Shown: positions 1 through 64,000 of the stretch, piece by piece
Layout of the letters: each line of letters starts with the position of its first letter
Position numbering within the stretch: position 1 is the first letter of the stretch
NCBI GenBank assembly: GCA_904387055.1
Contig: CAJFKV010000006.1
Location: 1 to 64,000 of the forward strand
DNA: 64,000 bases
Direction: 5' to 3'
From: Candidatus Heteroruminococcus faecigallinarum
GTDB lineage: Bacteria; Bacillota; Clostridia; Oscillospirales; Ruminococcaceae
The notes under the pieces: model-generated
The model's input: only the letters and a program-made list of their open reading frames with translations
Databases searched by the model: none
What the model was told of the DNA's origin: nothing
Translations under genes and position numbers: made by a program

Positions 1-1566
1 GTCCAGCGCCTCCTTGGAGGCCAGGCAGCTGTCGTTGTGGGGGTCGGTGTACCGGAGGAAATACCAGGAGGAACCCGCCCACTGGGGCATGGTGTCGGTC
101 TCCCGCTTGGCGGGGCCGCCGCAGTGGGGGCAGGTGGTGTTCACCCAGTCGGTCATGGCCGCCAGGGGGGATTCACCGTTGTCGGTGGGCTCGTAGGAAT
201 CCACCTCCGGCAGGGTGAGGGGAAGCTGGTCCTCCGGCAGAGGTACCCAGCCGCACTTCTCACAGTAGACCAGGGGAATCGGCTCGCCCCAGTACCGCTG
301 GCGGGAGAAAACCCAGTCCCGCAGCTTGTAATTCACCTTGGGACGGCCCTTGCCGGTCTCCTCCAGATAGGCGGTGATCTTCTTCTTGGCCTCTTCCACC
401 GACAGGCCGTCCAGCATGCCGGAATTGACCATCTGGCCGGTGGCGCAGTCCACGAAGGCTTCCTTCTCCACGTCGCCGCCCTTGACCACCTCGATGATGG
501 GCAGGCCAAACTTCTTGGCAAATTCCCAGTCGCGGGTGTCGTGGCCGGGCACCGCCATGATGGCGCCGGTGCCGTAGGTCATGAGGACATAGTCGGAGAC
601 AAAGATGGGGATCTGGGTGTCGTTCACCGGGTTGATGCCCATCACCCCCTGGAGGCGGACGCCGGTCTTGTCCTTGGCCACCTCGGTGCGCTCAAAGTCG
701 CTCTTGCGGGCGGCGGCCTCCTGGTAGGCGCGGATCTCCTCCAGGTTTTCCAGCTTGCCGGCCCACTTCTCGATGTAGGGATGCTCGGGGGAGATGACCA
801 TATAGGTGGCCCCGTACAGGGTGTCGGGCCGGGTGGTGTAGACGGTGAGGGTGTCCCCGGCGGTGGTGCCGAAATCCACCTCGGCGCCGGTGGAGCGGCC
901 GATCCAGTTGCGCTGGGACACCTTGACCCGGTCTATGTAGTTGACCAGATCCAGGTCGTCGATGAGCCGCTGGGCATAGGCGGTGATCTTCAGCATCCAC
1001 TGGCTCTTCACCTTCCGGACCACCTCGCTGCCGCACCGCTCGCACACGCCGTTGACCACCTCTTCGTTGGCCAGGACACACTTGCAGGAGGTGCACCAGT
1101 TGACCGCCATCTCTTTTTTGTAGGCAAGGCCCTTCTTGAACAGCTGCAGGAAGATCCACTGGGTCCACTTGTAGTAGCTGGGATCGGTGGTATTGATCTC
1201 CCGGCTCCAGTCGAAGGAGAGGCCCAGGCTCTTCAGCTGGCTTTTGAAGCGGGCCACGTTCTGCTTGGTAACAATCTCCGGATGGATGTGGTTCTTAATG
1301 GCGTAATTCTCGGTGGGCAGGCCAAAGGCGTCCCAGCCCATGGGATAGAGGACGTTGTAACCCTGCTGGCGGCGCTTGCGGGCCACAATGTCCAGGGCCG
1401 TATAAGACCGGGGGTGGCCCACATGCAGCCCCTGGCCCGAGGGATAGGGGAACTCCACCAGCGCATAATACTTGGGCTTGGAATAATCGTTGGAGGCGGC
1501 GTAGACGTTGCGCGCGTCCCAAATGTCCTGCCACTTCTTCTCAATGGCTTTGAAATCGTACTTCAA
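1..1566 (-). CDS. leuS: Leucyl-tRNA synthetase, N-terminal part (runs off window start)
   Basis: Minus-strand reading from a TTG at 1564-1566 gives (M)[18 protein letters not shown]..., typical LeuRS N-terminus; the long + ORF here is antisense. Confidence 0.9.
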
Positions 1567-1652
1567 CCTTGAACATCCTCTCTCTCCGGCGCCGGGCCGG
1601 TATTCAGTGCAGGCAGCTCCTTCTGCCAACGGTTACAACAAGATTCTCCACC

Positions 1653-2015
1653 CTAGGCCCCGGTTTCCCGGCCGGGCAGCTCCACCCGGGGGGCATCGGC
1701 CCACAGCCGCTCCAGGCTGTAGAATTTCCGGCTGTCCTCCTGGAACAGATGGACCAGCACATCCCCATAGTCCATGAGGATCCAGGCGGCGGTTTGGTAG
1801 CCTTCGATCCGCTGGGGCTCAATGCCGTCCTCCTTGGAGAGCTTCTCCTCCACCTCGTCGCACATGGCCCGCACATGGGGAAGGCTGCCGCCGGAGGCGA
1901 TGACAAAATAATCCGCCAGGGTGGACTGGGTCCCCACGTTGCAGACGATGATCTCCTCCCCTTTTTTGCTGTCCAGGATCGATGCGATCCGCTTTGCAGT
2001 CTCTAACGATGTCAC
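1653..2015 (-). CDS. rsfS: Ribosome silencing factor RsfS
   Basis: 120 aa; ...DYFVIASGGSLPHVRAMCDEVEEKL...WILMDYGDVLVHLF motif of the RsfS/Iojap family. Confidence 0.93.
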   Translation of the reverse strand: MTSLETAKRIASILDSKKGEEIIVCNVGTQSTLADYFVIASGGSLPHVRAMCDEVEEKLSKEDGIEPQRIEGYQTAAWILMDYGDVLVHLFQEDSRKFYSLERLWADAPRVELPGRETGA

Positions 2016-2938
2016 GAAACGGCTCCTTTCTCCTGATCCTCCCGGGGAGGAACGGCGTCAAAATACAGATCCAACAGTTCCCGAAGGGCCTCCTGGTCGG
2101 GAAGGTAGACGGCGTATCCGCCGATCATCCTCCCCTCGCCGGGCACCCGGTAAAAGGAGATGCCCTCCGCCCCCCGGTCGAATACCTTTCCCCCCAGGGA
2201 AATCATCGTCAGCAGGGGCATATCGGTTTCCACCTGGGAGTAGTTGCGGACAAGGGCAGCGATGGCCTCGGCCCTTCCTTTGGCATAAACCGCCTGGACG
2301 GCCGCCTTCAAAAACGCCTGCTGCACCTCCAGACGGCCGATGTCCCCGGTGGCGTACCCCTCCCGATACCGCACCAGCCACTCCGCCTGCTGGCCGGTGA
2401 GAACCTGCTCCCCGGCGGCAAGGTACTTGCCCGGCAGATAGTCGATGGGCTCCTCCAGGGTCATGGGGATGCCGCCCAGGTCATCCACAATCGACCGCAC
2501 CCCCTCCAGGGTAACGGTCACATAGTAATCCACCGGCAGGCCCAGCAGCTCCCGGACCAGCTTCTCCAGCGCCTGAATGCCGCCGTCCTTCTGGCCGTAC
2601 ACCGCATTCAGCTTGCCGGTGGGCACCTGGCTCCCCACATAGGTGTCCCGGGGGATCTGCAGCACCGACACCCGGCCGCTCTCCTCCTCCAGGGAGGCCA
2701 GCATGATGACGTCGGTGAGGTACCGGGTCTCGTCCACGCCGCAGACCAGCAGGTTCACCCGCCCGTCATCGGGAGGGGGAGCGGAGGGATCGGGGGCGGC
2801 GGGCTCTTCCGGAAGGGCCTCTTCCTCAAGGGGAGCAGCCGGCTGCTCCCCCTGGGGAAGAAGTCCATACAGAAGCACCACTCCCGCCGCGGCCAGTATC
2901 ACCAGCCCCAGCTTTCCCCCTGTGCTCCATCCCTTCAC
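2012..2938 (-). CDS. LytR-CpsA-Psr (LCP) family protein
   Basis: N-terminal TM, VNLLVCGVDETRYLTDVIMLASL...VLQIPRDTYV...LNAVYG...GIPMTL pattern of LCP proteins. Confidence 0.9.
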   Translation of the reverse strand: MKGWSTGGKLGLVILAAAGVVLLYGLLPQGEQPAAPLEEEALPEEPAAPDPSAPPPDDGRVNLLVCGVDETRYLTDVIMLASLEEESGRVSVLQIPRDTYVGSQVPTGKLNAVYGQKDGGIQALEKLVRELLGLPVDYYVTVTLEGVRSIVDDLGGIPMTLEEPIDYLPGKYLAAGEQVLTGQQAEWLVRYREGYATGDIGRLEVQQAFLKAAVQAVYAKGRAEAIAALVRNYSQVETDMPLLTMISLGGKVFDRGAEGISFYRVPGEGRMIGGYAVYLPDQEALRELLDLYFDAVPPREDQEKGAVS

Positions 2939-2967
2939 GGCCCTTCACCCTCCTCCCCGGCCTCCCG

Positions 2968-3534
2968 CTACCGGCGATAGCAGCAGTAGGCGCGATATGT
3001 ATCGGGGGTGATGATCTCGCCCTCCTGGGCGAGGCGGGCCACCGTATACCGGAGGGAATAGGCCATCCCTTCCTCCAGGGAACGGTCCACCGCCTGCCGC
3101 ATCTGGTCCACATCGGGGTAGTCCCGCTCGGCGGAGGTCAGATCCGCCAGGTAGATGATCTTTTCCAGGCGGGACATCTCCGCCCGGCCGCTGGTGTGGT
3201 AGGCCACTGCGTTTAGGATGTCCCTGTCGTCCACCGATAATTCCTGGGCGATGTATCCTGCCGCCGCCGGGCCATGCCACAGGCGGGGCATCTGCAAGGT
3301 AAGATCGTCCAAAATTATACCAGACTTCCGCGCCCATTGCAACTGCGCCTGCCGGGGAAACTCCTTGCAGATGTCGTGAAGAATGCCCGCTGTCTGGGCC
3401 TTTTGGGGGTCGGCGCCCCACCGCTGCGCCAGGCGGACCGCCTCCCGCGCCACCTCCACCGAATGGTGGAACCGCTTCTCCCCCATGAGGGGGCGGAGGA
3501 TGGCTTTGTATTCCTCAAGGCTGCGGTAATTCAT
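2968..3534 (-). CDS. yqeK: HD-domain hydrolase YqeK (bis(5'-nucleosyl)-tetraphosphatase, symmetrical)
   Basis: MNYRSLEEYKAILRPLMGEKRFHHSVEVA...AGILHDICKEF...AYHTSGRAEMS; start placed at ATG 3532-3534 downstream of nadD. Confidence 0.88.
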   Translation of the reverse strand: MNYRSLEEYKAILRPLMGEKRFHHSVEVAREAVRLAQRWGADPQKAQTAGILHDICKEFPRQAQLQWARKSGIILDDLTLQMPRLWHGPAAAGYIAQELSVDDRDILNAVAYHTSGRAEMSRLEKIIYLADLTSAERDYPDVDQMRQAVDRSLEEGMAYSLRYTVARLAQEGEIITPDTYRAYCCYRR

Positions 3535-4166
3535 CGTTTCCCCTCCTCCTTCTTTCCCGTGTAAAGGCCGTGCTCCCGGATATAGGCCTCCACCTTGTCG
3601 TCCAGCCAGCCGGGGGGCAGGGTGCCGTCGGCAATTCCCCGGCGGATCTGGGTGGAGGAGAGCTGGAGGGGAGGCAGGGTCAGCAGCCTGCACCGGTACC
3701 CCTCCCCTTCCAGCCGCCGGGCGTAGTCCTCCACCTGCTGCTGGATGGCCGGCTCCCGGCAGGCGGCACAGAGGGTTACCCGCTCCAGGATCTCCCGCCA
3801 CCGCCGCCACTGATGGAAGGTGAGGAGCATATCGCTGCCCACAATGAGCACCAGCTCCCGTCCCGGCTCCCGGCGGCCCAGCTCCTCCACCGTGTCGATG
3901 GTGTAGCTGCGGCCCCGGCGGCGGATCTCCAGGTCGTCCACCTCCAGGAAGGGATGCCCCTCCGCCGCCAGCCGGCACATGGCCAGCCGGTGCTGGCTGG
4001 GGGCCAGGTCCGGGGACTCCTTGTGGGGCGGGGTCCAGGTGGGGATGAGCAGCACCCGCTCCAGGCCCATCTCGTCCCGGGCCGCCTGGGCCAGGCGGAT
4101 ATGTCCTTTGTGGATGGGGTTAAAGGTCCCCCCAAAGATGGCCAGCCTGCCGCTCACTGCCGCCAC
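3531..4166 (-). CDS. nadD: Nicotinate-nucleotide adenylyltransferase
   Basis: 211 aa; LAIFGGTFNPIHKGHIRLAQAA...SSTQIRRGI nucleotidyltransferase motifs. Confidence 0.94.
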   Translation of the reverse strand: MAAVSGRLAIFGGTFNPIHKGHIRLAQAARDEMGLERVLLIPTWTPPHKESPDLAPSQHRLAMCRLAAEGHPFLEVDDLEIRRRGRSYTIDTVEELGRREPGRELVLIVGSDMLLTFHQWRRWREILERVTLCAACREPAIQQQVEDYARRLEGEGYRCRLLTLPPLQLSSTQIRRGIADGTLPPGWLDDKVEAYIREHGLYTGKKEEGKR

Positions 4167-4167
4167 C

Positions 4168-4458
4168 TCAATCCAGCCGGATCACCGGCTTTTCCGGATT
4201 GGCCCGGTAGAGGACAAACCGGGTGCCGATCACCTGGACCACCTCCGCGCCGGCGGCCTGGGCCAGCTGCTGGGCAGTCTCCCGGGGGGAGGTGGGGCAG
4301 GTCTCCAGGGCCCGCAGCTTGATGAGCTCCCGGGCGGTGAGGGCGTCGCCGACGCTGGCGGCCAGCTCCGGCGTCACCCCGCTCTTTCCCACCTGCATGA
4401 TGGTTTCCAAAGGATTGGCCAAGGCGCGCAGCCTGGCCCGTTGTTTACTGGTCAGCAA
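4168..4458 (-). CDS. yhbY: CRS1/YhbY-type RNA-binding protein
   Basis: 96 aa; MLTSKQRARLRALANPLETIMQVGKSGVTPELAASVGDALTARELIKLRAL. Confidence 0.9.
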   Translation of the reverse strand: MLTSKQRARLRALANPLETIMQVGKSGVTPELAASVGDALTARELIKLRALETCPTSPRETAQQLAQAAGAEVVQVIGTRFVLYRANPEKPVIRLD

Positions 4459-5047
4459 TCCCGTTCAGCCTCCTGTTCAGTTGATCGTAGAGGAGCCGCA
4501 GGGCGGCCCCCCGATGGCTCACCGCGTCCTTTTCGGCGCCGGTCATCTGGGAATAGGTCTTGCCGTCCCGCACAAAGACGGGATCGTACCCAAAACCGTC
4601 CTCCCCCTTGGGCTCCCAGCCGATGGTCCCCTCGCAGGTCCCCTCGCACTGGATGGTCTCGCCCCCGGGAAGGATGCAGCAGATGGCCGAGACAAACCGG
4701 GCGGTCCGCTGCCCGTCGGGGACGTCCTTCAGCTCCCCCAGCAGCTTCTCCACCCGCTGGGCGTCGGTGGCATTCTCCCCCGCATACCGGGCGGAATACA
4801 CCCCCGGCGCCCCGCCCAGGGCATCCACACAGAGGCCGGAATCGTCGGCCACGGTGGCAAGGCCGGTGGCGTCGTAGAGGGCCTTGGCCTTGAGATAGGC
4901 ATTCTGGGCAAAGGTGGTGCCGGTTTCCTCCACCTCAAGCCCCGGGCAGACCTCCTCCTCGGAGCGGACGCGGATCCCCAGGGGCTCCAGAATCCGCCCG
5001 AACTCCCGCAGCTTTCCCTTGTTGTGGGTGGCCACAATCAGTTCCAT
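4445..5047 (-). CDS. RdgB/HAM1-type XTP/dITP diphosphatase
   Basis: MELIVATHNKGKLREFGRIL...DDSGLCVDALGGAPGVYSARYAG. Confidence 0.93.
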   Translation of the reverse strand: MELIVATHNKGKLREFGRILEPLGIRVRSEEEVCPGLEVEETGTTFAQNAYLKAKALYDATGLATVADDSGLCVDALGGAPGVYSARYAGENATDAQRVEKLLGELKDVPDGQRTARFVSAICCILPGGETIQCEGTCEGTIGWEPKGEDGFGYDPVFVRDGKTYSQMTGAEKDAVSHRGAALRLLYDQLNRRLNGIADQ

Positions 5048-5922
5048 CCTTCTTCCTCCTTCTCCTCATCCCCGGCAAAGAGGGCCTGGACAAACTCCTC
5101 CGGCACAAAGGGCCGCAGGTCCTCCAGCCCTTCCCCCACGCCGATAAACTTGATGGGGATCTGGAGGCTGTCCTTGATGGCGATGACCACCCCGCCCTTG
5201 GCGGTGCCGTCCAGCTTGGTGAGGACAATGCCGGTGATCCCCGCCGCCTCTTGGAAGAGGCGGGCCTGGTTCACTCCGTTCTGGCCGGTGGTGGCGTCCA
5301 CCACCAGGAGGGTCTCCAGGTCGCAGCCCTCCGCCTCCCGGCTCACCACCCGGGCAATCTTCCCCAGCTCGTCCATCAGGTTCTTCTTGTTGTGCAGGCG
5401 GCCTGCCGTGTCGCAGATAATCAGATCCGCCCCGCGGGCCATGCCGGCATGGATGGTGTCAAAGACCACCGCCGCCGGGTCGGCCCCTTCCCCGTGCTTG
5501 ATGAGGTCCACGCCGGCCCGGTCGGCCCACACCTGGAGCTGCTCGATGGCCGCCGCCCGGAAGGTATCCGCCGCCCCCAGGATCACCTTTTTCCCCTGGG
5601 AGACATAGTAGGAGGCCATCTTGCCGATGGTGGTGGTCTTGCCTACCCCGTTCACCCCGATCACCAGGACGATCGACGGCTTGGTGGAGAGGTGCATCTC
5701 CTCGCCCCCCTCCAGCATCCGGGAAACAATCTGCCGCAGCTCTCCCTTCACCTGGGCCGGGTCGGCGATGGCCTTCTCCTTGACGGCTGCCTTCAGCTCC
5801 TCCACAATCTTCTGGGAGGTGGCGACCCCCACGTCGGCCAGGATCAGAACCTCCTCGATCTCGTCAAAGAGCTCCTGGTCGATCTTTCCAAAGCTGGCGG
5901 CCACCTCTTCCTCCTGTCTCAT
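5038..5922 (-). CDS. ftsY: Signal recognition particle receptor FtsY
   Basis: 294 aa SRP GTPase; GVNGVGKTTTIGKMA...DTAGRLHNKKNLM...LTKLDGTAKGG. Confidence 0.95.
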   Translation of the reverse strand: MRQEEEVAASFGKIDQELFDEIEEVLILADVGVATSQKIVEELKAAVKEKAIADPAQVKGELRQIVSRMLEGGEEMHLSTKPSIVLVIGVNGVGKTTTIGKMASYYVSQGKKVILGAADTFRAAAIEQLQVWADRAGVDLIKHGEGADPAAVVFDTIHAGMARGADLIICDTAGRLHNKKNLMDELGKIARVVSREAEGCDLETLLVVDATTGQNGVNQARLFQEAAGITGIVLTKLDGTAKGGVVIAIKDSLQIPIKFIGVGEGLEDLRPFVPEEFVQALFAGDEEKEEEGWN

Positions 5923-5934
5923 TGGTTGGCGGGG

Positions 5935-8900
5935 CTACAGCCCCAGCTGTTTCTCAATCTCGGATACATCCAGCCGCAGCACCTTGGACACGCCCTCCTC
6001 CTGCATGGTCACCCCGTAGAGGACATCCGCCTCCTCCATGGTGCCCCGCCGGTGGGTGATGGCGATGAACTGGGTCTTGTCGGTCATCCGGCGCAGATAG
6101 CTGGCAAACTTGGTGACGTTTACATCGTCCAGCGCCGCCTCGATCTCGTCGATGAGGCAGAAGGGGGCGGGGCTCACCTTCAAAATGGCAAAGTAGATGG
6201 CGATGGCCACAAAGGCCTGTTCCCCGCCCGAAAGGGCGGACAGGTTCTTGATTACTTTGCCCGGCGGCTGGACGAAAATTTCAATGCCGCTCTCCAGCAG
6301 GTCGGAGGGATCGGTCAGCTCCAGACGGGCCCGCCCTCCCCCAAACAGATCCACAAATATCCGGCCAAACTGCTCGTTGATCCGGGCGAACTTCTCCCCG
6401 AAGATCCGCCGCATCTCCCCGGTCAGCCCGGCGATCATCTGGCCCAGCTCATTTTTGGAGGTTTCGATGTCTTCCATCTGCCCCTTCATAAACTGGTACC
6501 GCTGGGACACCTCCTCATATTCCTCAATGGCCGCCAGGTTCACGCTTCCCAGGCCCTTGATCCGGCCCCGCAGCTCCCCCAGGCGGCGGCGGGCCTCCCC
6601 CTCGTCGGGGATTGCTACCGCGCTGTCCTTCGCCTGGGCGGGGGTCATCTCGTATTCCTCCCACAGCTGGCCGCAGATGGTTTCCTGCTCCCCGGCCATG
6701 GTGGTCCGCCGCTCCTCCAGGCGGGCCAGCTCCCCGGCGGTCTTCTCCCGCAGGTCGCTCTGGGCCCGCTGGTCCTGGCGGAGCTGGGCGGTTCTGGCCT
6801 CCAGCTCCAGCCGGGCGGCAGCCGCCGCCTCGTTCTGGGCGGTGAGGGCGGCCGCCTGGGCGGTCTCCTTCTCCCGGCGGTCCCGGCGGGACACGATCTC
6901 CTCCTGGGTCCGCTGGATACCCTGGCGGTACTCTTCCCGCTGGGCAGCCAGCTCCTCCTGCCGGCGGCTGGCCCCCTCCCGCTGCTCCACCAGCAGGTCC
7001 AGGGACTGGCAGACCGCCTCCAGGTCCTTTTGGGCGCTCACCCGCTCCATCTGCAGGGCGGAGGCAGCCTGGCGCTCCTCCTCCTGCCGGGCGGCAAGGC
7101 CGGCCTGCTCCTGCTCCAGAGCGGCGGCCTCCTCCTCCAGCCGGGCCAGCTGGGCCGACAGGTTCTCCCGCAGCTGGCCGGCGGTCAGGTTCTGCTCCCG
7201 CAGGCTCCGGAGCTTCTCCTGGAGCTGCTGGTACTCCGCCTGGGCCCGGTCATGGAGCTCCTGGGCATCCCGGCGGCGTCCCTCCAGGCGGCGCAGCTCG
7301 CTCTGGGCCTGGAGCAGGTCCTCCCGGGCCGACCGGGTCTCCCCGTCGATCCCCTCCAGTGCCGCCTGCAGGGCCTGGATTTCCTTGGTCTCCCCCTGGA
7401 TCTTCTCCTCCACCTGGCGGGACCGGGCGGCAAACTCCTCCGCCTGGCGGCGCAGCCGCTCAATCTCCCCCCGGCGCCCCAGGATGCCGGCGCTCTTGGC
7501 CAGGTAGCCGCCGGTCATCGAGCCGCCGGCGTTCATCACCTGGCCGTCCAGGGTGACAATCTTGAACTTGTGGCCGCAGGCCTTGGCCATCTCTACCGCC
7601 AGGTCCAGGTTCTCGGCGATCACCGTCCGCCCCAGCAGCCACTGGACCACCCCCCGGTACCGGTCGTCGCACTGGACCAGGTCACAGGCCACCCCCACAT
7701 AGCCGGGGCGGCGCTGGGCGTCGGCACTGTTCATCCGGCTGCCCTTTACCGCGGTAAGGGGCAGGAAGGTGGCCCGCCCCGCCTTGGCCTGGGAAAGGAG
7801 GGCGATGGCCCGCTTGGCGGCGGACTCGTCCTCCACCACAAGGTTCTGCATGGCTCCTCCCAGGGCCACCTCAATGGCGGTGGCATACTCCCCCTGGGTG
7901 GACAGGAGGGTGGAAACCGGGCCCAAAATCCCCCGGAGCGCCCCTTCCCGGGCCTTGCCCATCACAAACTTGACGCTGCCCCCCATGCCCTCCATGTTCT
8001 TCTCCATATCGGCCAGCAGCTGGGCCCGCTGGAGACGCTGCCCGCCCTGGCTGTCGTAGCCCTGCTGTTCCTGGAGAAGGGCAGCCTGACGATGCTGGCG
8101 GGACTGGAGCTTCATCTCGTAGCCGGCCCGGGCGTTCTGGAGGGAGGTGATCCGTTCCTCCAACTGGGATGCCAGCCCCTTGGCGGTTTCCTGCTCCCGG
8201 TCGATCTGGGCCAGGGTCTCGTCCCGCAGGCGGAAGGACTCCTGGAACTGGTCGATCCGGCCGGCGGCGTCCTCCATCAGGGCGGCGGCCGAGGCGCTTT
8301 CCAGCTCCGCCTGGGCCATGCTGCGGCGCAGCTGTTCCCCCTGCCCCCGGCGGGCCTGCGCCTGGAGACGGACCTCCTCCAGGCGCAGGCGGGTCTCCTC
8401 CTGGCGGGCGGCGCCTTGGGCCAGGGCCTCGTCCGCCTGGGCCAGAGCCTCTTCCTGTTCCCCCTTGCGGGCGGAAAGCTGGGCAATCTTCTCCTCCAGC
8501 TGGCTGCCGCTCAGGTCGGCCTGGGCCATCTCCCCCTCGATCCGGCGGATGTTTTCCTCGCTGTGGCGGATGTCCCCCTCCATGACGGCGATCTCCGCTT
8601 CTGCATGGGAGGCGCTCTCCTCCAGAGAACGGATCTGCCCCCGGCGCTGGTCGATCTCCACCGCCGTCCTCTGCATCTCCTGGGCCGCCTGGGCCAGCTC
8701 TTCGTCCATCCGGTCGATGCGGCTCTGGATGGCGTCCCGGTCGTTTTGGCAGATGAGGATCTTGTCCTCCTGCTCCCGCAGGCGGGCGGCCAGCTCCTCC
8801 AGGGAGCGGCTCCAGAGGGAGACCTCCAGCACCCGCTTCTCCCCCGACAGGGAGAGAAACTCCTTGGCCTTCTGGCTCTGGAGGCGCAGGGGCTCCACCC

Positions 8901-9501
8901 GGCCCTCCAGCTCGCCCAAAATGTCCCGCAGGCGGACCAGATTCTCCTCCGCGGCGGCCAGGCGGCGCTCCGCCTCCCCTTTGCGCAGGCGGAACTTGGC
9001 GATGCCCGCCGCCTCCTCAAAGATTTCCCGCCGCTGGGCGCTCTTGGCGCTGACAATCTCGGCAATCTTTCCCTGGCCGATGACCGAATACCCGTCCCGG
9101 CTCAGGCCGGTATCCAGAAACAGCTCGGTGACATCCCGCAGGCGGACCACCTTGTTGTTGATCTTGTACTCGCTCTCCCCGCTGCGGTACAGCTTGCGGG
9201 AGACCACCACCTCGTTCTCCTGGATGGGGAGGCTGCGGTCGCTGTTGTCGATGGTGAGGGAGACGCTGGCAAAGCCCTGGGCTTTCCGCTTCTGGGTACC
9301 GCCAAAGATGACGTCCTCCATCTTGGACCCACGCAGCACCTTGCTGGACTGCTCGCCGAACACCCAGCGCACCCCGTCGCTGATGTTGCTCTTCCCGCTG
9401 CCGTTGGGGCCCACAATGGCGGTGATCCCGTCGTCAAAGGTGAGCTTGGTACGGTCCGGGAAGGACTTGAAGCCCTGCAGTTCAATGGCTCGCAGCCGCA
9501 T
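5935..9501 (-). CDS. smc: Chromosome segregation protein SMC
   Basis: 1188 aa; Walker A GPNGSGKSNI, long coiled coil, hinge, C-terminal LSGGEQAFVAIAIYFAI and Walker B CLIDEIEAALDD. Confidence 0.97.
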   Translation of the reverse strand: MRLRAIELQGFKSFPDRTKLTFDDGITAIVGPNGSGKSNISDGVRWVFGEQSSKVLRGSKMEDVIFGGTQKRKAQGFASVSLTIDNSDRSLPIQENEVVVSRKLYRSGESEYKINNKVVRLRDVTELFLDTGLSRDGYSVIGQGKIAEIVSAKSAQRREIFEEAAGIAKFRLRKGEAERRLAAAEENLVRLRDILGELEGRVEPLRLQSQKAKEFLSLSGEKRVLEVSLWSRSLEELAARLREQEDKILICQNDRDAIQSRIDRMDEELAQAAQEMQRTAVEIDQRRGQIRSLEESASHAEAEIAVMEGDIRHSEENIRRIEGEMAQADLSGSQLEEKIAQLSARKGEQEEALAQADEALAQGAARQEETRLRLEEVRLQAQARRGQGEQLRRSMAQAELESASAAALMEDAAGRIDQFQESFRLRDETLAQIDREQETAKGLASQLEERITSLQNARAGYEMKLQSRQHRQAALLQEQQGYDSQGGQRLQRAQLLADMEKNMEGMGGSVKFVMGKAREGALRGILGPVSTLLSTQGEYATAIEVALGGAMQNLVVEDESAAKRAIALLSQAKAGRATFLPLTAVKGSRMNSADAQRRPGYVGVACDLVQCDDRYRGVVQWLLGRTVIAENLDLAVEMAKACGHKFKIVTLDGQVMNAGGSMTGGYLAKSAGILGRRGEIERLRRQAEEFAARSRQVEEKIQGETKEIQALQAALEGIDGETRSAREDLLQAQSELRRLEGRRRDAQELHDRAQAEYQQLQEKLRSLREQNLTAGQLRENLSAQLARLEEEAAALEQEQAGLAARQEEERQAASALQMERVSAQKDLEAVCQSLDLLVEQREGASRRQEELAAQREEYRQGIQRTQEEIVSRRDRREKETAQAAALTAQNEAAAAARLELEARTAQLRQDQRAQSDLREKTAGELARLEERRTTMAGEQETICGQLWEEYEMTPAQAKDSAVAIPDEGEARRRLGELRGRIKGLGSVNLAAIEEYEEVSQRYQFMKGQMEDIETSKNELGQMIAGLTGEMRRIFGEKFARINEQFGRIFVDLFGGGRARLELTDPSDLLESGIEIFVQPPGKVIKNLSALSGGEQAFVAIAIYFAILKVSPAPFCLIDEIEAALDDVNVTKFASYLRRMTDKTQFIAITHRRGTMEEADVLYGVTMQEEGVSKVLRLDVSEIEKQLGL

Positions 9502-9519
9502 CGCCGTCTTCCTCCTTTC

Positions 9520-10011
9520 CTAGTCGTCCTCCGGCGCCAGCCGGGCCAGGTCCTCCTGGGTCAGCCGCCAAACGGTCCACTCCTCCATGGGCGCCGCCCC
9601 CAGGGAACGGTAAAACCGGTTGCCGGTCTCGTTCTCATCCAGGCACCACCACTCCATCCGGCCGCAGCCCCGCTCCCGGGCAATCCGGGCCAGGCGGACC
9701 ATCAGCGCCCGGCCGTATCCCCGGCCCCGGTACTCCGGGAGGATGTACAGGTCCTCCAGATACAGGCCCGCTCTCCCCAGAAAGGTGGAGAAATTGTGGA
9801 AAAAGAGGGCGAACCCAATCTCCTTCCCCTCCACCATGGGAAAGACCACCTCGGCCTTTCTCCGGCGGAAAAGCCACTCCTCCAGCACCTCCTGGGTGGC
9901 GGTCACCTGGTCCAGCAGCCCTTCGTACTGGGCAAGCTCCCGGATAAAGCGCAGGATGAGGGGAATATCCTGTTCCTGGGCCATGCGGATGGTAAGGGAT
10001 GGTTGGGTCAC
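9520..10011 (-). CDS. GNAT-family N-acetyltransferase
   Basis: TIRMAQEQDIPLILRFIRELAQYE...LYILPEYRGRGYGRALM; GTG start at 10009-10011 overlapping the upstream gene stop. Confidence 0.88.
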   Translation of the reverse strand: MTQPSLTIRMAQEQDIPLILRFIRELAQYEGLLDQVTATQEVLEEWLFRRRKAEVVFPMVEGKEIGFALFFHNFSTFLGRAGLYLEDLYILPEYRGRGYGRALMVRLARIARERGCGRMEWWCLDENETGNRFYRSLGAAPMEEWTVWRLTQEDLARLAPEDD

Positions 10012-11039
10012 GGTGTGTCCTCCTTTTTGGGATCGGTTTGGGCGGGTCGTACCCGCAGCTGGCGGCCTTCCAGGGCCGGGTCTTCTTCCAGGACAAAGGG
10101 ATAGCCCCTGGCGGCCAAAAACGCCTTCCAGATCCCTTTCTGCCCGCCCAGGCAGGACCGGGCGGCGGGGGCCACCTGGATCACCACCGGCCCCGGGGCG
10201 ATGCCTGCCGCCTGGGCCGCGGCCAGGGCGTCCTCCGCCAAGAGGCGGCCCCGGCACAGCTCCCCCAGGGCGGGATGGTAACAGCCGCCGGTCATCCTCT
10301 TCTCCACCTGGGGGGAAGCGTGGAGGCCCAGCCGCAGCACCGGAATGCCCGCCTGGTCAAAGAGGCGCAGCAGCGCCGCGCACAGGGGGATCGTCTCCTC
10401 CAGGCCGGGAGGCTGGTAGAGGCCCTCCCGGCGCGCCTGGTCCAGCCGGGTTCCCTCCAGCACCACCGTGGGATAGATCCGCACCCCCTGGGGTCCCAGG
10501 GCAATCAGCCGCCGGGCGGTTTCCATCGCCCCCTGGGGGCTGTCCCCCCACAGGCCGGTCATCATCTGGAGCCCCAGAGAGAACCCGCCCCTCCGGATGG
10601 CCCCGGCGGCCGCCTCCACCTGGGCGGCGGTGTGGCCCCGGCCGTTGCGGCGGAGGACCTGGTCGTCCATGCTCTGGGCGCCCAGCTCGATGGCAGTCAC
10701 CCGATAAAAGCGTAAAATCTCCAGCACCTCGCCGCTGATGGCGTCGGGGCGGGTGGAGATTCGGATGCCGTCGGCCCGGCCCGGCCCCACAAAGGGGGCG
10801 GCGGCCTCCAGCAGCTGGAGCATCTGGGGGCGGGGGATGGCGGTGAAGCTGCCGCCAAAGAAGGCGATCTCCATCCGCTGGTAGCGGCGCCGGTTCTCCA
10901 GGCCCCGGCGGCACCCCTCCGCCACCTGCTGAGGGGTAGGGGCCCCTTCCCGGCCGGAGATGCTCTCCTGGTCACAGAAGCTGCACCGGTGGGGGCAGCC
11001 CAGATGGGGGACAAAAAAGGCGATGTTGGCGGTTCTCAT
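10008..11039 (-). CDS. Elp3-like radical SAM protein
   Basis: IAFFVPHLGCPHRCSFCDQ CxxxCxxC-type radical SAM motif; located rnc-proximal as often in Clostridia. Confidence 0.85.
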   Translation of the reverse strand: MRTANIAFFVPHLGCPHRCSFCDQESISGREGAPTPQQVAEGCRRGLENRRRYQRMEIAFFGGSFTAIPRPQMLQLLEAAAPFVGPGRADGIRISTRPDAISGEVLEILRFYRVTAIELGAQSMDDQVLRRNGRGHTAAQVEAAAGAIRRGGFSLGLQMMTGLWGDSPQGAMETARRLIALGPQGVRIYPTVVLEGTRLDQARREGLYQPPGLEETIPLCAALLRLFDQAGIPVLRLGLHASPQVEKRMTGGCYHPALGELCRGRLLAEDALAAAQAAGIAPGPVVIQVAPAARSCLGGQKGIWKAFLAARGYPFVLEEDPALEGRQLRVRPAQTDPKKEDTP

Positions 11040-11710
11040 CCTTCGCCCATCAGCTGGAGCGCCTCCTTGGCGGCCATCTGCTCCGCGTTCTTCTTGCTGC
11101 TGCCGGTTCCCCGGCCAATCACGTTGCTGTTCAGGTGGACCTCCACCGAGAACTGCTTGCAGTGGTCCGGGCCGCTTTCTCCCACCAGCACATAGGCGAG
11201 CTTCTCCTCCGGATTCTGCTGCACAATCTCCTGCAGGATGGTCTTGTAGTCCCGGAAGGGGGGCTGCTCCTCCGGGTCGGTCAGGAACTGCTCCACATGG
11301 GGCAACAGGAACCGGCGCGCCTGGTCCAGCCCTCCGTCCAGATAGATGGCGGCAATCACCGCCTCCATGGCGTCCGACACGATGGAGGGCCGCTGGCGGC
11401 CGCCGGTGTGCTCCTCGCCGCGGCCCAGGCGGATCTCCTGGGCCAGACCGATGTGGGAGGCGATCTGGAACAGGCCCTTCTCGCAGACGATGGAGGCCCG
11501 CAGCTTGGTCAAATCCCCTTCCGCCATGTGGAAGCGGTGAAACAGATAGTCCGACACCACAATCGACAGCACGGCATCCCCCAAAAACTCCAGCCGCTCG
11601 TTGTTGGGGATGGGGGTTTTGGACTCGTTGGCATAGGACGAGTGGGTCAGAGCCGTCTCCAGCAGCCCTCGATCCCGAAACCGATACCCGATTCTCTCTT
11701 CAAACTCCAA
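11036..11710 (-). CDS. rnc: Ribonuclease III
   Basis: LLEFEERIGYRFRDRGLLETALTHSSYAN...NERLEFLGDAVLSIVVSDYL and C-terminal dsRBD; TTG start at 11708-11710. Confidence 0.93.
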   Translation of the reverse strand: MEFEERIGYRFRDRGLLETALTHSSYANESKTPIPNNERLEFLGDAVLSIVVSDYLFHRFHMAEGDLTKLRASIVCEKGLFQIASHIGLAQEIRLGRGEEHTGGRQRPSIVSDAMEAVIAAIYLDGGLDQARRFLLPHVEQFLTDPEEQPPFRDYKTILQEIVQQNPEEKLAYVLVGESGPDHCKQFSVEVHLNSNVIGRGTGSSKKNAEQMAAKEALQLMGEG

Positions 11711-11744
11711 GAGGATTCCTCCTTTGCTCCCAGGGCTGGCCCGT

Positions 11745-12770
11745 TTAATGCTGGGGGGCCTCTTTCGTCCGGTGTTTGTACTCCTCCAGGGCCGCCTGGG
11801 TCTTGGCGATGACGTCGTTGTCACACATGAGCACCGCCTGCCGGATGGCGTTCTTCATCGCCTTGCCGTTGGAGTTTCCGTGGGCCTTGATGACCGGCTT
11901 GCGGGTGCCCAGGAGCGGCGCACCCCCGTACTCGGTGGCGTCCATCTTCTTTTTGAACTGGGCCACCTTGCCCCGGACCGCCAGGTACCCCAGCTTCCCC
12001 GCGGTGGAGCTTTGGAAGATCTCCTTCAGCTCCCCCGAGAAGAACTTGGCCACCCCTTCGGTCAGCTTCAGCATCACGTTGCCGGTAAACCCGTCGGCCA
12101 CCGCCACGTCGCAGGCGCCCAGGGGCACCTCCCGGGCCTCCACATTCCCCACAAAGGAAATGGGGGAGGCCGCCAGCAGCTGATGGGCCTGGACATACAG
12201 GTCGGTGCCCTTCGTCTCCTCCGAGCCGATGTTCACCAGCCCCACCCGGGGCTCCTTGACGCCCGCCACCTGCTCCATGTAGGCGGCGCCCATGATTCCG
12301 AACTGCTGGAGCATCTCCGGGCGGCAGTCGTGGTTGGCCCCGCTGTCCAGCAGGAGGAAGCTTCCCCCCACACAGGGGATCTGGGTGGCCAGGGCCACCC
12401 GCTTGATGCCCGGCAGCCGCTTGATGAGGAAGGTCCCTCCCACCACCAGGGCGCCGGTGCTCCCGGCGGAGACAACGGCATCCCCCTCCCCCTCGGCCAG
12501 CAGCTGGAAGGCCCGGGACATGGAGCAGCCTTCGTATTCCTTCAGCAGGGAAACCGGCTCCGCCTCCACCGGGATGGTCCGCTCGGTATGCACCAGGCGC
12601 ATCCCCTCCAGGGAGATCTTGTTGGCGTCGGCAACTGCCCGCATGGAATCCTCGTTGCCTGTGAGGATCACCTGCACGCCGTACTCGTCAATGGCCATAC
12701 GGGCCCCTTGCAGCACCGACAGGGGGGCGTTGTCCCCTCCGAAGGCGTCGATAATAATGGTTCTCGCCAC
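11745..12770 (-). CDS. plsX: Phosphate acyltransferase PlsX
   Basis: 341 aa; TIIIDAFGGDNAPLSVLQGA...DGFTGNVMLKLTEG. Confidence 0.94.
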   Translation of the reverse strand: MARTIIIDAFGGDNAPLSVLQGARMAIDEYGVQVILTGNEDSMRAVADANKISLEGMRLVHTERTIPVEAEPVSLLKEYEGCSMSRAFQLLAEGEGDAVVSAGSTGALVVGGTFLIKRLPGIKRVALATQIPCVGGSFLLLDSGANHDCRPEMLQQFGIMGAAYMEQVAGVKEPRVGLVNIGSEETKGTDLYVQAHQLLAASPISFVGNVEAREVPLGACDVAVADGFTGNVMLKLTEGVAKFFSGELKEIFQSSTAGKLGYLAVRGKVAQFKKKMDATEYGGAPLLGTRKPVIKAHGNSNGKAMKNAIRQAVLMCDNDVIAKTQAALEEYKHRTKEAPQH

Positions 12771-12773
12771 AGT

Positions 12774-14087
12774 TTATTCCTCCTTTTCCAGCACCGCCCG
12801 CAGGCTGTCCACCGCCCGCTGGGCAATCTGGGCATACCGCTGGCGCTTGTCCCGGATGGGCTTGTCCAGGGGCGGCAAGATCCCCATATTGCTGCCCATG
12901 GGCTGAAAGTTGACCACAGTGGGGTCGCTGATATAGGCGGCCAGGGCGCCCAGCATCGTCTCCCGGGGGAGGATGAGGGGCGGGCGGCCGGCCAGGCGGC
13001 GGGCCATGTTCTTCCCCGCCAGAATGCCGCAGGCGGCCGACTCGATATATCCCTCCACCCCGGTAATCTGCCCGGCAAAGGCGATGGGCCGCCCGTCCCG
13101 CAGGAAACAGGTGGGCTCCAGCAGCCGGGGGGAATCGATGAAGGTGTTCCGGTGCATTACCCCATAGCGGACAAACTCCGCCTGCTCCAGGCCGGGGATG
13201 AGGGAGAAGATTCGCTTCTGCTCGCCGAACTTCAGGTTGGTCTGGAAGCCCACCATGTTGTACAGGGAGCCTTCGGCGTTCTCCCGGCGCAGCTGGACCA
13301 CCGCCCAGGGGCGGTGGCCGGTGCGGGGATCCCGCAGGCCCACCGGCTTGAGGGGGCCGTACCGGATGGCGTCCTCCCCCCGCTTGGCCAGCACCTCGAT
13401 GGGCATGCACCCCTCGTACACCTGGGGGGAGGCCTGGTCAAAGTTGTGGAGGGGAGCGGTCTCCCCGTGGATCAGCTCCTGGTAAAAGGCCTCGTATTCC
13501 GCCTTGCTCATGGGGCAGTTGATGTAATCCGCCTCCCCCCGGTCGTACCGGGCGGCGTAGAAGATCTTCTCCTGGTCCAGGGAGGCGGCGGTGACGATGG
13601 GCGCCGCCGCGTCAAAAAAGCTGAGCCCCTTGCCGCCGCAGAGGGTCTCGATCTCCCGGGTAAAGGCCTGGGAGGTGAGGGGGCCGGTGGCAAGAATAAC
13701 CGGCCCTTGGGGGAGCCGGGTCACCTCCCCTTCCTCCACCTGGATGAGGGGATGGGAACGGATTTTGCCGGTGACCTCGTCGGAAAAGGCCCGCCGGTCC
13801 ACCGCCAGGGCCCCTCCCGCCGAGACGGCCGTCCGGGCAGCCGCCTCCATGGTGACCGACCCCAGCATCCGCATCTCCTCCTTCAGCAGCCCGGCGGCCG
13901 ACTCCAGCCGCATGGCCTTGAGGGAATTGGAACAGACCAGCTCGGCAAAGCCGGGGTAGGTGTGGGCAGGAGAGTACTTTTCCGGCTTCATCTCCCGCAG
14001 GAGAACCGGCACCCCCGCCTGCGCCAGGGCCCAGGCCGCTTCGCAGCCGGCCAGGCCGGCGCCCACAACGGTAACCTGAGGGGTCAT
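12774..14087 (-). CDS. trmFO: Methylenetetrahydrofolate--tRNA-(uracil-5-)-methyltransferase TrmFO
   Basis: 437 aa; VTVVGAGLAGCEAAWALAQAGVPVLLREMKP...AFAGQITGVEGYIESAACGI. Confidence 0.94.
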   Translation of the reverse strand: MTPQVTVVGAGLAGCEAAWALAQAGVPVLLREMKPEKYSPAHTYPGFAELVCSNSLKAMRLESAAGLLKEEMRMLGSVTMEAAARTAVSAGGALAVDRRAFSDEVTGKIRSHPLIQVEEGEVTRLPQGPVILATGPLTSQAFTREIETLCGGKGLSFFDAAAPIVTAASLDQEKIFYAARYDRGEADYINCPMSKAEYEAFYQELIHGETAPLHNFDQASPQVYEGCMPIEVLAKRGEDAIRYGPLKPVGLRDPRTGHRPWAVVQLRRENAEGSLYNMVGFQTNLKFGEQKRIFSLIPGLEQAEFVRYGVMHRNTFIDSPRLLEPTCFLRDGRPIAFAGQITGVEGYIESAACGILAGKNMARRLAGRPPLILPRETMLGALAAYISDPTVVNFQPMGSNMGILPPLDKPIRDKRQRYAQIAQRAVDSLRAVLEKEE

Positions 14088-16498
14088 TCCTCTCCCCCTC
14101 CCGTCTTTTCGTAGCCGCAGCCCGGCTTCAGGCAGTGGACCCGACGCAGGCGGCCGGTGGTCCGGAAGAGGGTGGAGCCGCAGTCGGGGCAGGTCTCGGT
14201 GAGGGGCACATCCCAGGTGACAAAGTCGCAGTTGGGATAGTTCTCACAGCCATAGAAGGTCTTGCCGGTTTTGGATTTCTTGGTGAGGACCTTCCCTCCG
14301 CACAGGGGGCAGATCCCTCCCGACTCTTTCACCAGCTTCTTGGTGTTCTTGCACTCGGGGAAGCCGGGGCAGGCCAAAAACTTGCCGAACCGGCCGGTCT
14401 TGATGACCATCTTCCGGCCGCACAGCTCGCAGACCACGTCGGTCTCCTCATCGGGGATCTTGATCCGCTTGCCGTCCATCTCGGTCTCAGCCTTTTCCAG
14501 CGTCTTGGAAAACCCGGCGTAGAAGCTCTCCAGCAGGTCGTGCCAGTCCTCCCGGCCCTCCTCCACCTTGTCCAGGTCGCTCTCCATATGGGCGGTGAAG
14601 TCCACATTCACAATCTCGGCGAAGTGATCCTCCATCAGCTTGGTGGTCACCTCCCCCAGAGCGGTGGGCTTGAGGGCCTTCCCCTCCCGCTCCACATAGC
14701 CACGGGCCAGGATGGTGGTGATGGTGGGGGCGTAGGTGGAGGGGCGGCCGATGCCGTTCTCCTCCAGGGTCTTGATGAGGGACGCCTCGGTGTAGCGGGG
14801 CGGCGGCTGGGTGAAGTGCTGGTTGGGGGTGACGCTCACCCGCTCCAGGGGATCTCGCTCCTTCAGCGGCGGCAGAGCGTTGGCATTTTCCTCCTCGTCC
14901 TCCCGGCTCTCCTCATACAGGACGGTAAACCCGTCGAACTTCACCGTGAACCCGGACGCCTTGAACCCGTAGGGGCCCGCCTCAATGTCGGCGGAAACGG
15001 TGTCATAGAGGGCGTTGGCCATCTGGCTGGCGATAAACCGCTGCCAGATCAGCTGGTAGAGCTTGAACTGGTCGCTGGTGAGGCTGGCCTTGACCCGGTC
15101 GGGGGTCAGCTCGGCAATGGAGGGGCGGATGGCCTCATGGGCATCCTGGGCACTGGCCTTGGACTTGTAGACCCGGGGGGAAGGCGGCAGATATTCCTGG
15201 CCGTAGGTGGCCTGCACATAGTCGGCCGCTTCCTTCTGGGCCTCGGCGGAGATGCGCAGGGAGTCGGTCCGCATATAGGTGATGAGACCCACTGCTCCGT
15301 ACCCGGCCAGCTCCACGCCTTCGTACAGCTCCTGGGCGGCCTTCATGGTCCGCCGGGACTGGAAGCCCAGCCGCCGGGAGGCCTCCTGCTGGAGGGTGGA
15401 GGTGGTAAAGGGGGGCGCCGGCGCCTTCTTGCGCACGCCGGTTTTCACCTTTCCCACCTGGAAGGAGCAGGCGTCCAGGTCGGCCATGATGGCCTGGGCC
15501 TCTTCCCCGTTCTTGATCTCCACCTTGGCGCCGTCCCTGGTGTTCAGCTTGGCCGGGAAGGTGCGGGGGCTGTCGCCGGTCTTGAGGACCGCGTCCACCG
15601 TCCAGTATTCCTCCGGCTGGAAGGCCCGGATCTCCTCCTCCCGGTCCACCACCAGCCGCTCCGCCACCGACTGGACCCGCCCGGCGGACAGGCCCTTGCG
15701 GACCTTTTTCCACAGGAAGGGGCTGATCTTGTAGCCCACAATCCGGTCCAGGATCCGGCGGGCCTGCTGGGCGTTCACCAGGTTCTGGTCGATGGAGCGG
15801 ATGTTGGCCATGCCGGCCTGCACACCGCTCTTGGTGATCTCGTTGAAGGTGACCCGGTTGCGGTCCTGGAGATCCAGGCCCAGCTTCTGGGCCAGGTGCC
15901 AGGAGATGGCCTCCCCTTCCCGGTCCGGGTCGGTGGCCAGGTACACCCGCTGGCTGTTCTTGGCATAGGTGACCAGGCTCTTCACCAGGGCCTCCTTGCC
16001 GGCGATATCCTGGTAGTGGGGCTCAAAGCGGTTCTCCACGTCTACGCCCAGCTTGCTCTTGGGCAGGTCCCGGATGTGGCCCATGGAGGCCACCACCTCA
16101 AAGCCATCGCCCAGGTACTTCTTGATGGTCTTGGCCTTGGCAGGGGACTCCACAATCACCAGCTGATACTCCAGCCCCTTGGGCAGCTTGGGAAGGGCGG
16201 GGGCCTCCGGCGTTTTGGAGGCGGTTTTCCGGGTGGTGGTTTTGGTGGATTTTGCTGTTTTGGCCGCGGTTTTCTTGGGTGTGTCCTCCCCCTCGGCCTC
16301 CGCCGCCTTGGCCGTCTTTTTGGCAGGGGTCTTCTTGGCGGCCGTTTTCTTGGCCGCCGGCTTGGCGGCGGTCTTTTTGGTGGCGGTCTTCTTGGTCTTG
16401 GCGGCTGGGGCAGGCTGGGGCGCCTCGTCCGGGGGGACGGGGTCCAGGCCGGACGGCTCCAGGACCGGCTGTTCCAGATCGGTTACCTTCTTCGGCAT
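14084..16498 (-). CDS. topA: DNA topoisomerase I with Lys/Ala/Thr-rich N-terminal extension
   Basis: 804 aa; LVIVESPAKAKTIKKYLG, GLITYMRTDSLRIS, C-terminal zinc-ribbon repeats; about 110 aa AKKTA-rich N-terminus. Confidence 0.95.
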   Translation of the reverse strand: MPKKVTDLEQPVLEPSGLDPVPPDEAPQPAPAAKTKKTATKKTAAKPAAKKTAAKKTPAKKTAKAAEAEGEDTPKKTAAKTAKSTKTTTRKTASKTPEAPALPKLPKGLEYQLVIVESPAKAKTIKKYLGDGFEVVASMGHIRDLPKSKLGVDVENRFEPHYQDIAGKEALVKSLVTYAKNSQRVYLATDPDREGEAISWHLAQKLGLDLQDRNRVTFNEITKSGVQAGMANIRSIDQNLVNAQQARRILDRIVGYKISPFLWKKVRKGLSAGRVQSVAERLVVDREEEIRAFQPEEYWTVDAVLKTGDSPRTFPAKLNTRDGAKVEIKNGEEAQAIMADLDACSFQVGKVKTGVRKKAPAPPFTTSTLQQEASRRLGFQSRRTMKAAQELYEGVELAGYGAVGLITYMRTDSLRISAEAQKEAADYVQATYGQEYLPPSPRVYKSKASAQDAHEAIRPSIAELTPDRVKASLTSDQFKLYQLIWQRFIASQMANALYDTVSADIEAGPYGFKASGFTVKFDGFTVLYEESREDEEENANALPPLKERDPLERVSVTPNQHFTQPPPRYTEASLIKTLEENGIGRPSTYAPTITTILARGYVEREGKALKPTALGEVTTKLMEDHFAEIVNVDFTAHMESDLDKVEEGREDWHDLLESFYAGFSKTLEKAETEMDGKRIKIPDEETDVVCELCGRKMVIKTGRFGKFLACPGFPECKNTKKLVKESGGICPLCGGKVLTKKSKTGKTFYGCENYPNCDFVTWDVPLTETCPDCGSTLFRTTGRLRRVHCLKPGCGYEKTGGGEE

Positions 16499-16590
16499 TT
16501 GGTTTCTCCATTCCGCCGCTTTGCACCGGCGATCACATTTCTACGGAAGGGGAAGGGCCTGCAAAGGGAAATTTGGTGGGTGGCCCTCCC

Positions 16591-17820
16591 TCACGGGATG
16601 CTGTACCGCTTGCCCGGATGGGCGGCGGCCAGGCCTTCTATTTCCAGCTGGGTCAGCGCCGACAGGACCTCCCTGGCCGGCAGCTGCGCGCGGTTCATCA
16701 ATTCTTGAACGGACAGGGGCTCCTCCTCCAGGGCCTGGTACACGGCCCGCTGGCCGGAGGAAAGGGTGAGGGGCGGCGGCGCTTTCTCCCTGGCCGCCGG
16801 AGGGGGAGAGGACTCCTTGGAGGGGACTTTCTCTCCTCTGGGGGCGGCGGAAGGCCCGGTGCGCCGGGTTTTTTCCTGCTCCTCCAATTGATCCAGCAGC
16901 CGACTGTCCTCCAGCTCCTGGCATCGCTCGATGAGGATTCTATCCGGATACTGCTCCAGATATTCTTCCAGAATGTCCCGGGCGGTGGCGGCCGGGATCG
17001 CCCCCTGACTCAGCAGCCAGTGGGGCGCGGCCGACCCGGGGCTGAAGATGCTCCCCGGCACCGCGAACACATCCCGCCCCTGAGCTGCCGCCAAACCGGC
17101 GGTAATGAGGGAGCCGCTGTGGCGGTTTCCCTCCACCACCACGACCCCCAGGGCGAGGCCGGAGAGGATCCGGTTGCGGCAGGGGAAGTTGCCGGAAAGG
17201 GGCTGGGTTCCAGGGGGATACTCGGTCACCAGGGCCCCGGTGGCGGCGATCATCCGCCGCATCTCCTCCCGGCCGGAGGGGTAGTCCACATCCAGGCCGC
17301 AGCCCAGCACCGCGACCGTTTTTCCCCGGGCGCGCAGGGCCCCCAGGTGGGCGGCCGCGTCAATGCCGGCGGCAAACCCGCTTACCACCACCGCTCCCGC
17401 CTGGGCCAGCTGCTGGGCCAAATGGCCGGCGGCCTCCCGGCCGTAGTCGCTGCACCGGCGGGACCCCACGATGCTGATAGCCGCCTCGTTGTCAATCTCC
17501 CCCAGCTCCCCCTGGACATACAGCACCAGGGGCGGCTGCTGAATATGGCGCAGCCGGAGGGGATAGGCCCGGTCGTCCGGGGTCAGGATCCCATACCCCC
17601 GTTCCCGGCAGAGGGAGGCAATCCGGCCGGCCTCGGCCTCCACCTTGGGAACAAGACGATGGATCTCCCCCAGGGTCAGCTTGCCGTCCTCCCGCAGCTG
17701 GCGGGAGGAACGTCCCCACAGCTCCCCCGGGTGGCCGTAAAAGGCCAGTATTTCCTCCCCGCGGCGGGAGGCTGGTCCAAAGATCTGCTGAAACCAGATC
17801 CAGAGAGCGGCGCCGGTCAT
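16591..17820 (-). CDS. dprA: DNA-processing protein DprA/Smf
   Basis: ISIVGSRRCSDYGREAAGHLAQQLAQAGAVVVSGFAAGIDAAAHLGAL...NRILSGLALGVVVVEG; start approximate (17820 or 17826). Confidence 0.92.
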   Translation of the reverse strand: MTGAALWIWFQQIFGPASRRGEEILAFYGHPGELWGRSSRQLREDGKLTLGEIHRLVPKVEAEAGRIASLCRERGYGILTPDDRAYPLRLRHIQQPPLVLYVQGELGEIDNEAAISIVGSRRCSDYGREAAGHLAQQLAQAGAVVVSGFAAGIDAAAHLGALRARGKTVAVLGCGLDVDYPSGREEMRRMIAATGALVTEYPPGTQPLSGNFPCRNRILSGLALGVVVVEGNRHSGSLITAGLAAAQGRDVFAVPGSIFSPGSAAPHWLLSQGAIPAATARDILEEYLEQYPDRILIERCQELEDSRLLDQLEEQEKTRRTGPSAAPRGEKVPSKESSPPPAAREKAPPPLTLSSGQRAVYQALEEEPLSVQELMNRAQLPAREVLSALTQLEIEGLAAAHPGKRYSIP

Positions 17821-17857
17821 AAACATCCCTCCGTTTTTCTGCAAAACCAGGATGAGG

Positions 17858-18649
17858 TCAGCGGCTCTGGACAAGCTCCCACATGAGGATACAGCCTGCC
17901 ACCGCCGCATTCAGGGACTGGCCCGGCCGGGCCATGGGAATGATAATGGAACGGCTGCACCGGCGGATAATCTCCTCCGGCAGGCCGTTTCCTTCGTTGC
18001 CGATCACCACCGCAGCTTTCTGCCCAAAGGGGGTCTCCCCCACCGGGCGGGCCTCGGGGGTGAGGGCCGCCGCACACAGGTCAAAGCCTTCCTCCTTCAG
18101 CTGGTCCATCACCGGCTCCAGCTGGGGAGCCACCATTACCAGCTGGTGAAAGACCCCGCCCATGGTGGCCCGCAGCACCTTGGGGCTGGTGATCTCGGGA
18201 CAATCGGCGGAAAGGATTACGCCGTCGATCCCCAGACCATCGGCCGTCCGCAGGATGGTCCCCACGTTGCCGGGGTCCTGAAGGCCGCACAGAAGAACAA
18301 GGCGGCGCGCATCTTTTATTTTAGAGAGTTGTGGACGGTTGTCAAGTGCCCGGCAGACACAAAACACCCCCTGGGGGGTCTGCGTATCCCCCAGGCGGGC
18401 GGCCATTGCGTCGGAGATGAGGCGGCATTTTTCCGCCCGCCGGGCCAGCAGGGCTGCCTCCTTGGGATGCTTCTCCGCAAAGCTCTCGCTTTGATAGACC
18501 GCCTCCACCTTCACCGGGGAGGCGGCCGCCTCCATGCAGATGCGCAGCCCCTCGGCCACAAAGAGGCCCTCCTCCCGGCGGGCCCGGCGGGAGGAGAGAA
18601 GACGGGCGATCTGCTTCAGCTCCGGGTTTTCTTTGGACGATAGAACCAT
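17858..18649 (-). CDS. TrmH/SpoU-family RNA 2'-O-methyltransferase
   Basis: LLCGLQDPGNVGTILRTADGLGIDGVILS...VVIGNEGNGLPEEII...MARPGQSLNAAVA. Confidence 0.9.
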   Translation of the reverse strand: MVLSSKENPELKQIARLLSSRRARREEGLFVAEGLRICMEAAASPVKVEAVYQSESFAEKHPKEAALLARRAEKCRLISDAMAARLGDTQTPQGVFCVCRALDNRPQLSKIKDARRLVLLCGLQDPGNVGTILRTADGLGIDGVILSADCPEITSPKVLRATMGGVFHQLVMVAPQLEPVMDQLKEEGFDLCAAALTPEARPVGETPFGQKAAVVIGNEGNGLPEEIIRRCSRSIIIPMARPGQSLNAAVAGCILMWELVQSR

Positions 18650-18688
18650 GGCTGCCTCCCTGATGAACAGATGGGTTGTGGTATGAAA

Positions 18689-18722
18689 AGACGCCCGAGT
18701 CAGATTTCCCGACGCGGGCGCC
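18689..18722 (-). terminator. Rho-independent terminator of infC-rpmI-rplT operon
   Basis: Minus strand CGCCCGCGTC...GACTCGGGCG stem followed by TTTT, just after the rplT stop. Confidence 0.7.
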
Positions 18723-18737
18723 GATAGGCGATGTGAA

Positions 18738-19091
18738 CTAGAGGGCAGCCTTGGCCTTCTCCACCAGAGCGGTGAAGGCGGCGGCGTCGTTGATGGCGAT
18801 CTCGGAGAGCATCTTCCGGTTGAGATCGATGCCGGCCTTCTTCAGTCCGTTCATGAAGGTGGAGTAGTTGACGCCGTTGAGCTTGCAGGCGGCGGAAATC
18901 CGGGTGATCCACAGGCGGCGGAAGTCACGCTTCTTCTGCTTTCTGCCGATGTAGGCATAGTTGCCGGACTTCATCACGGCCTCTTTGGCCATTTTAAAAT
19001 GCTTGCTCTTGGCACCAAAGTATCCCTTGGCAAGCTTGAGAACCTTCTTTCTTCTTTTGCGGGTCATCATTGCGCCCTTAATACGAGCCAT
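18738..19091 (-). CDS. rplT: 50S ribosomal protein L20
   Basis: 117 aa; [65 protein letters not shown]. Confidence 0.97.
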
Positions 19092-19146
19092 ATCTAGTTA
19101 CCTCCATTTTGGGTGATTTTCAATTCCTGCGCGTCACGAGCGAAGA

Positions 19147-19344
19147 TTACTTGTAGGGGATCATCAGCTTGATGGCGCCCATGTTGGTCTTGTCGGCATA
19201 GGTACCCTTGCGGAGGCCTCTCTTGCGCTTGGTGTCCTTCTTGTTCAGAATGTGGGACTTGAAAGCATGCGCTCTCTTGACCTTGCCGGTCTTGGTGAGA
19301 TTGAAGCGCTTTTTGGCTCCGGAATGAGTTTTGAGCTTAGGCAT
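19147..19344 (-). CDS. rpmI: 50S ribosomal protein L35
   Basis: 65 aa; [33 protein letters not shown]. Confidence 0.97.
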
Positions 19345-19368
19345 CGTTACAATTCCTCCTACTTGTCC

Positions 19369-19887
19369 TTACTTGGCTGCCTTGGGAGACAGGAACATGG
19401 TCATGCTGCGGCCTTCCAGCTTGGGGAGTTTTTCCACATTGGAAAACTCGGCGCAGGCGTCGGCAAACCGCTGCATCGTCCCGGTGCCCAGCTGGGCATG
19501 GGCCATCTCCCGCCCCCGGAAGCGGATCGAGACCTTGACCTTGTTTCCGCTGCTCAGGAACTTGCGGGCGTGGTTCACCTTGGTTTCAAAATCGTGGACA
19601 TCGATGTTGAGGGAGAGGCGAATCTCCTTGATCTCGATGACCCTCTGGTTCTTTTTGGCTTCCTTCTCCCGCTTGGCCTGCTCGAACCGATACTTGCCGT
19701 AGTCCATAATGCGGCAGACCGGCGGCGTGGCCTGGGGGGCGATCTTGACCAAATCCAGGTTCTTTTCAATGGCCAGCTTCATCGCGTCCCGAGAGGACAT
19801 GACGCCCAGCTGAGAACCATCCTCGCCAACCAGACGGATTTCCTTATCCCTGATTTCCTCGTTGATTGCAAGCTCCTTTGTTGCGAT
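19369..19887 (-). CDS. infC: Translation initiation factor IF-3, proposed non-canonical AUC start
   Basis: Frame extends upstream of ATG 19798-19800 through ATKELAINEEIRDKEIRLVGEDGSQLGV to an ATC preceded by GGAGG with 9-nt spacing; in-frame TGA at 19918-19920 and no ATG/GTG/TTG between. Confidence 0.85.
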   Translation of the reverse strand: MATKELAINEEIRDKEIRLVGEDGSQLGVMSSRDAMKLAIEKNLDLVKIAPQATPPVCRIMDYGKYRFEQAKREKEAKKNQRVIEIKEIRLSLNIDVHDFETKVNHARKFLSSGNKVKVSIRFRGREMAHAQLGTGTMQRFADACAEFSNVEKLPKLEGRSMTMFLSPKAAK

Positions 19888-20052
19888 GGCGGAACACCTC
19901 CAAAGTCTAAGATAAAATCACAAAGCGCAGACAGTTCCCCATCCGCGCTCAACATTCTTCAGGCCGCGCCAGCTTCCCGGCGATACCCTATTGACCCGGC
20001 ACCGCTCTGGCGGGCAGGTGAGAACGGACAGAACAGTTCTACTTTGTTTTAC
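19888..20052 (-). ncRNA. Structured 5' leader of infC-rpmI-rplT (candidate L20-leader-type autoregulatory RNA)
   Basis: About 165 nt between promoter and infC; contains a 10-bp hairpin GCGCGGATGG-GGAA-CTGTCTGCGC with GNRA-type loop and CGCCGG-GAAG-CTGGCG. Confidence 0.5.
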
Positions 20053-20058
20053 CAGCCT

Positions 20059-20087
20059 ATCTTATCACCCCCGCCCCCCCTTGTCAA
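20059..20087 (-). promoter_or_regulatory. SigA-type promoter for infC operon
   Basis: TTGACA - 17 nt (AGGGGGGGCGGGGGTGA) - TAAGAT on minus strand. Confidence 0.8.
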
Positions 20088-20116
20088 GAGGGGACAGGGG
20101 ATAAATTTTTCGGCTG

Positions 20117-23100
20117 TCACGGGATAGGGATGGCCCTGTCCTCCTCAAAGGAGTACAGAACCCTCTCCTTCACCGGCATTCCCAGCATCCGCTCCAGCAC
20201 CCGGCCGTAGATGGCCAGCTGGGGGGCGTACCGGGCAATCAGCTGGGGGCCGGTTTTTCCCCGGTCTGTCTTGTAGTCCACCACCACGGCGCCGTCCTCC
20301 TCCACAAAGACACAGTCGGCCACCCCCTGGATCACGGTGGACTCCCCCGGCGGCAGAGGATAATAGGGGGCCAGGATGGCCTCGTCCCCCTCGCACAGGA
20401 ACCGCAGCTCCCGGTACACCTCCTTGGCGGCAAAGATCCGCCCGGCCAGGGAGGAGGAGAAGAACCGGCGCAGCTTCTCCGGATCGATGGCCGCCCCCTC
20501 CTGGGGGGTAAAGTATCCCCGGGAGGTGAGCCGGCGGATCTCCTCCTCCGGGTCCCGGGACGCCCGCTCATAATCGGCAAACTGCATAAACCGGTGGAGC
20601 ACCGTCCCCTTCTCCGCCCCGGTGAGGCCCTGCTCCTGGAGGAACCCGGGCCGGGGGGCGTAGGCAAAGGCCCGTTCCCCTTTGGCAATCTCCGACACGG
20701 CCAGCTTGGAGGGCAGACGGGTGGCTTCCAGGTAAGGATACCGCCAGGCCAGCCGGCGGCCCAGCGCCTCCACCGCCGCCGGGTCCGGCTCCGGGGCGGG
20801 GGGGGCTTCCTCCCGGCGAGGGGCCGGCAGCGCCTCCTCCCCGATGACCCGGCAGAGGAAGCCCTCCCCCTGGCTGGGGCGGATCTGGCAATCCACCCCG
20901 CCCAGCCGGCGCAGGGGCTCGCCGCCCTCCAGGTGCAGGGCGGCGGCCACCATCCAGCGGAAGGGGGAGGTTGCCGCCCCCACCACCCAGGGGGACAGCC
21001 GCCCCCCCTCGTCCAGGGGATAGGCATAGGAGGCCAGCTTCTTCTCCAGCCCCTCCTTCCCTCTCCCCACCAGGAAGAGCCGCTCCTTGGCCCGGGTGAG
21101 GGCCACATACAAAACCCGCATCTCCTCCGACAGGGTGCTCTTGTTCTCGGCCACCTTGACCGCTTCCATGGGGAGGGTGGAAAACTGGATTCCCCGCTCC
21201 CGCTCCCGGCGCATGCAGGCAAACCCCAGCTGGCTGTGGAGCAGGGTGTTCCGGCGCAGGTCGACCTTGTTGAACTCCCGCGCCCCGTCGGCCAGGATCA
21301 CCACCGGGAACTCCAGCCCCTTGGAGGCGTGGATGCTCATCAGCTGGACCGCGTCCTCCGCCGGCAGGGTGGCGGCCGGCAGATCCTCCCCCTGTTCCTC
21401 CAGGAGGGCCAGCTTCCGCACCGCGCCGCTTACCCCCTGCCAGCCCCGGCTCTCCCAGCCGGCGATCTCGTCGGCCAGGAGGCGGAGGTTGGCCAGGCGG
21501 GTCTCCCCAAACTCCATGGCCCGCACCACCGGCAGATACCCGGTGGCGTCGTAGAGACGGAAGACCATCTCCTGGGCGGTGTGGACCGCCGCCTCCCGCC
21601 GCAGATCCTCCAGCAGGCGGAGGAACCGGGCGCAGTCCTCCCCTGCCTCCTCCTGGGCCGCCTCCCGCAGGCAGAGCAGCAGGGCCCGGTCCCGCCGGCC
21701 CCGGCGGATCTGGGCAATCCGGTCGGCGGAAAAGCCCACCATGGGGGAGAGCAGCAGGTGAAACAGCTCCAGGTCCAGCAGGGGGTTGTCCAGGACCTTC
21801 AGGAAGGAGAGGACCGGAGTGACCTCCGGCGCGGAGAGAAGCCCTCCCTCGCTGTTGGCCCAGGCGGGGATGCCCCGGGCCTTGAAGGCATCCAGATATT
21901 CCTCCGCCCGGGCCTTGAAGGAACGCATCAGGACACAGATGTCCCCCGGCTTCACCGGGCGCTGCTCCCCCTCCCGGCCCACCGGCGTCCCCTCCCGAAG
22001 GAGCTTCTCCGCCAGGGCGGCCACATAGTCCGCCTCCGGGGGGGCCTGGGCGGTGAGGAGGTGCAGCTGGACCGGCGCCTCCCCCTCTTCCAGGGGGGGA
22101 TACTGGGCCGCCGCCTGGAGCCGCTCCTCTTCCCCGTAATCCACCTCCCCCACCGCGGGGCTCATCACCATTTCAAACAGCTGGTTGACAAAGGAGGTGA
22201 TCTCCCGCCGGCTGCGGAAGTTTTTCCCCAGGATCACCTTGGCGGGAAAGTGGGTCCCGTCGTAGGGATGGGCCTCCCGTTGGCGGCGGAGGAAGATCCC
22301 CGGCATGGCCTGCCGGAACCGGTAGATGCTCTGCTTCACGTCCCCCACCAGGAAGAGGTTCTCCTCCTGCCGGGAGATGGCCCGGAAGATGGTCTCCTGG
22401 GCGTCGTTGGTGTCCTGGAACTCGTCCACCAGCACCTCTTCGTACCGGTCGGCAGCGGCCAGGGCCGCCGGGGTCCGGCGCCACCGGCCGTCCTCTCCCT
22501 TTTCCCACAGAAGGCGAAGGGCAAAATGTTCCAGGTCGGAAAAATCCACCAGCCCCCGGGCCTCCTTCCTGGCCTGCAGCACCTGGTCAAACTGCCGCAC
22601 CACCTGGAACAGCTGCCCCACCAGGGGGCGCAGGTCCTCCATGTCCTCCCGGTGCTGGGCGACCGTGGTGCAGAAGCGGCGTTCCTTCAGCTCCTTGGCC
22701 ATTCCCTTCACCTGCTCCCGGAGTCCCTTGACCAGCTCCTGCTTCTCCTTCTGGTCGTAGCCCCGCAGCACCTTCAGCTTGGCAAATTCCGTCCCCTGCA
22801 CCGCCGCCACAAAGCCGTCCCAGTCCTCCCGGTCCAGGCAGTCCTGCCAGGCGAGGAGCAGCTCCCGGTCGCTGCGGAAAGCAGGGCCGTAGGCCCCTTC
22901 CATGGCCTCGTCCCCCTCCATCTCCTCCAGGGCCCGCTCCACCGCCGACCGGGCGAAGGCCACCCCTTCCCGGGCATAGTCCCACAGCTGCCGTCCCCAC
23001 ACCGATTCCAGGGGGGGAATCGCCGGGTCGTAGAGGGCATATTTCTCCTCCAGCCACTCCTCATAAAAGGCATGGGACCGAAGGAAGCCGTAGAACCGCA

Positions 23101-23632
23101 GCACCGTCTCCTCCATCCGCCGGTCCCCGCGGGTGTTGGACACCAGCTCCACCAGCCGGAGGAAATCCTCCTCCCCCCTTCCGTAGAAGGCGGCCAGGGT
23201 TTCCTCCACCGCATCCGCCTGGAGGATCTTCAGCTCCTGGTCGTCGGCAATGCGGAAATCCGGATTGATTCCCAGGAGATGGAAATTCTGCCGTACCAGC
23301 TCCTGGCAGAAGGCGTGGATGGTGCTGATGTTGGCCTGCTCCAGGAGCAGCTGCTGCCGCTGGAGGCGGCTGTCCGCCGGGTGCTCCTCGATCAGCTCCC
23401 ACAGCTTCTGGGTGATCCGCTGGCGCATCTCCGCCGCCGCCGCCCGGGAAAAGGTGACCACCAGCAGGCGGTCCGCGTCCACAGGGTGGACAGGGTCGGT
23501 GATCCGGCCGATCACCCGCTGGGTAAGGACGGCGGTCTTGCCGCTGCCCGCCGCCGCCGAGACCAGAAGGCTTCCCCCTCTGGCCTCAATGGTGCTGCGT
23601 TGTTCCGGCGTCCAGACGACCCCCATCCTCAT
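20117..23632 (-). CDS. addA: ATP-dependent helicase/nuclease subunit A
   Basis: 1171 aa; WTPEQRSTIEARGGSLLVSAAAGSGKTAVLTQRV...LVDEFQDTN, C-terminal nuclease VVDYKTDRG. Confidence 0.95.
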   Translation of the reverse strand: MRMGVVWTPEQRSTIEARGGSLLVSAAAGSGKTAVLTQRVIGRITDPVHPVDADRLLVVTFSRAAAAEMRQRITQKLWELIEEHPADSRLQRQQLLLEQANISTIHAFCQELVRQNFHLLGINPDFRIADDQELKILQADAVEETLAAFYGRGEEDFLRLVELVSNTRGDRRMEETVLRFYGFLRSHAFYEEWLEEKYALYDPAIPPLESVWGRQLWDYAREGVAFARSAVERALEEMEGDEAMEGAYGPAFRSDRELLLAWQDCLDREDWDGFVAAVQGTEFAKLKVLRGYDQKEKQELVKGLREQVKGMAKELKERRFCTTVAQHREDMEDLRPLVGQLFQVVRQFDQVLQARKEARGLVDFSDLEHFALRLLWEKGEDGRWRRTPAALAAADRYEEVLVDEFQDTNDAQETIFRAISRQEENLFLVGDVKQSIYRFRQAMPGIFLRRQREAHPYDGTHFPAKVILGKNFRSRREITSFVNQLFEMVMSPAVGEVDYGEEERLQAAAQYPPLEEGEAPVQLHLLTAQAPPEADYVAALAEKLLREGTPVGREGEQRPVKPGDICVLMRSFKARAEEYLDAFKARGIPAWANSEGGLLSAPEVTPVLSFLKVLDNPLLDLELFHLLLSPMVGFSADRIAQIRRGRRDRALLLCLREAAQEEAGEDCARFLRLLEDLRREAAVHTAQEMVFRLYDATGYLPVVRAMEFGETRLANLRLLADEIAGWESRGWQGVSGAVRKLALLEEQGEDLPAATLPAEDAVQLMSIHASKGLEFPVVILADGAREFNKVDLRRNTLLHSQLGFACMRRERERGIQFSTLPMEAVKVAENKSTLSEEMRVLYVALTRAKERLFLVGRGKEGLEKKLASYAYPLDEGGRLSPWVVGAATSPFRWMVAAALHLEGGEPLRRLGGVDCQIRPSQGEGFLCRVIGEEALPAPRREEAPPAPEPDPAAVEALGRRLAWRYPYLEATRLPSKLAVSEIAKGERAFAYAPRPGFLQEQGLTGAEKGTVLHRFMQFADYERASRDPEEEIRRLTSRGYFTPQEGAAIDPEKLRRFFSSSLAGRIFAAKEVYRELRFLCEGDEAILAPYYPLPPGESTVIQGVADCVFVEEDGAVVVDYKTDRGKTGPQLIARYAPQLAIYGRVLERMLGMPVKERVLYSFEEDRAIPIP

Positions 23633-26600
23633 CCTCTCCTTCCCATTTTTCCAGTTGATCCAGGGCCTGGGGCACGGTCATCCTGGGGATGGGCCGCTCC
23701 TCCACCTGGCCACAGCTTTCGCAGACGAGCCGGTAATCGCACCGGTCGCAGGGGAGGCTGTCCCCCACCTTGGCGGGGCGCCTGGCAATCTCGCCCGCCT
23801 CCAGGCGGTCGGCCATCTCCCCCACCAGCCGGCGGATCCGCCGGTCCAGCCGGGCAAAGGCCTCCTGGTCCGCCAGGGGCGGGGCGGCCCGTCCCCCAAG
23901 GGACACCGGGATATACCGGCCGGCCAGCTCCCGCTCCATCCCCGTCAGCACCTCCCGGTCGGACAGGAGCAGCCCGTCCATCCGGAAGGCCGCTTCCGCG
24001 TCCTTGGCCACCTTTTGCGGGGGATCGGTCCGGGAAACGGTGGCCGCCTCCGCCGAGGCGGGCATATACAGCACCCCCGCCGGGGAAACCCCTTGGTAGG
24101 GGCCCCTTCCCCCCTGGCAGAGGGCGAACAGGTACAGGAACATCTGCATCTCCAGCCCGGCCAGCACCTGCCCCAGATCCAGCTTCTTGCCGCCGGTCTT
24201 GTAGTCCACCACCCGGGCCATCCGCTGGCCCTGGGGGTGCTGGGGGGAGGGCGGCAGGTCCATCAGGTCCACCCGGTCGATCCGCCCCTCCACCGCCACC
24301 TGGACGCCGCCGGGGCTCTCCACCCGGTAGGGGGCCGCCTGCCCCTGCTCCCCCACCTCCACCTCAAATCCGGCGGGGACAAACCGGCTTTGGGACAGCT
24401 CCTCCCCCAGCCGCCGCAGCAGCCGGACAAGGACGTTCACCAGCCGCAGGAACTGGTACCGGGTGCGGGGCGGCAGGCCGTCCTTCTCCCCCACCCGTTC
24501 CTCCAGGAACCGGTTGATCCGGACAATGATCTCCCGGCGGAGCTCCTCCTGGGAAAGGGTACACAGCTCCTGGGGAGAAAACGCCTGCATCAGCTCTTCC
24601 AGTACCTCATGGGCCAGCGACCCGGACTCCAGGAAGGAGAACTCCGCCTTCTTCCTGGGCTCCACCCGCAGGGTATAGCGGCAGAAATACTGGAAGGGGC
24701 AGCGATAAAACCCCTCCAGCCGGGAGGCGCTGGTGGTGATCCGGTCCCCATAGAGGGACCGGGCTGTCGCGGCGGCGAGGGACGGGGCCTCCATCCCCTG
24801 CGCCGCCTGGCGCAGCCGCTCCAGCCCCTCCTGGCCCCGGCGGAGCAGCTCCTCCTCCAGGCTGGCCCCCCAGGGGGAGGCCTCCAGCTGGGCGGCGGCC
24901 GCCTCGTCCAGGGCCGTATCCAGGTTGACCACCCGGTCCAGGGGCTCCACCGACCCCTCCTTCCAGCCGATGCCCGCCTTGCGGGCGGCCCGTTCCACCA
25001 TGAGGGAGGGCTGCCGCCTGCTCCCCTTGGCGTCCCCCCGGGGGGAGGTGACCACCAGCCGCTCCCGGGGGGCGGAAAGGGCCGTGTACAGGTGGTACCG
25101 CTCCTCCAGCGCCCGGCGCAGGCCGGTGGAGGCCAGCCGGATGCCCGCCTGGATCAGCAGGTCCCGCTCGCTGTCGCAGAAAAGCCCCCCGTCCCGGATG
25201 GGGAGAGGGAATTCCCCCTCGCTGACCCCCAGCACAAAGACCGCCCGGGGGGAGTCCATCCGCACCCGGCTGGCGTCGGCAAAGAGGACCTGGTCCACCG
25301 TGCGGGGCAGCTGGCCCACATCGATGGAGGCGGCCCCCATGGAGAAGAGCTGGGCAAACCGGGCCAGGGGATACCGGACCCCCTCCAGCTGGACGGCGAA
25401 GGTATCCAGAAGGGAGACGATCCCCTCCCACAGCCCGCTGCAAAGTTCCAGCTGGTCCCGCTCCTCCTGGGGAGGGAGGCCGGCGGCAAACTGCCGCAGA
25501 TGCTCCGCCGCCTGGGTATTCTCCAGGAAATGAAAGACCCCCAGGGCAAAGCCCTGGCCGTCACAGTCCTCCAGCTCCCGCTCCAGGCGGGCGACCGGCT
25601 CCACCAGCCGGGCGCGCACTTGGTTGATCTGCTCCAGCTCCAGCCGCTGCTGGTCGGTCATCTCCCCAAAGCCGGCCGGGTTGCGGGCAAAGGGGGACCG
25701 CCACTCCCCTCCGGCGGGGGACCAGGTATAGCAGTAGTTTTCCAGCCGGGCCGCCCCCTCTTCCTCCAGGCCCAGGGCGGGGTTCTTGGACAGGCGCAGG
25801 AGGGCCTGGCTGTCCCACCGGGAGCGGACCGCCTCCAGCCCGTCCTCCACCAGGCGCAGGAGGGGTTGGGCGGTCACCGGGGCCCGCTGGTCGGAAAAGA
25901 AGGGAATGCCGCACCGGCCGAAGACCGACCCCACCGCCGGCCGGTACCGGTCCAGCTGGCGGGTCACCACCGCAATCTCCCGGTACCGGTACCCCTCCTC
26001 CCGCACCAGACGGGCGATGGACAGGGCGGCGTAGGTCACCTCGTCGTAAGGGTTCCGGCAGTGGACCAGCTCCACCCCCTCCTGGGCGGGGGCGGTTTCC
26101 TCCCCCGCCAGGGCCGCCTCCAGGGCAGCGATGCCGGCCGACCGGAACCGCTTTCCCCCTGTCAACACCAGGGGCTTGGCCACCGGCACCGCCGCCCGGC
26201 GGGCCAGGCTCACCAGCCGGCGGGCGGTTTGCCGGGGGGTGGCAAACAGCTCGCAGCCACCCTCATCCGAAAGGCCGTCGGCGGTCAGGGCCGCCGTCAG
26301 CGCCGGGCTTTGGGCCAGCAGCACCGCCAGGAGGGATTCCTCCGCGGCGGTAAAGGAGATAAAGCCATCCACAAAGATCTCAGTCTGCCCAAACAGCGGC
26401 TCCTCCGCCGCCAGCCGGGCGGCCCGGCTCTCGTCGTCCAGGGGATCGGCAAACCCCCGGTCCACCAGGGCCTGGTAGGCCCCGTACAGGGCGGCAATCT
26501 CCTCCAGCTTGGCCCGCAGCGGCTCGTCCCCCGCCGTGCGGGCCGCCCGCTCCAGATCCTGGGGGGAGGCCCCGGCGTTCTTGAATTCGGCCGCCAGCTC

Positions 26601-26960
26601 CACCAGGGCGGGGATAAAGGCGGGGTTCTCCTTCTGGCGGCGATAGGTGGAGAGGGTGTCCTTCAGCTGGTCCAGCGCCACGCTCATCAGGATCAGGCGG
26701 GTGGCCTGGTCCAGGGTGCGGCCGGCCATCCCCCCCATCTGGCGGAAGATCCAGTCGGCCAGGCGGGTAAAGCTGAGCACCTGGACCTGCCGCATCCGGC
26801 CAAGGCCCAGGCGCCGGGTCAGCTCCCGCTCTCCGGCAAAAGAAAACTGCTCGGGCACCAGGAGGATGGCCGGGCGGCCATCCTCCACGGCCCGGCAGAG
26901 CCGGGAATACAGTTCGGTTGTCTTGCCGGTACCCGACCGGCCCAGGATCAGCTGCAGCAA
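23586..26960 (-). CDS. addB: ATP-dependent helicase/nuclease subunit B
   Basis: 1124 aa; LILGRSGTGKTTELYSRL...; C-terminal nuclease RVVDYKTGGK and Fe-S Cys motif CDRCDYRLVC. Confidence 0.94.
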   Translation of the reverse strand: MLQLILGRSGTGKTTELYSRLCRAVEDGRPAILLVPEQFSFAGERELTRRLGLGRMRQVQVLSFTRLADWIFRQMGGMAGRTLDQATRLILMSVALDQLKDTLSTYRRQKENPAFIPALVELAAEFKNAGASPQDLERAARTAGDEPLRAKLEEIAALYGAYQALVDRGFADPLDDESRAARLAAEEPLFGQTEIFVDGFISFTAAEESLLAVLLAQSPALTAALTADGLSDEGGCELFATPRQTARRLVSLARRAAVPVAKPLVLTGGKRFRSAGIAALEAALAGEETAPAQEGVELVHCRNPYDEVTYAALSIARLVREEGYRYREIAVVTRQLDRYRPAVGSVFGRCGIPFFSDQRAPVTAQPLLRLVEDGLEAVRSRWDSQALLRLSKNPALGLEEEGAARLENYCYTWSPAGGEWRSPFARNPAGFGEMTDQQRLELEQINQVRARLVEPVARLERELEDCDGQGFALGVFHFLENTQAAEHLRQFAAGLPPQEERDQLELCSGLWEGIVSLLDTFAVQLEGVRYPLARFAQLFSMGAASIDVGQLPRTVDQVLFADASRVRMDSPRAVFVLGVSEGEFPLPIRDGGLFCDSERDLLIQAGIRLASTGLRRALEERYHLYTALSAPRERLVVTSPRGDAKGSRRQPSLMVERAARKAGIGWKEGSVEPLDRVVNLDTALDEAAAAQLEASPWGASLEEELLRRGQEGLERLRQAAQGMEAPSLAAATARSLYGDRITTSASRLEGFYRCPFQYFCRYTLRVEPRKKAEFSFLESGSLAHEVLEELMQAFSPQELCTLSQEELRREIIVRINRFLEERVGEKDGLPPRTRYQFLRLVNVLVRLLRRLGEELSQSRFVPAGFEVEVGEQGQAAPYRVESPGGVQVAVEGRIDRVDLMDLPPSPQHPQGQRMARVVDYKTGGKKLDLGQVLAGLEMQMFLYLFALCQGGRGPYQGVSPAGVLYMPASAEAATVSRTDPPQKVAKDAEAAFRMDGLLLSDREVLTGMERELAGRYIPVSLGGRAAPPLADQEAFARLDRRIRRLVGEMADRLEAGEIARRPAKVGDSLPCDRCDYRLVCESCGQVEERPIPRMTVPQALDQLEKWEGEDEDGGRLDAGTTQHH

Positions 26961-26972
26961 TCCGTCCCCTCC

Positions 26973-27470
26973 TTATTCCACCAGTACCAGGGCAAATTGG
27001 CGGTATGGCCCCTCGGTCTTCTCGGCAAAGGTGTGCATCTCAAACCCACACCGGCGGGCGGTGGCAAACACGTCGATCCCGCAGGCTTCCATGGATGGGA
27101 TCGCCTTCTGGGGGAACCGGCAGGTTTCCAGGTCACAGGATTCGCAGAGAGTGCAGGGGTGCCCTCCCAATGCCAGGGACTTGTAGAACCCGCCCAGGAA
27201 CAGCCGCCGGGCGGTCTCCACCGCCAGCTGGTTGCTGTCCCCGGCCACGGAAAAAAGGATCCCCCGCCGGTAGCTGTCCAGGATCTCCCGGGTCCGCCGG
27301 TAATCGGGGCTGTGGGGCGGGCAGCAGCGGCTCTTGCCGTAGCGGGGACAACCGTACTGGCATTTGAAGAGGGTCCAGGGGGCCGTCTCCACCTGCCGGG
27401 GGTCCACCAGCTTCCACTGGGCCCCTTCCTCCTCCAGATAATCGGTATAGGGTTTCAGGGTAGTGCTCAT
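26973..27470 (-). CDS. DUF2284-type metal-binding protein
   Basis: FKCQYGCPRYGKSRCCPPHSPDYRRTREIL...CTLCESCDLETCRFPQKAIPSMEACGIDV Cys-rich pattern. Confidence 0.8.
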   Translation of the reverse strand: MSTTLKPYTDYLEEEGAQWKLVDPRQVETAPWTLFKCQYGCPRYGKSRCCPPHSPDYRRTREILDSYRRGILFSVAGDSNQLAVETARRLFLGGFYKSLALGGHPCTLCESCDLETCRFPQKAIPSMEACGIDVFATARRCGFEMHTFAEKTEGPYRQFALVLVE

Positions 27471-27492
27471 TGGTTTCCTTCCTTCTTCCTTC

Positions 27493-28383
27493 TCAGTCTC
27501 CATAGAGGGCCTCCCACACCTGGGGCATCACCGGATCGCTGTTGACCGTATAGGCGCCGGCAAAGTCCTCCGCCGTCTCCCCCGGGCGCAGCTTCCGCGC
27601 CACGATGCCCAGGCGGGCGTCGGAAAAATCGTAGACACAGGTGGACAGGGTGAGCAGCTGGTCCCCCGGCTGCACATCGATGGCGGCGTCAAAGAGGGAA
27701 TGGTCCCGCAGCTCCTGGAGGTAGCCGGCCTTCTCCTCATCGGTTTGGAGGCCGAGGCGGTTGATGTAGTTGAAGATCTCCCCGTGCTCCTCCCGGGTGG
27801 CCGCCAGGAACACCGAAAAGATCACATACTCCCCGTCCTCATACAGGTTGTCAAACTGGATGATGGGGTTCGCCTGGAGGTACTCCAGCTCCCGGTAGTT
27901 CTCCAGCACCACAAACATCCCCAGCCGGGTGTTGTGGCCGTAGAGGATGGTGTCGTAGTCCAGGGGATAGGGAGTGTTGCGGTAGTCCATGTAGATGCTG
28001 CCGTTGGTATTTTCCGCCTGGTAGAAATCGTGGGTCAGGTAATAGTCGTTGTCGGTGGTCTGAAGAACCGGCTGGCTCAGGTCCTCGTCCCCAATGGTGA
28101 TCCATCCCACCAGGTCTTGATTGGCGCTGTACAGCTCCCGGAACTTCTCCTGCATGGGGAGCTGGCCGTCTCCCCCCTGGGGGGCGGAGGAGCTGCTCTC
28201 CCCGGCGGATGCACTCTCCTCCCCCGCGTGGTAGATCTGCTCCAGCCGCCACTGGTTCACCAGGGTGTTCAGGTAATCCCCCACGCTGGGGACGGCATAT
28301 GGCAAGGTAAAGAGGGCCGCCAGCAGGCAGAGCCCCAGTACCAGGAATTTCTTTCTCTTGGGCCATGGTTTGCTCATGGGCAT
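27493..28383 (-). CDS. Class B sortase
   Basis: N-terminal TM, LVGWITIGDEDLSQPVLQTTDNDYYL...ILYGHNTR...TLSTCVYDFSDARLGIVARKL catalytic TLSTC. Confidence 0.9.
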   Translation of the reverse strand: MPMSKPWPKRKKFLVLGLCLLAALFTLPYAVPSVGDYLNTLVNQWRLEQIYHAGEESASAGESSSSAPQGGDGQLPMQEKFRELYSANQDLVGWITIGDEDLSQPVLQTTDNDYYLTHDFYQAENTNGSIYMDYRNTPYPLDYDTILYGHNTRLGMFVVLENYRELEYLQANPIIQFDNLYEDGEYVIFSVFLAATREEHGEIFNYINRLGLQTDEEKAGYLQELRDHSLFDAAIDVQPGDQLLTLSTCVYDFSDARLGIVARKLRPGETAEDFAGAYTVNSDPVMPQVWEALYGD

Positions 28384-28675
28384 CGCTCCCTTCCAGACGG
28401 CGCCGCCGGGGGCGCCGAGGAGATGGTATCGTCAAACGGCAGCGCCGCAGCCCCGTCCGGGGAACGCGGCGCAGGTTGACGCTGCCCGCCGCCGGGGGCG
28501 CTGGGAGGCCTCTTCCTTCGGCGGGCTTTGTGAGTATTATAGCATGGGAAAAAAGGGGGAACAACCGACCTTCTTTGTCAGAATCGTTACAAATTTGTTT
28601 CTTCCTCCCGGCCGATTGCCCCGGCGGCGGCCAGGTGGTATACTGGAGAAAATCCCCCGAAGGAAGGCCTGCTTC

Positions 28676-29425
28676 ATGGATACTACTCTCTTTCTCCGCC
28701 AGCTTCGCCGCAAGCCTCTCCCGCCCGCAGTGCAGGAGGAATACCCCTTCACCATCCCCGCCCTGCGGGGGCTGGAGGAGCTGACCTTCACCGCCCCGGT
28801 CACCTTCCTGGCGGGGGAAAACGGCATGGGCAAAAGCACCCTCCTGGAGGCCATCGCCCTGGTGCTGGGCTTCAACCCGGAGGGGGGCAGCCGCAACGCC
28901 TCCTTCTCCACCGCCGACACCCACTCCCCCCTCTCCCGGTGGCTGACCCCGGTGCGGGGGCCCCGCCGCCCCCGGGACGGCTACTTCCTCCGGGCCGAGA
29001 GCTTCTACAACTTCGCCACCTACCTGGAGGAGGTGGAGCGGTCCGACCTGGTCCCCTCCCGGGCCTTCGCCTCCTACGGGGGCAAGAGCCTCCACCGCCA
29101 GTCCCACGGGGAGAGCTTCCTGGCCCTTCTCCAGAACCGGCTGGGGGGCAGGGGGATCTACCTCTTCGACGAGCCGGAGGCCGCCCTCTCCCCCTCCCGG
29201 CAGCTGGCGGTCCTTTCCCTGCTCCACTCCCTGGTGAAGAAGAATTCCCAGTTCATCATCGCCACCCACTCCCCCATCCTCATGGCCTTTCCCCAGGCCC
29301 AGATCCTCCTCCTGGACGAGGAGGGCATCCGACCGGTGGCCTATGAGGAGACCGAGCACTACCAGATTACCCGCGCCTTTCTCCAGAACCCCCAGCGGAT
29401 GCTGCGGGAGCTCCTGGCCCCATGA
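28676..29425 (+). CDS. AAA/ABC-type ATPase (stand-alone)
   Basis: Walker A GENGMGKSTLLEAIA, HGESFLALLQNRL signature-like, YLFDEPEAALSPSRQ Walker B, ATHSPIL; promoter TTGCCC-17-TATACT just upstream. Confidence 0.85.
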   Translation: MDTTLFLRQLRRKPLPPAVQEEYPFTIPALRGLEELTFTAPVTFLAGENGMGKSTLLEAIALVLGFNPEGGSRNASFSTADTHSPLSRWLTPVRGPRRPRDGYFLRAESFYNFATYLEEVERSDLVPSRAFASYGGKSLHRQSHGESFLALLQNRLGGRGIYLFDEPEAALSPSRQLAVLSLLHSLVKKNSQFIIATHSPILMAFPQAQILLLDEEGIRPVAYEETEHYQITRAFLQNPQRMLRELLAP

Positions 29426-29457
29426 AGAGGGCCCTTCCGGACGGAAGGGCCCTCTTG

Positions 29458-30807
29458 TTACACCCCCAGCAGGTGGTGGGCGATGGAGAAATACACCACC
29501 AGGGACACTGCGTCCACAATGGTGGTGATGAGAGGGGCCGCCATGATGGCCGGATCAATCCGGAGGCTGCGGGCCACAATGGGCAGCACCCCGCCGATGG
29601 TCTTGGCCATGAGCACGGTCACCACCAGGCTCAGGGAGACGGTAAGGGCCATCATCTCCTGGCCGGGATAGGTAATCACCAGCCGCAGGTAGTTGACCGC
29701 CGCCAATACAACCCCCACCAGGAGGCTGACGCGGGTCTCCTTCCACAGCACCGCCAGCAGGTCCCGGGGACGGATCTCCCCCAGGGTCATCCCCCGGATC
29801 ACCAGGGTGGAGCTCTGGGAGCCGGCGTTGCCGCCGGTGTCGGTCAGCATGGGAATAAAGGTGACCAGCAGGGGCATGGCGGCAAAGGCCGCCTCGTATT
29901 TGGCCAGGATGGAGCCGGTCACCATCCCCGAGATCATCAGCACCAGCAGCCACACAATCCGCCGCCGGGCCAGCGTCACCACCCCGGTGCGCAGATAGGG
30001 ACGGTCGTCGGAAGGGGCCATGGCCGCCATCTTCTCAAAATCCTCGGTGGCCTCCTGTTCCAGCACCTCCACCGCGTCGTCCACCGTGACAATGCCCACC
30101 AGCCGGTTTTCCCGGTCCACCACCGGCAGGGAGAGAAGGTCGTAGCGGGAAAGAAGCTGGGCCACCTCTTCCTGTCCGTCGGTGGTAACCGCCCGGATCA
30201 CCTGCCGGTCCATCAGCGCCTCCACCAGCTGCTCGTCCCGGGCCAGCAGCAGCTCCCGCACCGAGACAACCCCCTCCAGCACCCGGCAGGGCCCGGTGAC
30301 ATAGCAGGTGTAGATGGTCTCCTTGTCCTGGCCGGTGCTGCGGATGTGAGCGATGGCCTGGGCCACCGTCATCCGGGCGGAAAGCTCGGTAAACTCCGCC
30401 GTCATGATGCTGCCGGCGGTCCCGTCCGGGTAACACAGGTACCGGTTGACCAGCTCCCTGGTCTGGGGGCTGGTGCCCTGGAGAATCCGCTTCACCACAT
30501 TGGCGGGCAGCTCCCCCAGCAGGTCCACCGCGTCATCCACCGCCAGCTCCTCCACCATCTGGGCCGCTTCCCCGTCGCTGAAGGAATCCACCAGGGTGCG
30601 GCCGGCCTCGGGGGCAAGCTGGGCAAACACGTCGGTGGCCAGGTCCTTGTCCAGCAGGCGGAAGACCAGCGGACGCTTCTCCTCCGGCAGCTGGTCCAAA
30701 AACGCGGCCGCATCCACCGGGTTCATCCCGTCCAGGCGCTTTTTCAGCTGGGGGAAGCACTTGCTCTCCAGCAGCTCCATCAGCTCGTTGTTCATCATCT
30801 TCTTCAT
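29458..30807 (-). CDS. mgtE: Magnesium transporter MgtE
   Basis: ELLESKCFPQLKKRLDGMNPVDAAAFLDQLPEEKRPLVFRLL, CBS domains, five TM C-terminus; start MKKMMNNE with GGAGG upstream. Confidence 0.93.
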   Translation of the reverse strand: MKKMMNNELMELLESKCFPQLKKRLDGMNPVDAAAFLDQLPEEKRPLVFRLLDKDLATDVFAQLAPEAGRTLVDSFSDGEAAQMVEELAVDDAVDLLGELPANVVKRILQGTSPQTRELVNRYLCYPDGTAGSIMTAEFTELSARMTVAQAIAHIRSTGQDKETIYTCYVTGPCRVLEGVVSVRELLLARDEQLVEALMDRQVIRAVTTDGQEEVAQLLSRYDLLSLPVVDRENRLVGIVTVDDAVEVLEQEATEDFEKMAAMAPSDDRPYLRTGVVTLARRRIVWLLVLMISGMVTGSILAKYEAAFAAMPLLVTFIPMLTDTGGNAGSQSSTLVIRGMTLGEIRPRDLLAVLWKETRVSLLVGVVLAAVNYLRLVITYPGQEMMALTVSLSLVVTVLMAKTIGGVLPIVARSLRIDPAIMAAPLITTIVDAVSLVVYFSIAHHLLGV

Positions 30808-30852
30808 TCTCGTTCCCTCCATTCTGTTTGGAATGGCCGGAAAACAGAGCGC

Positions 30853-30903
30853 AAAAAAACACGGCAGGCCGGACGGGGCTCTCCCCGCCGCACCTTCCGT
30901 GCA
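30853..30903 (-). terminator. Intrinsic terminator in mgtE leader (attenuator)
   Basis: Minus strand GCACGG...GGCGGGGAGAGCCCCGTC...CCGTG followed by TTTTTTT, about 45 nt before the mgtE start. Confidence 0.75.
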
Positions 30904-30968
30904 GCAACAAAACAGCGCCACCTCCCCCTTGGGAGACGGCCCTTTCCTCACAATCCGCCGATGGACGG

Positions 30969-31058
30969 TTAACGGAAAGACAGGCCAGCGTCAAAACGGC
31001 CCGGCTGCCGTGGCTGCAAGAACTGGTTCTGTTTTCGACTTCGGCCGTTGTCGCTCAC
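30969..31058 (-). CDS. Putative mgtE leader peptide (29 aa)
   Basis: AAGGAGG-8nt-GTG then SDNGRSRKQNQFLQPRQPGRFDAGLSFR stop TAA, upstream of the mgtE attenuator. Confidence 0.45.
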   Translation of the reverse strand: MSDNGRSRKQNQFLQPRQPGRFDAGLSFR

Positions 31059-31138
31059 CTGATTTCCCTCCTTATCAATTCATCTTCCCGCCCTGCATAG
31101 CAGGACACAGGACCAGGAGATTCTCTCTCCTTGGCTTT

Positions 31139-31167
31139 AGAATACCACAGGCGCGGGGGAAAAGCAA
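31139..31167 (-). promoter_or_regulatory. Promoter for mgtE transcript
   Basis: TTGCTT - 17 nt - TATTCT with TG extension on minus strand. Confidence 0.6.
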
Positions 31168-31190
31168 CCCAATTTTCCCGGTTTTTTCTC

Positions 31191-31255
31191 ATTTTCGGCA
31201 AAAAAACAGGGATTCCTGTCATTTTGGAATCCCTGCTCGTGTTTTTGCCGAAAAT
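31191..31255 (-). terminator. Terminator after the 2-oxoacid oxidoreductase operon, nested inverted repeat
   Basis: Inner CAGGGATTCC/GGAATCCCTG stem followed by TTTTTTT on minus strand; outer arms ATTTTCGGCAAAAA/TTTTTGCCGAAAAT. Confidence 0.85.
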
Positions 31256-31260
31256 CTCGT

Positions 31261-31797
31261 CTAACCTTCGTATTTCATCCCCATATCGATGGCCTTCAGG
31301 TTGCCGTCCAGCAGGTGGGCCTTCTTGGGAGGGATGGTCTTCTCCAGGGCCTTCTTCATGATATCATAGGAGACGAAGGAGGTCGTCTCCAGCATCTTGC
31401 CCATGAGGATCATGTTGGCCAGGCCCTCCAGGCCGTTGTCGGCAGCCAGCTTGGTGGCGGGCACCTCGTAGACCGAAATATCGGTGCGGGTGGTCTTCTT
31501 GGATACCAGGGTGCTGTCCACCAGCACCACGCCCCCGGGCACCACGCTGTCGATGAACTTGTCAAAGGACTGGACGTTCATCACCATCAGGATATCCGGA
31601 TTGAGAACCAGGGGGGAAGCCACCTGCTCGTCGGAGATGACCACGCTGCAGTTGGCGGTGCCGCCCCGCATCTCGGGGCCGTAGGAGGGCAGCCAGGAGA
31701 CCTCCTTGCCCTCCAGCAGGCCGGAGTAAGCCGCAATCTTGCCGGAGAACAGGATGCCCTGCCCGCCGAACCCGGCGAAAAGGATGTTCTTAGTCAT
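31261..31797 (-). CDS. 2-oxoacid:ferredoxin oxidoreductase, gamma subunit
   Basis: NILFAGFGGQGILFSGKIAAYSGLLEGKEVSWLPSYGPEMRGGTANCSVVIS. Confidence 0.9.
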   Translation of the reverse strand: MTKNILFAGFGGQGILFSGKIAAYSGLLEGKEVSWLPSYGPEMRGGTANCSVVISDEQVASPLVLNPDILMVMNVQSFDKFIDSVVPGGVVLVDSTLVSKKTTRTDISVYEVPATKLAADNGLEGLANMILMGKMLETTSFVSYDIMKKALEKTIPPKKAHLLDGNLKAIDMGMKYEG

Positions 31798-32551
31798 GGT
31801 GCTTAACCCCCTCTGCAGTCTTGTCCTTGTAGACGCCCAGCGGATAGTAGGGCATCATGTTGTCCCGCAGCCACTGGAGGGCTTCCACCGGGGTGAGGCC
31901 CCAGTTGGTGGGGCAGGCGGAGAGGACCTCCACGATGGAGAAGCCCTTCCCCTCAATCTGGGTCTGGAAGGCCTTCTTGATGGCCTCCTTGGCCTTCTTG
32001 ATGTTGGGGACGCTGTCCACCGACACCCGGGTGGCATAGGCCACGCCGTCCAGGGTGGAGAGCATTTCGCACACCCGCACCGGATAGCCGGCGGTATTGG
32101 TATCGCGGCCATAGGGGGTGGTCTGGGTCACCTGGCCGGGAAGGGTGGTGGGGGCCATCTGGCCGCCGGTCATGCCATAGATGGCATTGTTCACAAAGAT
32201 GATGGTGATGTTCTCGCCGCGGGTGGCGGAGTGAACCGTCTCGGCGGTGCCGATGGCAGCCAGGTCGCCGTCCCCCTGGTAGGTAAAGACCACGTTGGAG
32301 GGGATGGCCCGCTTGAGGCCGGTAGCCACCGCCGGGGCCCGGCCGTGGGGGGCCTCCACCATGTCGCAGGTGAAATAGTTGTATGCCATTACCGAGCAGC
32401 CCACCGGGCAGACGCCGACGGCATGGTCCTCTACGTTCAGCTCGGTGAGCGCCTCGGCCACCAGCTTATGAATGATGCCGTGGGTGCAGCCGGGGCAGTA
32501 GTGCATGGTTGCATCGGTCAAGGCCTTGGGCTTCTGATAGACGATTGCCAT
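31790..32551 (-). CDS. 2-oxoacid:ferredoxin oxidoreductase, beta (TPP-binding) subunit
   Basis: HYCPGCTHGIIHKLVAEAL...YQGDGDLAAIGTAETVHSATRGENITIIFVNNAIYGMTGGQMAPTTLPGQ. Confidence 0.92.
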   Translation of the reverse strand: MAIVYQKPKALTDATMHYCPGCTHGIIHKLVAEALTELNVEDHAVGVCPVGCSVMAYNYFTCDMVEAPHGRAPAVATGLKRAIPSNVVFTYQGDGDLAAIGTAETVHSATRGENITIIFVNNAIYGMTGGQMAPTTLPGQVTQTTPYGRDTNTAGYPVRVCEMLSTLDGVAYATRVSVDSVPNIKKAKEAIKKAFQTQIEGKGFSIVEVLSACPTNWGLTPVEALQWLRDNMMPYYPLGVYKDKTAEGVKHHD

Positions 32552-33615
32552 TACTGAGCACCTCCCATGGATTTGATCTTCGCCAGGATCTCGGCGGGCG
32601 ACGGAATGATGCCGCCGGTCCGGCCATAGAAGTCCACCGGCTTGCGGCCGTTGACCACCAGGCGGACGTCGTCCACCATCTGGCCCATGCTCATCTCCAC
32701 CGCCAGGAACTTCTGGACCGACGGGTTCTGGCAGGCCTTCTCGATCCCCTTCTGGGGGAAGGGCCAAACGGTGATGGGCCGGATGAGCCCCGCCTTGATC
32801 CCCTCGGCGCGGGCGGCATTGATGGCGCTCTTGGCAATACGGGCGGTGGCGCCATAGGCGACAACCACGATCTCGGCGTCGTCGGTCAGGTACTCTTCTT
32901 CCCGGGCCTCGTTGGCCTTGACCAGCTCGTACCGTTCAAACCGCTCCCGCACCTTCTGCTCCAGCTCTTCCGGCTGCAGGTACAGGGAATTGATGATGTT
33001 GTGGGGCCGCTTGCCGCCGTGGCCGCAGGCCGCCCAGGGCTTCTCGATGGGATGGGGCTCCACCTCCGGGAAGGAAACCGGCTCCATCATCTGGCCCAGC
33101 AGGCCGTCGGCCAGGATCATGGCGGGCATGCGGTATTTGTCGGCCAGGTCAAAGGCGGTCATCACCGTGTCCACCATCTCCTGGACGGTGCTGGGGGCAA
33201 AGGCCAGCACATGGAGATCCCCATGGCCCATGGCGTGGGTGGCCTGCCAGTAGTCCGCCTGGGAGGGCTGGATGCCGCCCAGGCCGGGGCCGCCCCGCAT
33301 CACGTTGAGGATCAGGCAGGGCAGGTCGGACCCGGCGATGTAGGAGATACCCTCGCTCTTGAGGGAGATGCCCGGGGAAGAGGAGGAGGTCATGGCCCGC
33401 ACGCCGGCCGACGCGGCGCCCAGCACCATGTTGATGGCCGCCAGCTCCGACTCGGCCTGCAGGAAGGTGCCGCCGATCTTGGGCATTTTCTTGGACATAT
33501 AGGCCGATACCTCGGTCTGGGGGGTAATGGGATAGCCGAAGAAATGGCGGCAGCCGGCGCGGATCGCGGCCTCGGCCAGGGCTTCGTTTCCCTTCATCAA
33601 TACTCGTTCAGCCAT
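32551..33615 (-). CDS. 2-oxoacid:ferredoxin oxidoreductase, alpha subunit (VorB/KorA-type)
   Basis: MKGNEALAEAAIRAGCRHFFGYPITPQTEVSAYM...TSSSSPGISLKSEGISYIAGSDLPCLI. Confidence 0.92.
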   Translation of the reverse strand: MAERVLMKGNEALAEAAIRAGCRHFFGYPITPQTEVSAYMSKKMPKIGGTFLQAESELAAINMVLGAASAGVRAMTSSSSPGISLKSEGISYIAGSDLPCLILNVMRGGPGLGGIQPSQADYWQATHAMGHGDLHVLAFAPSTVQEMVDTVMTAFDLADKYRMPAMILADGLLGQMMEPVSFPEVEPHPIEKPWAACGHGGKRPHNIINSLYLQPEELEQKVRERFERYELVKANEAREEEYLTDDAEIVVVAYGATARIAKSAINAARAEGIKAGLIRPITVWPFPQKGIEKACQNPSVQKFLAVEMSMGQMVDDVRLVVNGRKPVDFYGRTGGIIPSPAEILAKIKSMGGAQ

Positions 33616-33625
33616 TCTCGTCACA

Positions 33626-33832
33626 CTACCTTTCCACAGTAATTGCGCTGTCGGGGCACATAATCCCGCACATGGCGCAGCCGATGCATTCCTCGGGCTT
33701 CACCACCTCCGCGGGGGAATATCCCTTCGCGTTCAGGCGGTCGGGGCTCAGACGAATGATCTTCTTGGGGCATACCGAGACGCACAGGCCGCAGCCCTTG
33801 CAGACGTTCTCGTTCACAGTCATTTTCGCCAA
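33626..33832 (-). CDS. 4Fe-4S ferredoxin-type subunit of the oxidoreductase
   Basis: 68 aa; VCKGCGLCVSVCPKK...ECIGCAMCGIMCPDSAI two CxxCxxCxxxC(P) clusters. Confidence 0.92.
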   Translation of the reverse strand: MAKMTVNENVCKGCGLCVSVCPKKIIRLSPDRLNAKGYSPAEVVKPEECIGCAMCGIMCPDSAITVER

Positions 33833-33863
33833 CGTGTTTACCTCCCTTTCTCTCGCCCTGGCG

Positions 33864-34541
33864 TTATCCTTCCCAGGGGAGCTTTACCTGGATGGACACC
33901 GGGTAGATCTCCCCCGCGCCTGGGTCAACTTGGTCCGCCAGCTCCCGGGGCGCCGTGGTGAACACCAGGGGCAGCCCGCTGCGGCGGCAAACTTCCCGGG
34001 CATAGGCCTGGGAAGCATCGATCAGTGCCGGATCGGTGGCCTGGCACAGGTGGGTGTTGTTCACAATGCCGGTCGCCTTGAGCCGGGCGGCCCGTTCAAT
34101 CTCCCGCAGCACCTCCACCGCGTCGGCCGGGTCGGCCACCAGGGGCCGGCTGTGGTTGATGACATAGAGGAAGGTGTACTCCCCCTGCTCCAGGATGGCC
34201 CGGGAATACCGGCCCACCGCCGCCGCCCCTGCGTCGTCGCCGCCCACGTCGATCACCACCTGACGGTCCCGCTGGCGGATTGCCCCGTCCAGGCGGGGGT
34301 TGACCACCGGCGCGTCCACATTGGTGCGGGCGAAGGGGGGCACAATCATCTCAATCCCCATTTCCTGGGCCTTGGGGCCGAAATCGGCCGACCGGAAATA
34401 GGGATTGACAATGTCCAGGTCACACAGGGCCACCTTCCTGCCCTCGGCAGCCAGATCGGCCGCCAGATTGATGGCCAGGTTGGTCTTGCCGCAGCCATAA
34501 TGGCCGGTGACCAGAATGATTCGACGCAGAGTTTCCAGCAT
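33864..34541 (-). CDS. SIMIBI/MinD-like P-loop ATPase in the oxidoreductase operon
   Basis: ILVTGHYGCGKTNLAINLAADLAAEGRKVALCDLDIVNPYFRSADF. Confidence 0.8.
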   Translation of the reverse strand: MLETLRRIILVTGHYGCGKTNLAINLAADLAAEGRKVALCDLDIVNPYFRSADFGPKAQEMGIEMIVPPFARTNVDAPVVNPRLDGAIRQRDRQVVIDVGGDDAGAAAVGRYSRAILEQGEYTFLYVINHSRPLVADPADAVEVLREIERAARLKATGIVNNTHLCQATDPALIDASQAYAREVCRRSGLPLVFTTAPRELADQVDPGAGEIYPVSIQVKLPWEG

Positions 34542-34591
34542 GTTTTTCTCCCAATCCTGCTCAATAACCGATGAGCACTGTGATTCATTTC

Positions 34592-34620
34592 ATTATACCA
34601 TGGCGGCCGGCCAGGCACAA
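34592..34620 (-). promoter_or_regulatory. Promoter of ATPase-2-oxoacid oxidoreductase operon
   Basis: TTGTGC - 17 nt - TATAAT with TGG extension on minus strand. Confidence 0.65.
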
Positions 34621-34672
34621 GCCGCCGGAAGATGACAATCCTTCCGATATTTCCCGCCCTGCCGCCGGATTT

Positions 34673-34710
34673 TTTGCCGATTTAGCCAATCATACTGATA
34701 AATCGGCAAA
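34673..34710. repeat. 12-bp perfect inverted repeat TTTGCCGATTTA-14nt-TAAATCGGCAAA
   Basis: Read directly; between acsB terminator and the oxidoreductase operon promoter. Confidence 0.85.
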
Positions 34711-34726
34711 TCTTCTTCCTATGGAA

Positions 34727-34759
34727 AACAGGCGGATCTCCCAATGAGATCCGCCTGTT
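34727..34759 (-). terminator. Terminator after acsB
   Basis: AACAGGCGGATCTC/GAGATCCGCCTGTT 14-bp stem followed by TT on minus strand. Confidence 0.8.
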
Positions 34760-34784
34760 GGCTTCCCCGGCTGGGGAAAGTCGA

Positions 34785-36917
34785 TTACATCATGGGATCC
34801 ATGCCCAGAGCGGGATGTCCCTTCTCGGTGAGGAACTCCATCAGGGTTTCCGGATCCTCGGCGATGGTCTCGTCGCCGATCATATCGCAGAAGTTGTCGA
34901 TGTCATACAGCTCCTTGGCGGTAGCGTTCAGCTTCTCGGCCACGCTCTCCTTCAGGGCCTTGGGCATCCAGACGATGCGGGCGACGCCGCCCTCCGCCTT
35001 CATGAACTTCTTGGACGCGATGAAGTGCTTGCCGTGGCCCATAAAGCCGGGGGTCTGGACGCCGCCGCCGGTCATGGAGGCCATCTCGGGGAAGGTCATG
35101 CCCAGGGGGGTCATGCCGGCATACTCCCGGTTGGCGATGATGACGCCGTTGGAGAAGGGCTCAATGCCGCAGATGCACTCGAAGCAGCCGCAGCTGGTCA
35201 TGGGATCCTCCATGATGGAGTAGAGGGAGACCTGCTCCAGGGCGCCCTGGGAGTACTTGCGGACCGCCTCGTTGACGTTGGTCCAGGTACCCAGCCGCTC
35301 GTCGATCACCCCATCCTTATGGATGATCTGGCAGGGACCGTTGGGATCCAGCTCGTTGGTGGCCTTGGCATCCAGCCAGGACACGGCGCCGCACAGGCCC
35401 AGCCGCTCGGGGGTCACCACGCAGACATGGGAGGGGGAGAAGGACTGGCAGAGGATGCAGGTGTAGAACACATCCACCGACTCGTCGGTGAGGGACATGA
35501 GCCGCTCGTCCCGGCGGTCATAGGCGGGGATGGCCACGCTGTGGCGCAGCTCGGTGCACTTCTCCGGATCGGTCACCACCGTCACCTGGCACTTGTCCAC
35601 CACCTTGTCGTAGTCGCTCTTGATCTTGGCATAGAGCACCTCGCCAAAGTGCTTGGCCCGCAGGCCGGCCTCATAGGCGGCCTTGCTGACCCGGATGCGG
35701 ATCATATCCCGCTGGCCGGTGTGCATGATGCCTTCCATGCAGTTGAGGTAGCTGTGGAACTTCCGCTCGAACACAGGCTCGAAGTCGCTCTGCATCGTCT
35801 TGCCGGCCACATCCACCAGGATGGCCATGCTGATCTTGGAGCCCACCTCGATCTGGTCGAAGTCGGGACCCACCAGCTCGATCTTGTGGTCCTCCACCTC
35901 GGCGAGCTCCTTGGTGCGCACCAGCTCGAAGCAGTCCACCCGGGAGCCGTCCACCTCCAGCTGCATATCGCCCCGGCGGATGATCTCTCCCTCGAAGGCG
36001 GTGGCGAAGGCGACAGGGATGTCGATCTTGGTCACCTTGATCTTGATGTCCCGGGCCTCCAGGGAGGTGTCATGCCACTGGTCCACATTCTCGTCGATGA
36101 TGAGGCTCTTGGGCACCCGGGAGATGTTGGTGGTCTCGTTGGTGATGACGGGGAAGCCCAGGGCGATAGCGCCGCCGCCGTAGGCCACGGTGGTGTCGTC
36201 CAGGGGGGTGTAGGCATTCACAAAGGCGTGGACGCGCTCCATGGTGTACTTGCACATGGCGTCGTAGTCACCGGCGGGAACGTTGCCGAAGATGAGGGCC
36301 GCCCGCAGGGCCACCGACACCGCATGGATGACGGCCGTCAGATCCTCGCCCAGAGGCACAATCCGCACCTTGAAGCCCATGTTCACCTTGGCCCGCTGGG
36401 CCTGCTGGATAATGCCGCCCACCAGGAAGACGATGATGCCGTCCGACTGGTAGCTCTTGATGAGGGCGGCCGCCTGCTCGTCGGAGGGAGCAGGCCCGAT
36501 GATGACCGCCACACCGGGGATGTCGCCGGTAACCAGGGGCACGCCCAGCTCACGGATCTCCGCGTCGGACAGATGGCCGTGGTAGGGGTTGGCATCGTAG
36601 CAGTTCTCATCCTTCACATACTTCAGGGTCTCGATTACCTCGGCACAGAGGGCGGCGCCGATGCCGGACGTAAAGACGTCGCTGGTGCGCTTGTCGTGCT
36701 TCAGCCAGCCCTTGATGGTGCCCATGGCCTCCTTCAGCTCGCCCAGGGTCTTGACCTTGGCGCCCGTAAAGGAGTAGTAGCAGGGCAGATTGTAAGCGGT
36801 GTTGGGCAGGGAGACCGCATAATCGGCCCCATGCTCCTCAATTGCGCTGTCAACAGCCTTGACAGCCTGCTCATATACTTCATCCGAGCCTTTGAAAACT
36901 CTCTCAAATAACGTCAC
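34785..36917 (-). CDS. acsB: CO-methylating acetyl-CoA synthase (ACS, CODH/ACS subunit)
   Basis: About 710 aa; LPCYYSFTGAKVKTLGEL...TSCGCFECICGIEPFSNGVIIANREY A-cluster region; GTG start after GGAGG. Confidence 0.95.
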   Translation of the reverse strand: MTLFERVFKGSDEVYEQAVKAVDSAIEEHGADYAVSLPNTAYNLPCYYSFTGAKVKTLGELKEAMGTIKGWLKHDKRTSDVFTSGIGAALCAEVIETLKYVKDENCYDANPYHGHLSDAEIRELGVPLVTGDIPGVAVIIGPAPSDEQAAALIKSYQSDGIIVFLVGGIIQQAQRAKVNMGFKVRIVPLGEDLTAVIHAVSVALRAALIFGNVPAGDYDAMCKYTMERVHAFVNAYTPLDDTTVAYGGGAIALGFPVITNETTNISRVPKSLIIDENVDQWHDTSLEARDIKIKVTKIDIPVAFATAFEGEIIRRGDMQLEVDGSRVDCFELVRTKELAEVEDHKIELVGPDFDQIEVGSKISMAILVDVAGKTMQSDFEPVFERKFHSYLNCMEGIMHTGQRDMIRIRVSKAAYEAGLRAKHFGEVLYAKIKSDYDKVVDKCQVTVVTDPEKCTELRHSVAIPAYDRRDERLMSLTDESVDVFYTCILCQSFSPSHVCVVTPERLGLCGAVSWLDAKATNELDPNGPCQIIHKDGVIDERLGTWTNVNEAVRKYSQGALEQVSLYSIMEDPMTSCGCFECICGIEPFSNGVIIANREYAGMTPLGMTFPEMASMTGGGVQTPGFMGHGKHFIASKKFMKAEGGVARIVWMPKALKESVAEKLNATAKELYDIDNFCDMIGDETIAEDPETLMEFLTEKGHPALGMDPMM

Positions 36918-36934
36918 GGTTGTACCTCCAAACA

Positions 36935-37711
36935 CTACTTTTCAGACTTGTCGATGCGCTCTTTAATCTGTCGGATCTCGTCAATGGCCGAGGGGCTGAA
37001 ATCATAGGGGGATTTCCCCTGCCGGTCCGCCTCGATCACCTCTTGGTTGTAGTGAACAAAGCCCAAAAGGTCCTGGGCGGGAATCCGCTGGCGGATATAG
37101 TCCTCATCCTCCGGGCCGCGGACCTTGTTGGCCACCACCCGGACCTGGTGAACCCCCAGGCCGGAGGCCAGCTCCTTGACCCGGTGATAGGTCTGGATGC
37201 TGCGGGCGCCCGGCTCGATGACCACCACAAACTGGTCCATATTGCCGGCCGTGCCCCGGCCCAGATGCTCCAGGCCCGCCTCCATGTCCATGATGACCAC
37301 GTCGTCGTTCTGGAGCACCAGGTGGGAGATGAGGCGCTTGAGGATCACATGCTCGGGGCAGACACAGCCGCTCCCGGCCACCTCCACCGTGCCCATCACC
37401 AGCAGCTTGACGCCGCCATGCTCCTTGGCATACCGCTGCGGAATGTCGTCCACCTTGGGATTGATCTTGAAAAACTTTCCAAAGTTCTCCTTGGAGGCGC
37501 CGGTGCGCTCGGCCACCAGGCTCTTCATCTCCGAGATGGGGGTGATGGCCGCCAGCTCCTCCTCCGAAAATCCCAGTGCCAGGCCCAGATTGGCATCCGG
37601 GTCCACATCGGCCGCCAAAACGCTGCGGCCTTCTTCCGCATATAGTCTGGCCAGAACCGCGGCGACGGTGGTTTTGCCCACCCCGCCTTTTCCGGTTACG
37701 GCGATCTTCAT
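36935..37711 (-). CDS. cooC: CODH nickel-insertion/maturation ATPase CooC/AcsF-like
   Basis: MKIAVTGKGGVGKTTVAAVLARLYAEEGRSVLAADVDPDANLGLALG...GSGCVCPEH CxC motif. Confidence 0.92.
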   Translation of the reverse strand: MKIAVTGKGGVGKTTVAAVLARLYAEEGRSVLAADVDPDANLGLALGFSEEELAAITPISEMKSLVAERTGASKENFGKFFKINPKVDDIPQRYAKEHGGVKLLVMGTVEVAGSGCVCPEHVILKRLISHLVLQNDDVVIMDMEAGLEHLGRGTAGNMDQFVVVIEPGARSIQTYHRVKELASGLGVHQVRVVANKVRGPEDEDYIRQRIPAQDLLGFVHYNQEVIEADRQGKSPYDFSPSAIDEIRQIKERIDKSEK

Positions 37712-37744
37712 GATTCTTTCCCCTTCCAAACCGTCTGTCCCAGG

Positions 37745-39637
37745 TTAGATGCCCAGGGCAGCTCTCTTTTCCTCAATCCGGTCAATCATGGCGTCGCACA
37801 GCTTCTCGGGATTCATCTCCACGGTAAAGGCAGCGCCCACCCAGTCGCGGACCTTGTTGTACAGCAGGTCCTTCATCTGGGAAGAGCCCTCAATCTGGGG
37901 AGTAATGCCCAGGAAGGTTTCGATACCGGTGGCCACCACGTAGTTGCCGATGGAGACCGCCTTCTCGCTCATCCACTCGGGAGCGCAGCCCACGATGGGC
38001 AGCTGGGCGGTATCCACGCCCCAGTCCTTGGCCACGCCGGTCACCAGCAGCATCATACGGCTGATGTCCACGCAGGAACCCATGTGCAGGACGGGAGGAA
38101 TGTTGGCCAACTCGCAGACTCTCTTGAGGCCGGCGCCGCACAGCTCCTTAGCCTCCCGGCACATCAGGCCGGCCTTGGCAGCGGCCTGGGCGGAACAGCC
38201 GGACACCACCAGGATGATGTCGTTGGCCAGCAGCTTCTTCATAATCTCAATGTGGGAGTAGTCGTGACGGACCTTGGGGTTGTTGCAGCCTACCATGGCC
38301 ACGGCGCCCCGCAGAACGCCGGACTCCAGACACTCCACCAGAGGCTTGTAGGTGCCGGTCACATCCACGTGGGAGTTGGTCACCGTATCCAGCGTCTTGA
38401 TGATGGCCTCGCAGGAGTAACCCACGGTGCACTTCTGCTTCATCTTGGGGATGTACACCAGATCCTGGTTCCGGTTCTTGAAGTTCTGCACCGCCATGGT
38501 GACAATCTGGCGGGCGTTTTCACCGGCATTCTCGGGGGAGAAGTGGATAAACTCGGAATCGGGCATCCGGGCAATGTTGGAGGTGGTGATAAACTTGGTA
38601 TGGAAGCACTTGCTCAGGGGGCCCAGGGCGGGGAAGATGCATTGCACATCCACCACAACCGCCTCCACAGCGCCGGTGAGGACCGCGTTCTCCTGCTGGA
38701 GGAAGTTGCCGGCCATCCGGATGCCGTGGCGCATGGCCACCTCGTTGGCGGTGCAGCACATGCCGGCCACGTTGATCCCCTTGGCGCCCATCTCCTTGGC
38801 CATGGCGATCATCTCGGGCTTCTCGGACCACTCCACGATCATCTCGGAGAGGGACGGATCATGGCCATGGACGATGATGTTGACCATGTCCTCCTCCAGG
38901 ACGCCCAGGTTGGCCTCGGTATCGATGGGCTTGGGGGTACCAAACAGAACATCGGAGAAGTCGGTACCGGCCATGGAGCCGCCCCAGCCGTCGCTCAGGC
39001 CGCAGCGCAGGGCCTGGCGGACCAGGGCCTCCGGCTCGGAGGAGCAGCCCATGTGGGTCATGTGCAGGGCCTGGGAGACCTCCCGGTCGATGGCCCGGGG
39101 CTCGATGCCCTCCCGGGCCCAGATCGCCTGGCGCTCCTTGTTGGCTCTCTTCAGGAACCGCTGGGTGCCGAAGGGCTTGCCGTACTCCAGCAGCGCGGTC
39201 TCGGCCACCTGGTGGGCAACGTCGTAGATGTCCCGGCCCTCGGTGGGGATATCCCACTCGCCGGCGATCCGCAGCAGCTTCTCCGGATCCTTCACCTTGT
39301 AGTTGCCGTCGGCAGCGGTGCAGTACAGGGTGTGGCAGATCTCGCGGCCGTGGTCGGAGTGGGTGGCGGAGCCGCCGGCGGTGAACCGCAGGAAGTTCCG
39401 GCCGGCAATGCCGTGGGCGTCGCAGCCGCAGATGCCCCGGGGCGCCTTGGGAGTGATGCGGCAGGGACCCATGGAGCAGATCCGGCAGCAGATGCCCTCT
39501 TCACCGAACTTGCAGTGAGGGGTCTGCTGCTTCACACGGGCCTGCCAGGTGCTGGCTCCCACCTTATCGGCGGTTTCAAGCAGCTTTGCTACTTCGTTTT
39601 CCATCTCTTCGAAGGTAGTTAAGGTTACTTTTTCCAT
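37745..39637 (-). CDS. cooS: Carbon monoxide dehydrogenase catalytic subunit
   Basis: 630 aa; FGEEGICCRICSMGPCRITPKAPRGICGCDAHGIAGRNFLRFTAGG and other C/D-cluster motifs. Confidence 0.95.
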   Translation of the reverse strand: MEKVTLTTFEEMENEVAKLLETADKVGASTWQARVKQQTPHCKFGEEGICCRICSMGPCRITPKAPRGICGCDAHGIAGRNFLRFTAGGSATHSDHGREICHTLYCTAADGNYKVKDPEKLLRIAGEWDIPTEGRDIYDVAHQVAETALLEYGKPFGTQRFLKRANKERQAIWAREGIEPRAIDREVSQALHMTHMGCSSEPEALVRQALRCGLSDGWGGSMAGTDFSDVLFGTPKPIDTEANLGVLEEDMVNIIVHGHDPSLSEMIVEWSEKPEMIAMAKEMGAKGINVAGMCCTANEVAMRHGIRMAGNFLQQENAVLTGAVEAVVVDVQCIFPALGPLSKCFHTKFITTSNIARMPDSEFIHFSPENAGENARQIVTMAVQNFKNRNQDLVYIPKMKQKCTVGYSCEAIIKTLDTVTNSHVDVTGTYKPLVECLESGVLRGAVAMVGCNNPKVRHDYSHIEIMKKLLANDIILVVSGCSAQAAAKAGLMCREAKELCGAGLKRVCELANIPPVLHMGSCVDISRMMLLVTGVAKDWGVDTAQLPIVGCAPEWMSEKAVSIGNYVVATGIETFLGITPQIEGSSQMKDLLYNKVRDWVGAAFTVEMNPEKLCDAMIDRIEEKRAALGI

Positions 39638-40008
39638 CGTGTATCTCCTTTATAAAGTCGTTCCTTACCGGGAACCGTCCCTCGGTGAAGAGGGGTCGGT
39701 CAGCTTGTGGAAACCGGCCCGTCCGGAAACCGGCCGGCCGGCTGCAAAGGCACAGCGGTCTTTAGCAGATCCATCCTGGGGAAAAGAGGGTGTCCGTTCT
39801 TCTCCCCAGGCCCTTGGGAAAAGCCCCGTCCAGGGCCGGTCGCGGCGCAGCCCGCGCCCCAGGCATACCGGGAACCGCGCTTTGCCGCAGCGCCGGCGCC
39901 TGCCGATTCTTCTGAATCCAGCCGATCTTCATGATCTTTCTTTCCTCCTACATCAATCTGCATCAATATGTTACCGCCGGCGCCGCAGCGCGCCGGACAG
40001 CGCCTTCC

Positions 40009-40320
40009 CTACTTCAAGAACTTGGCGATGGCGTCGTTCAGGTCGTCCAGCGTCTTCTGATCGCCGGTCTCCATCGCCTCCAACAAGCAGTGCTGAATGT
40101 GGTCCTGCAGCACAACCCGGCCGGTATTGGTGATGGCCGAGCGGACCGCCGCCAGCTGGATGAGCACCTCGCTGCAGTCCCGTCCTTCTTCCACCATCTT
40201 CTTGACCGCCTCCAGGTGGCCGATGGCCCGGGACAAGCGGTGAAGCACCTGCTTGGTCTGGGTATGGCTGTGGGCGTGACAGGGGCAGGCGTCTTCCTCC
40301 CGCCCATGCTCCGGATTCAT
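40009..40320 (-). CDS. CsoR/RcnR/InrS-family metal-sensing repressor
   Basis: HTQTKQVLHRLSRAIGHLEAVKKMVEEGRDCSEVLIQLAAVRSAI...LQDHIQHCL; N-terminal DACPCHAHSHT. Confidence 0.9.
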   Translation of the reverse strand: MNPEHGREEDACPCHAHSHTQTKQVLHRLSRAIGHLEAVKKMVEEGRDCSEVLIQLAAVRSAITNTGRVVLQDHIQHCLLEAMETGDQKTLDDLNDAIAKFLK

Positions 40321-40508
40321 GCCGCGCTCCCTCCTTCTTCCCGCCGCAGGGCAGACTTCTCCCTTTCCCCGCGCAGGCTAGTTAATATAATAACAACTTT
40401 TCCTGCAAAATACAAGGGGAAAACGCATTTTTCCCCGCTTTTTTCGACGCCTTTCCCTGGAAGCGCTGGCAGCACTTTCTTTCCCCTCCGGCGGCCCTCC
40501 CGGCCGTC

Positions 40509-40928
40509 TCAGCAACGCTCCAGCAGATCCGGCCGGTGAACCACCTCGGCCAGCTCCCGCAGATAGTCGGACAGGGGATTGTCCCCCGTTCCCAGCACCC
40601 GCACGCTGCACTGGTTCATGGGGACCAGCAGCTTTTTGGCACGGCTGGCAGCGACCGCCTGGGCCATCGCCGGGCTGATCTCCCCGTGCATGGAATTGGC
40701 AAACCCAATGCCGATCGCTCCCACAATCAGGTCCGCGTCGGCACAATTGTAGACCACGGCGTTTTCCCCCGTGGCTCCCACCGGGGCCCCCGCCTTCAGC
40801 ATGGCGGAGGTGGCCACCGCGTTGGTGCCCACCGCCACCAGATGGGCCTCGGGCAGTTCCCGCCGCAGCAGCTGCACAATGCTGCGGCCCATGCCGCCCC
40901 CCTGCCCGTCAATCACCACAATCTTCAT
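40509..40928 (-). CDS. DUF3842-type protein
   Basis: 139 aa; MKIVVIDGQGGGMGRSIVQLLRRELPEAHLVAVGTNAVATSAMLKAGA. Confidence 0.75.
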   Translation of the reverse strand: MKIVVIDGQGGGMGRSIVQLLRRELPEAHLVAVGTNAVATSAMLKAGAPVGATGENAVVYNCADADLIVGAIGIGFANSMHGEISPAMAQAVAASRAKKLLVPMNQCSVRVLGTGDNPLSDYLRELAEVVHRPDLLERC

Positions 40929-41033
40929 CCCGTCTCTCCTATTCTCTGGCAATCGGTCGGAGAACCAGCTTCCCTGCATGGTTCCCCTCGCGTTCCTTTT
41001 CATCCTTGTCGCCCTCGCCCGCCAGGGGAAAAG

Positions 41034-41324
41034 GCCCTCCCCGCGGCACCCCCGCCATCCCGGGCAGGCGGCTGTGGGCCCTGGCCCGGCTTTCACAGCA
41101 AGCCGAACATCCCGGAAAGGGCAGGCGGCAGCCGTGCCGCGTGGACAGATGCCCTCCCCGCGGCACCTGCGCCATCCTGCGCGGGTGGCTCCGGGCCCTG
41201 GCCCGGCTTTCACAGCAAGCCGAACATCCCGGAAAGGGCAGGTGGCAGCCGTGCCGCGTGGACAGATGCCCTCCCCACGGCACCCCCGCCATCCTGCGCG
41301 GGTGGCTCCGGTCCCTGGCCCGGG
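41034..41324. repeat. 117-bp tandem direct repeat, about 2.5 copies
   Basis: gccctcccc(g/a)cggcacc... units start at 41034, 41151, 41268; period exactly 117. Confidence 0.95.
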
Positions 41325-41481
41325 GCTTTGCGACTATTATACCACAGGTTCATTGCTAGGAAAAGATGTCAACAACCACTTTCCCCTCTTTCTTCTGCCA
41401 ATTGACAAGATGCCTACCTTTGGGGTACACTTTCTCTAGCAAACCCGTCCTTTTGCCAATCCATCCCCAGGAGGAACCGCC

Positions 41482-42225
41482 ATGACCTTGGACGCCTTTT
41501 TCCGGGAACATCCCCGGTTTGCCCTTGCCTTCTCCGGCGGGACCGACTCGGCCTACCTGTTGTGGGCGGCGGTCCAGGCCGGGTGCCAGGTGCAGCCTTA
41601 TTTTGTCAAGACCCCCTTCCAGCCCGCCTTTGAGCTGGCGGACGCCCGGCGGCTGGCCGGCCAGGTGGGCCTCCCCCTGACCGTGCTGCCGGTGGCGGTG
41701 CTGGACCTGCCCCAGGTCGTCCAAAACCCGCCGGACCGGTGTTACCACTGCAAGACCGCCCTCTTCACCGCCCTCTTCCGCCAGGCGGAGCAGGACGGAT
41801 ATTCTCTCCTCTGTGACGGGACCAACGCCTCCGACCGGGCGGACGACCGCCCCGGCATGCGGGCCCTCGCCCAGCTGGGGGTCCGTTCCCCTCTCCGGGA
41901 GTGTGGCATTACCAAGGAGCAGGTGCGGGCCCTTTCCCGGCAGGCGGGCCTGTTTACCGCCGACAAGCCCTCCTACGCCTGCCTGGCCACCCGGATTCCC
42001 GCCGGGACGGCCATCACCCGGGAGGCCCTGGAAGCGGTGGAGACCGGCGAGAGCCGGCTGGCCGCCATGGGCTTTTCCGACCTGCGGCTGCGGCTGGACG
42101 GCCCCAACGCCCGTCTCCAGCTGCCGCAAAGCCAGATGGCGGACGCGTTTGCCCGCCGGGACGAGATTCTGGACAACCTCAAGGACCTGTTCCCCGCCGT
42201 TTCCCTGGATCTTGGGGGCCGGTAG
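41482..42225 (+). CDS. larE: ATP-dependent sacrificial sulfur transferase LarE
   Basis: PP-loop AFSGGTDSAYLLWAA, PPDRCYHCKTALF, DGTNASDRADDRPGMRAL, KPSYACLATRIP. Confidence 0.92.
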   Translation: MTLDAFFREHPRFALAFSGGTDSAYLLWAAVQAGCQVQPYFVKTPFQPAFELADARRLAGQVGLPLTVLPVAVLDLPQVVQNPPDRCYHCKTALFTALFRQAEQDGYSLLCDGTNASDRADDRPGMRALAQLGVRSPLRECGITKEQVRALSRQAGLFTADKPSYACLATRIPAGTAITREALEAVETGESRLAAMGFSDLRLRLDGPNARLQLPQSQMADAFARRDEILDNLKDLFPAVSLDLGGR

Positions 42226-42265
42226 CGGGAAGATCCCCCCCGCCCGGGGGAAGAAAGGAGGCAGC

Positions 42266-43084
42266 ATGGAACCCAACCAATACCTGATCGACTTCTACAG
42301 CCATTACGACGAGGAGGGCCGGCTGGCCTCCCGCCACGGATCGGTGGAATTTCTCACCACCATGGGGTACCTTTCCCGTTATCTCCGCCCCGGCTGCCGG
42401 GTACTGGAGATCGGCGCGGGGACCGGCCGCTATTCCCACGCCCTGGCCCGCCAGGGCTACCAGGTGGACGCGGTGGAGCTGGTGGAACACAACCTCAACC
42501 TTTTCCGCCAGGGGACAACCCCCGGCGAACAGATAACCGTCGTCCAGGGAAACGCGCTGGACCTCTCCGCCTTTCCCGACAATACCTACGACATCACCCT
42601 GCTGCTGGGGCCCCTGTATCATCTATATACAGAGGAGGACAAGCGCCAGGCCCTGGGGGAAGCAATCCGGGTCACCCGGCCGGGGGGCGTCCTCTTCGCC
42701 GCCTATGTTATCTCCGACGGCTGCCTGCTGGACGAGGGATTCCTGCGGGGGACGGTGGATGTGGAGGCCTACCTGCGGGACGGGCTTCTGGACCCCCAGA
42801 CCTTTGCCGCTGCCTCCCAGCCCAAGGATCTCTTTGAGCTGGTCCGGAAGGAGGACATCGACCGACTCATGGAACCGTTCCCGGTCACCCGCCTGCACTA
42901 TGTGGCGTCGGACGGGTGCGCCCTGCTGCTGCGGGAGGCCCTGGACCGGATGGACGACTCCCGTTTTCAGCTGTTCCTGCGGTACCATTTTGCCACCTGC
43001 GAGCGGGAGGACCTGGCCGGGGTCACCAGCCATTCCCTGGACATCTTTCGGAAGGACCCACCTTCCCCTTCCGTCTCTATCTAG
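42266..43084 (+). CDS. Class I SAM-dependent methyltransferase
   Basis: CRVLEIGAGTGRYSHALARQGYQVDAVEL...YDITLLLGPLYHLYTEEDKRQALGEAIRVTRPGGVLFAAYV. Confidence 0.88.
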   Translation: MEPNQYLIDFYSHYDEEGRLASRHGSVEFLTTMGYLSRYLRPGCRVLEIGAGTGRYSHALARQGYQVDAVELVEHNLNLFRQGTTPGEQITVVQGNALDLSAFPDNTYDITLLLGPLYHLYTEEDKRQALGEAIRVTRPGGVLFAAYVISDGCLLDEGFLRGTVDVEAYLRDGLLDPQTFAAASQPKDLFELVRKEDIDRLMEPFPVTRLHYVASDGCALLLREALDRMDDSRFQLFLRYHFATCEREDLAGVTSHSLDIFRKDPPSPSVSI

Positions 43085-43146
43085 CCATCGGCGGGCCGCC
43101 AAGCAACCCGGCCCGCCGCCTCGACAAAAGGAGGTTACAATCGTTT

Positions 43147-43908
43147 ATGGATCAGGAGAAACTCCTTTCGCTGCTCCGCCAGGTGCAGGAAGGCCGCCTC
43201 GCCCCGGAGGACGCCCTCCTGGAGCTGAAGATGGAGCCCTTTGAAGATCTGGGCTACGCCAAGATCGACCACCACCGCCAGCTGCGCCAGGGGGTGCCGG
43301 AGGTCATCTTCGGCAGCGGCAAGACCGCCGGCCAGATCGCCGGCATCTCCCGCGCCCTGCTGGACAAAGGCGTGCACAACATCCTCATCACCCGCCTGGA
43401 CCAGGACAAGGCCCAGGCGGTGGAGAAGGAGGTGGCCCTGCGGTACGACCCGGTGGCCCGCATCGGGGTCGTGGGAGAGGAGCCGGCGGTCACCGCGCCC
43501 GGCTATGTCCTGGTGGCCACCGGCGGCACCAGCGACATCCCGGTGGCGGAGGAGGCCGCCCTCACCGCCCAGACCCTGGGCAACCGGGTGGAGCGGCTGT
43601 ACGACGTGGGGGTGGCGGGGATGCACCGCCTTCTCTCCCACCTGGACAAGATCATGGGGGCCCGGGTCATCATCGCCGTCGCCGGGATGGAGGGCGCTTT
43701 GGCCAGCGTCATCGGCGGCTTGGCCGACTGTCCCGTCCTGGCCGTCCCCACCAGCATCGGCTATGGGGCCAACTTCGGCGGCCTGTCGGCCCTGCTGTCC
43801 ATGCTCAATTCCTGCGCCAGCGGGGTGAGCGTGGTAAACATCGACAACGGCTTCGGCGCCGGCTATATGGCCAGCATCATCAATCATCTGGGGGTGACCC
43901 ATCCATGA
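43147..43908 (+). CDS. larB: Nickel pincer cofactor biosynthesis protein LarB
   Basis: FEDLGYAKIDHHRQLRQGVPEVIFGSGKTAGQIAGI...VPTSIGYGANFGGLSALLSMLNSCASGVSVVNIDNGFGAGYMA. Confidence 0.94.
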   Translation: MDQEKLLSLLRQVQEGRLAPEDALLELKMEPFEDLGYAKIDHHRQLRQGVPEVIFGSGKTAGQIAGISRALLDKGVHNILITRLDQDKAQAVEKEVALRYDPVARIGVVGEEPAVTAPGYVLVATGGTSDIPVAEEAALTAQTLGNRVERLYDVGVAGMHRLLSHLDKIMGARVIIAVAGMEGALASVIGGLADCPVLAVPTSIGYGANFGGLSALLSMLNSCASGVSVVNIDNGFGAGYMASIINHLGVTHP

Positions 43909-45077
43909 AAACGCTCTACCTGGAATGCGCCATGGGGGCGTCCAGCGACATGCTGGCCGCCGCCCTCTTCGACCTGTGCCCCGACCGGGACCTGGCCTAC
44001 CTGCAGCTGACCCATCTGGGCTATCCCGGCCTGCATCTGGAGCTCGCCCCCGCCGAGAAGATGGGCATTGCCGGCGCCTCCTTCTCCCTGTGGCTGGACC
44101 AGCCGCCCCAGGGCCATTTCCACGCGGACCTGGCCTGGGTGGAGGAGCTGCTCCTCTCCCTGGACATGCCCCGGGCCGCCCGGGAAAAAGCCATGGCCGT
44201 CTACGGGCGGATTGCCCAGGCGGAGGGGGCCGTCCACGGGGCGGGCCCCCGGGAGGTCCATTTCCACGAGGTGGGGTCGCCCCGGGCGGTGCTGTCGGTG
44301 GCGGCCTGCTGCCTCCTGTGGAACCTGCTGTCCCCCGACCGGGTGGTGGTCTCCCCCATCCACCTGGGAAGCGGGGTGGTCCAGTGTGCCCACGGCCTCC
44401 TGCCGGTGCCCGCCCCCGCCACCGCCCGGCTGCTGGAGGGGGTCCCCGTCTACGGCGGACAGATCGAGGGGGAGCTGTGCACCCCCACCGGCGCCGCCCT
44501 CCTGCGGGAGATGGCCGGCTCCTTCGGGCCCATGCCGGTGATGGCGGTGGAGAAGACCGGCTGCGGCATTGGGAAGAAGGACTTTCCCCGGCCCAACTGC
44601 CTGCGGGCCTTCCTGGGGCGGGAGGAGGAAGCCTTCCAGTCCAACGGCGCCGCCCTGGAGCTGGTCTGCAACCTGGACGACATCACCTCCGAGGCCCTCT
44701 CCTTCGCCTGCCAGAAGCTGCTGGAGGCGGGGGCGGTGGACGTGGCGGTGACCCCCATCCTGATGAAGAAGGGCCGTCCCGCCTTCCAGCTCACCTGCAT
44801 GGGCCGGGAAGCTACCCGGGAGGCCCTGGTGAAGGCCCTCTTCCAGTACACCACCACCCTGGGCATCCGGGAGCGGCGCTGCCCCCGGTACACCCTGGAC
44901 TCCCGCTTTGAGGAGGTGTCCACCCCCTACGGCCCGGTCACCTTGAAGATCAGCGAGGGGTACGGGGTGAAGCGGTGCAAGCCGGAGTACGACACGGTGG
45001 AGGCCGCCGCCCGGAAGGCGGGCGTCCCCTTCCAGACGGTGTGGGAAGCGGCCCAGGCGGCGGACCGGGACCGGTAA
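43905..45077 (+). CDS. larC: Nickel pincer cofactor biosynthesis protein LarC (single continuous ORF)
   Basis: 390 aa; MKTLYLECAMGASSDMLAAALFDL...HFHEVGSPRAVLSVAA...ANLDDITSEAL-like region and C-terminal domain in one frame. Confidence 0.93.
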   Translation: MKTLYLECAMGASSDMLAAALFDLCPDRDLAYLQLTHLGYPGLHLELAPAEKMGIAGASFSLWLDQPPQGHFHADLAWVEELLLSLDMPRAAREKAMAVYGRIAQAEGAVHGAGPREVHFHEVGSPRAVLSVAACCLLWNLLSPDRVVVSPIHLGSGVVQCAHGLLPVPAPATARLLEGVPVYGGQIEGELCTPTGAALLREMAGSFGPMPVMAVEKTGCGIGKKDFPRPNCLRAFLGREEEAFQSNGAALELVCNLDDITSEALSFACQKLLEAGAVDVAVTPILMKKGRPAFQLTCMGREATREALVKALFQYTTTLGIRERRCPRYTLDSRFEEVSTPYGPVTLKISEGYGVKRCKPEYDTVEAAARKAGVPFQTVWEAAQAADRDR

Positions 45078-45120
45078 CGATCCCCGCCGGGAAGGCTCGG
45101 CACAGCATCCGTCCTCAAAA

Positions 45121-45159
45121 AGCCAGGCCCCAGGCATCATCGATGCCTGGGGCCTGGCT
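45121..45159 (-). terminator. 18-bp perfect stem terminator between convergent larC and lipoprotein gene
   Basis: AGCCAGGCCCCAGGCATC-ATC-GATGCCTGGGGCCTGGCT; minus-strand side followed by TTTTT. Confidence 0.85.
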
Positions 45160-45181
45160 GCGTCTTAGCCTTGCGGGGACG

Positions 45182-46687
45182 TTATGCCTCCGGCAGGGGG
45201 AGAACCCGCAGCCGGATCTCCTCCCCTTCCTCGTATTCCACATAGGACCGCTCCCCGGGGAGGAGATTTGCCAGGGCTTCCTCCGTCTCTGGGGACAGGG
45301 CCTGGGGATCCTCCCCCTCCCGGGCGGTCCAGACGGTGGTCTCCCCGTCCCGGTGGGTGGAGTAGTAGAACCGCAGGACCCCATCCGCCTCCTCCCGGGT
45401 GCCGTAAAAATTCACCTGGATCTGCTCCCCCAGGTCGTAGACGGTCAGCTCCCCCGTCTCGGGCTGGTAGGAACACAGGCGGCTGTTCTTCTCCGGGCGG
45501 CTACCGCCTAAAAGAAGTACTAGGAAATCCAGCCGCCCCTCGCTGTCCAGCAGGGGGAGGGAGATGGGGAAGGCGCCCACCTCCCGGAGGGCCGGCTCCT
45601 CCTGGGACAGGTCGGCCCAATAGAGCTGGTCGTCCCCCCAATCCTCGTCGGAAACGTCAACGGCCGCCAGCCACTCTTCCCCCACCATCAGGTGGGAGAA
45701 CTCCCGTCCGTCAAAGAGGGGCTGGGCATCCTCCCCGTTGGTCCGCCAGACGGTGCCGGCGGTGTTGGCCTTCTCCTCGTCCTTGTGGGCCAGGTAGTAG
45801 AACCAGCCGTCCACCACCCCGCTCTGCATCCCATCGGAGCCGTAGTATACGCCGAAGTTTCCATGGGATTCCACAAGTTGGGTCATGTCGTCCACCACCC
45901 GCCCCCGGTCGGCGGCAAAGTCGTAGTACACGATCCGGGAATGGCAGTCAAAGACCGCCTCCTCCGGCCCGATCCAGTGGATATTGGTGACGCCGCCGTC
46001 CAGCCCTCCGCCGGAGATGCCGTTAAGGTTGGCGGTCCAGACCGCCGCCTCCCCCTGGGGGCTGGTGGGGATGATCCGGTAGGTATCCGTCTCGTCGTAG
46101 TCGTAGACCAGGCTCCGGGGGTATTGGCGCACCAGCTTCCCCTCCCGGTCGAAGAGGGTCACGTTTACCAAGAAGATCTCCCCCGTCTCGGTGCCGCACA
46201 CCGCTCCGTACTGGTTCCGGTAGTTGGGAGCATCCGATTCCACCGCCAGGATCCGGCTGTCGTTCCAGCTCAGGTCGTAGCCGCCCTCCGGCAGCTCCTC
46301 CGGGGGGAGGGTCACCGTCTGGAGGAGGCGGTTGTCCGGGGAGAGGACGTTCAGGGTGTTCTCGTGCTGGAAGGTGAGGGTGCCGTCCCGGTTGCGCAGA
46401 ACCGACCCCGGCAAGGCCGACCCCTCGTAATCCCGGTAGGTGGCCATGGAGGGGTAGGAGGCATCCGCCGCCGGAGGCTGGGACTCCGCCTGGGAAACCG
46501 CTTCTTCCTGGGAGGGCTCCTGGGCGGGCTCTTCCTGGGAGGCCGGCGTCTCCGCCTCCTGGGAGAGGGACTGCTCCGGGAGGGGCGGCTCCTCTGCGGG
46601 GGCCTCCTCCCCGGGGGCGGCGCAGGCGGCCAGCAGAACCGCCGCCAGCAGGGCTGTCATCCATCTGGGCATCAAGGATCGCTTCAT
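45182..46687 (-). CDS. Predicted lipoprotein of unknown function
   Basis: Signal with lipobox LLAAC, Glu/Pro/Ser-rich linker, then roughly 400 aa beta-rich-looking domain. Confidence 0.7.
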   Translation of the reverse strand: MKRSLMPRWMTALLAAVLLAACAAPGEEAPAEEPPLPEQSLSQEAETPASQEEPAQEPSQEEAVSQAESQPPAADASYPSMATYRDYEGSALPGSVLRNRDGTLTFQHENTLNVLSPDNRLLQTVTLPPEELPEGGYDLSWNDSRILAVESDAPNYRNQYGAVCGTETGEIFLVNVTLFDREGKLVRQYPRSLVYDYDETDTYRIIPTSPQGEAAVWTANLNGISGGGLDGGVTNIHWIGPEEAVFDCHSRIVYYDFAADRGRVVDDMTQLVESHGNFGVYYGSDGMQSGVVDGWFYYLAHKDEEKANTAGTVWRTNGEDAQPLFDGREFSHLMVGEEWLAAVDVSDEDWGDDQLYWADLSQEEPALREVGAFPISLPLLDSEGRLDFLVLLLGGSRPEKNSRLCSYQPETGELTVYDLGEQIQVNFYGTREEADGVLRFYYSTHRDGETTVWTAREGEDPQALSPETEEALANLLPGERSYVEYEEGEEIRLRVLPLPEA

Positions 46688-46779
46688 CTGGATTCCTCCT
46701 CATTTCCGATCGTCCGGCCATTCTCCCGGGGGGGCCTGCCGGAAGGCCTTCTTTTTCTTCTTTCTGTCCCGGCGGCCGG

Positions 46780-47829
46780 TCAGCCGCCCACCACCGTCTG
46801 CACCACCGACCCGGGCGTCCGCTCCGCCACGCCCTTCACAATCTCCCGCAGATGGAAGATCTGGGAATCGTCGATCCGGTACTCCCAGCCGTAGCTGTCC
46901 CCCTCCCGATGGACCACCATGGTAAAGTCGTCCACAAAGAGGGTGTAGCGGGTTCCCCCGGCAAAGGAAAGGTCGTACCGGTCGTACTGGCCGGGCCCCG
47001 CTTCCCGGATGTAATCGTCGGTTCTCTGGCCGCCCCGGCGGCCGTCCACATCCAGGTCCTCGATCAGGTCGGCAATCTCCTCCAGGTCCTGCGGATCGGT
47101 GACGGTGGTCTGCACCGCCCACAGCTGGTCGTGGGACTGGCCGTCAAAGGAAATCTGGGTCAGGGTCATCCCGTAGTAGGAGGCCATCCACTGGGGACGG
47201 GGCGGGTAATCCTCCTGGCAGAGGTAGACCAGGTCCATCAGCCTCTCCCGCTCTTCCTGGGTGGAGCGGCAGAGGCTGCCGCCCAGGGAGATCTGCTCCT
47301 CGCTCACCAGATACTGGGAGAGGGTGCCGTCCTTCATGCGGATCTGGACGGTGGCCGGCTGGGGATCCTCCCGCTGGGGCGTCTCCTGGGTGGGGGACGC
47401 CTGCCCCAGCCGCTGGAGGAATTCCCGCTTGTCGTTGTTGTCGGTCACCCGGTAGCACAGGCCGTCCTCCCCGCCGATGACATACACATCCTGCACCTGG
47501 TTCAGGCTCACCTCCCCGTCCACGGGGGCCGTTTCCAGGCTGCTGGACGGCTGGGACTCCTCCTCCGGCTGGGAGGAGGACTCCTCCCGGGAGCTTTCTT
47601 CCCGGGAAGCTTCCTCCTGGGAGGAGCTGTCCGGCCGGCTGGAGGAAGCGGCGCCGCTGCCCGCCCCATCGCCGGACGAGGGGGCCTCCTGGGAGGAGCT
47701 GGAGCTTTGGGGGACGAGAAGGGTCTCGGGATCGCCCGACTTTCCGCCGGCAAAGAAGAGGATGACAAATCCCACCATCAGGGCGGCGCAGAGGAGCCCC
47801 CCTGCCAGGTACAATTTCCGTTGATTCAT
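46780..47829 (-). CDS. Signal-anchored extracytoplasmic protein of unknown function (paralog of next gene)
   Basis: N-terminal TM, Ser/Glu-rich linker; C-terminus ...GTRYTLFVDDFTMVV...VKGVAERTPGSVVQTVVGG. Confidence 0.7.
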   Translation of the reverse strand: MNQRKLYLAGGLLCAALMVGFVILFFAGGKSGDPETLLVPQSSSSSQEAPSSGDGAGSGAASSSRPDSSSQEEASREESSREESSSQPEEESQPSSSLETAPVDGEVSLNQVQDVYVIGGEDGLCYRVTDNNDKREFLQRLGQASPTQETPQREDPQPATVQIRMKDGTLSQYLVSEEQISLGGSLCRSTQEERERLMDLVYLCQEDYPPRPQWMASYYGMTLTQISFDGQSHDQLWAVQTTVTDPQDLEEIADLIEDLDVDGRRGGQRTDDYIREAGPGQYDRYDLSFAGGTRYTLFVDDFTMVVHREGDSYGWEYRIDDSQIFHLREIVKGVAERTPGSVVQTVVGG

Positions 47830-47856
47830 GGTGCTGTGTCCTTTCCGGCGGAAGGG

Positions 47857-48828
47857 TCATTCCGCCACTGTCAATGTAAGAACCGAGCCGGGGATCTCCC
47901 GGGCGGCATCGATCAAGGCCTGGGCCAGGGCATCGGCCTCCTCCGGGTCCAGGGTGTACTCCACCGCCTGGTCCCGGGAAACCGACCGGATGGTCAGCCT
48001 GCCCTGGTCCTCCCACACCTGGTACCGTTCCCCGGTGTCAAAGGTGAGCCGGCACCAGTTGCCGGTTTCGTCTCCCCCGTCCGCCACCTGCCAGCTTTCC
48101 GGCTGGCAGGTGAGGCGGGCAAAGGGCTCGGCCGCCGCCCACATCTCGTCAAAGCCCTCCGTATCCACCTGGGCCTGCCACTGGCCGTCGGTGGAGGTCC
48201 AGTGGTATTCCACCTGGCTCAGCCGCTCCAGGGGCATGGAGGCCAGCCACACCGGCTGGGCGGGGAGCTCCTCCGCCAGCTGGCCGATCAGCTGCCGGAG
48301 CTGGGCCCGCTGGTCGGCGGTGGACTCCAGCAGCTCCCCGTTGCCGGTGATCTGGGCGTCGTCCACCAGGAAAGCGTACTCCTCCCCATCGGTGCCGGTC
48401 ACCAGGACCGTGTCCGCCCCGTCCGGCTCCCGGACCTCCTGCTCCCATGCCAGGGAGAGCTGGTTGATTGCCGCCGCAACCCGTTCCCGGTCCTCCCCGT
48501 CCACCTGGTAGGCCACCATCGTCCCGGCGGGGAGGAGGGTCATCCGCTCCACCTCCTGGGTATTGATGTATTCATTGGAGAGGGGAAGGTCCTCCTGGGG
48601 TCCCTCTTCCCCCGGGACCGGCTCCAGCGTTCCCGCCGGGGAGGAGGAAGAAGAGGGCCCGCTTTCCCCTTCCGGGGGGAGCGCGCTCTCCCCGGAGGAG
48701 CCCTCCGGCAGGAGGGGAGGCTGGCTCTCCCCCTGGGAAGAGGGATTGGCGAGAAAGACCGCCGCCAGCACCACCAGCACCAGCACACAAACAGCCAGAA
48801 CAAGCATCGTGGGTTTTCCAAGGTTCAT
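47857..48828 (-). CDS. Signal-anchored extracytoplasmic protein of unknown function (paralog of previous gene)
   Basis: MNLGKPTMLVLAVCVLVLVVLAAVFLANPSS..., Ser-rich linker; C-terminus GERYQVWEDQGRLTI...IDAAREIPGSVLTLTVAE. Confidence 0.7.
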   Translation of the reverse strand: MNLGKPTMLVLAVCVLVLVVLAAVFLANPSSQGESQPPLLPEGSSGESALPPEGESGPSSSSSPAGTLEPVPGEEGPQEDLPLSNEYINTQEVERMTLLPAGTMVAYQVDGEDRERVAAAINQLSLAWEQEVREPDGADTVLVTGTDGEEYAFLVDDAQITGNGELLESTADQRAQLRQLIGQLAEELPAQPVWLASMPLERLSQVEYHWTSTDGQWQAQVDTEGFDEMWAAAEPFARLTCQPESWQVADGGDETGNWCRLTFDTGERYQVWEDQGRLTIRSVSRDQAVEYTLDPEEADALAQALIDAAREIPGSVLTLTVAE

Positions 48829-49157
48829 AATCGACCGTATCCTTTCTTTGATAGAACTTTCTTCAAAGGAGAGAAATCCCCCGGCAAAGGCGGACCCCTT
48901 CCAGGCGGGCAGGGGGCTGCGGCTCCACACCAGCCTCCAAGGGCGGATCCCGGAATGGTTCGGCCGGATTTTCTCTTCCACCCGGCTGCCCCTCCTTGGG
49001 CGATGGGCATCGTCTATGCGGATAGCATACGGGAAAAGGCCGCAGCCTGTCAAGCCTCTTTCCTCCTTTTGGACCCGGCGGGGCATCGACCCCCTGTCCC
49101 GGCGCATAGCCTATGGAAGAAGCGACCGCCCCCCTTGGGGGGAAAGGAGGAATCGCC

Positions 49158-49859
49158 ATGCTGCCACACCGGGACCCCCGCCCCCGCGCCGCCCTGGCCA
49201 TCCTGCTGGGGAGCCTGGCCGGCCTCTGCCTGTGGACCGCCGCCCAGCTGGACCAGCCCGATTTCACCCCCGCCGGGTTGCTGGAAACCCTCCCCCATCA
49301 GCGTTCCCCCTCCCCGGCGGGGACCGTCTATCTGGCCTTCTGGGGGGACGAGGCCTCCCCCTGGGAGGAGATACTGGACCTGCTGGAAGAGGAGGAGGCG
49401 CCCGCCTCCTTCTTCCTCGCCCCCGCCGGCCAGGGGGACGGTCCCCTGCTGCGCCGGATGCGGGACGAGGGCCACGCCCTGGGCCTTCTCTGCCCGGGGG
49501 AGAGTCTCCAGGAAGGGGAGCCCCTCTTCTGGGAAACCTTCGACCGGTGGGAAGCCCTCCTCCAGGGGGAAACGGGCCGGCGCCCCTCCCTCTGCCTGCT
49601 GCCCCAGGGGGTGGAAGCCCCCTGGCTCCAGGATGGACTTTCCACGCGGGGATACCGCTGGGTGGACCAATCCGCCGCCGTCTGGGACCCCCCCTCCGCC
49701 CTCCCGGAGGAGGAGCAGCAGCTGGTGCTGGTCCTCCCCGGCGCTGCCAGCCGGGAGGAGCTGAAACGGACCCTCCTCCTCTTCCGGGAGGCGGGATGGG
49801 CCTTTGCCACCCTGGAGGAAAACGGGGCGCCGGTGATTTCGGAACCTCCCTCTGTCTAA
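49158..49859 (+). CDS. Signal-anchored protein resembling a degenerate NodB-type polysaccharide deacetylase
   Basis: GTVYLAFWGDEASPWEEILDLLEEEEAPASFFLAPAGQGDGPLLRRMRDEGHALGLLCPG. Confidence 0.55.
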   Translation: MLPHRDPRPRAALAILLGSLAGLCLWTAAQLDQPDFTPAGLLETLPHQRSPSPAGTVYLAFWGDEASPWEEILDLLEEEEAPASFFLAPAGQGDGPLLRRMRDEGHALGLLCPGESLQEGEPLFWETFDRWEALLQGETGRRPSLCLLPQGVEAPWLQDGLSTRGYRWVDQSAAVWDPPSALPEEEQQLVLVLPGAASREELKRTLLLFREAGWAFATLEENGAPVISEPPSV

Positions 49860-50018
49860 AAGGTGCTTCCCGGAAGCCGTTTTGTTGCCCCGTGTCCGCC
49901 GTTTTCCCCGCGATGCCCTCTTTTATCTTGTTTTCAGCTTGGGAGAGTATGGTGAAACCGGCGGACGGCCCCCCGCCCGCCGATTCTGCCGGGGTTTTCC
50001 CGGAAAAGGAGGTGTCCT

Positions 50019-50567
50019 GTGAAACCCCTGCGTTTGCTGCTTCCCCTTCTCCTGTGGCTGTTCTGCTGCACCGCCCCTTTGGCGGCAGCCGCCCTGGCCG
50101 GGGAGCTGTACCCCTCTTGTCCGCCGCCGGCCGGCCCGGCGGTCTCCACCGGCTGCTGGCAGGCGGTCATCCTGGTGGTGGCCCTGGCCCTGGGGGTGGT
50201 GGCAGCCAGCTGCCTGGGGAACAGGCGCCGCCATGGCCGCCCCCAGCAGGGCAGCAAAAACGCCCCCGGAAGCATCCTCCCGGGGGCGTTTTCTCTTTTT
50301 TACAGGGGCGGCCGGTCAGCCTCGATGGCGGAAAATCCGGGGCCGCAGCCGGTAAATATACGCCCAGATCAGGTTGGTGAGGGCAAAGTCGTACACGGCA
50401 AAGACCACATTCCCCATCAGCAGCAGGACCAGCACCGAATACCGGCCAAAACTGCCGAAGCTCTCCAGCACGTCGGCAATGCCGAACAGATAGATCACAA
50501 TCAGATAGGCGACCACAATCGCCACATTAAAGATCAGGAACTTCAAGGCATATTGCAGCGGCTTTGA
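50019..50567 (+). CDS. Small signal/TM protein ORF that reads through an intrinsic terminator (real 3' end uncertain)
   Basis: AAAGGAGG then GTG; MKPLRLLLPLLLWLFCCTAPLAAAALAGELYPS...AVILVVALALGVVAASCLGNRRRHGR. Confidence 0.4.
   Translation: MKPLRLLLPLLLWLFCCTAPLAAAALAGELYPSCPPPAGPAVSTGCWQAVILVVALALGVVAASCLGNRRRHGRPQQGSKNAPGSILPGAFSLFYRGGRSASMAENPGPQPVNIRPDQVGEGKVVHGKDHIPHQQQDQHRIPAKTAEALQHVGNAEQIDHNQIGDHNRHIKDQELQGILQRL
50257..50293. terminator. Bidirectional intrinsic terminator
   Basis: AAAACGCCCCCGG-...-CCGGGGGCGTTTT. Confidence 0.85.
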
Positions 50568-50858
50568 CCGCAGCCGGTCCAGCCGGAACTTCAAAATGGG
50601 ATAGTAGCCGAAGAAGAACACAAACATCAGGGCAGCTTCCCGGTCCGGCACCACAAAAAGGGCCAAAATCGACGCCGCCCCGTAAACCAGCGCCGCAGTG
50701 GAAGCGCCGTTTTCCACCACCACCGCCACCAGCACAATGCCCGCCGCCGCAGGAAGGGCATAGGTGGCAAAGGGGATCATCCCGGTGAGGAACATTAAGA
50801 GCGTGCAGAGCGCAGCGGCCAGGCCGCCCAGCGCCACCTGCGTGCTTTTTTTACCCAT
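50316..50858 (-). CDS. Polytopic membrane protein (possibly ECF-type S-component-like)
   Basis: 180 aa; QVALGGLAAALCTLLMFLTGMIPFATYALPAAAGIVLVAVVVENGASTAALVYGAASILALFV. Confidence 0.6.
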   Translation of the reverse strand: MGKKSTQVALGGLAAALCTLLMFLTGMIPFATYALPAAAGIVLVAVVVENGASTAALVYGAASILALFVVPDREAALMFVFFFGYYPILKFRLDRLRSKPLQYALKFLIFNVAIVVAYLIVIYLFGIADVLESFGSFGRYSVLVLLLMGNVVFAVYDFALTNLIWAYIYRLRPRIFRHRG

Positions 50859-50891
50859 GAATCCACATTCCTTTCCGTAAGCTGCTCCCCA

Positions 50892-51527
50892 TCAGTGGCA
50901 GAAGCTGCACAGGCAGTCAGCACACCAAAGCGTGGCACAGAGATCGCACATGCTGCATCCTGCGCCCCCCATGGTCTGGTAGCCGCCCCGGGGGAAGCCG
51001 GTCTGCTGCTGCCACATGAGCTGGTTGAGGGCATTGCGGTATTCCGGGTTGCCCGGGTCCTGCTGGCAGGCGGTCTGGAAATAGCTGACCGCCTGGTCCA
51101 GCCATCCCCGGGAATAACAGATATAGCCCTTCAGGAAGGACCACTCCCCGTCCCGCTGGGAGGAGGGAACCCCGTCCAGCAGCTCCTCCGCCTCCGAAAT
51201 CCGGCCGCCGTTGATGAGGCGGCGGATATCGGCAAACCGGGAGGAGCCGGCGCTCTGCTGGGAGTATCCCCCGCCGTAGCCGCCGGAATATCCCCCCGAA
51301 TACCCGCCGCCGTAGCCGGAGGACTGGCGCTGCCCGCTCCGCCGCTGCCGCTGAATCTCGTCGTAGGCGGCGTTGATCTCCTGCATCTTCTCCTCCGCCA
51401 GATCGGAAAGGGGGTTGCCGGCGTAGGTGTCCGGATGGTACTTCCGGGCCAGGTTCCGATAGGCGGTCTTGATCTCATCGTCGGAGGCGTTGGGGGAGAC
51501 TCCAAGAATCTCATAAGGGTCTTTCAT
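50892..51527 (-). CDS. J-domain protein with Gly/Tyr-rich linker and Cys-rich C-terminus
   Basis: [74 protein letters not shown]. Confidence 0.88.
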
Positions 51528-52405
51528 TGGGTGGCTACCTCCTTGCATTTCCAATCCAGCAGTTGATCCACGCTGGCTTTCAGTCCCATGAACAGAATAT
51601 TCTCCAAAATCGGCCCAAACCGGCGGACCTGCAGAAGATTGTAGGTCTTCCCCGCCTCGCCGATGGTCAGGTAAAGGGTTCCCCTGGCCCCCTGCCGGAC
51701 ACGGGCGATTCCTTCCCGGTCCCCCGGCTCCAGCCGGTCCCGCAGGACAAAGGGGTTGTATCCTCCCCGCTCCAGGTCCTCTTCCAGGTCGTCCAGGGCG
51801 TCGATCAGATAGACATACCGCCCCACCAGGTAGCCCAGCCGGGCCAGCACCCGCCGCTGGCCCTCGTCCTGGGACAACGTCTCAAACATGGCCCCCAGGC
51901 TGCGGGCAGTGGGCTCCGCCGCCTGGTCCACCGACGGGCACCCGGCCTTTTCCAGGGCGGCCTGCTCCTCCATGGCCTCTTCCAGCACGGCCGCCGCCTG
52001 GGGCTGGCGGCCGGCGGCTTGTCCGTACGCGCGGGAGAGGGCCAGCCACCCGGCGGCAGCTCCCGCCCGCTTGACCAGCCCCTCGTCCTGCCGGTCATCC
52101 TTCACCTTGTGGGCCAGCACCAGGACAGCCAGGTCGGCCGCTGCCGCCAGCTGGGGATTCTCCCCACAGATGAGGGTCTTCTTCAGCGGATTGAGCATGC
52201 AGCGCCCGGGATTGATGGAGGGATCCCCTTCGCCCACCGCCATGGCCACCAGGGACAGGAAGGTGAAGTCGTAGTTGAGGGTCAGCCTGGCCAAGGGGCC
52301 GAAGGAACGGCCCAGCTGCCGGCAGAGGCCGCAGTAGACCGCCCTGTAGGCTTCCAGCTCGCAGACCCGCAGCTGGGGCTGGACCGGTCGGATATATCCA
52401 AACAA
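51524..52405 (-). CDS. DUF5685-type protein
   Basis: [55 protein letters not shown] start after GGAGG. Confidence 0.75.
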
Positions 52406-52529
52406 GCAAAAACCTCCTTGTCCACTCCCCAAAAGGCGGAAAACCCACCTTATAAAACAGGATAATTGTACACCAATGGGAACCGCAATGGGTTAAGAAA
52501 TTATGAATACACCGTTTCCTTCCAGGAAA

Positions 52530-52562
52530 AAAGGCGGCGCGGCCGGTCGCCGCGCCGCCTTT
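52530..52562 (-). terminator. Terminator of the downstream end of the 8-gene operon
   Basis: AAAGGCGGCGCGG...CCGCGCCGCCTTT followed by T's on the minus strand. Confidence 0.85.
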
Positions 52563-52574
52563 GCAAAGGGGCGG

Positions 52575-53600
52575 TCAGGTTTTTGTCAGGTGAATGCGGC
52601 AGCAGGAACAGCCTTCTGCCAGGGTTTGGGGGATCTCCACCTGGATGGACGGGTCGTAGGTTTCACAGATACCCCGGTACACCTCCTCGCAGAAGATCCT
52701 CCCCAGGTCTTCCGCCTGGTGGTCCCGCCACACCTGGGCCAGAACACACCGGCGGACGGTCAGTTTTCCTTCGCCGGGGGTAAGGACCTCGTCCTCCTTC
52801 TGGAATCGGAAGTCCAGGAAGATGTCCCCGTCCCGGATCAGCCGGTCGACGCCGCTTGCCTTCCCTTCCCGGCGGTCCAGCTCCCGCAGCCGCTCGCCCC
52901 GGCAGTTGGCCCAGGCCCGCAGCCCCTTGCGGAGGGTTTCCTCCCCCAGCTCCTCCCGGATCAAGGACGCCATGTGGTAATACAGCAGGCCGAACATGGT
53001 GTTGATGGAGGCGGCGCAGTCCCGGCCATAGTCCTCCCAGTCCTTCTCCTCATAAGGGGAGAGAGGGTAGGGCTTTTGGTTGGCCTTGCGGCAATGGATG
53101 TAAAAATGGCAGTGGTCGCCCCCGTTGGTCAGCGTCTCGCACAGGTTCACCTGCACCGCCGGGTCAAACCGGCCGTACAAACAGTGGTGGACCTCTTCGC
53201 AGTAGATGGACCCATACCGAAGGGGCTCGCCCAGGTTCTTGTCCTCCAGGGAAGCCCAGATCTCCGCGTTGGGGCAGCGGGTGGTGTGGGAATGTTTCAC
53301 CTCGGGGGTGAGGACCTTGACCCCGTCGTCGTGCTCGAAGCGGGGGTCACCGATCAGGTCCCCGTGGCTGAACAGGGTCACCAGGTCGATGGGCCAGCCG
53401 TTGGCGTCGGCAATCCGGCGCATCCGCTGCCCCCGCTCGGTGCCGTAGTTGCGCACCGCCTGGCGGATCACCCGTTCTCCTTTTTCCCCGTGGTCGTCGA
53501 TGCAGGTCTTGGCGAAGAAGTAAAACAACCCCACCCAGTAAAACTGCTGCCGCTCGGGCGCTGTGGTTTCAATATACCGGTTCTCCCAAGAAATTCCCAT
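52575..53600 (-). CDS. L-2-amino-thiazoline-4-carboxylic acid hydrolase-like protein (two internal repeats)
   Basis: IYCEEVHHCLYGRFDPAVQVNLCETLTNGGDHCHFYI and IFCEEVYRGICETYDPSIQVEIPQTLAEGCSCCRIHL. Confidence 0.7.
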   Translation of the reverse strand: MGISWENRYIETTAPERQQFYWVGLFYFFAKTCIDDHGEKGERVIRQAVRNYGTERGQRMRRIADANGWPIDLVTLFSHGDLIGDPRFEHDDGVKVLTPEVKHSHTTRCPNAEIWASLEDKNLGEPLRYGSIYCEEVHHCLYGRFDPAVQVNLCETLTNGGDHCHFYIHCRKANQKPYPLSPYEEKDWEDYGRDCAASINTMFGLLYYHMASLIREELGEETLRKGLRAWANCRGERLRELDRREGKASGVDRLIRDGDIFLDFRFQKEDEVLTPGEGKLTVRRCVLAQVWRDHQAEDLGRIFCEEVYRGICETYDPSIQVEIPQTLAEGCSCCRIHLTKT

Positions 53601-53619
53601 GGCTTGCTCGTTCCTCCTT

Positions 53620-54642
53620 TTAGGCCAATGTCATCCGCAGGGTGTGACGGCTGGAACCGTCCTCCTGGATGACCGTCACCTGAATATCCGGGTTGTAGCT
53701 TTCGCAGATGGCCTTGTACACCTCGTCCCGATAGATCCGGCCCAGATGGGGAGCGCCGTGGTCCTCCATCATCTCCCCCACAATCGACCGGTCCACCCGG
53801 ATGTCCGCCTGGGTGGGGGTCAGGGTATGGATGGTCTTTTGGATCCGCTGGTCCAGGAAGAGGTCACTCTGCTCCACCAGGGGGATCAGGTCGTTGGCAG
53901 CGCCGCGGCGGCGGTTCTGCTCCCGCAGGCGGCAGCCCCGCTCGTTGGCCCAGGCCCGGAGGATCTTCCGCAGGGCCTCCTCCCCAAAGGCGTCGTACAC
54001 CGCCTTGGCATAGTGGTACAGATGGAGGGCAAACATGCTGTGGATGGAGGAAACCTCGTTGTCCCCAAAGTCCTCCCACCGCTGGGGATGGTACTCCCCT
54101 GCCGAATAAGGCTTCTGGTTGGCCTTGCGCAGGTGAATGCGGAAGTTGCAGCATTCGTCCCCCTTGGTGAGGATCTCGCAGAGGTTCATCTGGATGGCCG
54201 GGTCAAACTTTCCGTACAGGTAGTGGTGGACCTCCTCACAGTAGATGGACCCGATCTCCAGATACTCGCCGCTCTTCTTGCCCTCCAGCACCGCCCACAT
54301 ATCGTTGTTGGGGCAGGTATACACCTTCATGAAGCTGTGGTCCGGCTCCGAGATGTTGAACCGCTCGTGGCCGCAGGGTTTGGAGAAGCGGGGATCGCTG
54401 TAGATGTCCTTGATGCTGCTCATGGTGATCAGGTCGGGGGGCATGCCGGCAGCGTCGGCCCGCTGGCGCTTGCGCAGGGCCCGCTCCAGGCCGAAGTCCC
54501 GCACTGCCTGGCGCATCACCCGCTCCCCCTCCAGGCCGTACTCGTCCCGACAGCCCTTCATCATAAAATAGAAGATGCTCACCCACAGATATTGCTCCCG
54601 TTCCCGGGGATCTTCCTCCAGATACTGGTTCTCCCAATTCAT
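53620..54642 (-). CDS. L-2-amino-thiazoline-4-carboxylic acid hydrolase-like protein, paralog of previous
   Basis: IYCEEVHHYLYGKFDPAIQMNLCEILTKGDECCNFRIHLRKANQKPY and IYRDEVYKAICESYNPDIQVTVIQED. Confidence 0.7.
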   Translation of the reverse strand: MNWENQYLEEDPREREQYLWVSIFYFMMKGCRDEYGLEGERVMRQAVRDFGLERALRKRQRADAAGMPPDLITMSSIKDIYSDPRFSKPCGHERFNISEPDHSFMKVYTCPNNDMWAVLEGKKSGEYLEIGSIYCEEVHHYLYGKFDPAIQMNLCEILTKGDECCNFRIHLRKANQKPYSAGEYHPQRWEDFGDNEVSSIHSMFALHLYHYAKAVYDAFGEEALRKILRAWANERGCRLREQNRRRGAANDLIPLVEQSDLFLDQRIQKTIHTLTPTQADIRVDRSIVGEMMEDHGAPHLGRIYRDEVYKAICESYNPDIQVTVIQEDGSSRHTLRMTLA

Positions 54643-54705
54643 TCTTTCTCGCCTCCATCATCAAAAAAAGGTTGATTCTCTCCGGCCGGGATCCCTTGCA
54701 TTCCT

Positions 54706-55776
54706 TTACTCTTCCAGAATGTGGCAGTCATCATACTCCCAGACCGCATAACAGCCGGTGCCCACGGCATATTCTTCGCTGGTGTCGCTGATGGGCAGAT
54801 CGGCAATCATGGTACTGCCGTTGTCCATCGTCAGCACAAACCGGATCGACGCCCCCAAATAGACCCGCGTGGTGACGGTGCCGTGGAGGAAGTTCCGGTC
54901 CTCCGGCGGTTCCATCTGCAGGCGAAGCCGCTCCGGGCGCTGGGAGGCAATCACCTTCTGGCCCACCGCCAGATCCTCGATGGAGATGCCGTGGAGGGTG
55001 GTGTCCCCACACTGGACCACCGCCCGGTTTTCGGCGTACTCCTTGACCTCCCCCTCCATCAGGTTGGTACCGCCGATGAAGGCAGCCACAAACTGGGTCT
55101 TGGGGTGCTCGTACATCTCCAGGGGGGTGCCCAGCTGCTCCACCACACCGCCGTTCATGATGGCGATGGTATCGGCCATGGTGAGGGCCTCCTCCTGGTC
55201 GTGGGTGACGAAGATGGTGGTCACGTTCAGCTTCTTCTGAATGTTGCGGATCTCCAGGCGCATCTCCTTGCGGAGCTTGGCGTCCAGGTTGCTGAGGGGT
55301 TCATCCAGCAGCAGAAGGTCCGGGTTCATCACCAGGGCGCGGGCCAGGGCGACCCGCTGCTGCTGGCCGCCGGACAGCTCCTTGGGGTAGCGCTTGCCCA
55401 GGTTCTCCAGGCGCACCATCTCCAGACCGGCCTGTACCTTCTCTTTGATCTCCGCCTTGGGCAGGCCATGGCGCTTGAGGCCGTAGGCAATGTTCTGCTC
55501 CACCGTCATGTGGGGAAAGAGGGCATAATTCTGAAACACCATCCCGTTGGAGCGTTTGTCCGGCGGCAGGTCGGTAATGTCCTTGCTGTTGATGATGATG
55601 GACCCTTCGTCGGTCTCGGTAAGGCCGGCGATCATCCGAAGCAGGGTGGTCTTGCCGCAGCCGCTGGGCCCCAGCAGGCAGAGGAACTCCCCGTCGTCCA
55701 CCGTCAGGTTGATGCCCTTGACCACGTGATTCTTCCCAAAGGACTTGTGTACATCTACGATTTCCAATTTTGCCAT
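54706..55776 (-). CDS. ABC transporter ATP-binding protein, spermidine/putrescine (PotA) type
   Basis: LLGPSGCGKTTLLRMIAGL...LSGGQQQRVALARALVMNPDLLLLDEPLSNLDAKLR, C-terminal TOBE-like domain. Confidence 0.92.
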   Translation of the reverse strand: MAKLEIVDVHKSFGKNHVVKGINLTVDDGEFLCLLGPSGCGKTTLLRMIAGLTETDEGSIIINSKDITDLPPDKRSNGMVFQNYALFPHMTVEQNIAYGLKRHGLPKAEIKEKVQAGLEMVRLENLGKRYPKELSGGQQQRVALARALVMNPDLLLLDEPLSNLDAKLRKEMRLEIRNIQKKLNVTTIFVTHDQEEALTMADTIAIMNGGVVEQLGTPLEMYEHPKTQFVAAFIGGTNLMEGEVKEYAENRAVVQCGDTTLHGISIEDLAVGQKVIASQRPERLRLQMEPPEDRNFLHGTVTTRVYLGASIRFVLTMDNGSTMIADLPISDTSEEYAVGTGCYAVWEYDDCHILEE

Positions 55777-55804
55777 ATCGCGATCTTCCTCCCTTTTCTT
55801 CTTC

Positions 55805-56623
55805 TCAATACATCTTGTCAATGCCCACCAGCCGGTCCACCACCAGCAGGATAACCGTCGTCAGCAGCAGCGTCGTGGCCGATACCGCCGCAATGGTGGG
55901 ATCCACATAGTTCTTGGCGTAGGCAAAGAGCTGGATGGGCAGGGTCATAAAGCGGGAGGTGGTCAGGAAGGTGGAAATCGTCATGTTCCCAAAGGAGGTG
56001 ATAAAGGCGAAGCACCCGGAGGCGATGAGGCCCGGCTTCAGGATGGGCAGCGTGACATACCAGATGGTCTTGAACCGCCCGGCCCCCATGGTGAAGGACG
56101 CCTCCTCCCAAAAGGCGTTGAACCGGTAGAGGGACGCGGTCACCGTCCGCACCACATACGGGATGCCCACCAGTGTATGGGCCACAATCAGGATAGGCAT
56201 CGACCGGGGCAGCCCCAGCAGGTTGGCCATCTGCATCATGGCGATGCCGATGATGATGGCGGGGATCAGCAGCGGCGAGCCGAAGAAGGAGATGAAAAAC
56301 CGTCTCCACTTGGATTTGTCCATGGCATAGGCGCTCAGCGTGCCGATCACCAGGGCGAAGAAGGTGGAGGCAAGCGCCAGCACCAGGCTGTTCCGGAAGG
56401 AATTGCGCAGGCCCGTATTGGAGAAGAAATTTTCATACCACCGCAGGCTGAAGGCGCTGGGGGTCAGGGTCAGATACTCCTCCTGGGCAAAGGAGGAGAT
56501 CACCACAATGATGATGGGCAGCAGCAGATAGATGAGCAGCAGGAACACCACAATCTTGAGGATGATATAGTTTCCCTCGAAGCTCTTCTTCCGTTTGCGT
56601 TTTGTTGGAGTCACCGTGCTCAC
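55805..56623 (-). CDS. ABC transporter permease (PotC type)
   Basis: TM-rich; LSLRWYENFF...EEASFTMGAGRFKTIWYVTLPILKPGLIASG EAA loop. Confidence 0.9.
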   Translation of the reverse strand: MSTVTPTKRKRKKSFEGNYIILKIVVFLLLIYLLLPIIIVVISSFAQEEYLTLTPSAFSLRWYENFFSNTGLRNSFRNSLVLALASTFFALVIGTLSAYAMDKSKWRRFFISFFGSPLLIPAIIIGIAMMQMANLLGLPRSMPILIVAHTLVGIPYVVRTVTASLYRFNAFWEEASFTMGAGRFKTIWYVTLPILKPGLIASGCFAFITSFGNMTISTFLTTSRFMTLPIQLFAYAKNYVDPTIAAVSATTLLLTTVILLVVDRLVGIDKMY

Positions 56624-57534
56624 CGTCCGCCACCTCCCAGCCGTTTGGATTCAAATACCCGGTTGTTGATGTACATAATGGCAAAGGCCACCACCAGCAG
56701 GATAAAGGCCACCGCCGAGGCAAACTGGAAGTTGGCCGCCACCGTCACCTGGTTGTAGATCAGCGAGCCCAGGGTATTGACCCGGCCGCCGCCGATCAGC
56801 GTGGGGGTGACGAAGGCACTCATGGCGCTGACGAAGACCAGCGTCACGCCGGCGGAGATTCCCGGCAGGCTGAGGGGCAGGGTGACATAGAAAAAGGTCC
56901 GAACCGAGTTGGCCCCCATGGTCTTGGACGCCTGAATGGTAAAGGGGTCGATGCTCTTGAGGGAGTTGCGGATCTGCACCACCATATAGGGCATATTGGC
57001 CGCAATCATGGCGATATACACGCCGGTGCGGTTGTACATCAGCTTCAGGGGCTCGTCAATGACGCCGATGGCCATCAGCAGGTTGTTGACGAAGCCGCTG
57101 TCGGTCAGCAGGGACTGCCATCCGAAACTGGTAACAACGGTACTTGCCATGAGGGGCAGATACACCAGCACGGCCACCACCCGGACCACCTTTGACTTTA
57201 CCCGGACCAGGTAATAGGCGATGGGATAGGCCAGGAAAATGGTGATAAAGGAGATAATAAGGGCCATGACCAGTGTGGAGATCAGCAGATCCACATAGTA
57301 AGAGTCGGTAAAAAAGTCGATGTAATTTTCAAGCGTAAAGCCGCTCAGCTCCATGGAGCCGTGCTTGTATTCGCTGAAGCTGAACCGCAGCAGGTACAGC
57401 ACCGGAATGATGCAGACCAGCAGAACATACACCACCCCTGGCGTCAGGGCGATGCGGTTCCAGGTGGTCATTTTCAGCGGCTTATGGTTGAAAATGCCGG
57501 TATCGTTTTCGTGTTGTTTCTTCACATCTACCAT
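56620..57534 (-). CDS. ABC transporter permease (PotB type)
   Basis: TM-rich; IQASKTMGANSVRTFFYVTLPLSLPGISAGVTLVF EAA loop. Confidence 0.9.
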   Translation of the reverse strand: MVDVKKQHENDTGIFNHKPLKMTTWNRIALTPGVVYVLLVCIIPVLYLLRFSFSEYKHGSMELSGFTLENYIDFFTDSYYVDLLISTLVMALIISFITIFLAYPIAYYLVRVKSKVVRVVAVLVYLPLMASTVVTSFGWQSLLTDSGFVNNLLMAIGVIDEPLKLMYNRTGVYIAMIAANMPYMVVQIRNSLKSIDPFTIQASKTMGANSVRTFFYVTLPLSLPGISAGVTLVFVSAMSAFVTPTLIGGGRVNTLGSLIYNQVTVAANFQFASAVAFILLVVAFAIMYINNRVFESKRLGGGGR

Positions 57535-57620
57535 CCTTTTGCGCTTCTCCAGCCTGCAGGGGCGCCGTTTTCCTTCTCAGCCCCCTGCTGGGGAGGGGCA
57601 GTCCGCTGCCCTTTTGCATA

Positions 57621-57656
57621 GAATGGGGATTCCTCCGGGAAGAGCAATCCCCATTC
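57621..57656 (-). other. Intercistronic stem-loop between binding-protein and permease genes
   Basis: GAATGGGGATT...AATCCCCATTC 11-bp stem without a T-run. Confidence 0.7.
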
Positions 57657-57695
57657 CTCCTTCTCTTCGTCGATGCCGCGACCGGCAAAGGGTTC

Positions 57696-58817
57696 CTATT
57701 GCTGGATCTTGGCGACGATCTCCTTGTCGGCCCGCTCGACCCAGTCGGCATTCTGGGTGCTGATGTACTCCCAATCCAGAACGATCAGCTGGGCGGCCTC
57801 CTCGTCGGTGTCGATCACCCGCTCCCGCACATCCTCCGGCAGCATGGCGGCGCTCTGGGTGTCACAGGGGCCGTAGCCGGTGGCGGGCACCTCGTACATC
57901 TGGTTCTCCGGCTTGAGGCAGAGGTTGATGAAGGCGTAGGCCAGGTTGGGGCACTCGGTCTCGTTGGAGATGACCCACTCGTTGACGGTGGCAAACACGC
58001 CCTCTTCCGGCACCACAAAGTCCACCGGGACACCCTCGTCCCGCAGCTCATAGGTGCGGCCGTCCCACCAGGTGCCAATGGCCACGTCGCCGCTGGTGAT
58101 CATCTGGCCCATCTGGGCGGTGCTCTCGCCGATGGCGAAGAGGTTGGTCTCGGCCAGGCGGCCCATGGCCTCAAAGCCCGGGTCGATGTTGTACTGGTCG
58201 CCCCCGTTCAGCTCCGCCGCCATGCACAGCAGCTGCTTGCCGGCGGTGGAGGACATACGGTTGATGAGGACCGAGTCGGCATACTGCTCATCCCACAGGT
58301 CCGCCCAGGAGGTGGGAGGGGTGTCCACCAGGTCGGTGCGGTAGAAGAGGCCGTACCGTCCCCAGTTGAAGAAGACGCCCTTGCCGGTTTTGTCATAGGC
58401 GTTTTCATAGAAATACTCGTCCATCTCGATGCGGGAAAAATCGATGTCCTGCACCAGGTCGAAGGCAGCCAGGTCGGCCACTTCGCTGTCGCCCATGATG
58501 GCCACATCCACGCTGATGTTGCCCTTGCCCTCGGCAATCATCTTGGTGGAGCTGTAGGAGGGATCCAGGATGAATTCGGCGCCGGTCAGCTCCTTGAACT
58601 GGGGCAGGATGACCTCCTCCAGCACGGGGTCCAGGCTGCCGCCCCAGGAGCCGACGATCAGGGGGCCTTCTTCATACTCGATCTCTCCACCGGCAGCGGA
58701 ACCGCCGGTGCTCTCCCCGGCAGACTCCGGGGCGGCGGAACTGCCGCTGCCGCCGCAGCCGGCGATCCCCAGCACCATAACCGCTGCCAACAAAAACGAC
58801 AATGCTCTCTTTCTCAT
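57696..58817 (-). CDS. ABC transporter substrate-binding lipoprotein (PotD type)
   Basis: MRKRALSFLLAAVMVLGIAGCGG lipobox; GPLIVGSWGGSLDPVLEEVILPQF...WADLWDEQYADSVLI. Confidence 0.9.
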   Translation of the reverse strand: MRKRALSFLLAAVMVLGIAGCGGSGSSAAPESAGESTGGSAAGGEIEYEEGPLIVGSWGGSLDPVLEEVILPQFKELTGAEFILDPSYSSTKMIAEGKGNISVDVAIMGDSEVADLAAFDLVQDIDFSRIEMDEYFYENAYDKTGKGVFFNWGRYGLFYRTDLVDTPPTSWADLWDEQYADSVLINRMSSTAGKQLLCMAAELNGGDQYNIDPGFEAMGRLAETNLFAIGESTAQMGQMITSGDVAIGTWWDGRTYELRDEGVPVDFVVPEEGVFATVNEWVISNETECPNLAYAFINLCLKPENQMYEVPATGYGPCDTQSAAMLPEDVRERVIDTDEEAAQLIVLDWEYISTQNADWVERADKEIVAKIQQ

Positions 58818-58902
58818 ACTCGATCCTCCAATCTTTTTGATGTCTTTCCTTATTCCCATTCGCTCGCGCGAAACAAGAAACGCTCTCGTGGCTCCCTGCC
58901 CG

Positions 58903-60246
58903 CTATGCCTCCCGGCTGTTCTCCATCAGGATCACCCGCCGCAGGAAGGTCTGGGCCTCCAGGAATCCCTGGATGGATGTGTGCTCGTTCTTCCCGTGAG
59001 CGCCGGAGGGCTGCCCTGCATAGCTGCGGAAGGGGGAGATCCGGTAGATTTCCCTGGTCACCTGGGTGTAGTGCTTGGAATCGGTGCCGCCGGTCACAAT
59101 ATAGGGGACCACCAGCAGCCGCTCGTCCCACAGGCGGTAGGCCTCCTTCAAAATGCCATAGGTGGGGGTATCGGTGGGCGTTTCCGGGGGCGGCGGGGAC
59201 TGGGTACGGACCCTCATCTGCAGCCGGGCGCTTAGATGCAGGTCGTCCGCCAGCCGCCGGATGTGGTCTGTCACCGTGTCCATGGTGTCCCCCGGCAGGA
59301 GCCGGGCATTCACCAGGACGGCAGCCTCCGAGGGGATGGCGTTGGAGGCCATCCCTGCCCGCACCACCGTGGGCACAATGGTGGTGCGCACCATGGCGTG
59401 GGTCTTTTTGTTCTCCCGCAGCGTTTGGCAGACGGCTTCCCGGGAAGAAAGGGCCTCCCGTTCCTGGGGGGACAGTTCCCCCGCCAGGCCCTTCACATAG
59501 GTTTCCACCGTGGGGGTAATCCGATAGGGGAGGGGATGGTCGTAGAGGGCGGTCACCAGCCGGGCCATTTCCTCCACCACCGACCGGCCCTCCGGTTCGG
59601 CGGAGTGGCCCCCTTCCCCTTTCAATGTAATCTCCAGGTCGCCGTAGCCTTTTTCCGCCACGCCGATCATGGCCAGGGGGCGTTTCAGGCCGAAGGGCGG
59701 GTCCATCATCACCACGCCGGCTTCCTCCAGGACGAACTCCAGCTCCACCCCCCGCTCCTTGAGCAGGTCGGCAATCTGCTGGGCCCCGGAGGGCTCGGCC
59801 ATCACTTCCTCGTTGTGGCCGAAGCATAGATAAAGATCCCGGGTGGGAACGAACCCCTCCCCGATCAGCCGTTCCAGCGTCTCCAGGATGGCGATCAGCT
59901 CCACCTTCATGTCCGCCGCGCCCCGACCCCAGATGTAGGTCCCGTCGTTGTAACCGGAAAAGGGGGGATACTTCCAGTCCGGCAGGTCCTCCGGCGGGAC
60001 CGGCACCACGTCCATATGGGCCAGGAAGGCAAAGGGTTTCCCCTTTCCCGTTCCCTTCCACCGGTACAGGAGGGACGCCTTCCCCACCACCTCCCGCTGG
60101 AAGGCCTTGTGCACCAGGGGATAGCTCTCCTCCAAAAACCGGTGGAAACCGGTAAACTGGCTCCAGTCCACCTGGGATTCGTCCCGGTTGGAAACGGTGG
60201 CGTAGGTAACCGCCTTGCTCAGCCGGGAAATTGCCGCGTCATGCAT
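58903..60246 (-). CDS. M20-family metallopeptidase/amidohydrolase (CPS1/PM20D1-like)
   Basis: FAFLAHMDVVPVPPEDLPDWKYPPFSGYNDGTYIWGRGAADMK...LCFGHNEEVM. Confidence 0.9.
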   Translation of the reverse strand: MHDAAISRLSKAVTYATVSNRDESQVDWSQFTGFHRFLEESYPLVHKAFQREVVGKASLLYRWKGTGKGKPFAFLAHMDVVPVPPEDLPDWKYPPFSGYNDGTYIWGRGAADMKVELIAILETLERLIGEGFVPTRDLYLCFGHNEEVMAEPSGAQQIADLLKERGVELEFVLEEAGVVMMDPPFGLKRPLAMIGVAEKGYGDLEITLKGEGGHSAEPEGRSVVEEMARLVTALYDHPLPYRITPTVETYVKGLAGELSPQEREALSSREAVCQTLRENKKTHAMVRTTIVPTVVRAGMASNAIPSEAAVLVNARLLPGDTMDTVTDHIRRLADDLHLSARLQMRVRTQSPPPPETPTDTPTYGILKEAYRLWDERLLVVPYIVTGGTDSKHYTQVTREIYRISPFRSYAGQPSGAHGKNEHTSIQGFLEAQTFLRRVILMENSREA

Positions 60247-62194
60247 CCTGTTCCTCCTTTTCTGCCTCAGCCGTCCCTTCCCGGTCCAGATACCGGTCCA
60301 TCCACCACAGCAGCAGCCGATACCGGTCCAGGCGGCAGTTGGGGGTTCCCCTGGCCGACATGCCGTGGCTCTGGCCGGGGAAGCGGGCAAAATATACCTC
60401 CTTGTGCAGCAGGCGCAGGGCCGAGAACATCTCCTCGCTCTGGGAGATGGGGCAGTTCATATCCTCGTCCCCATGGATCAGGAGGAGCGGCGTATGGATG
60501 CTGCGCACATAGGTGATGGGGGAATGGGCCAGGTAATGGTCCGGGTGGTCCCAGGGAAGCCCGTCAAACTCATACTCCCCGTACCGGAAGGCACAGTCGC
60601 TGGTGCCCGCCTGGCTGTACCGGTTGCAGGTGCTCCGCTCGGCCACCGCGCAGGAAAAACGGTCGGTGTGGCCGATGATCCAGTTGGTGAGGAAGCCGCC
60701 GTAGCTGCCCCCCATCACGCCCCACCGCTTCTCCCCCAGGGAGAACAACCGGCTGGCCGTATCCACACAGGTCATCAGCTCCCGGTAATCCTTGCCGCCC
60801 CAGTCGTGCTTGCTGGCGCGGCTGACGGCCTCCCCTGCCCCCTGGCTGCCCGCCGGGTTGCAGATGACCACCCCATATCCCCGGCTGGCCAGCAGCTGGG
60901 CGTCGATGGAGAAGGTCTCCCCGTAGCAGTAGTGGGGCCCCCCGTGAATGTTGAGGACCACGCCCCGGGGCTCCTGGGCGGGAGCCAGGTAAAACCCCTG
61001 CCGAGGGCTGCCGTCAAAGCCGGGGAAGGAGAACTCCTGCCACACCGGCAGCTTCCTCCCGGCCAGCCACCGGGGTTCCCACAGGACGGTCTCTTCCCCT
61101 TTCCCATTTTGGAAGGCGATAACCGCCGGCCGGTCGGGGGACGTATACAGAAGGGCGATCCCTTCCTGGCAGACCGCATACCCAAAGATGGCCCGGGCCC
61201 CCTGGGTCAGCGGGGACAGCTTCCCTGTCTCCCGGTCAAACCGGCAGAGCTGGCAGCGGCTCCTGTCGGTCAGCAGGGCGTAAATCTGCCGGCTGTCGGG
61301 CGTCCAGCAAAGGCCCCCGTCCTCCCGACTGAGCCCCACGTCGCAGAGGATATAGTTGCCCACCGACCGGTCCAGGGAACGGGTACGGTTGGCAATCTGA
61401 CCGCTGGGCAGGCTGGCCACATACAGGTTGAAGTTGGTGGCCTCCCAATACCGGTTGTCGTGGCTGAGAAAGGCAATAAACCGGCCGGAGGGGTCGGCGG
61501 CAGGGTGGACAATGGGTCCCCCCGGGCCGTCGATCATCTGGCAGAAGCCGTCCGCCAGGCTGTAAATCACCAGGGAATCCTGGTCGGAGTAGTCGGGGGC
61601 ATGGAGGTTGGCCACCCAGCCAATCCGGTCGTTCCCCACCCAGAAGGGGGCGGCGGCGTCCCGCCTGCCTTGGGAGATGGGACGCGCCCGCTCCTCCTTG
61701 GGATCCAAATAAAAAACCTGCCGCCAGGCGCCGTCCCAGATACCGACCCCGTCGGTCTTGAACTTCATCCGGTCCACCCACTGGACCGTCTCCAGAGAAG
61801 GCAGATCCCCCGGCTGGGCGGGGGCGGGCTGGCAGGCACTGAAAGCCAGTCCTCTCCCGTCCGGCGACCAGGTCAAATGTTCCAGCCGGAGATAGGGTCC
61901 GTATCGGTGAAGGCAACCTGTCAACAGATCGCGGATTGTCAGTTTTCCGTCAGGAGAAAGATAGGCCAGCCGCCTGCCGTCCGCAGAAAGAGCCGGCTGC
62001 CTGCCAGGGAACCGTCTGCTGACTCCGCTTTCCCGTTCCTGCAGACAGATCACCTGAAAGTACCGGTCTCCTTGAGGAATGTCCTCCTGCCAAACCAGCA
62101 GCCGCCCATTATCCGAGAGGGCGACGCGGGATACCCCGGGAATTTCCAAAGCATCCTGGGGGGTAAAAGGTTGAAAGGCGTCTTTCTTTTCCAT
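60239..62194 (-). CDS. S9-family (prolyl oligopeptidase-type) peptidase
   Basis: Beta-propeller-like N-terminus; GVMGGSYGGFLTNWIIGHTDRF nucleophile, LLLIHGDEDMNCPISQSEEMF, FPGQSHGM. Confidence 0.92.
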   Translation of the reverse strand: MEKKDAFQPFTPQDALEIPGVSRVALSDNGRLLVWQEDIPQGDRYFQVICLQERESGVSRRFPGRQPALSADGRRLAYLSPDGKLTIRDLLTGCLHRYGPYLRLEHLTWSPDGRGLAFSACQPAPAQPGDLPSLETVQWVDRMKFKTDGVGIWDGAWRQVFYLDPKEERARPISQGRRDAAAPFWVGNDRIGWVANLHAPDYSDQDSLVIYSLADGFCQMIDGPGGPIVHPAADPSGRFIAFLSHDNRYWEATNFNLYVASLPSGQIANRTRSLDRSVGNYILCDVGLSREDGGLCWTPDSRQIYALLTDRSRCQLCRFDRETGKLSPLTQGARAIFGYAVCQEGIALLYTSPDRPAVIAFQNGKGEETVLWEPRWLAGRKLPVWQEFSFPGFDGSPRQGFYLAPAQEPRGVVLNIHGGPHYCYGETFSIDAQLLASRGYGVVICNPAGSQGAGEAVSRASKHDWGGKDYRELMTCVDTASRLFSLGEKRWGVMGGSYGGFLTNWIIGHTDRFSCAVAERSTCNRYSQAGTSDCAFRYGEYEFDGLPWDHPDHYLAHSPITYVRSIHTPLLLIHGDEDMNCPISQSEEMFSALRLLHKEVYFARFPGQSHGMSARGTPNCRLDRYRLLLWWMDRYLDREGTAEAEKEEQDA

Positions 62195-62379
62195 CGCGGT
62201 TCACATTCCTTTCTTCGCAGCGGCTTCTCACTTCGGCAGCGGAAAAACTTCTTTTCCCGTCCGCCGGTTTCATCTTTTCTATCACTGTATGCATGGACGG
62301 GCCCGTTGATGCCCCTTCCAAAATCCCAACGAGTTTTTTGCCATTTTATACAAAACCTTGTCTACACATTTACGCTTTT

Positions 62380-62462
62380 TGTATTATTAAGTAAAATATA
62401 GCGTTATTTCTTGTATTATTAAGTAAAATATGGCGTTATTTCTTGTATTATCAAGTAATTTT
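62380..62462. repeat. 32-bp tandem direct repeat, about 2.6 copies, AT-rich
   Basis: tgtattattaagtaaaatat(a/g)gcgttatttct at 62380 and 62412, partial copy tgtattatcaagtaattttt at 62444. Confidence 0.95.
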
Positions 62463-62627
62463 TGAGGAAACTGTCTGATTTTGCCCCTTCAATAAACAGA
62501 TTCTGGAATACGCTCAAAGTGCACTATGTCACCTGCCTTTTCTCCTGCATCCGCTCTTTCTCCTTGGACCAATAGCACAATTTCTATAAATTCTTTTCAG
62601 GATTCCCACGAAAAAATAGCGCTTTTC

Positions 62628-62656
62628 TTGACCTTTTTGCTTTAAAGGGCTATTAT
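62628..62656 (+). promoter_or_regulatory. SigA-type promoter for the phenylacetate-CoA ligase gene
   Basis: TTGACC - 17 nt - TATTAT. Confidence 0.8.
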
Positions 62657-62844
62657 AAAAAAGAATCTTGCCGGCAGCTTTTTGAGGGATTGCCCCCCGG
62701 GGGCCTGCCCTCCCGCCGCCGGCAGGGAGAGATGGAGATGGGGACCGCCTTCCTTGCCAAGGAGGGGCGGGCGGAGCGCCGGCCGGCCAGGCTCGCTCCT
62801 TTCCAGGAAAAGGAGGAATTGTTACGGCTTTTTTCAATCGAGAG

Positions 62845-64000
62845 ATGGAAACCCTCCCCCGCCCGCAGCTGGAGCGGCTCCAGCTGGAGCGGTTGCAGCG
62901 GATGGCGGTGTACTGCTACGAGCGGGTCCCGTTTTACCATGAAAAATTCGACCAGGCGGGATTTGACCCCTACAAGATCAAGGCCCTGTCCGACCTGCAG
63001 TACATGCCCTTCACCACCAAGGAGGACATCCGGGACCATTATCCCACCGGTCTTTTTGCCGTTGACCGCAGGCAGGTGGTGCGGATTCACGCCTCCAGCG
63101 GCACCACCGGCAAGCCCACGGTGGTGGGCTACACCCGAAACGACCTGGACGTCTGGTCGGAGTGTGTGGCCCGCCTGTGTGTGGCGGCGGGGGCCAGCGA
63201 CGAGGACACCGCCCAGATCTGCTTCGGCTACGGGCTGTTTACCGGCGCCCTGGGCCTTCATTACGGGCTGGAGCGGGTTGGGGCCACGGTGATCCCCTCC
63301 TCCAGCGGCAACACCGAGAAGCAGCTGATGCTCATGAAGGACCTGGGAACCACCACCGTCATCAGCACCCCCTCCTACGCCCTCTATATGGCGGAGGAGG
63401 CCCAGCGCCTGGGCTACCGGAAGGAGGACTTCCAGCTGCGGCTGGGGCTCTTCGGTTCCGAAGGGTGCACCCCCGAAATGCGTGCCAAGCTGGAGGAGGC
63501 CTGGGGGCTCTTCGCCACCGACAATTACGGCATGAGCGAGCTGATGGGGCCGGGGGTCTCCGGCGAGTGCCATCTCCGGTGCGGCCTCCATGTGGCCGAG
63601 GACCACTTCATCCCCGAGATCATCGATCCGGCCACCGGCCGGCGGCTGGAGGAGGGCCAAGAGGGAGAGCTGGTGGTAACCACCCTCACCAAGGAGGCCT
63701 TCCCCATGATCCGGTACCGCACCAAGGACATCTCCCGCCTGGACTTCCAGCCCTGCGACTGCGGCCGCACCCACGTGCGGATGGAGAAGATCATCGGCCG
63801 CACCGACGACATGCTGAAGATCCGGGGGGTCAACGTCTTCCCCAGCCAGATTGAAAGCGTCCTGATGACTATGCCCCAGGTGGGCGGCCATTACCTGCTG
63901 ATTCTGCGGCGGGAGCGGTTTACCGACAGCCTGGAGGTCAAGGTGGAGTTGGTGGACAACACCCTTCTGGAGAACTACGGGGCTCTGGAGGCTCTCACCC
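62845..64000 (+). CDS. paaK: Phenylacetate--CoA ligase (partial, runs off window end)
   Basis: METLPRPQLERLQLERLQRMAVYCYERVPFYHEKF...HASSGTTGKPTVVGYTRNDL...DNYGMSELMGPGVSGEC...GRTDDMLKIRGVNVFPSQIE. Confidence 0.93.
   Translation, partial: METLPRPQLERLQLERLQRMAVYCYERVPFYHEKFDQAGFDPYKIKALSDLQYMPFTTKEDIRDHYPTGLFAVDRRQVVRIHASSGTTGKPTVVGYTRNDLDVWSECVARLCVAAGASDEDTAQICFGYGLFTGALGLHYGLERVGATVIPSSSGNTEKQLMLMKDLGTTTVISTPSYALYMAEEAQRLGYRKEDFQLRLGLFGSEGCTPEMRAKLEEAWGLFATDNYGMSELMGPGVSGECHLRCGLHVAEDHFIPEIIDPATGRRLEEGQEGELVVTTLTKEAFPMIRYRTKDISRLDFQPCDCGRTHVRMEKIIGRTDDMLKIRGVNVFPSQIESVLMTMPQVGGHYLLILRRERFTDSLEVKVELVDNTLLENYGALEALT

Follow-up and report, generated by a model that had tools for sequence, protein, structure and literature searches.

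The tandem array of 117-bp units between a DUF3842 gene (minus strand) and larE (plus strand) raises the question of whether it is a regulatory leader, a coding repeat or repetitive DNA of another kind. The array was analysed within the window, the whole stretch of 64,000 nucleotides, and compared with the remaining contigs of the genome and with relatives. The array is most probably a locally amplified, non-coding, intergenic dispersed palindromic repeat (REP/BOX/MITE-like); its features appear to be those of ordinary dispersed repeats rather than of a switch for one gene or of a new peptide.

The array and its position in front of the DUF3842 gene

The locus contains the following features.

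37745-39637, minus: anaerobic CO dehydrogenase catalytic subunit (profile match)
40009-40320, minus: CsoR/RcnR-type metal-sensitive repressor (profile matches)
40509-40928, minus: DUF3842 gene, 139 aa, with an AGGAGA Shine-Dalgarno-like sequence upstream (Pfam E = 1.8e-50)
41034-41324, minus: dispersed element in tandem, 2.5 copies with a 117-bp period (TRF)
41336-41344, minus: extended -10 TGGTATAAT, probable DUF3842 promoter, weak -35
41402-41431, plus: sigma-70-like promoter of the divergent larE, TTGACA-18-TACACT
41482-42225, plus: larE, divergent neighbour (TIGR00268, E = 5.7e-70)

The promoters of the DUF3842 and larE sides stand back to back. The extended -10 that the preliminary description had placed near 41335-41345 on the minus strand was found at 41336-41344, and the motif TGNTATAAT of this type occurs four times in the 64 kb against 0.12 occurrences expected from shuffles. 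Between 39600 and 41600, the minus strand yielded no further promoter-like site. Since the array lies directly behind this strong extended -10, the sole minus-strand candidate, a DUF3842 leader of ~400 nt can reasonably be inferred, and it is plausible from the sequence that the array makes up most of it, in agreement with the earlier placement of the repeats in the probable 5' leader of this gene. On the plus strand, larE appears to be followed by a methyltransferase-like gene and then by a probable larB, and larC (Ni_insertion match) lies downstream in the same lar group. The CO dehydrogenase, the repressor and the DUF3842 gene thus stand back to back with the lar group (larE, larC) within 37745-45077. 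This adjacency suggests a shared nickel theme that includes DUF3842, a family on which no paper was found in the literature.

Analysis with TRF showed an array at 41034-41323 with a period of 117, 2.5 copies, 92% matches, 0 indels and a score of 503, by far the top score in the window, bearing out the ~2.5 copies of ~90% identity first described. On the minus strand, copies A and B are identical at 111/117 positions and copies B and C at 49/57. Comparison of the window with itself showed a 173-bp overlap of the array with E = 6e-66, which excludes chance. The longest exact self-match at a shift of 117 is 50 nt; together with the unique flanks within one contig, this makes a false duplication of the array unlikely, and it is possible that additional identical copies were collapsed in the assembly. 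The GC content of the array is 75% vs. 65% for the window. Two other repeats were observed in the window. An apparently intergenic, AT-rich direct repeat at 62379-62458 (period 32, 2.5 copies, TTGTATTATTAAGTAAAATATAGCGTTATTTC) could be an operator or an array of binding sites, and two 147-bp stretches with 78% identity, located ~1 kb apart at 53068-53213 and 54107-54252, are probably paralogous genes or domains.

The copies of the array and their palindromes and hairpins, all on the minus strand, are located as follows.

41208-41324, minus: copy A, the first behind the promoter (copy comparison)
41308-41323, minus: terminal palindrome of copy A, CCGGGCCAGGGACCGG
41251-41283, minus: copy A counterpart of the third hairpin (predicted fold only)
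41091-41207, minus: copy B
41191-41206, minus: terminal palindrome of copy B, CCGGGCCAGGGCCCGG, with a compensatory C-G for G-C relative to the other copies
41171-41189, minus: second hairpin of copy B, GCCACCCGCGCAGGATGGC, of the same type as in the C96 and C42 copies
41134-41166, minus: third hairpin of copy B, GTGCCGCG...CGCGGCAC (predicted fold only)
41034-41090, minus: copy C, partial (57 bp) and the most diverged
41074-41089, minus: terminal palindrome of copy C, partly broken

The stem GCCATCC-TGCGC-GGGTGGC reported earlier is present and corresponds to the second hairpin of copy B.

Dispersed homologues and the terminal palindrome

Searching the genome with the unit showed that the full array is unique and that partial homologues are present on other contigs. 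The best match is C96:2560-2595, 97% identical over 36 bp to a stretch of copy B (E = 1.9e-10), and further matches on C42 and C96 have E-values of 4e-6 to 2e-3. Thirteen copies, taken from the window, C42 and C96, can be aligned colinearly along ~80 bp of the unit. A 20-base signature, with at most one mismatch, has 13 matches, located only on contigs C6, C42, C71 and C96, i.e. the window contig and three others in the 108-contig assembly. Judged by these alignments, ~80 bp of the 117-bp unit shares homology with a GC-rich element that is dispersed between genes of the same genome, with about a dozen further copies on the three other contigs, and this membership of the unit in a repeat family is a new fact beyond the first reading of the locus. 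Outside the common ~80 bp, the window unit and the other copies have diverged, and nothing in the latter corresponds to the last ~25 bp of the window unit, so that the descent of the unit from the element rests on GC-rich alignments of moderate length.

The homologous copies have varied surroundings. On C42, the copies repeat with a 339-bp tandem period at 92% identity, and the element occupies the gap between gyrA and a deacetylase-like gene, the 3' ends of which face each other. On C71, a gene starts immediately downstream of the element. One of the C96 sites follows a terminator-like sequence, and a second C96 array (1-780, minus strand) lies behind a TGGTATAAT promoter. In the arrays on the other contigs, other modules alternate with the element to form mosaics. 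Long intergenic mosaics with several GC-rich hairpin modules were observed at 3270-4260 of C42 (L010) and at 1-800 and 2450-3000 of C96 (L011). The end of C71 and the start of C96 are both inside the repeat and have a 50-bp end in common, indicating that the assembly breaks there and that the about 14-16 copies found in the genome are a lower bound.

Every copy opens with the palindrome GCGGGC-NAGG-GCCCGC, followed by NGCC. Analysis of 15 head copies showed that 95.6% of the cells of the palindrome are paired and that three of the six pairs have changed on both sides. The eight double changes exceed the 2.8 +/- 1.4 of the shuffled alignments (0/500 as high), a test in which related sequences can exceed shuffles, and controls with the palindrome slid along the alignment agree in direction, with 0-3 double changes. 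The pairing of the terminal palindrome is conserved through compensatory changes. RNAalifold recovered only 10 pairs from the alignment of the whole element; thus, conserved structure is claimed for the terminal palindrome alone, and the two inner hairpins of the body are predicted.

Coding capacity and leader function

The preliminary description pointed to a Cys-rich 39-aa repeat in the minus-strand frame 40939-41292. This open frame exists, the period is divisible by three and several frames are open, so the array might encode such a peptide. It might instead form an in-frame N-terminal extension of DUF3842, the frame of which is open through the array and gives a 274-aa open frame. However, at a GC content of 75%, long open frames are to be expected, and the copies differ at 0 synonymous vs. 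10 non-synonymous codons in the Cys-rich frame and at 3 vs. 9 in the DUF3842 frame. Translation of the frame into a peptide is unsupported. The dispersed homologues have indels that break the Cys-rich frame, the 117-residue translation of the array has no match in Pfam or NCBIfam, and the DUF3842 domain starts at the ATG behind the AGGAGA motif. A coding role in either form is thus very improbable. A coding test of all six frames yielded best synonymous ratios of 7:5 (plus frame 0) and 6:5 (minus frame 1), which are unremarkable; minus frame 1 of the array contains stops.

A dedicated cis-regulatory leader RNA of DUF3842, with the repeated hairpins acting as an attenuator or a sensor, would agree with the extended -10 just upstream, with the three predicted hairpins per unit and with the second C96 array, which lies at a similar distance behind its promoter. 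However, among the DUF3842 loci located in 22 other genomes of relatives, 0/22 have a sequence resembling the window leader and 0/22 have a 117-bp array. The predicted folds are no better than those of dinucleotide shuffles (z -0.71 for one unit and -1.2 for the whole leader) and are as the composition predicts, Rfam, including its leaders and riboswitches, gave nothing above the gathering score for this locus or for the further repeat sites, and a terminator-like site was not found inside the array. The homologous elements also lie at unrelated genes, e.g. between the convergent gyrA and deacetylase-like genes. A dedicated leader RNA is therefore unlikely, and slightly less likely still is a chance local tandem duplication of the leader whose resemblance to the intergenic repeats reflects GC-rich palindromic composition only. 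The uniqueness of the full array and the shortness of the alignments in places would suit such a duplication, but the near-identical 36-bp match to C96, the colinear alignment of the 13 copies and the signature, the matches of which are exactly the dispersed sites, argue against it.

Relation to known repeats and distribution among relatives

The element is comparable to BOX, REP and ERIC elements and has the full set of defining properties of none of them singly (PMC3049150, PMC2817692, PMC2229807). In general terms, it has homologous copies at unlinked intergenic sites (C6, C42, C71 and C96) and a conserved palindrome that can form a hairpin. The BOX elements of Streptococcus pneumoniae are composite intergenic repeats with tandem modules and predicted stem-loops, and are sometimes transcribed in the 5' or 3' extensions of operons (PMC3049150). 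The likeness to BOX is one of general architecture only; unlike BOX, the element here is GC-rich, has far fewer known copies and repeats in tandem as a whole unit and not by an inner module only. Like REP, BIME and REPIN sequences, it has an extragenic palindrome of 16-20 bp, occurs in multiple copies and forms mosaics (PMC2817692, PMC3733652, PMC3116915), and one inverted palindrome pair in the relative G325 resembles a REPIN. However, REP sequences usually exceed 100 copies per genome whereas fewer than 20 were found here (a lower bound), no GTAG-type tag was noticed and no link to a Y1 (RAYT) transposase was found. ERIC elements and bacterial MITEs are likewise ~100 bp long, intergenic and hairpin-forming, and can be co-transcribed with their neighbours (PMC2229807). 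Terminal inverted repeats were not seen in the own-genome copies, the arrays of which run head-to-tail, and one inverted pair is present in G325. IS200-type Y1 transposases are present in G000 and G166 and none was found in G289; as candidate sources of the element they were rejected, their flanks having no resemblance to it.

The exact pattern of the palindrome plus NGCC is present in 3/398 genomes of the family, from two genera: six copies in the own genome and eight and six copies, respectively, in G289 and G325 of one other genus. The backwards control of the pattern gave single matches only, and 0 copies are present in G001, a second, nearly complete genome from the own genus. The bodies behind the palindrome differ between the genomes. 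In G289, the palindrome GCGGGCCAGGGCCCGC ends a ~250-bp repeat of mostly 87-94% identity, located in at least seven places (L110-L117, L060), most of them at the ends of contigs, with unrelated genes as neighbours. In G325, the palindrome seems to lie directly against gene ends, and the single inverted pair surrounds a ~160-bp body, spanning ~200 bp. Such a patchy distribution, with several copies per genome, is consistent with repeats that move or have recently been amplified. A second module of the C42 arrays, GTTGGG...CCCAAC, has ~29 relatives in G166 (L046, L050, L052 and others), copies of the hairpin module CGAGTGGATTGTCGGGCTTTACCCCGACAACCGGCGAGC with a compensatory change to GTCGGG...CCCGAC.

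The search of the relatives with the unit scored at most two candidates per genome, so that diverged copies were perhaps missed. The weak matches of the unit to further genomes of the family (E 5e-5 to 7e-4) are short, single and chance-like. The exception is L060 in G289, through which the ~250-bp repeat family was identified; another weak match, L002 (G014), seems to be located at the end of a coding sequence. Scanning 84,980 species gave 0 matches for a 27-base signature and, for a 20-base signature, 22 single matches in unrelated phyla that were taken as chance.

Under the preferred reading of a dispersed palindromic repeat, each copy would consist of the terminal palindrome and a ~60-100-bp body with two further predicted hairpins. 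The copies would have spread through a process acting on the palindrome, and unequal recombination or replication slippage would have given the 2.5 copies at the DUF3842 site. Located just downstream of the DUF3842 promoter, the array would be transcribed within a GC-rich structured 5' leader and could have modest effects on elongation, on the stability of the mRNA or on ribosome access; it would not be a dedicated regulator and would not be coding. A broader proposal, put forward tentatively and judged possible rather than probable, is that the palindrome GCGGGYNAGGRCCCGCNGCC defines an undescribed mobile element of this bacterial family, which has differing bodies across genera and a patchy distribution, lands around gene starts and ends, joins leaders and can change the expression of host genes. 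No description of such repeats in this bacterial group was found in the literature.

The analysis recasts a puzzling leader with a possible peptide as a member of a small dispersed palindromic repeat family. Should the element prove mobile, this would account in part for the breaks between contigs in these genomes and for leaders that vary from strain to strain. Its presence in so few genomes of the family offers a simple handle on its mobility and its effects on neighbouring genes.
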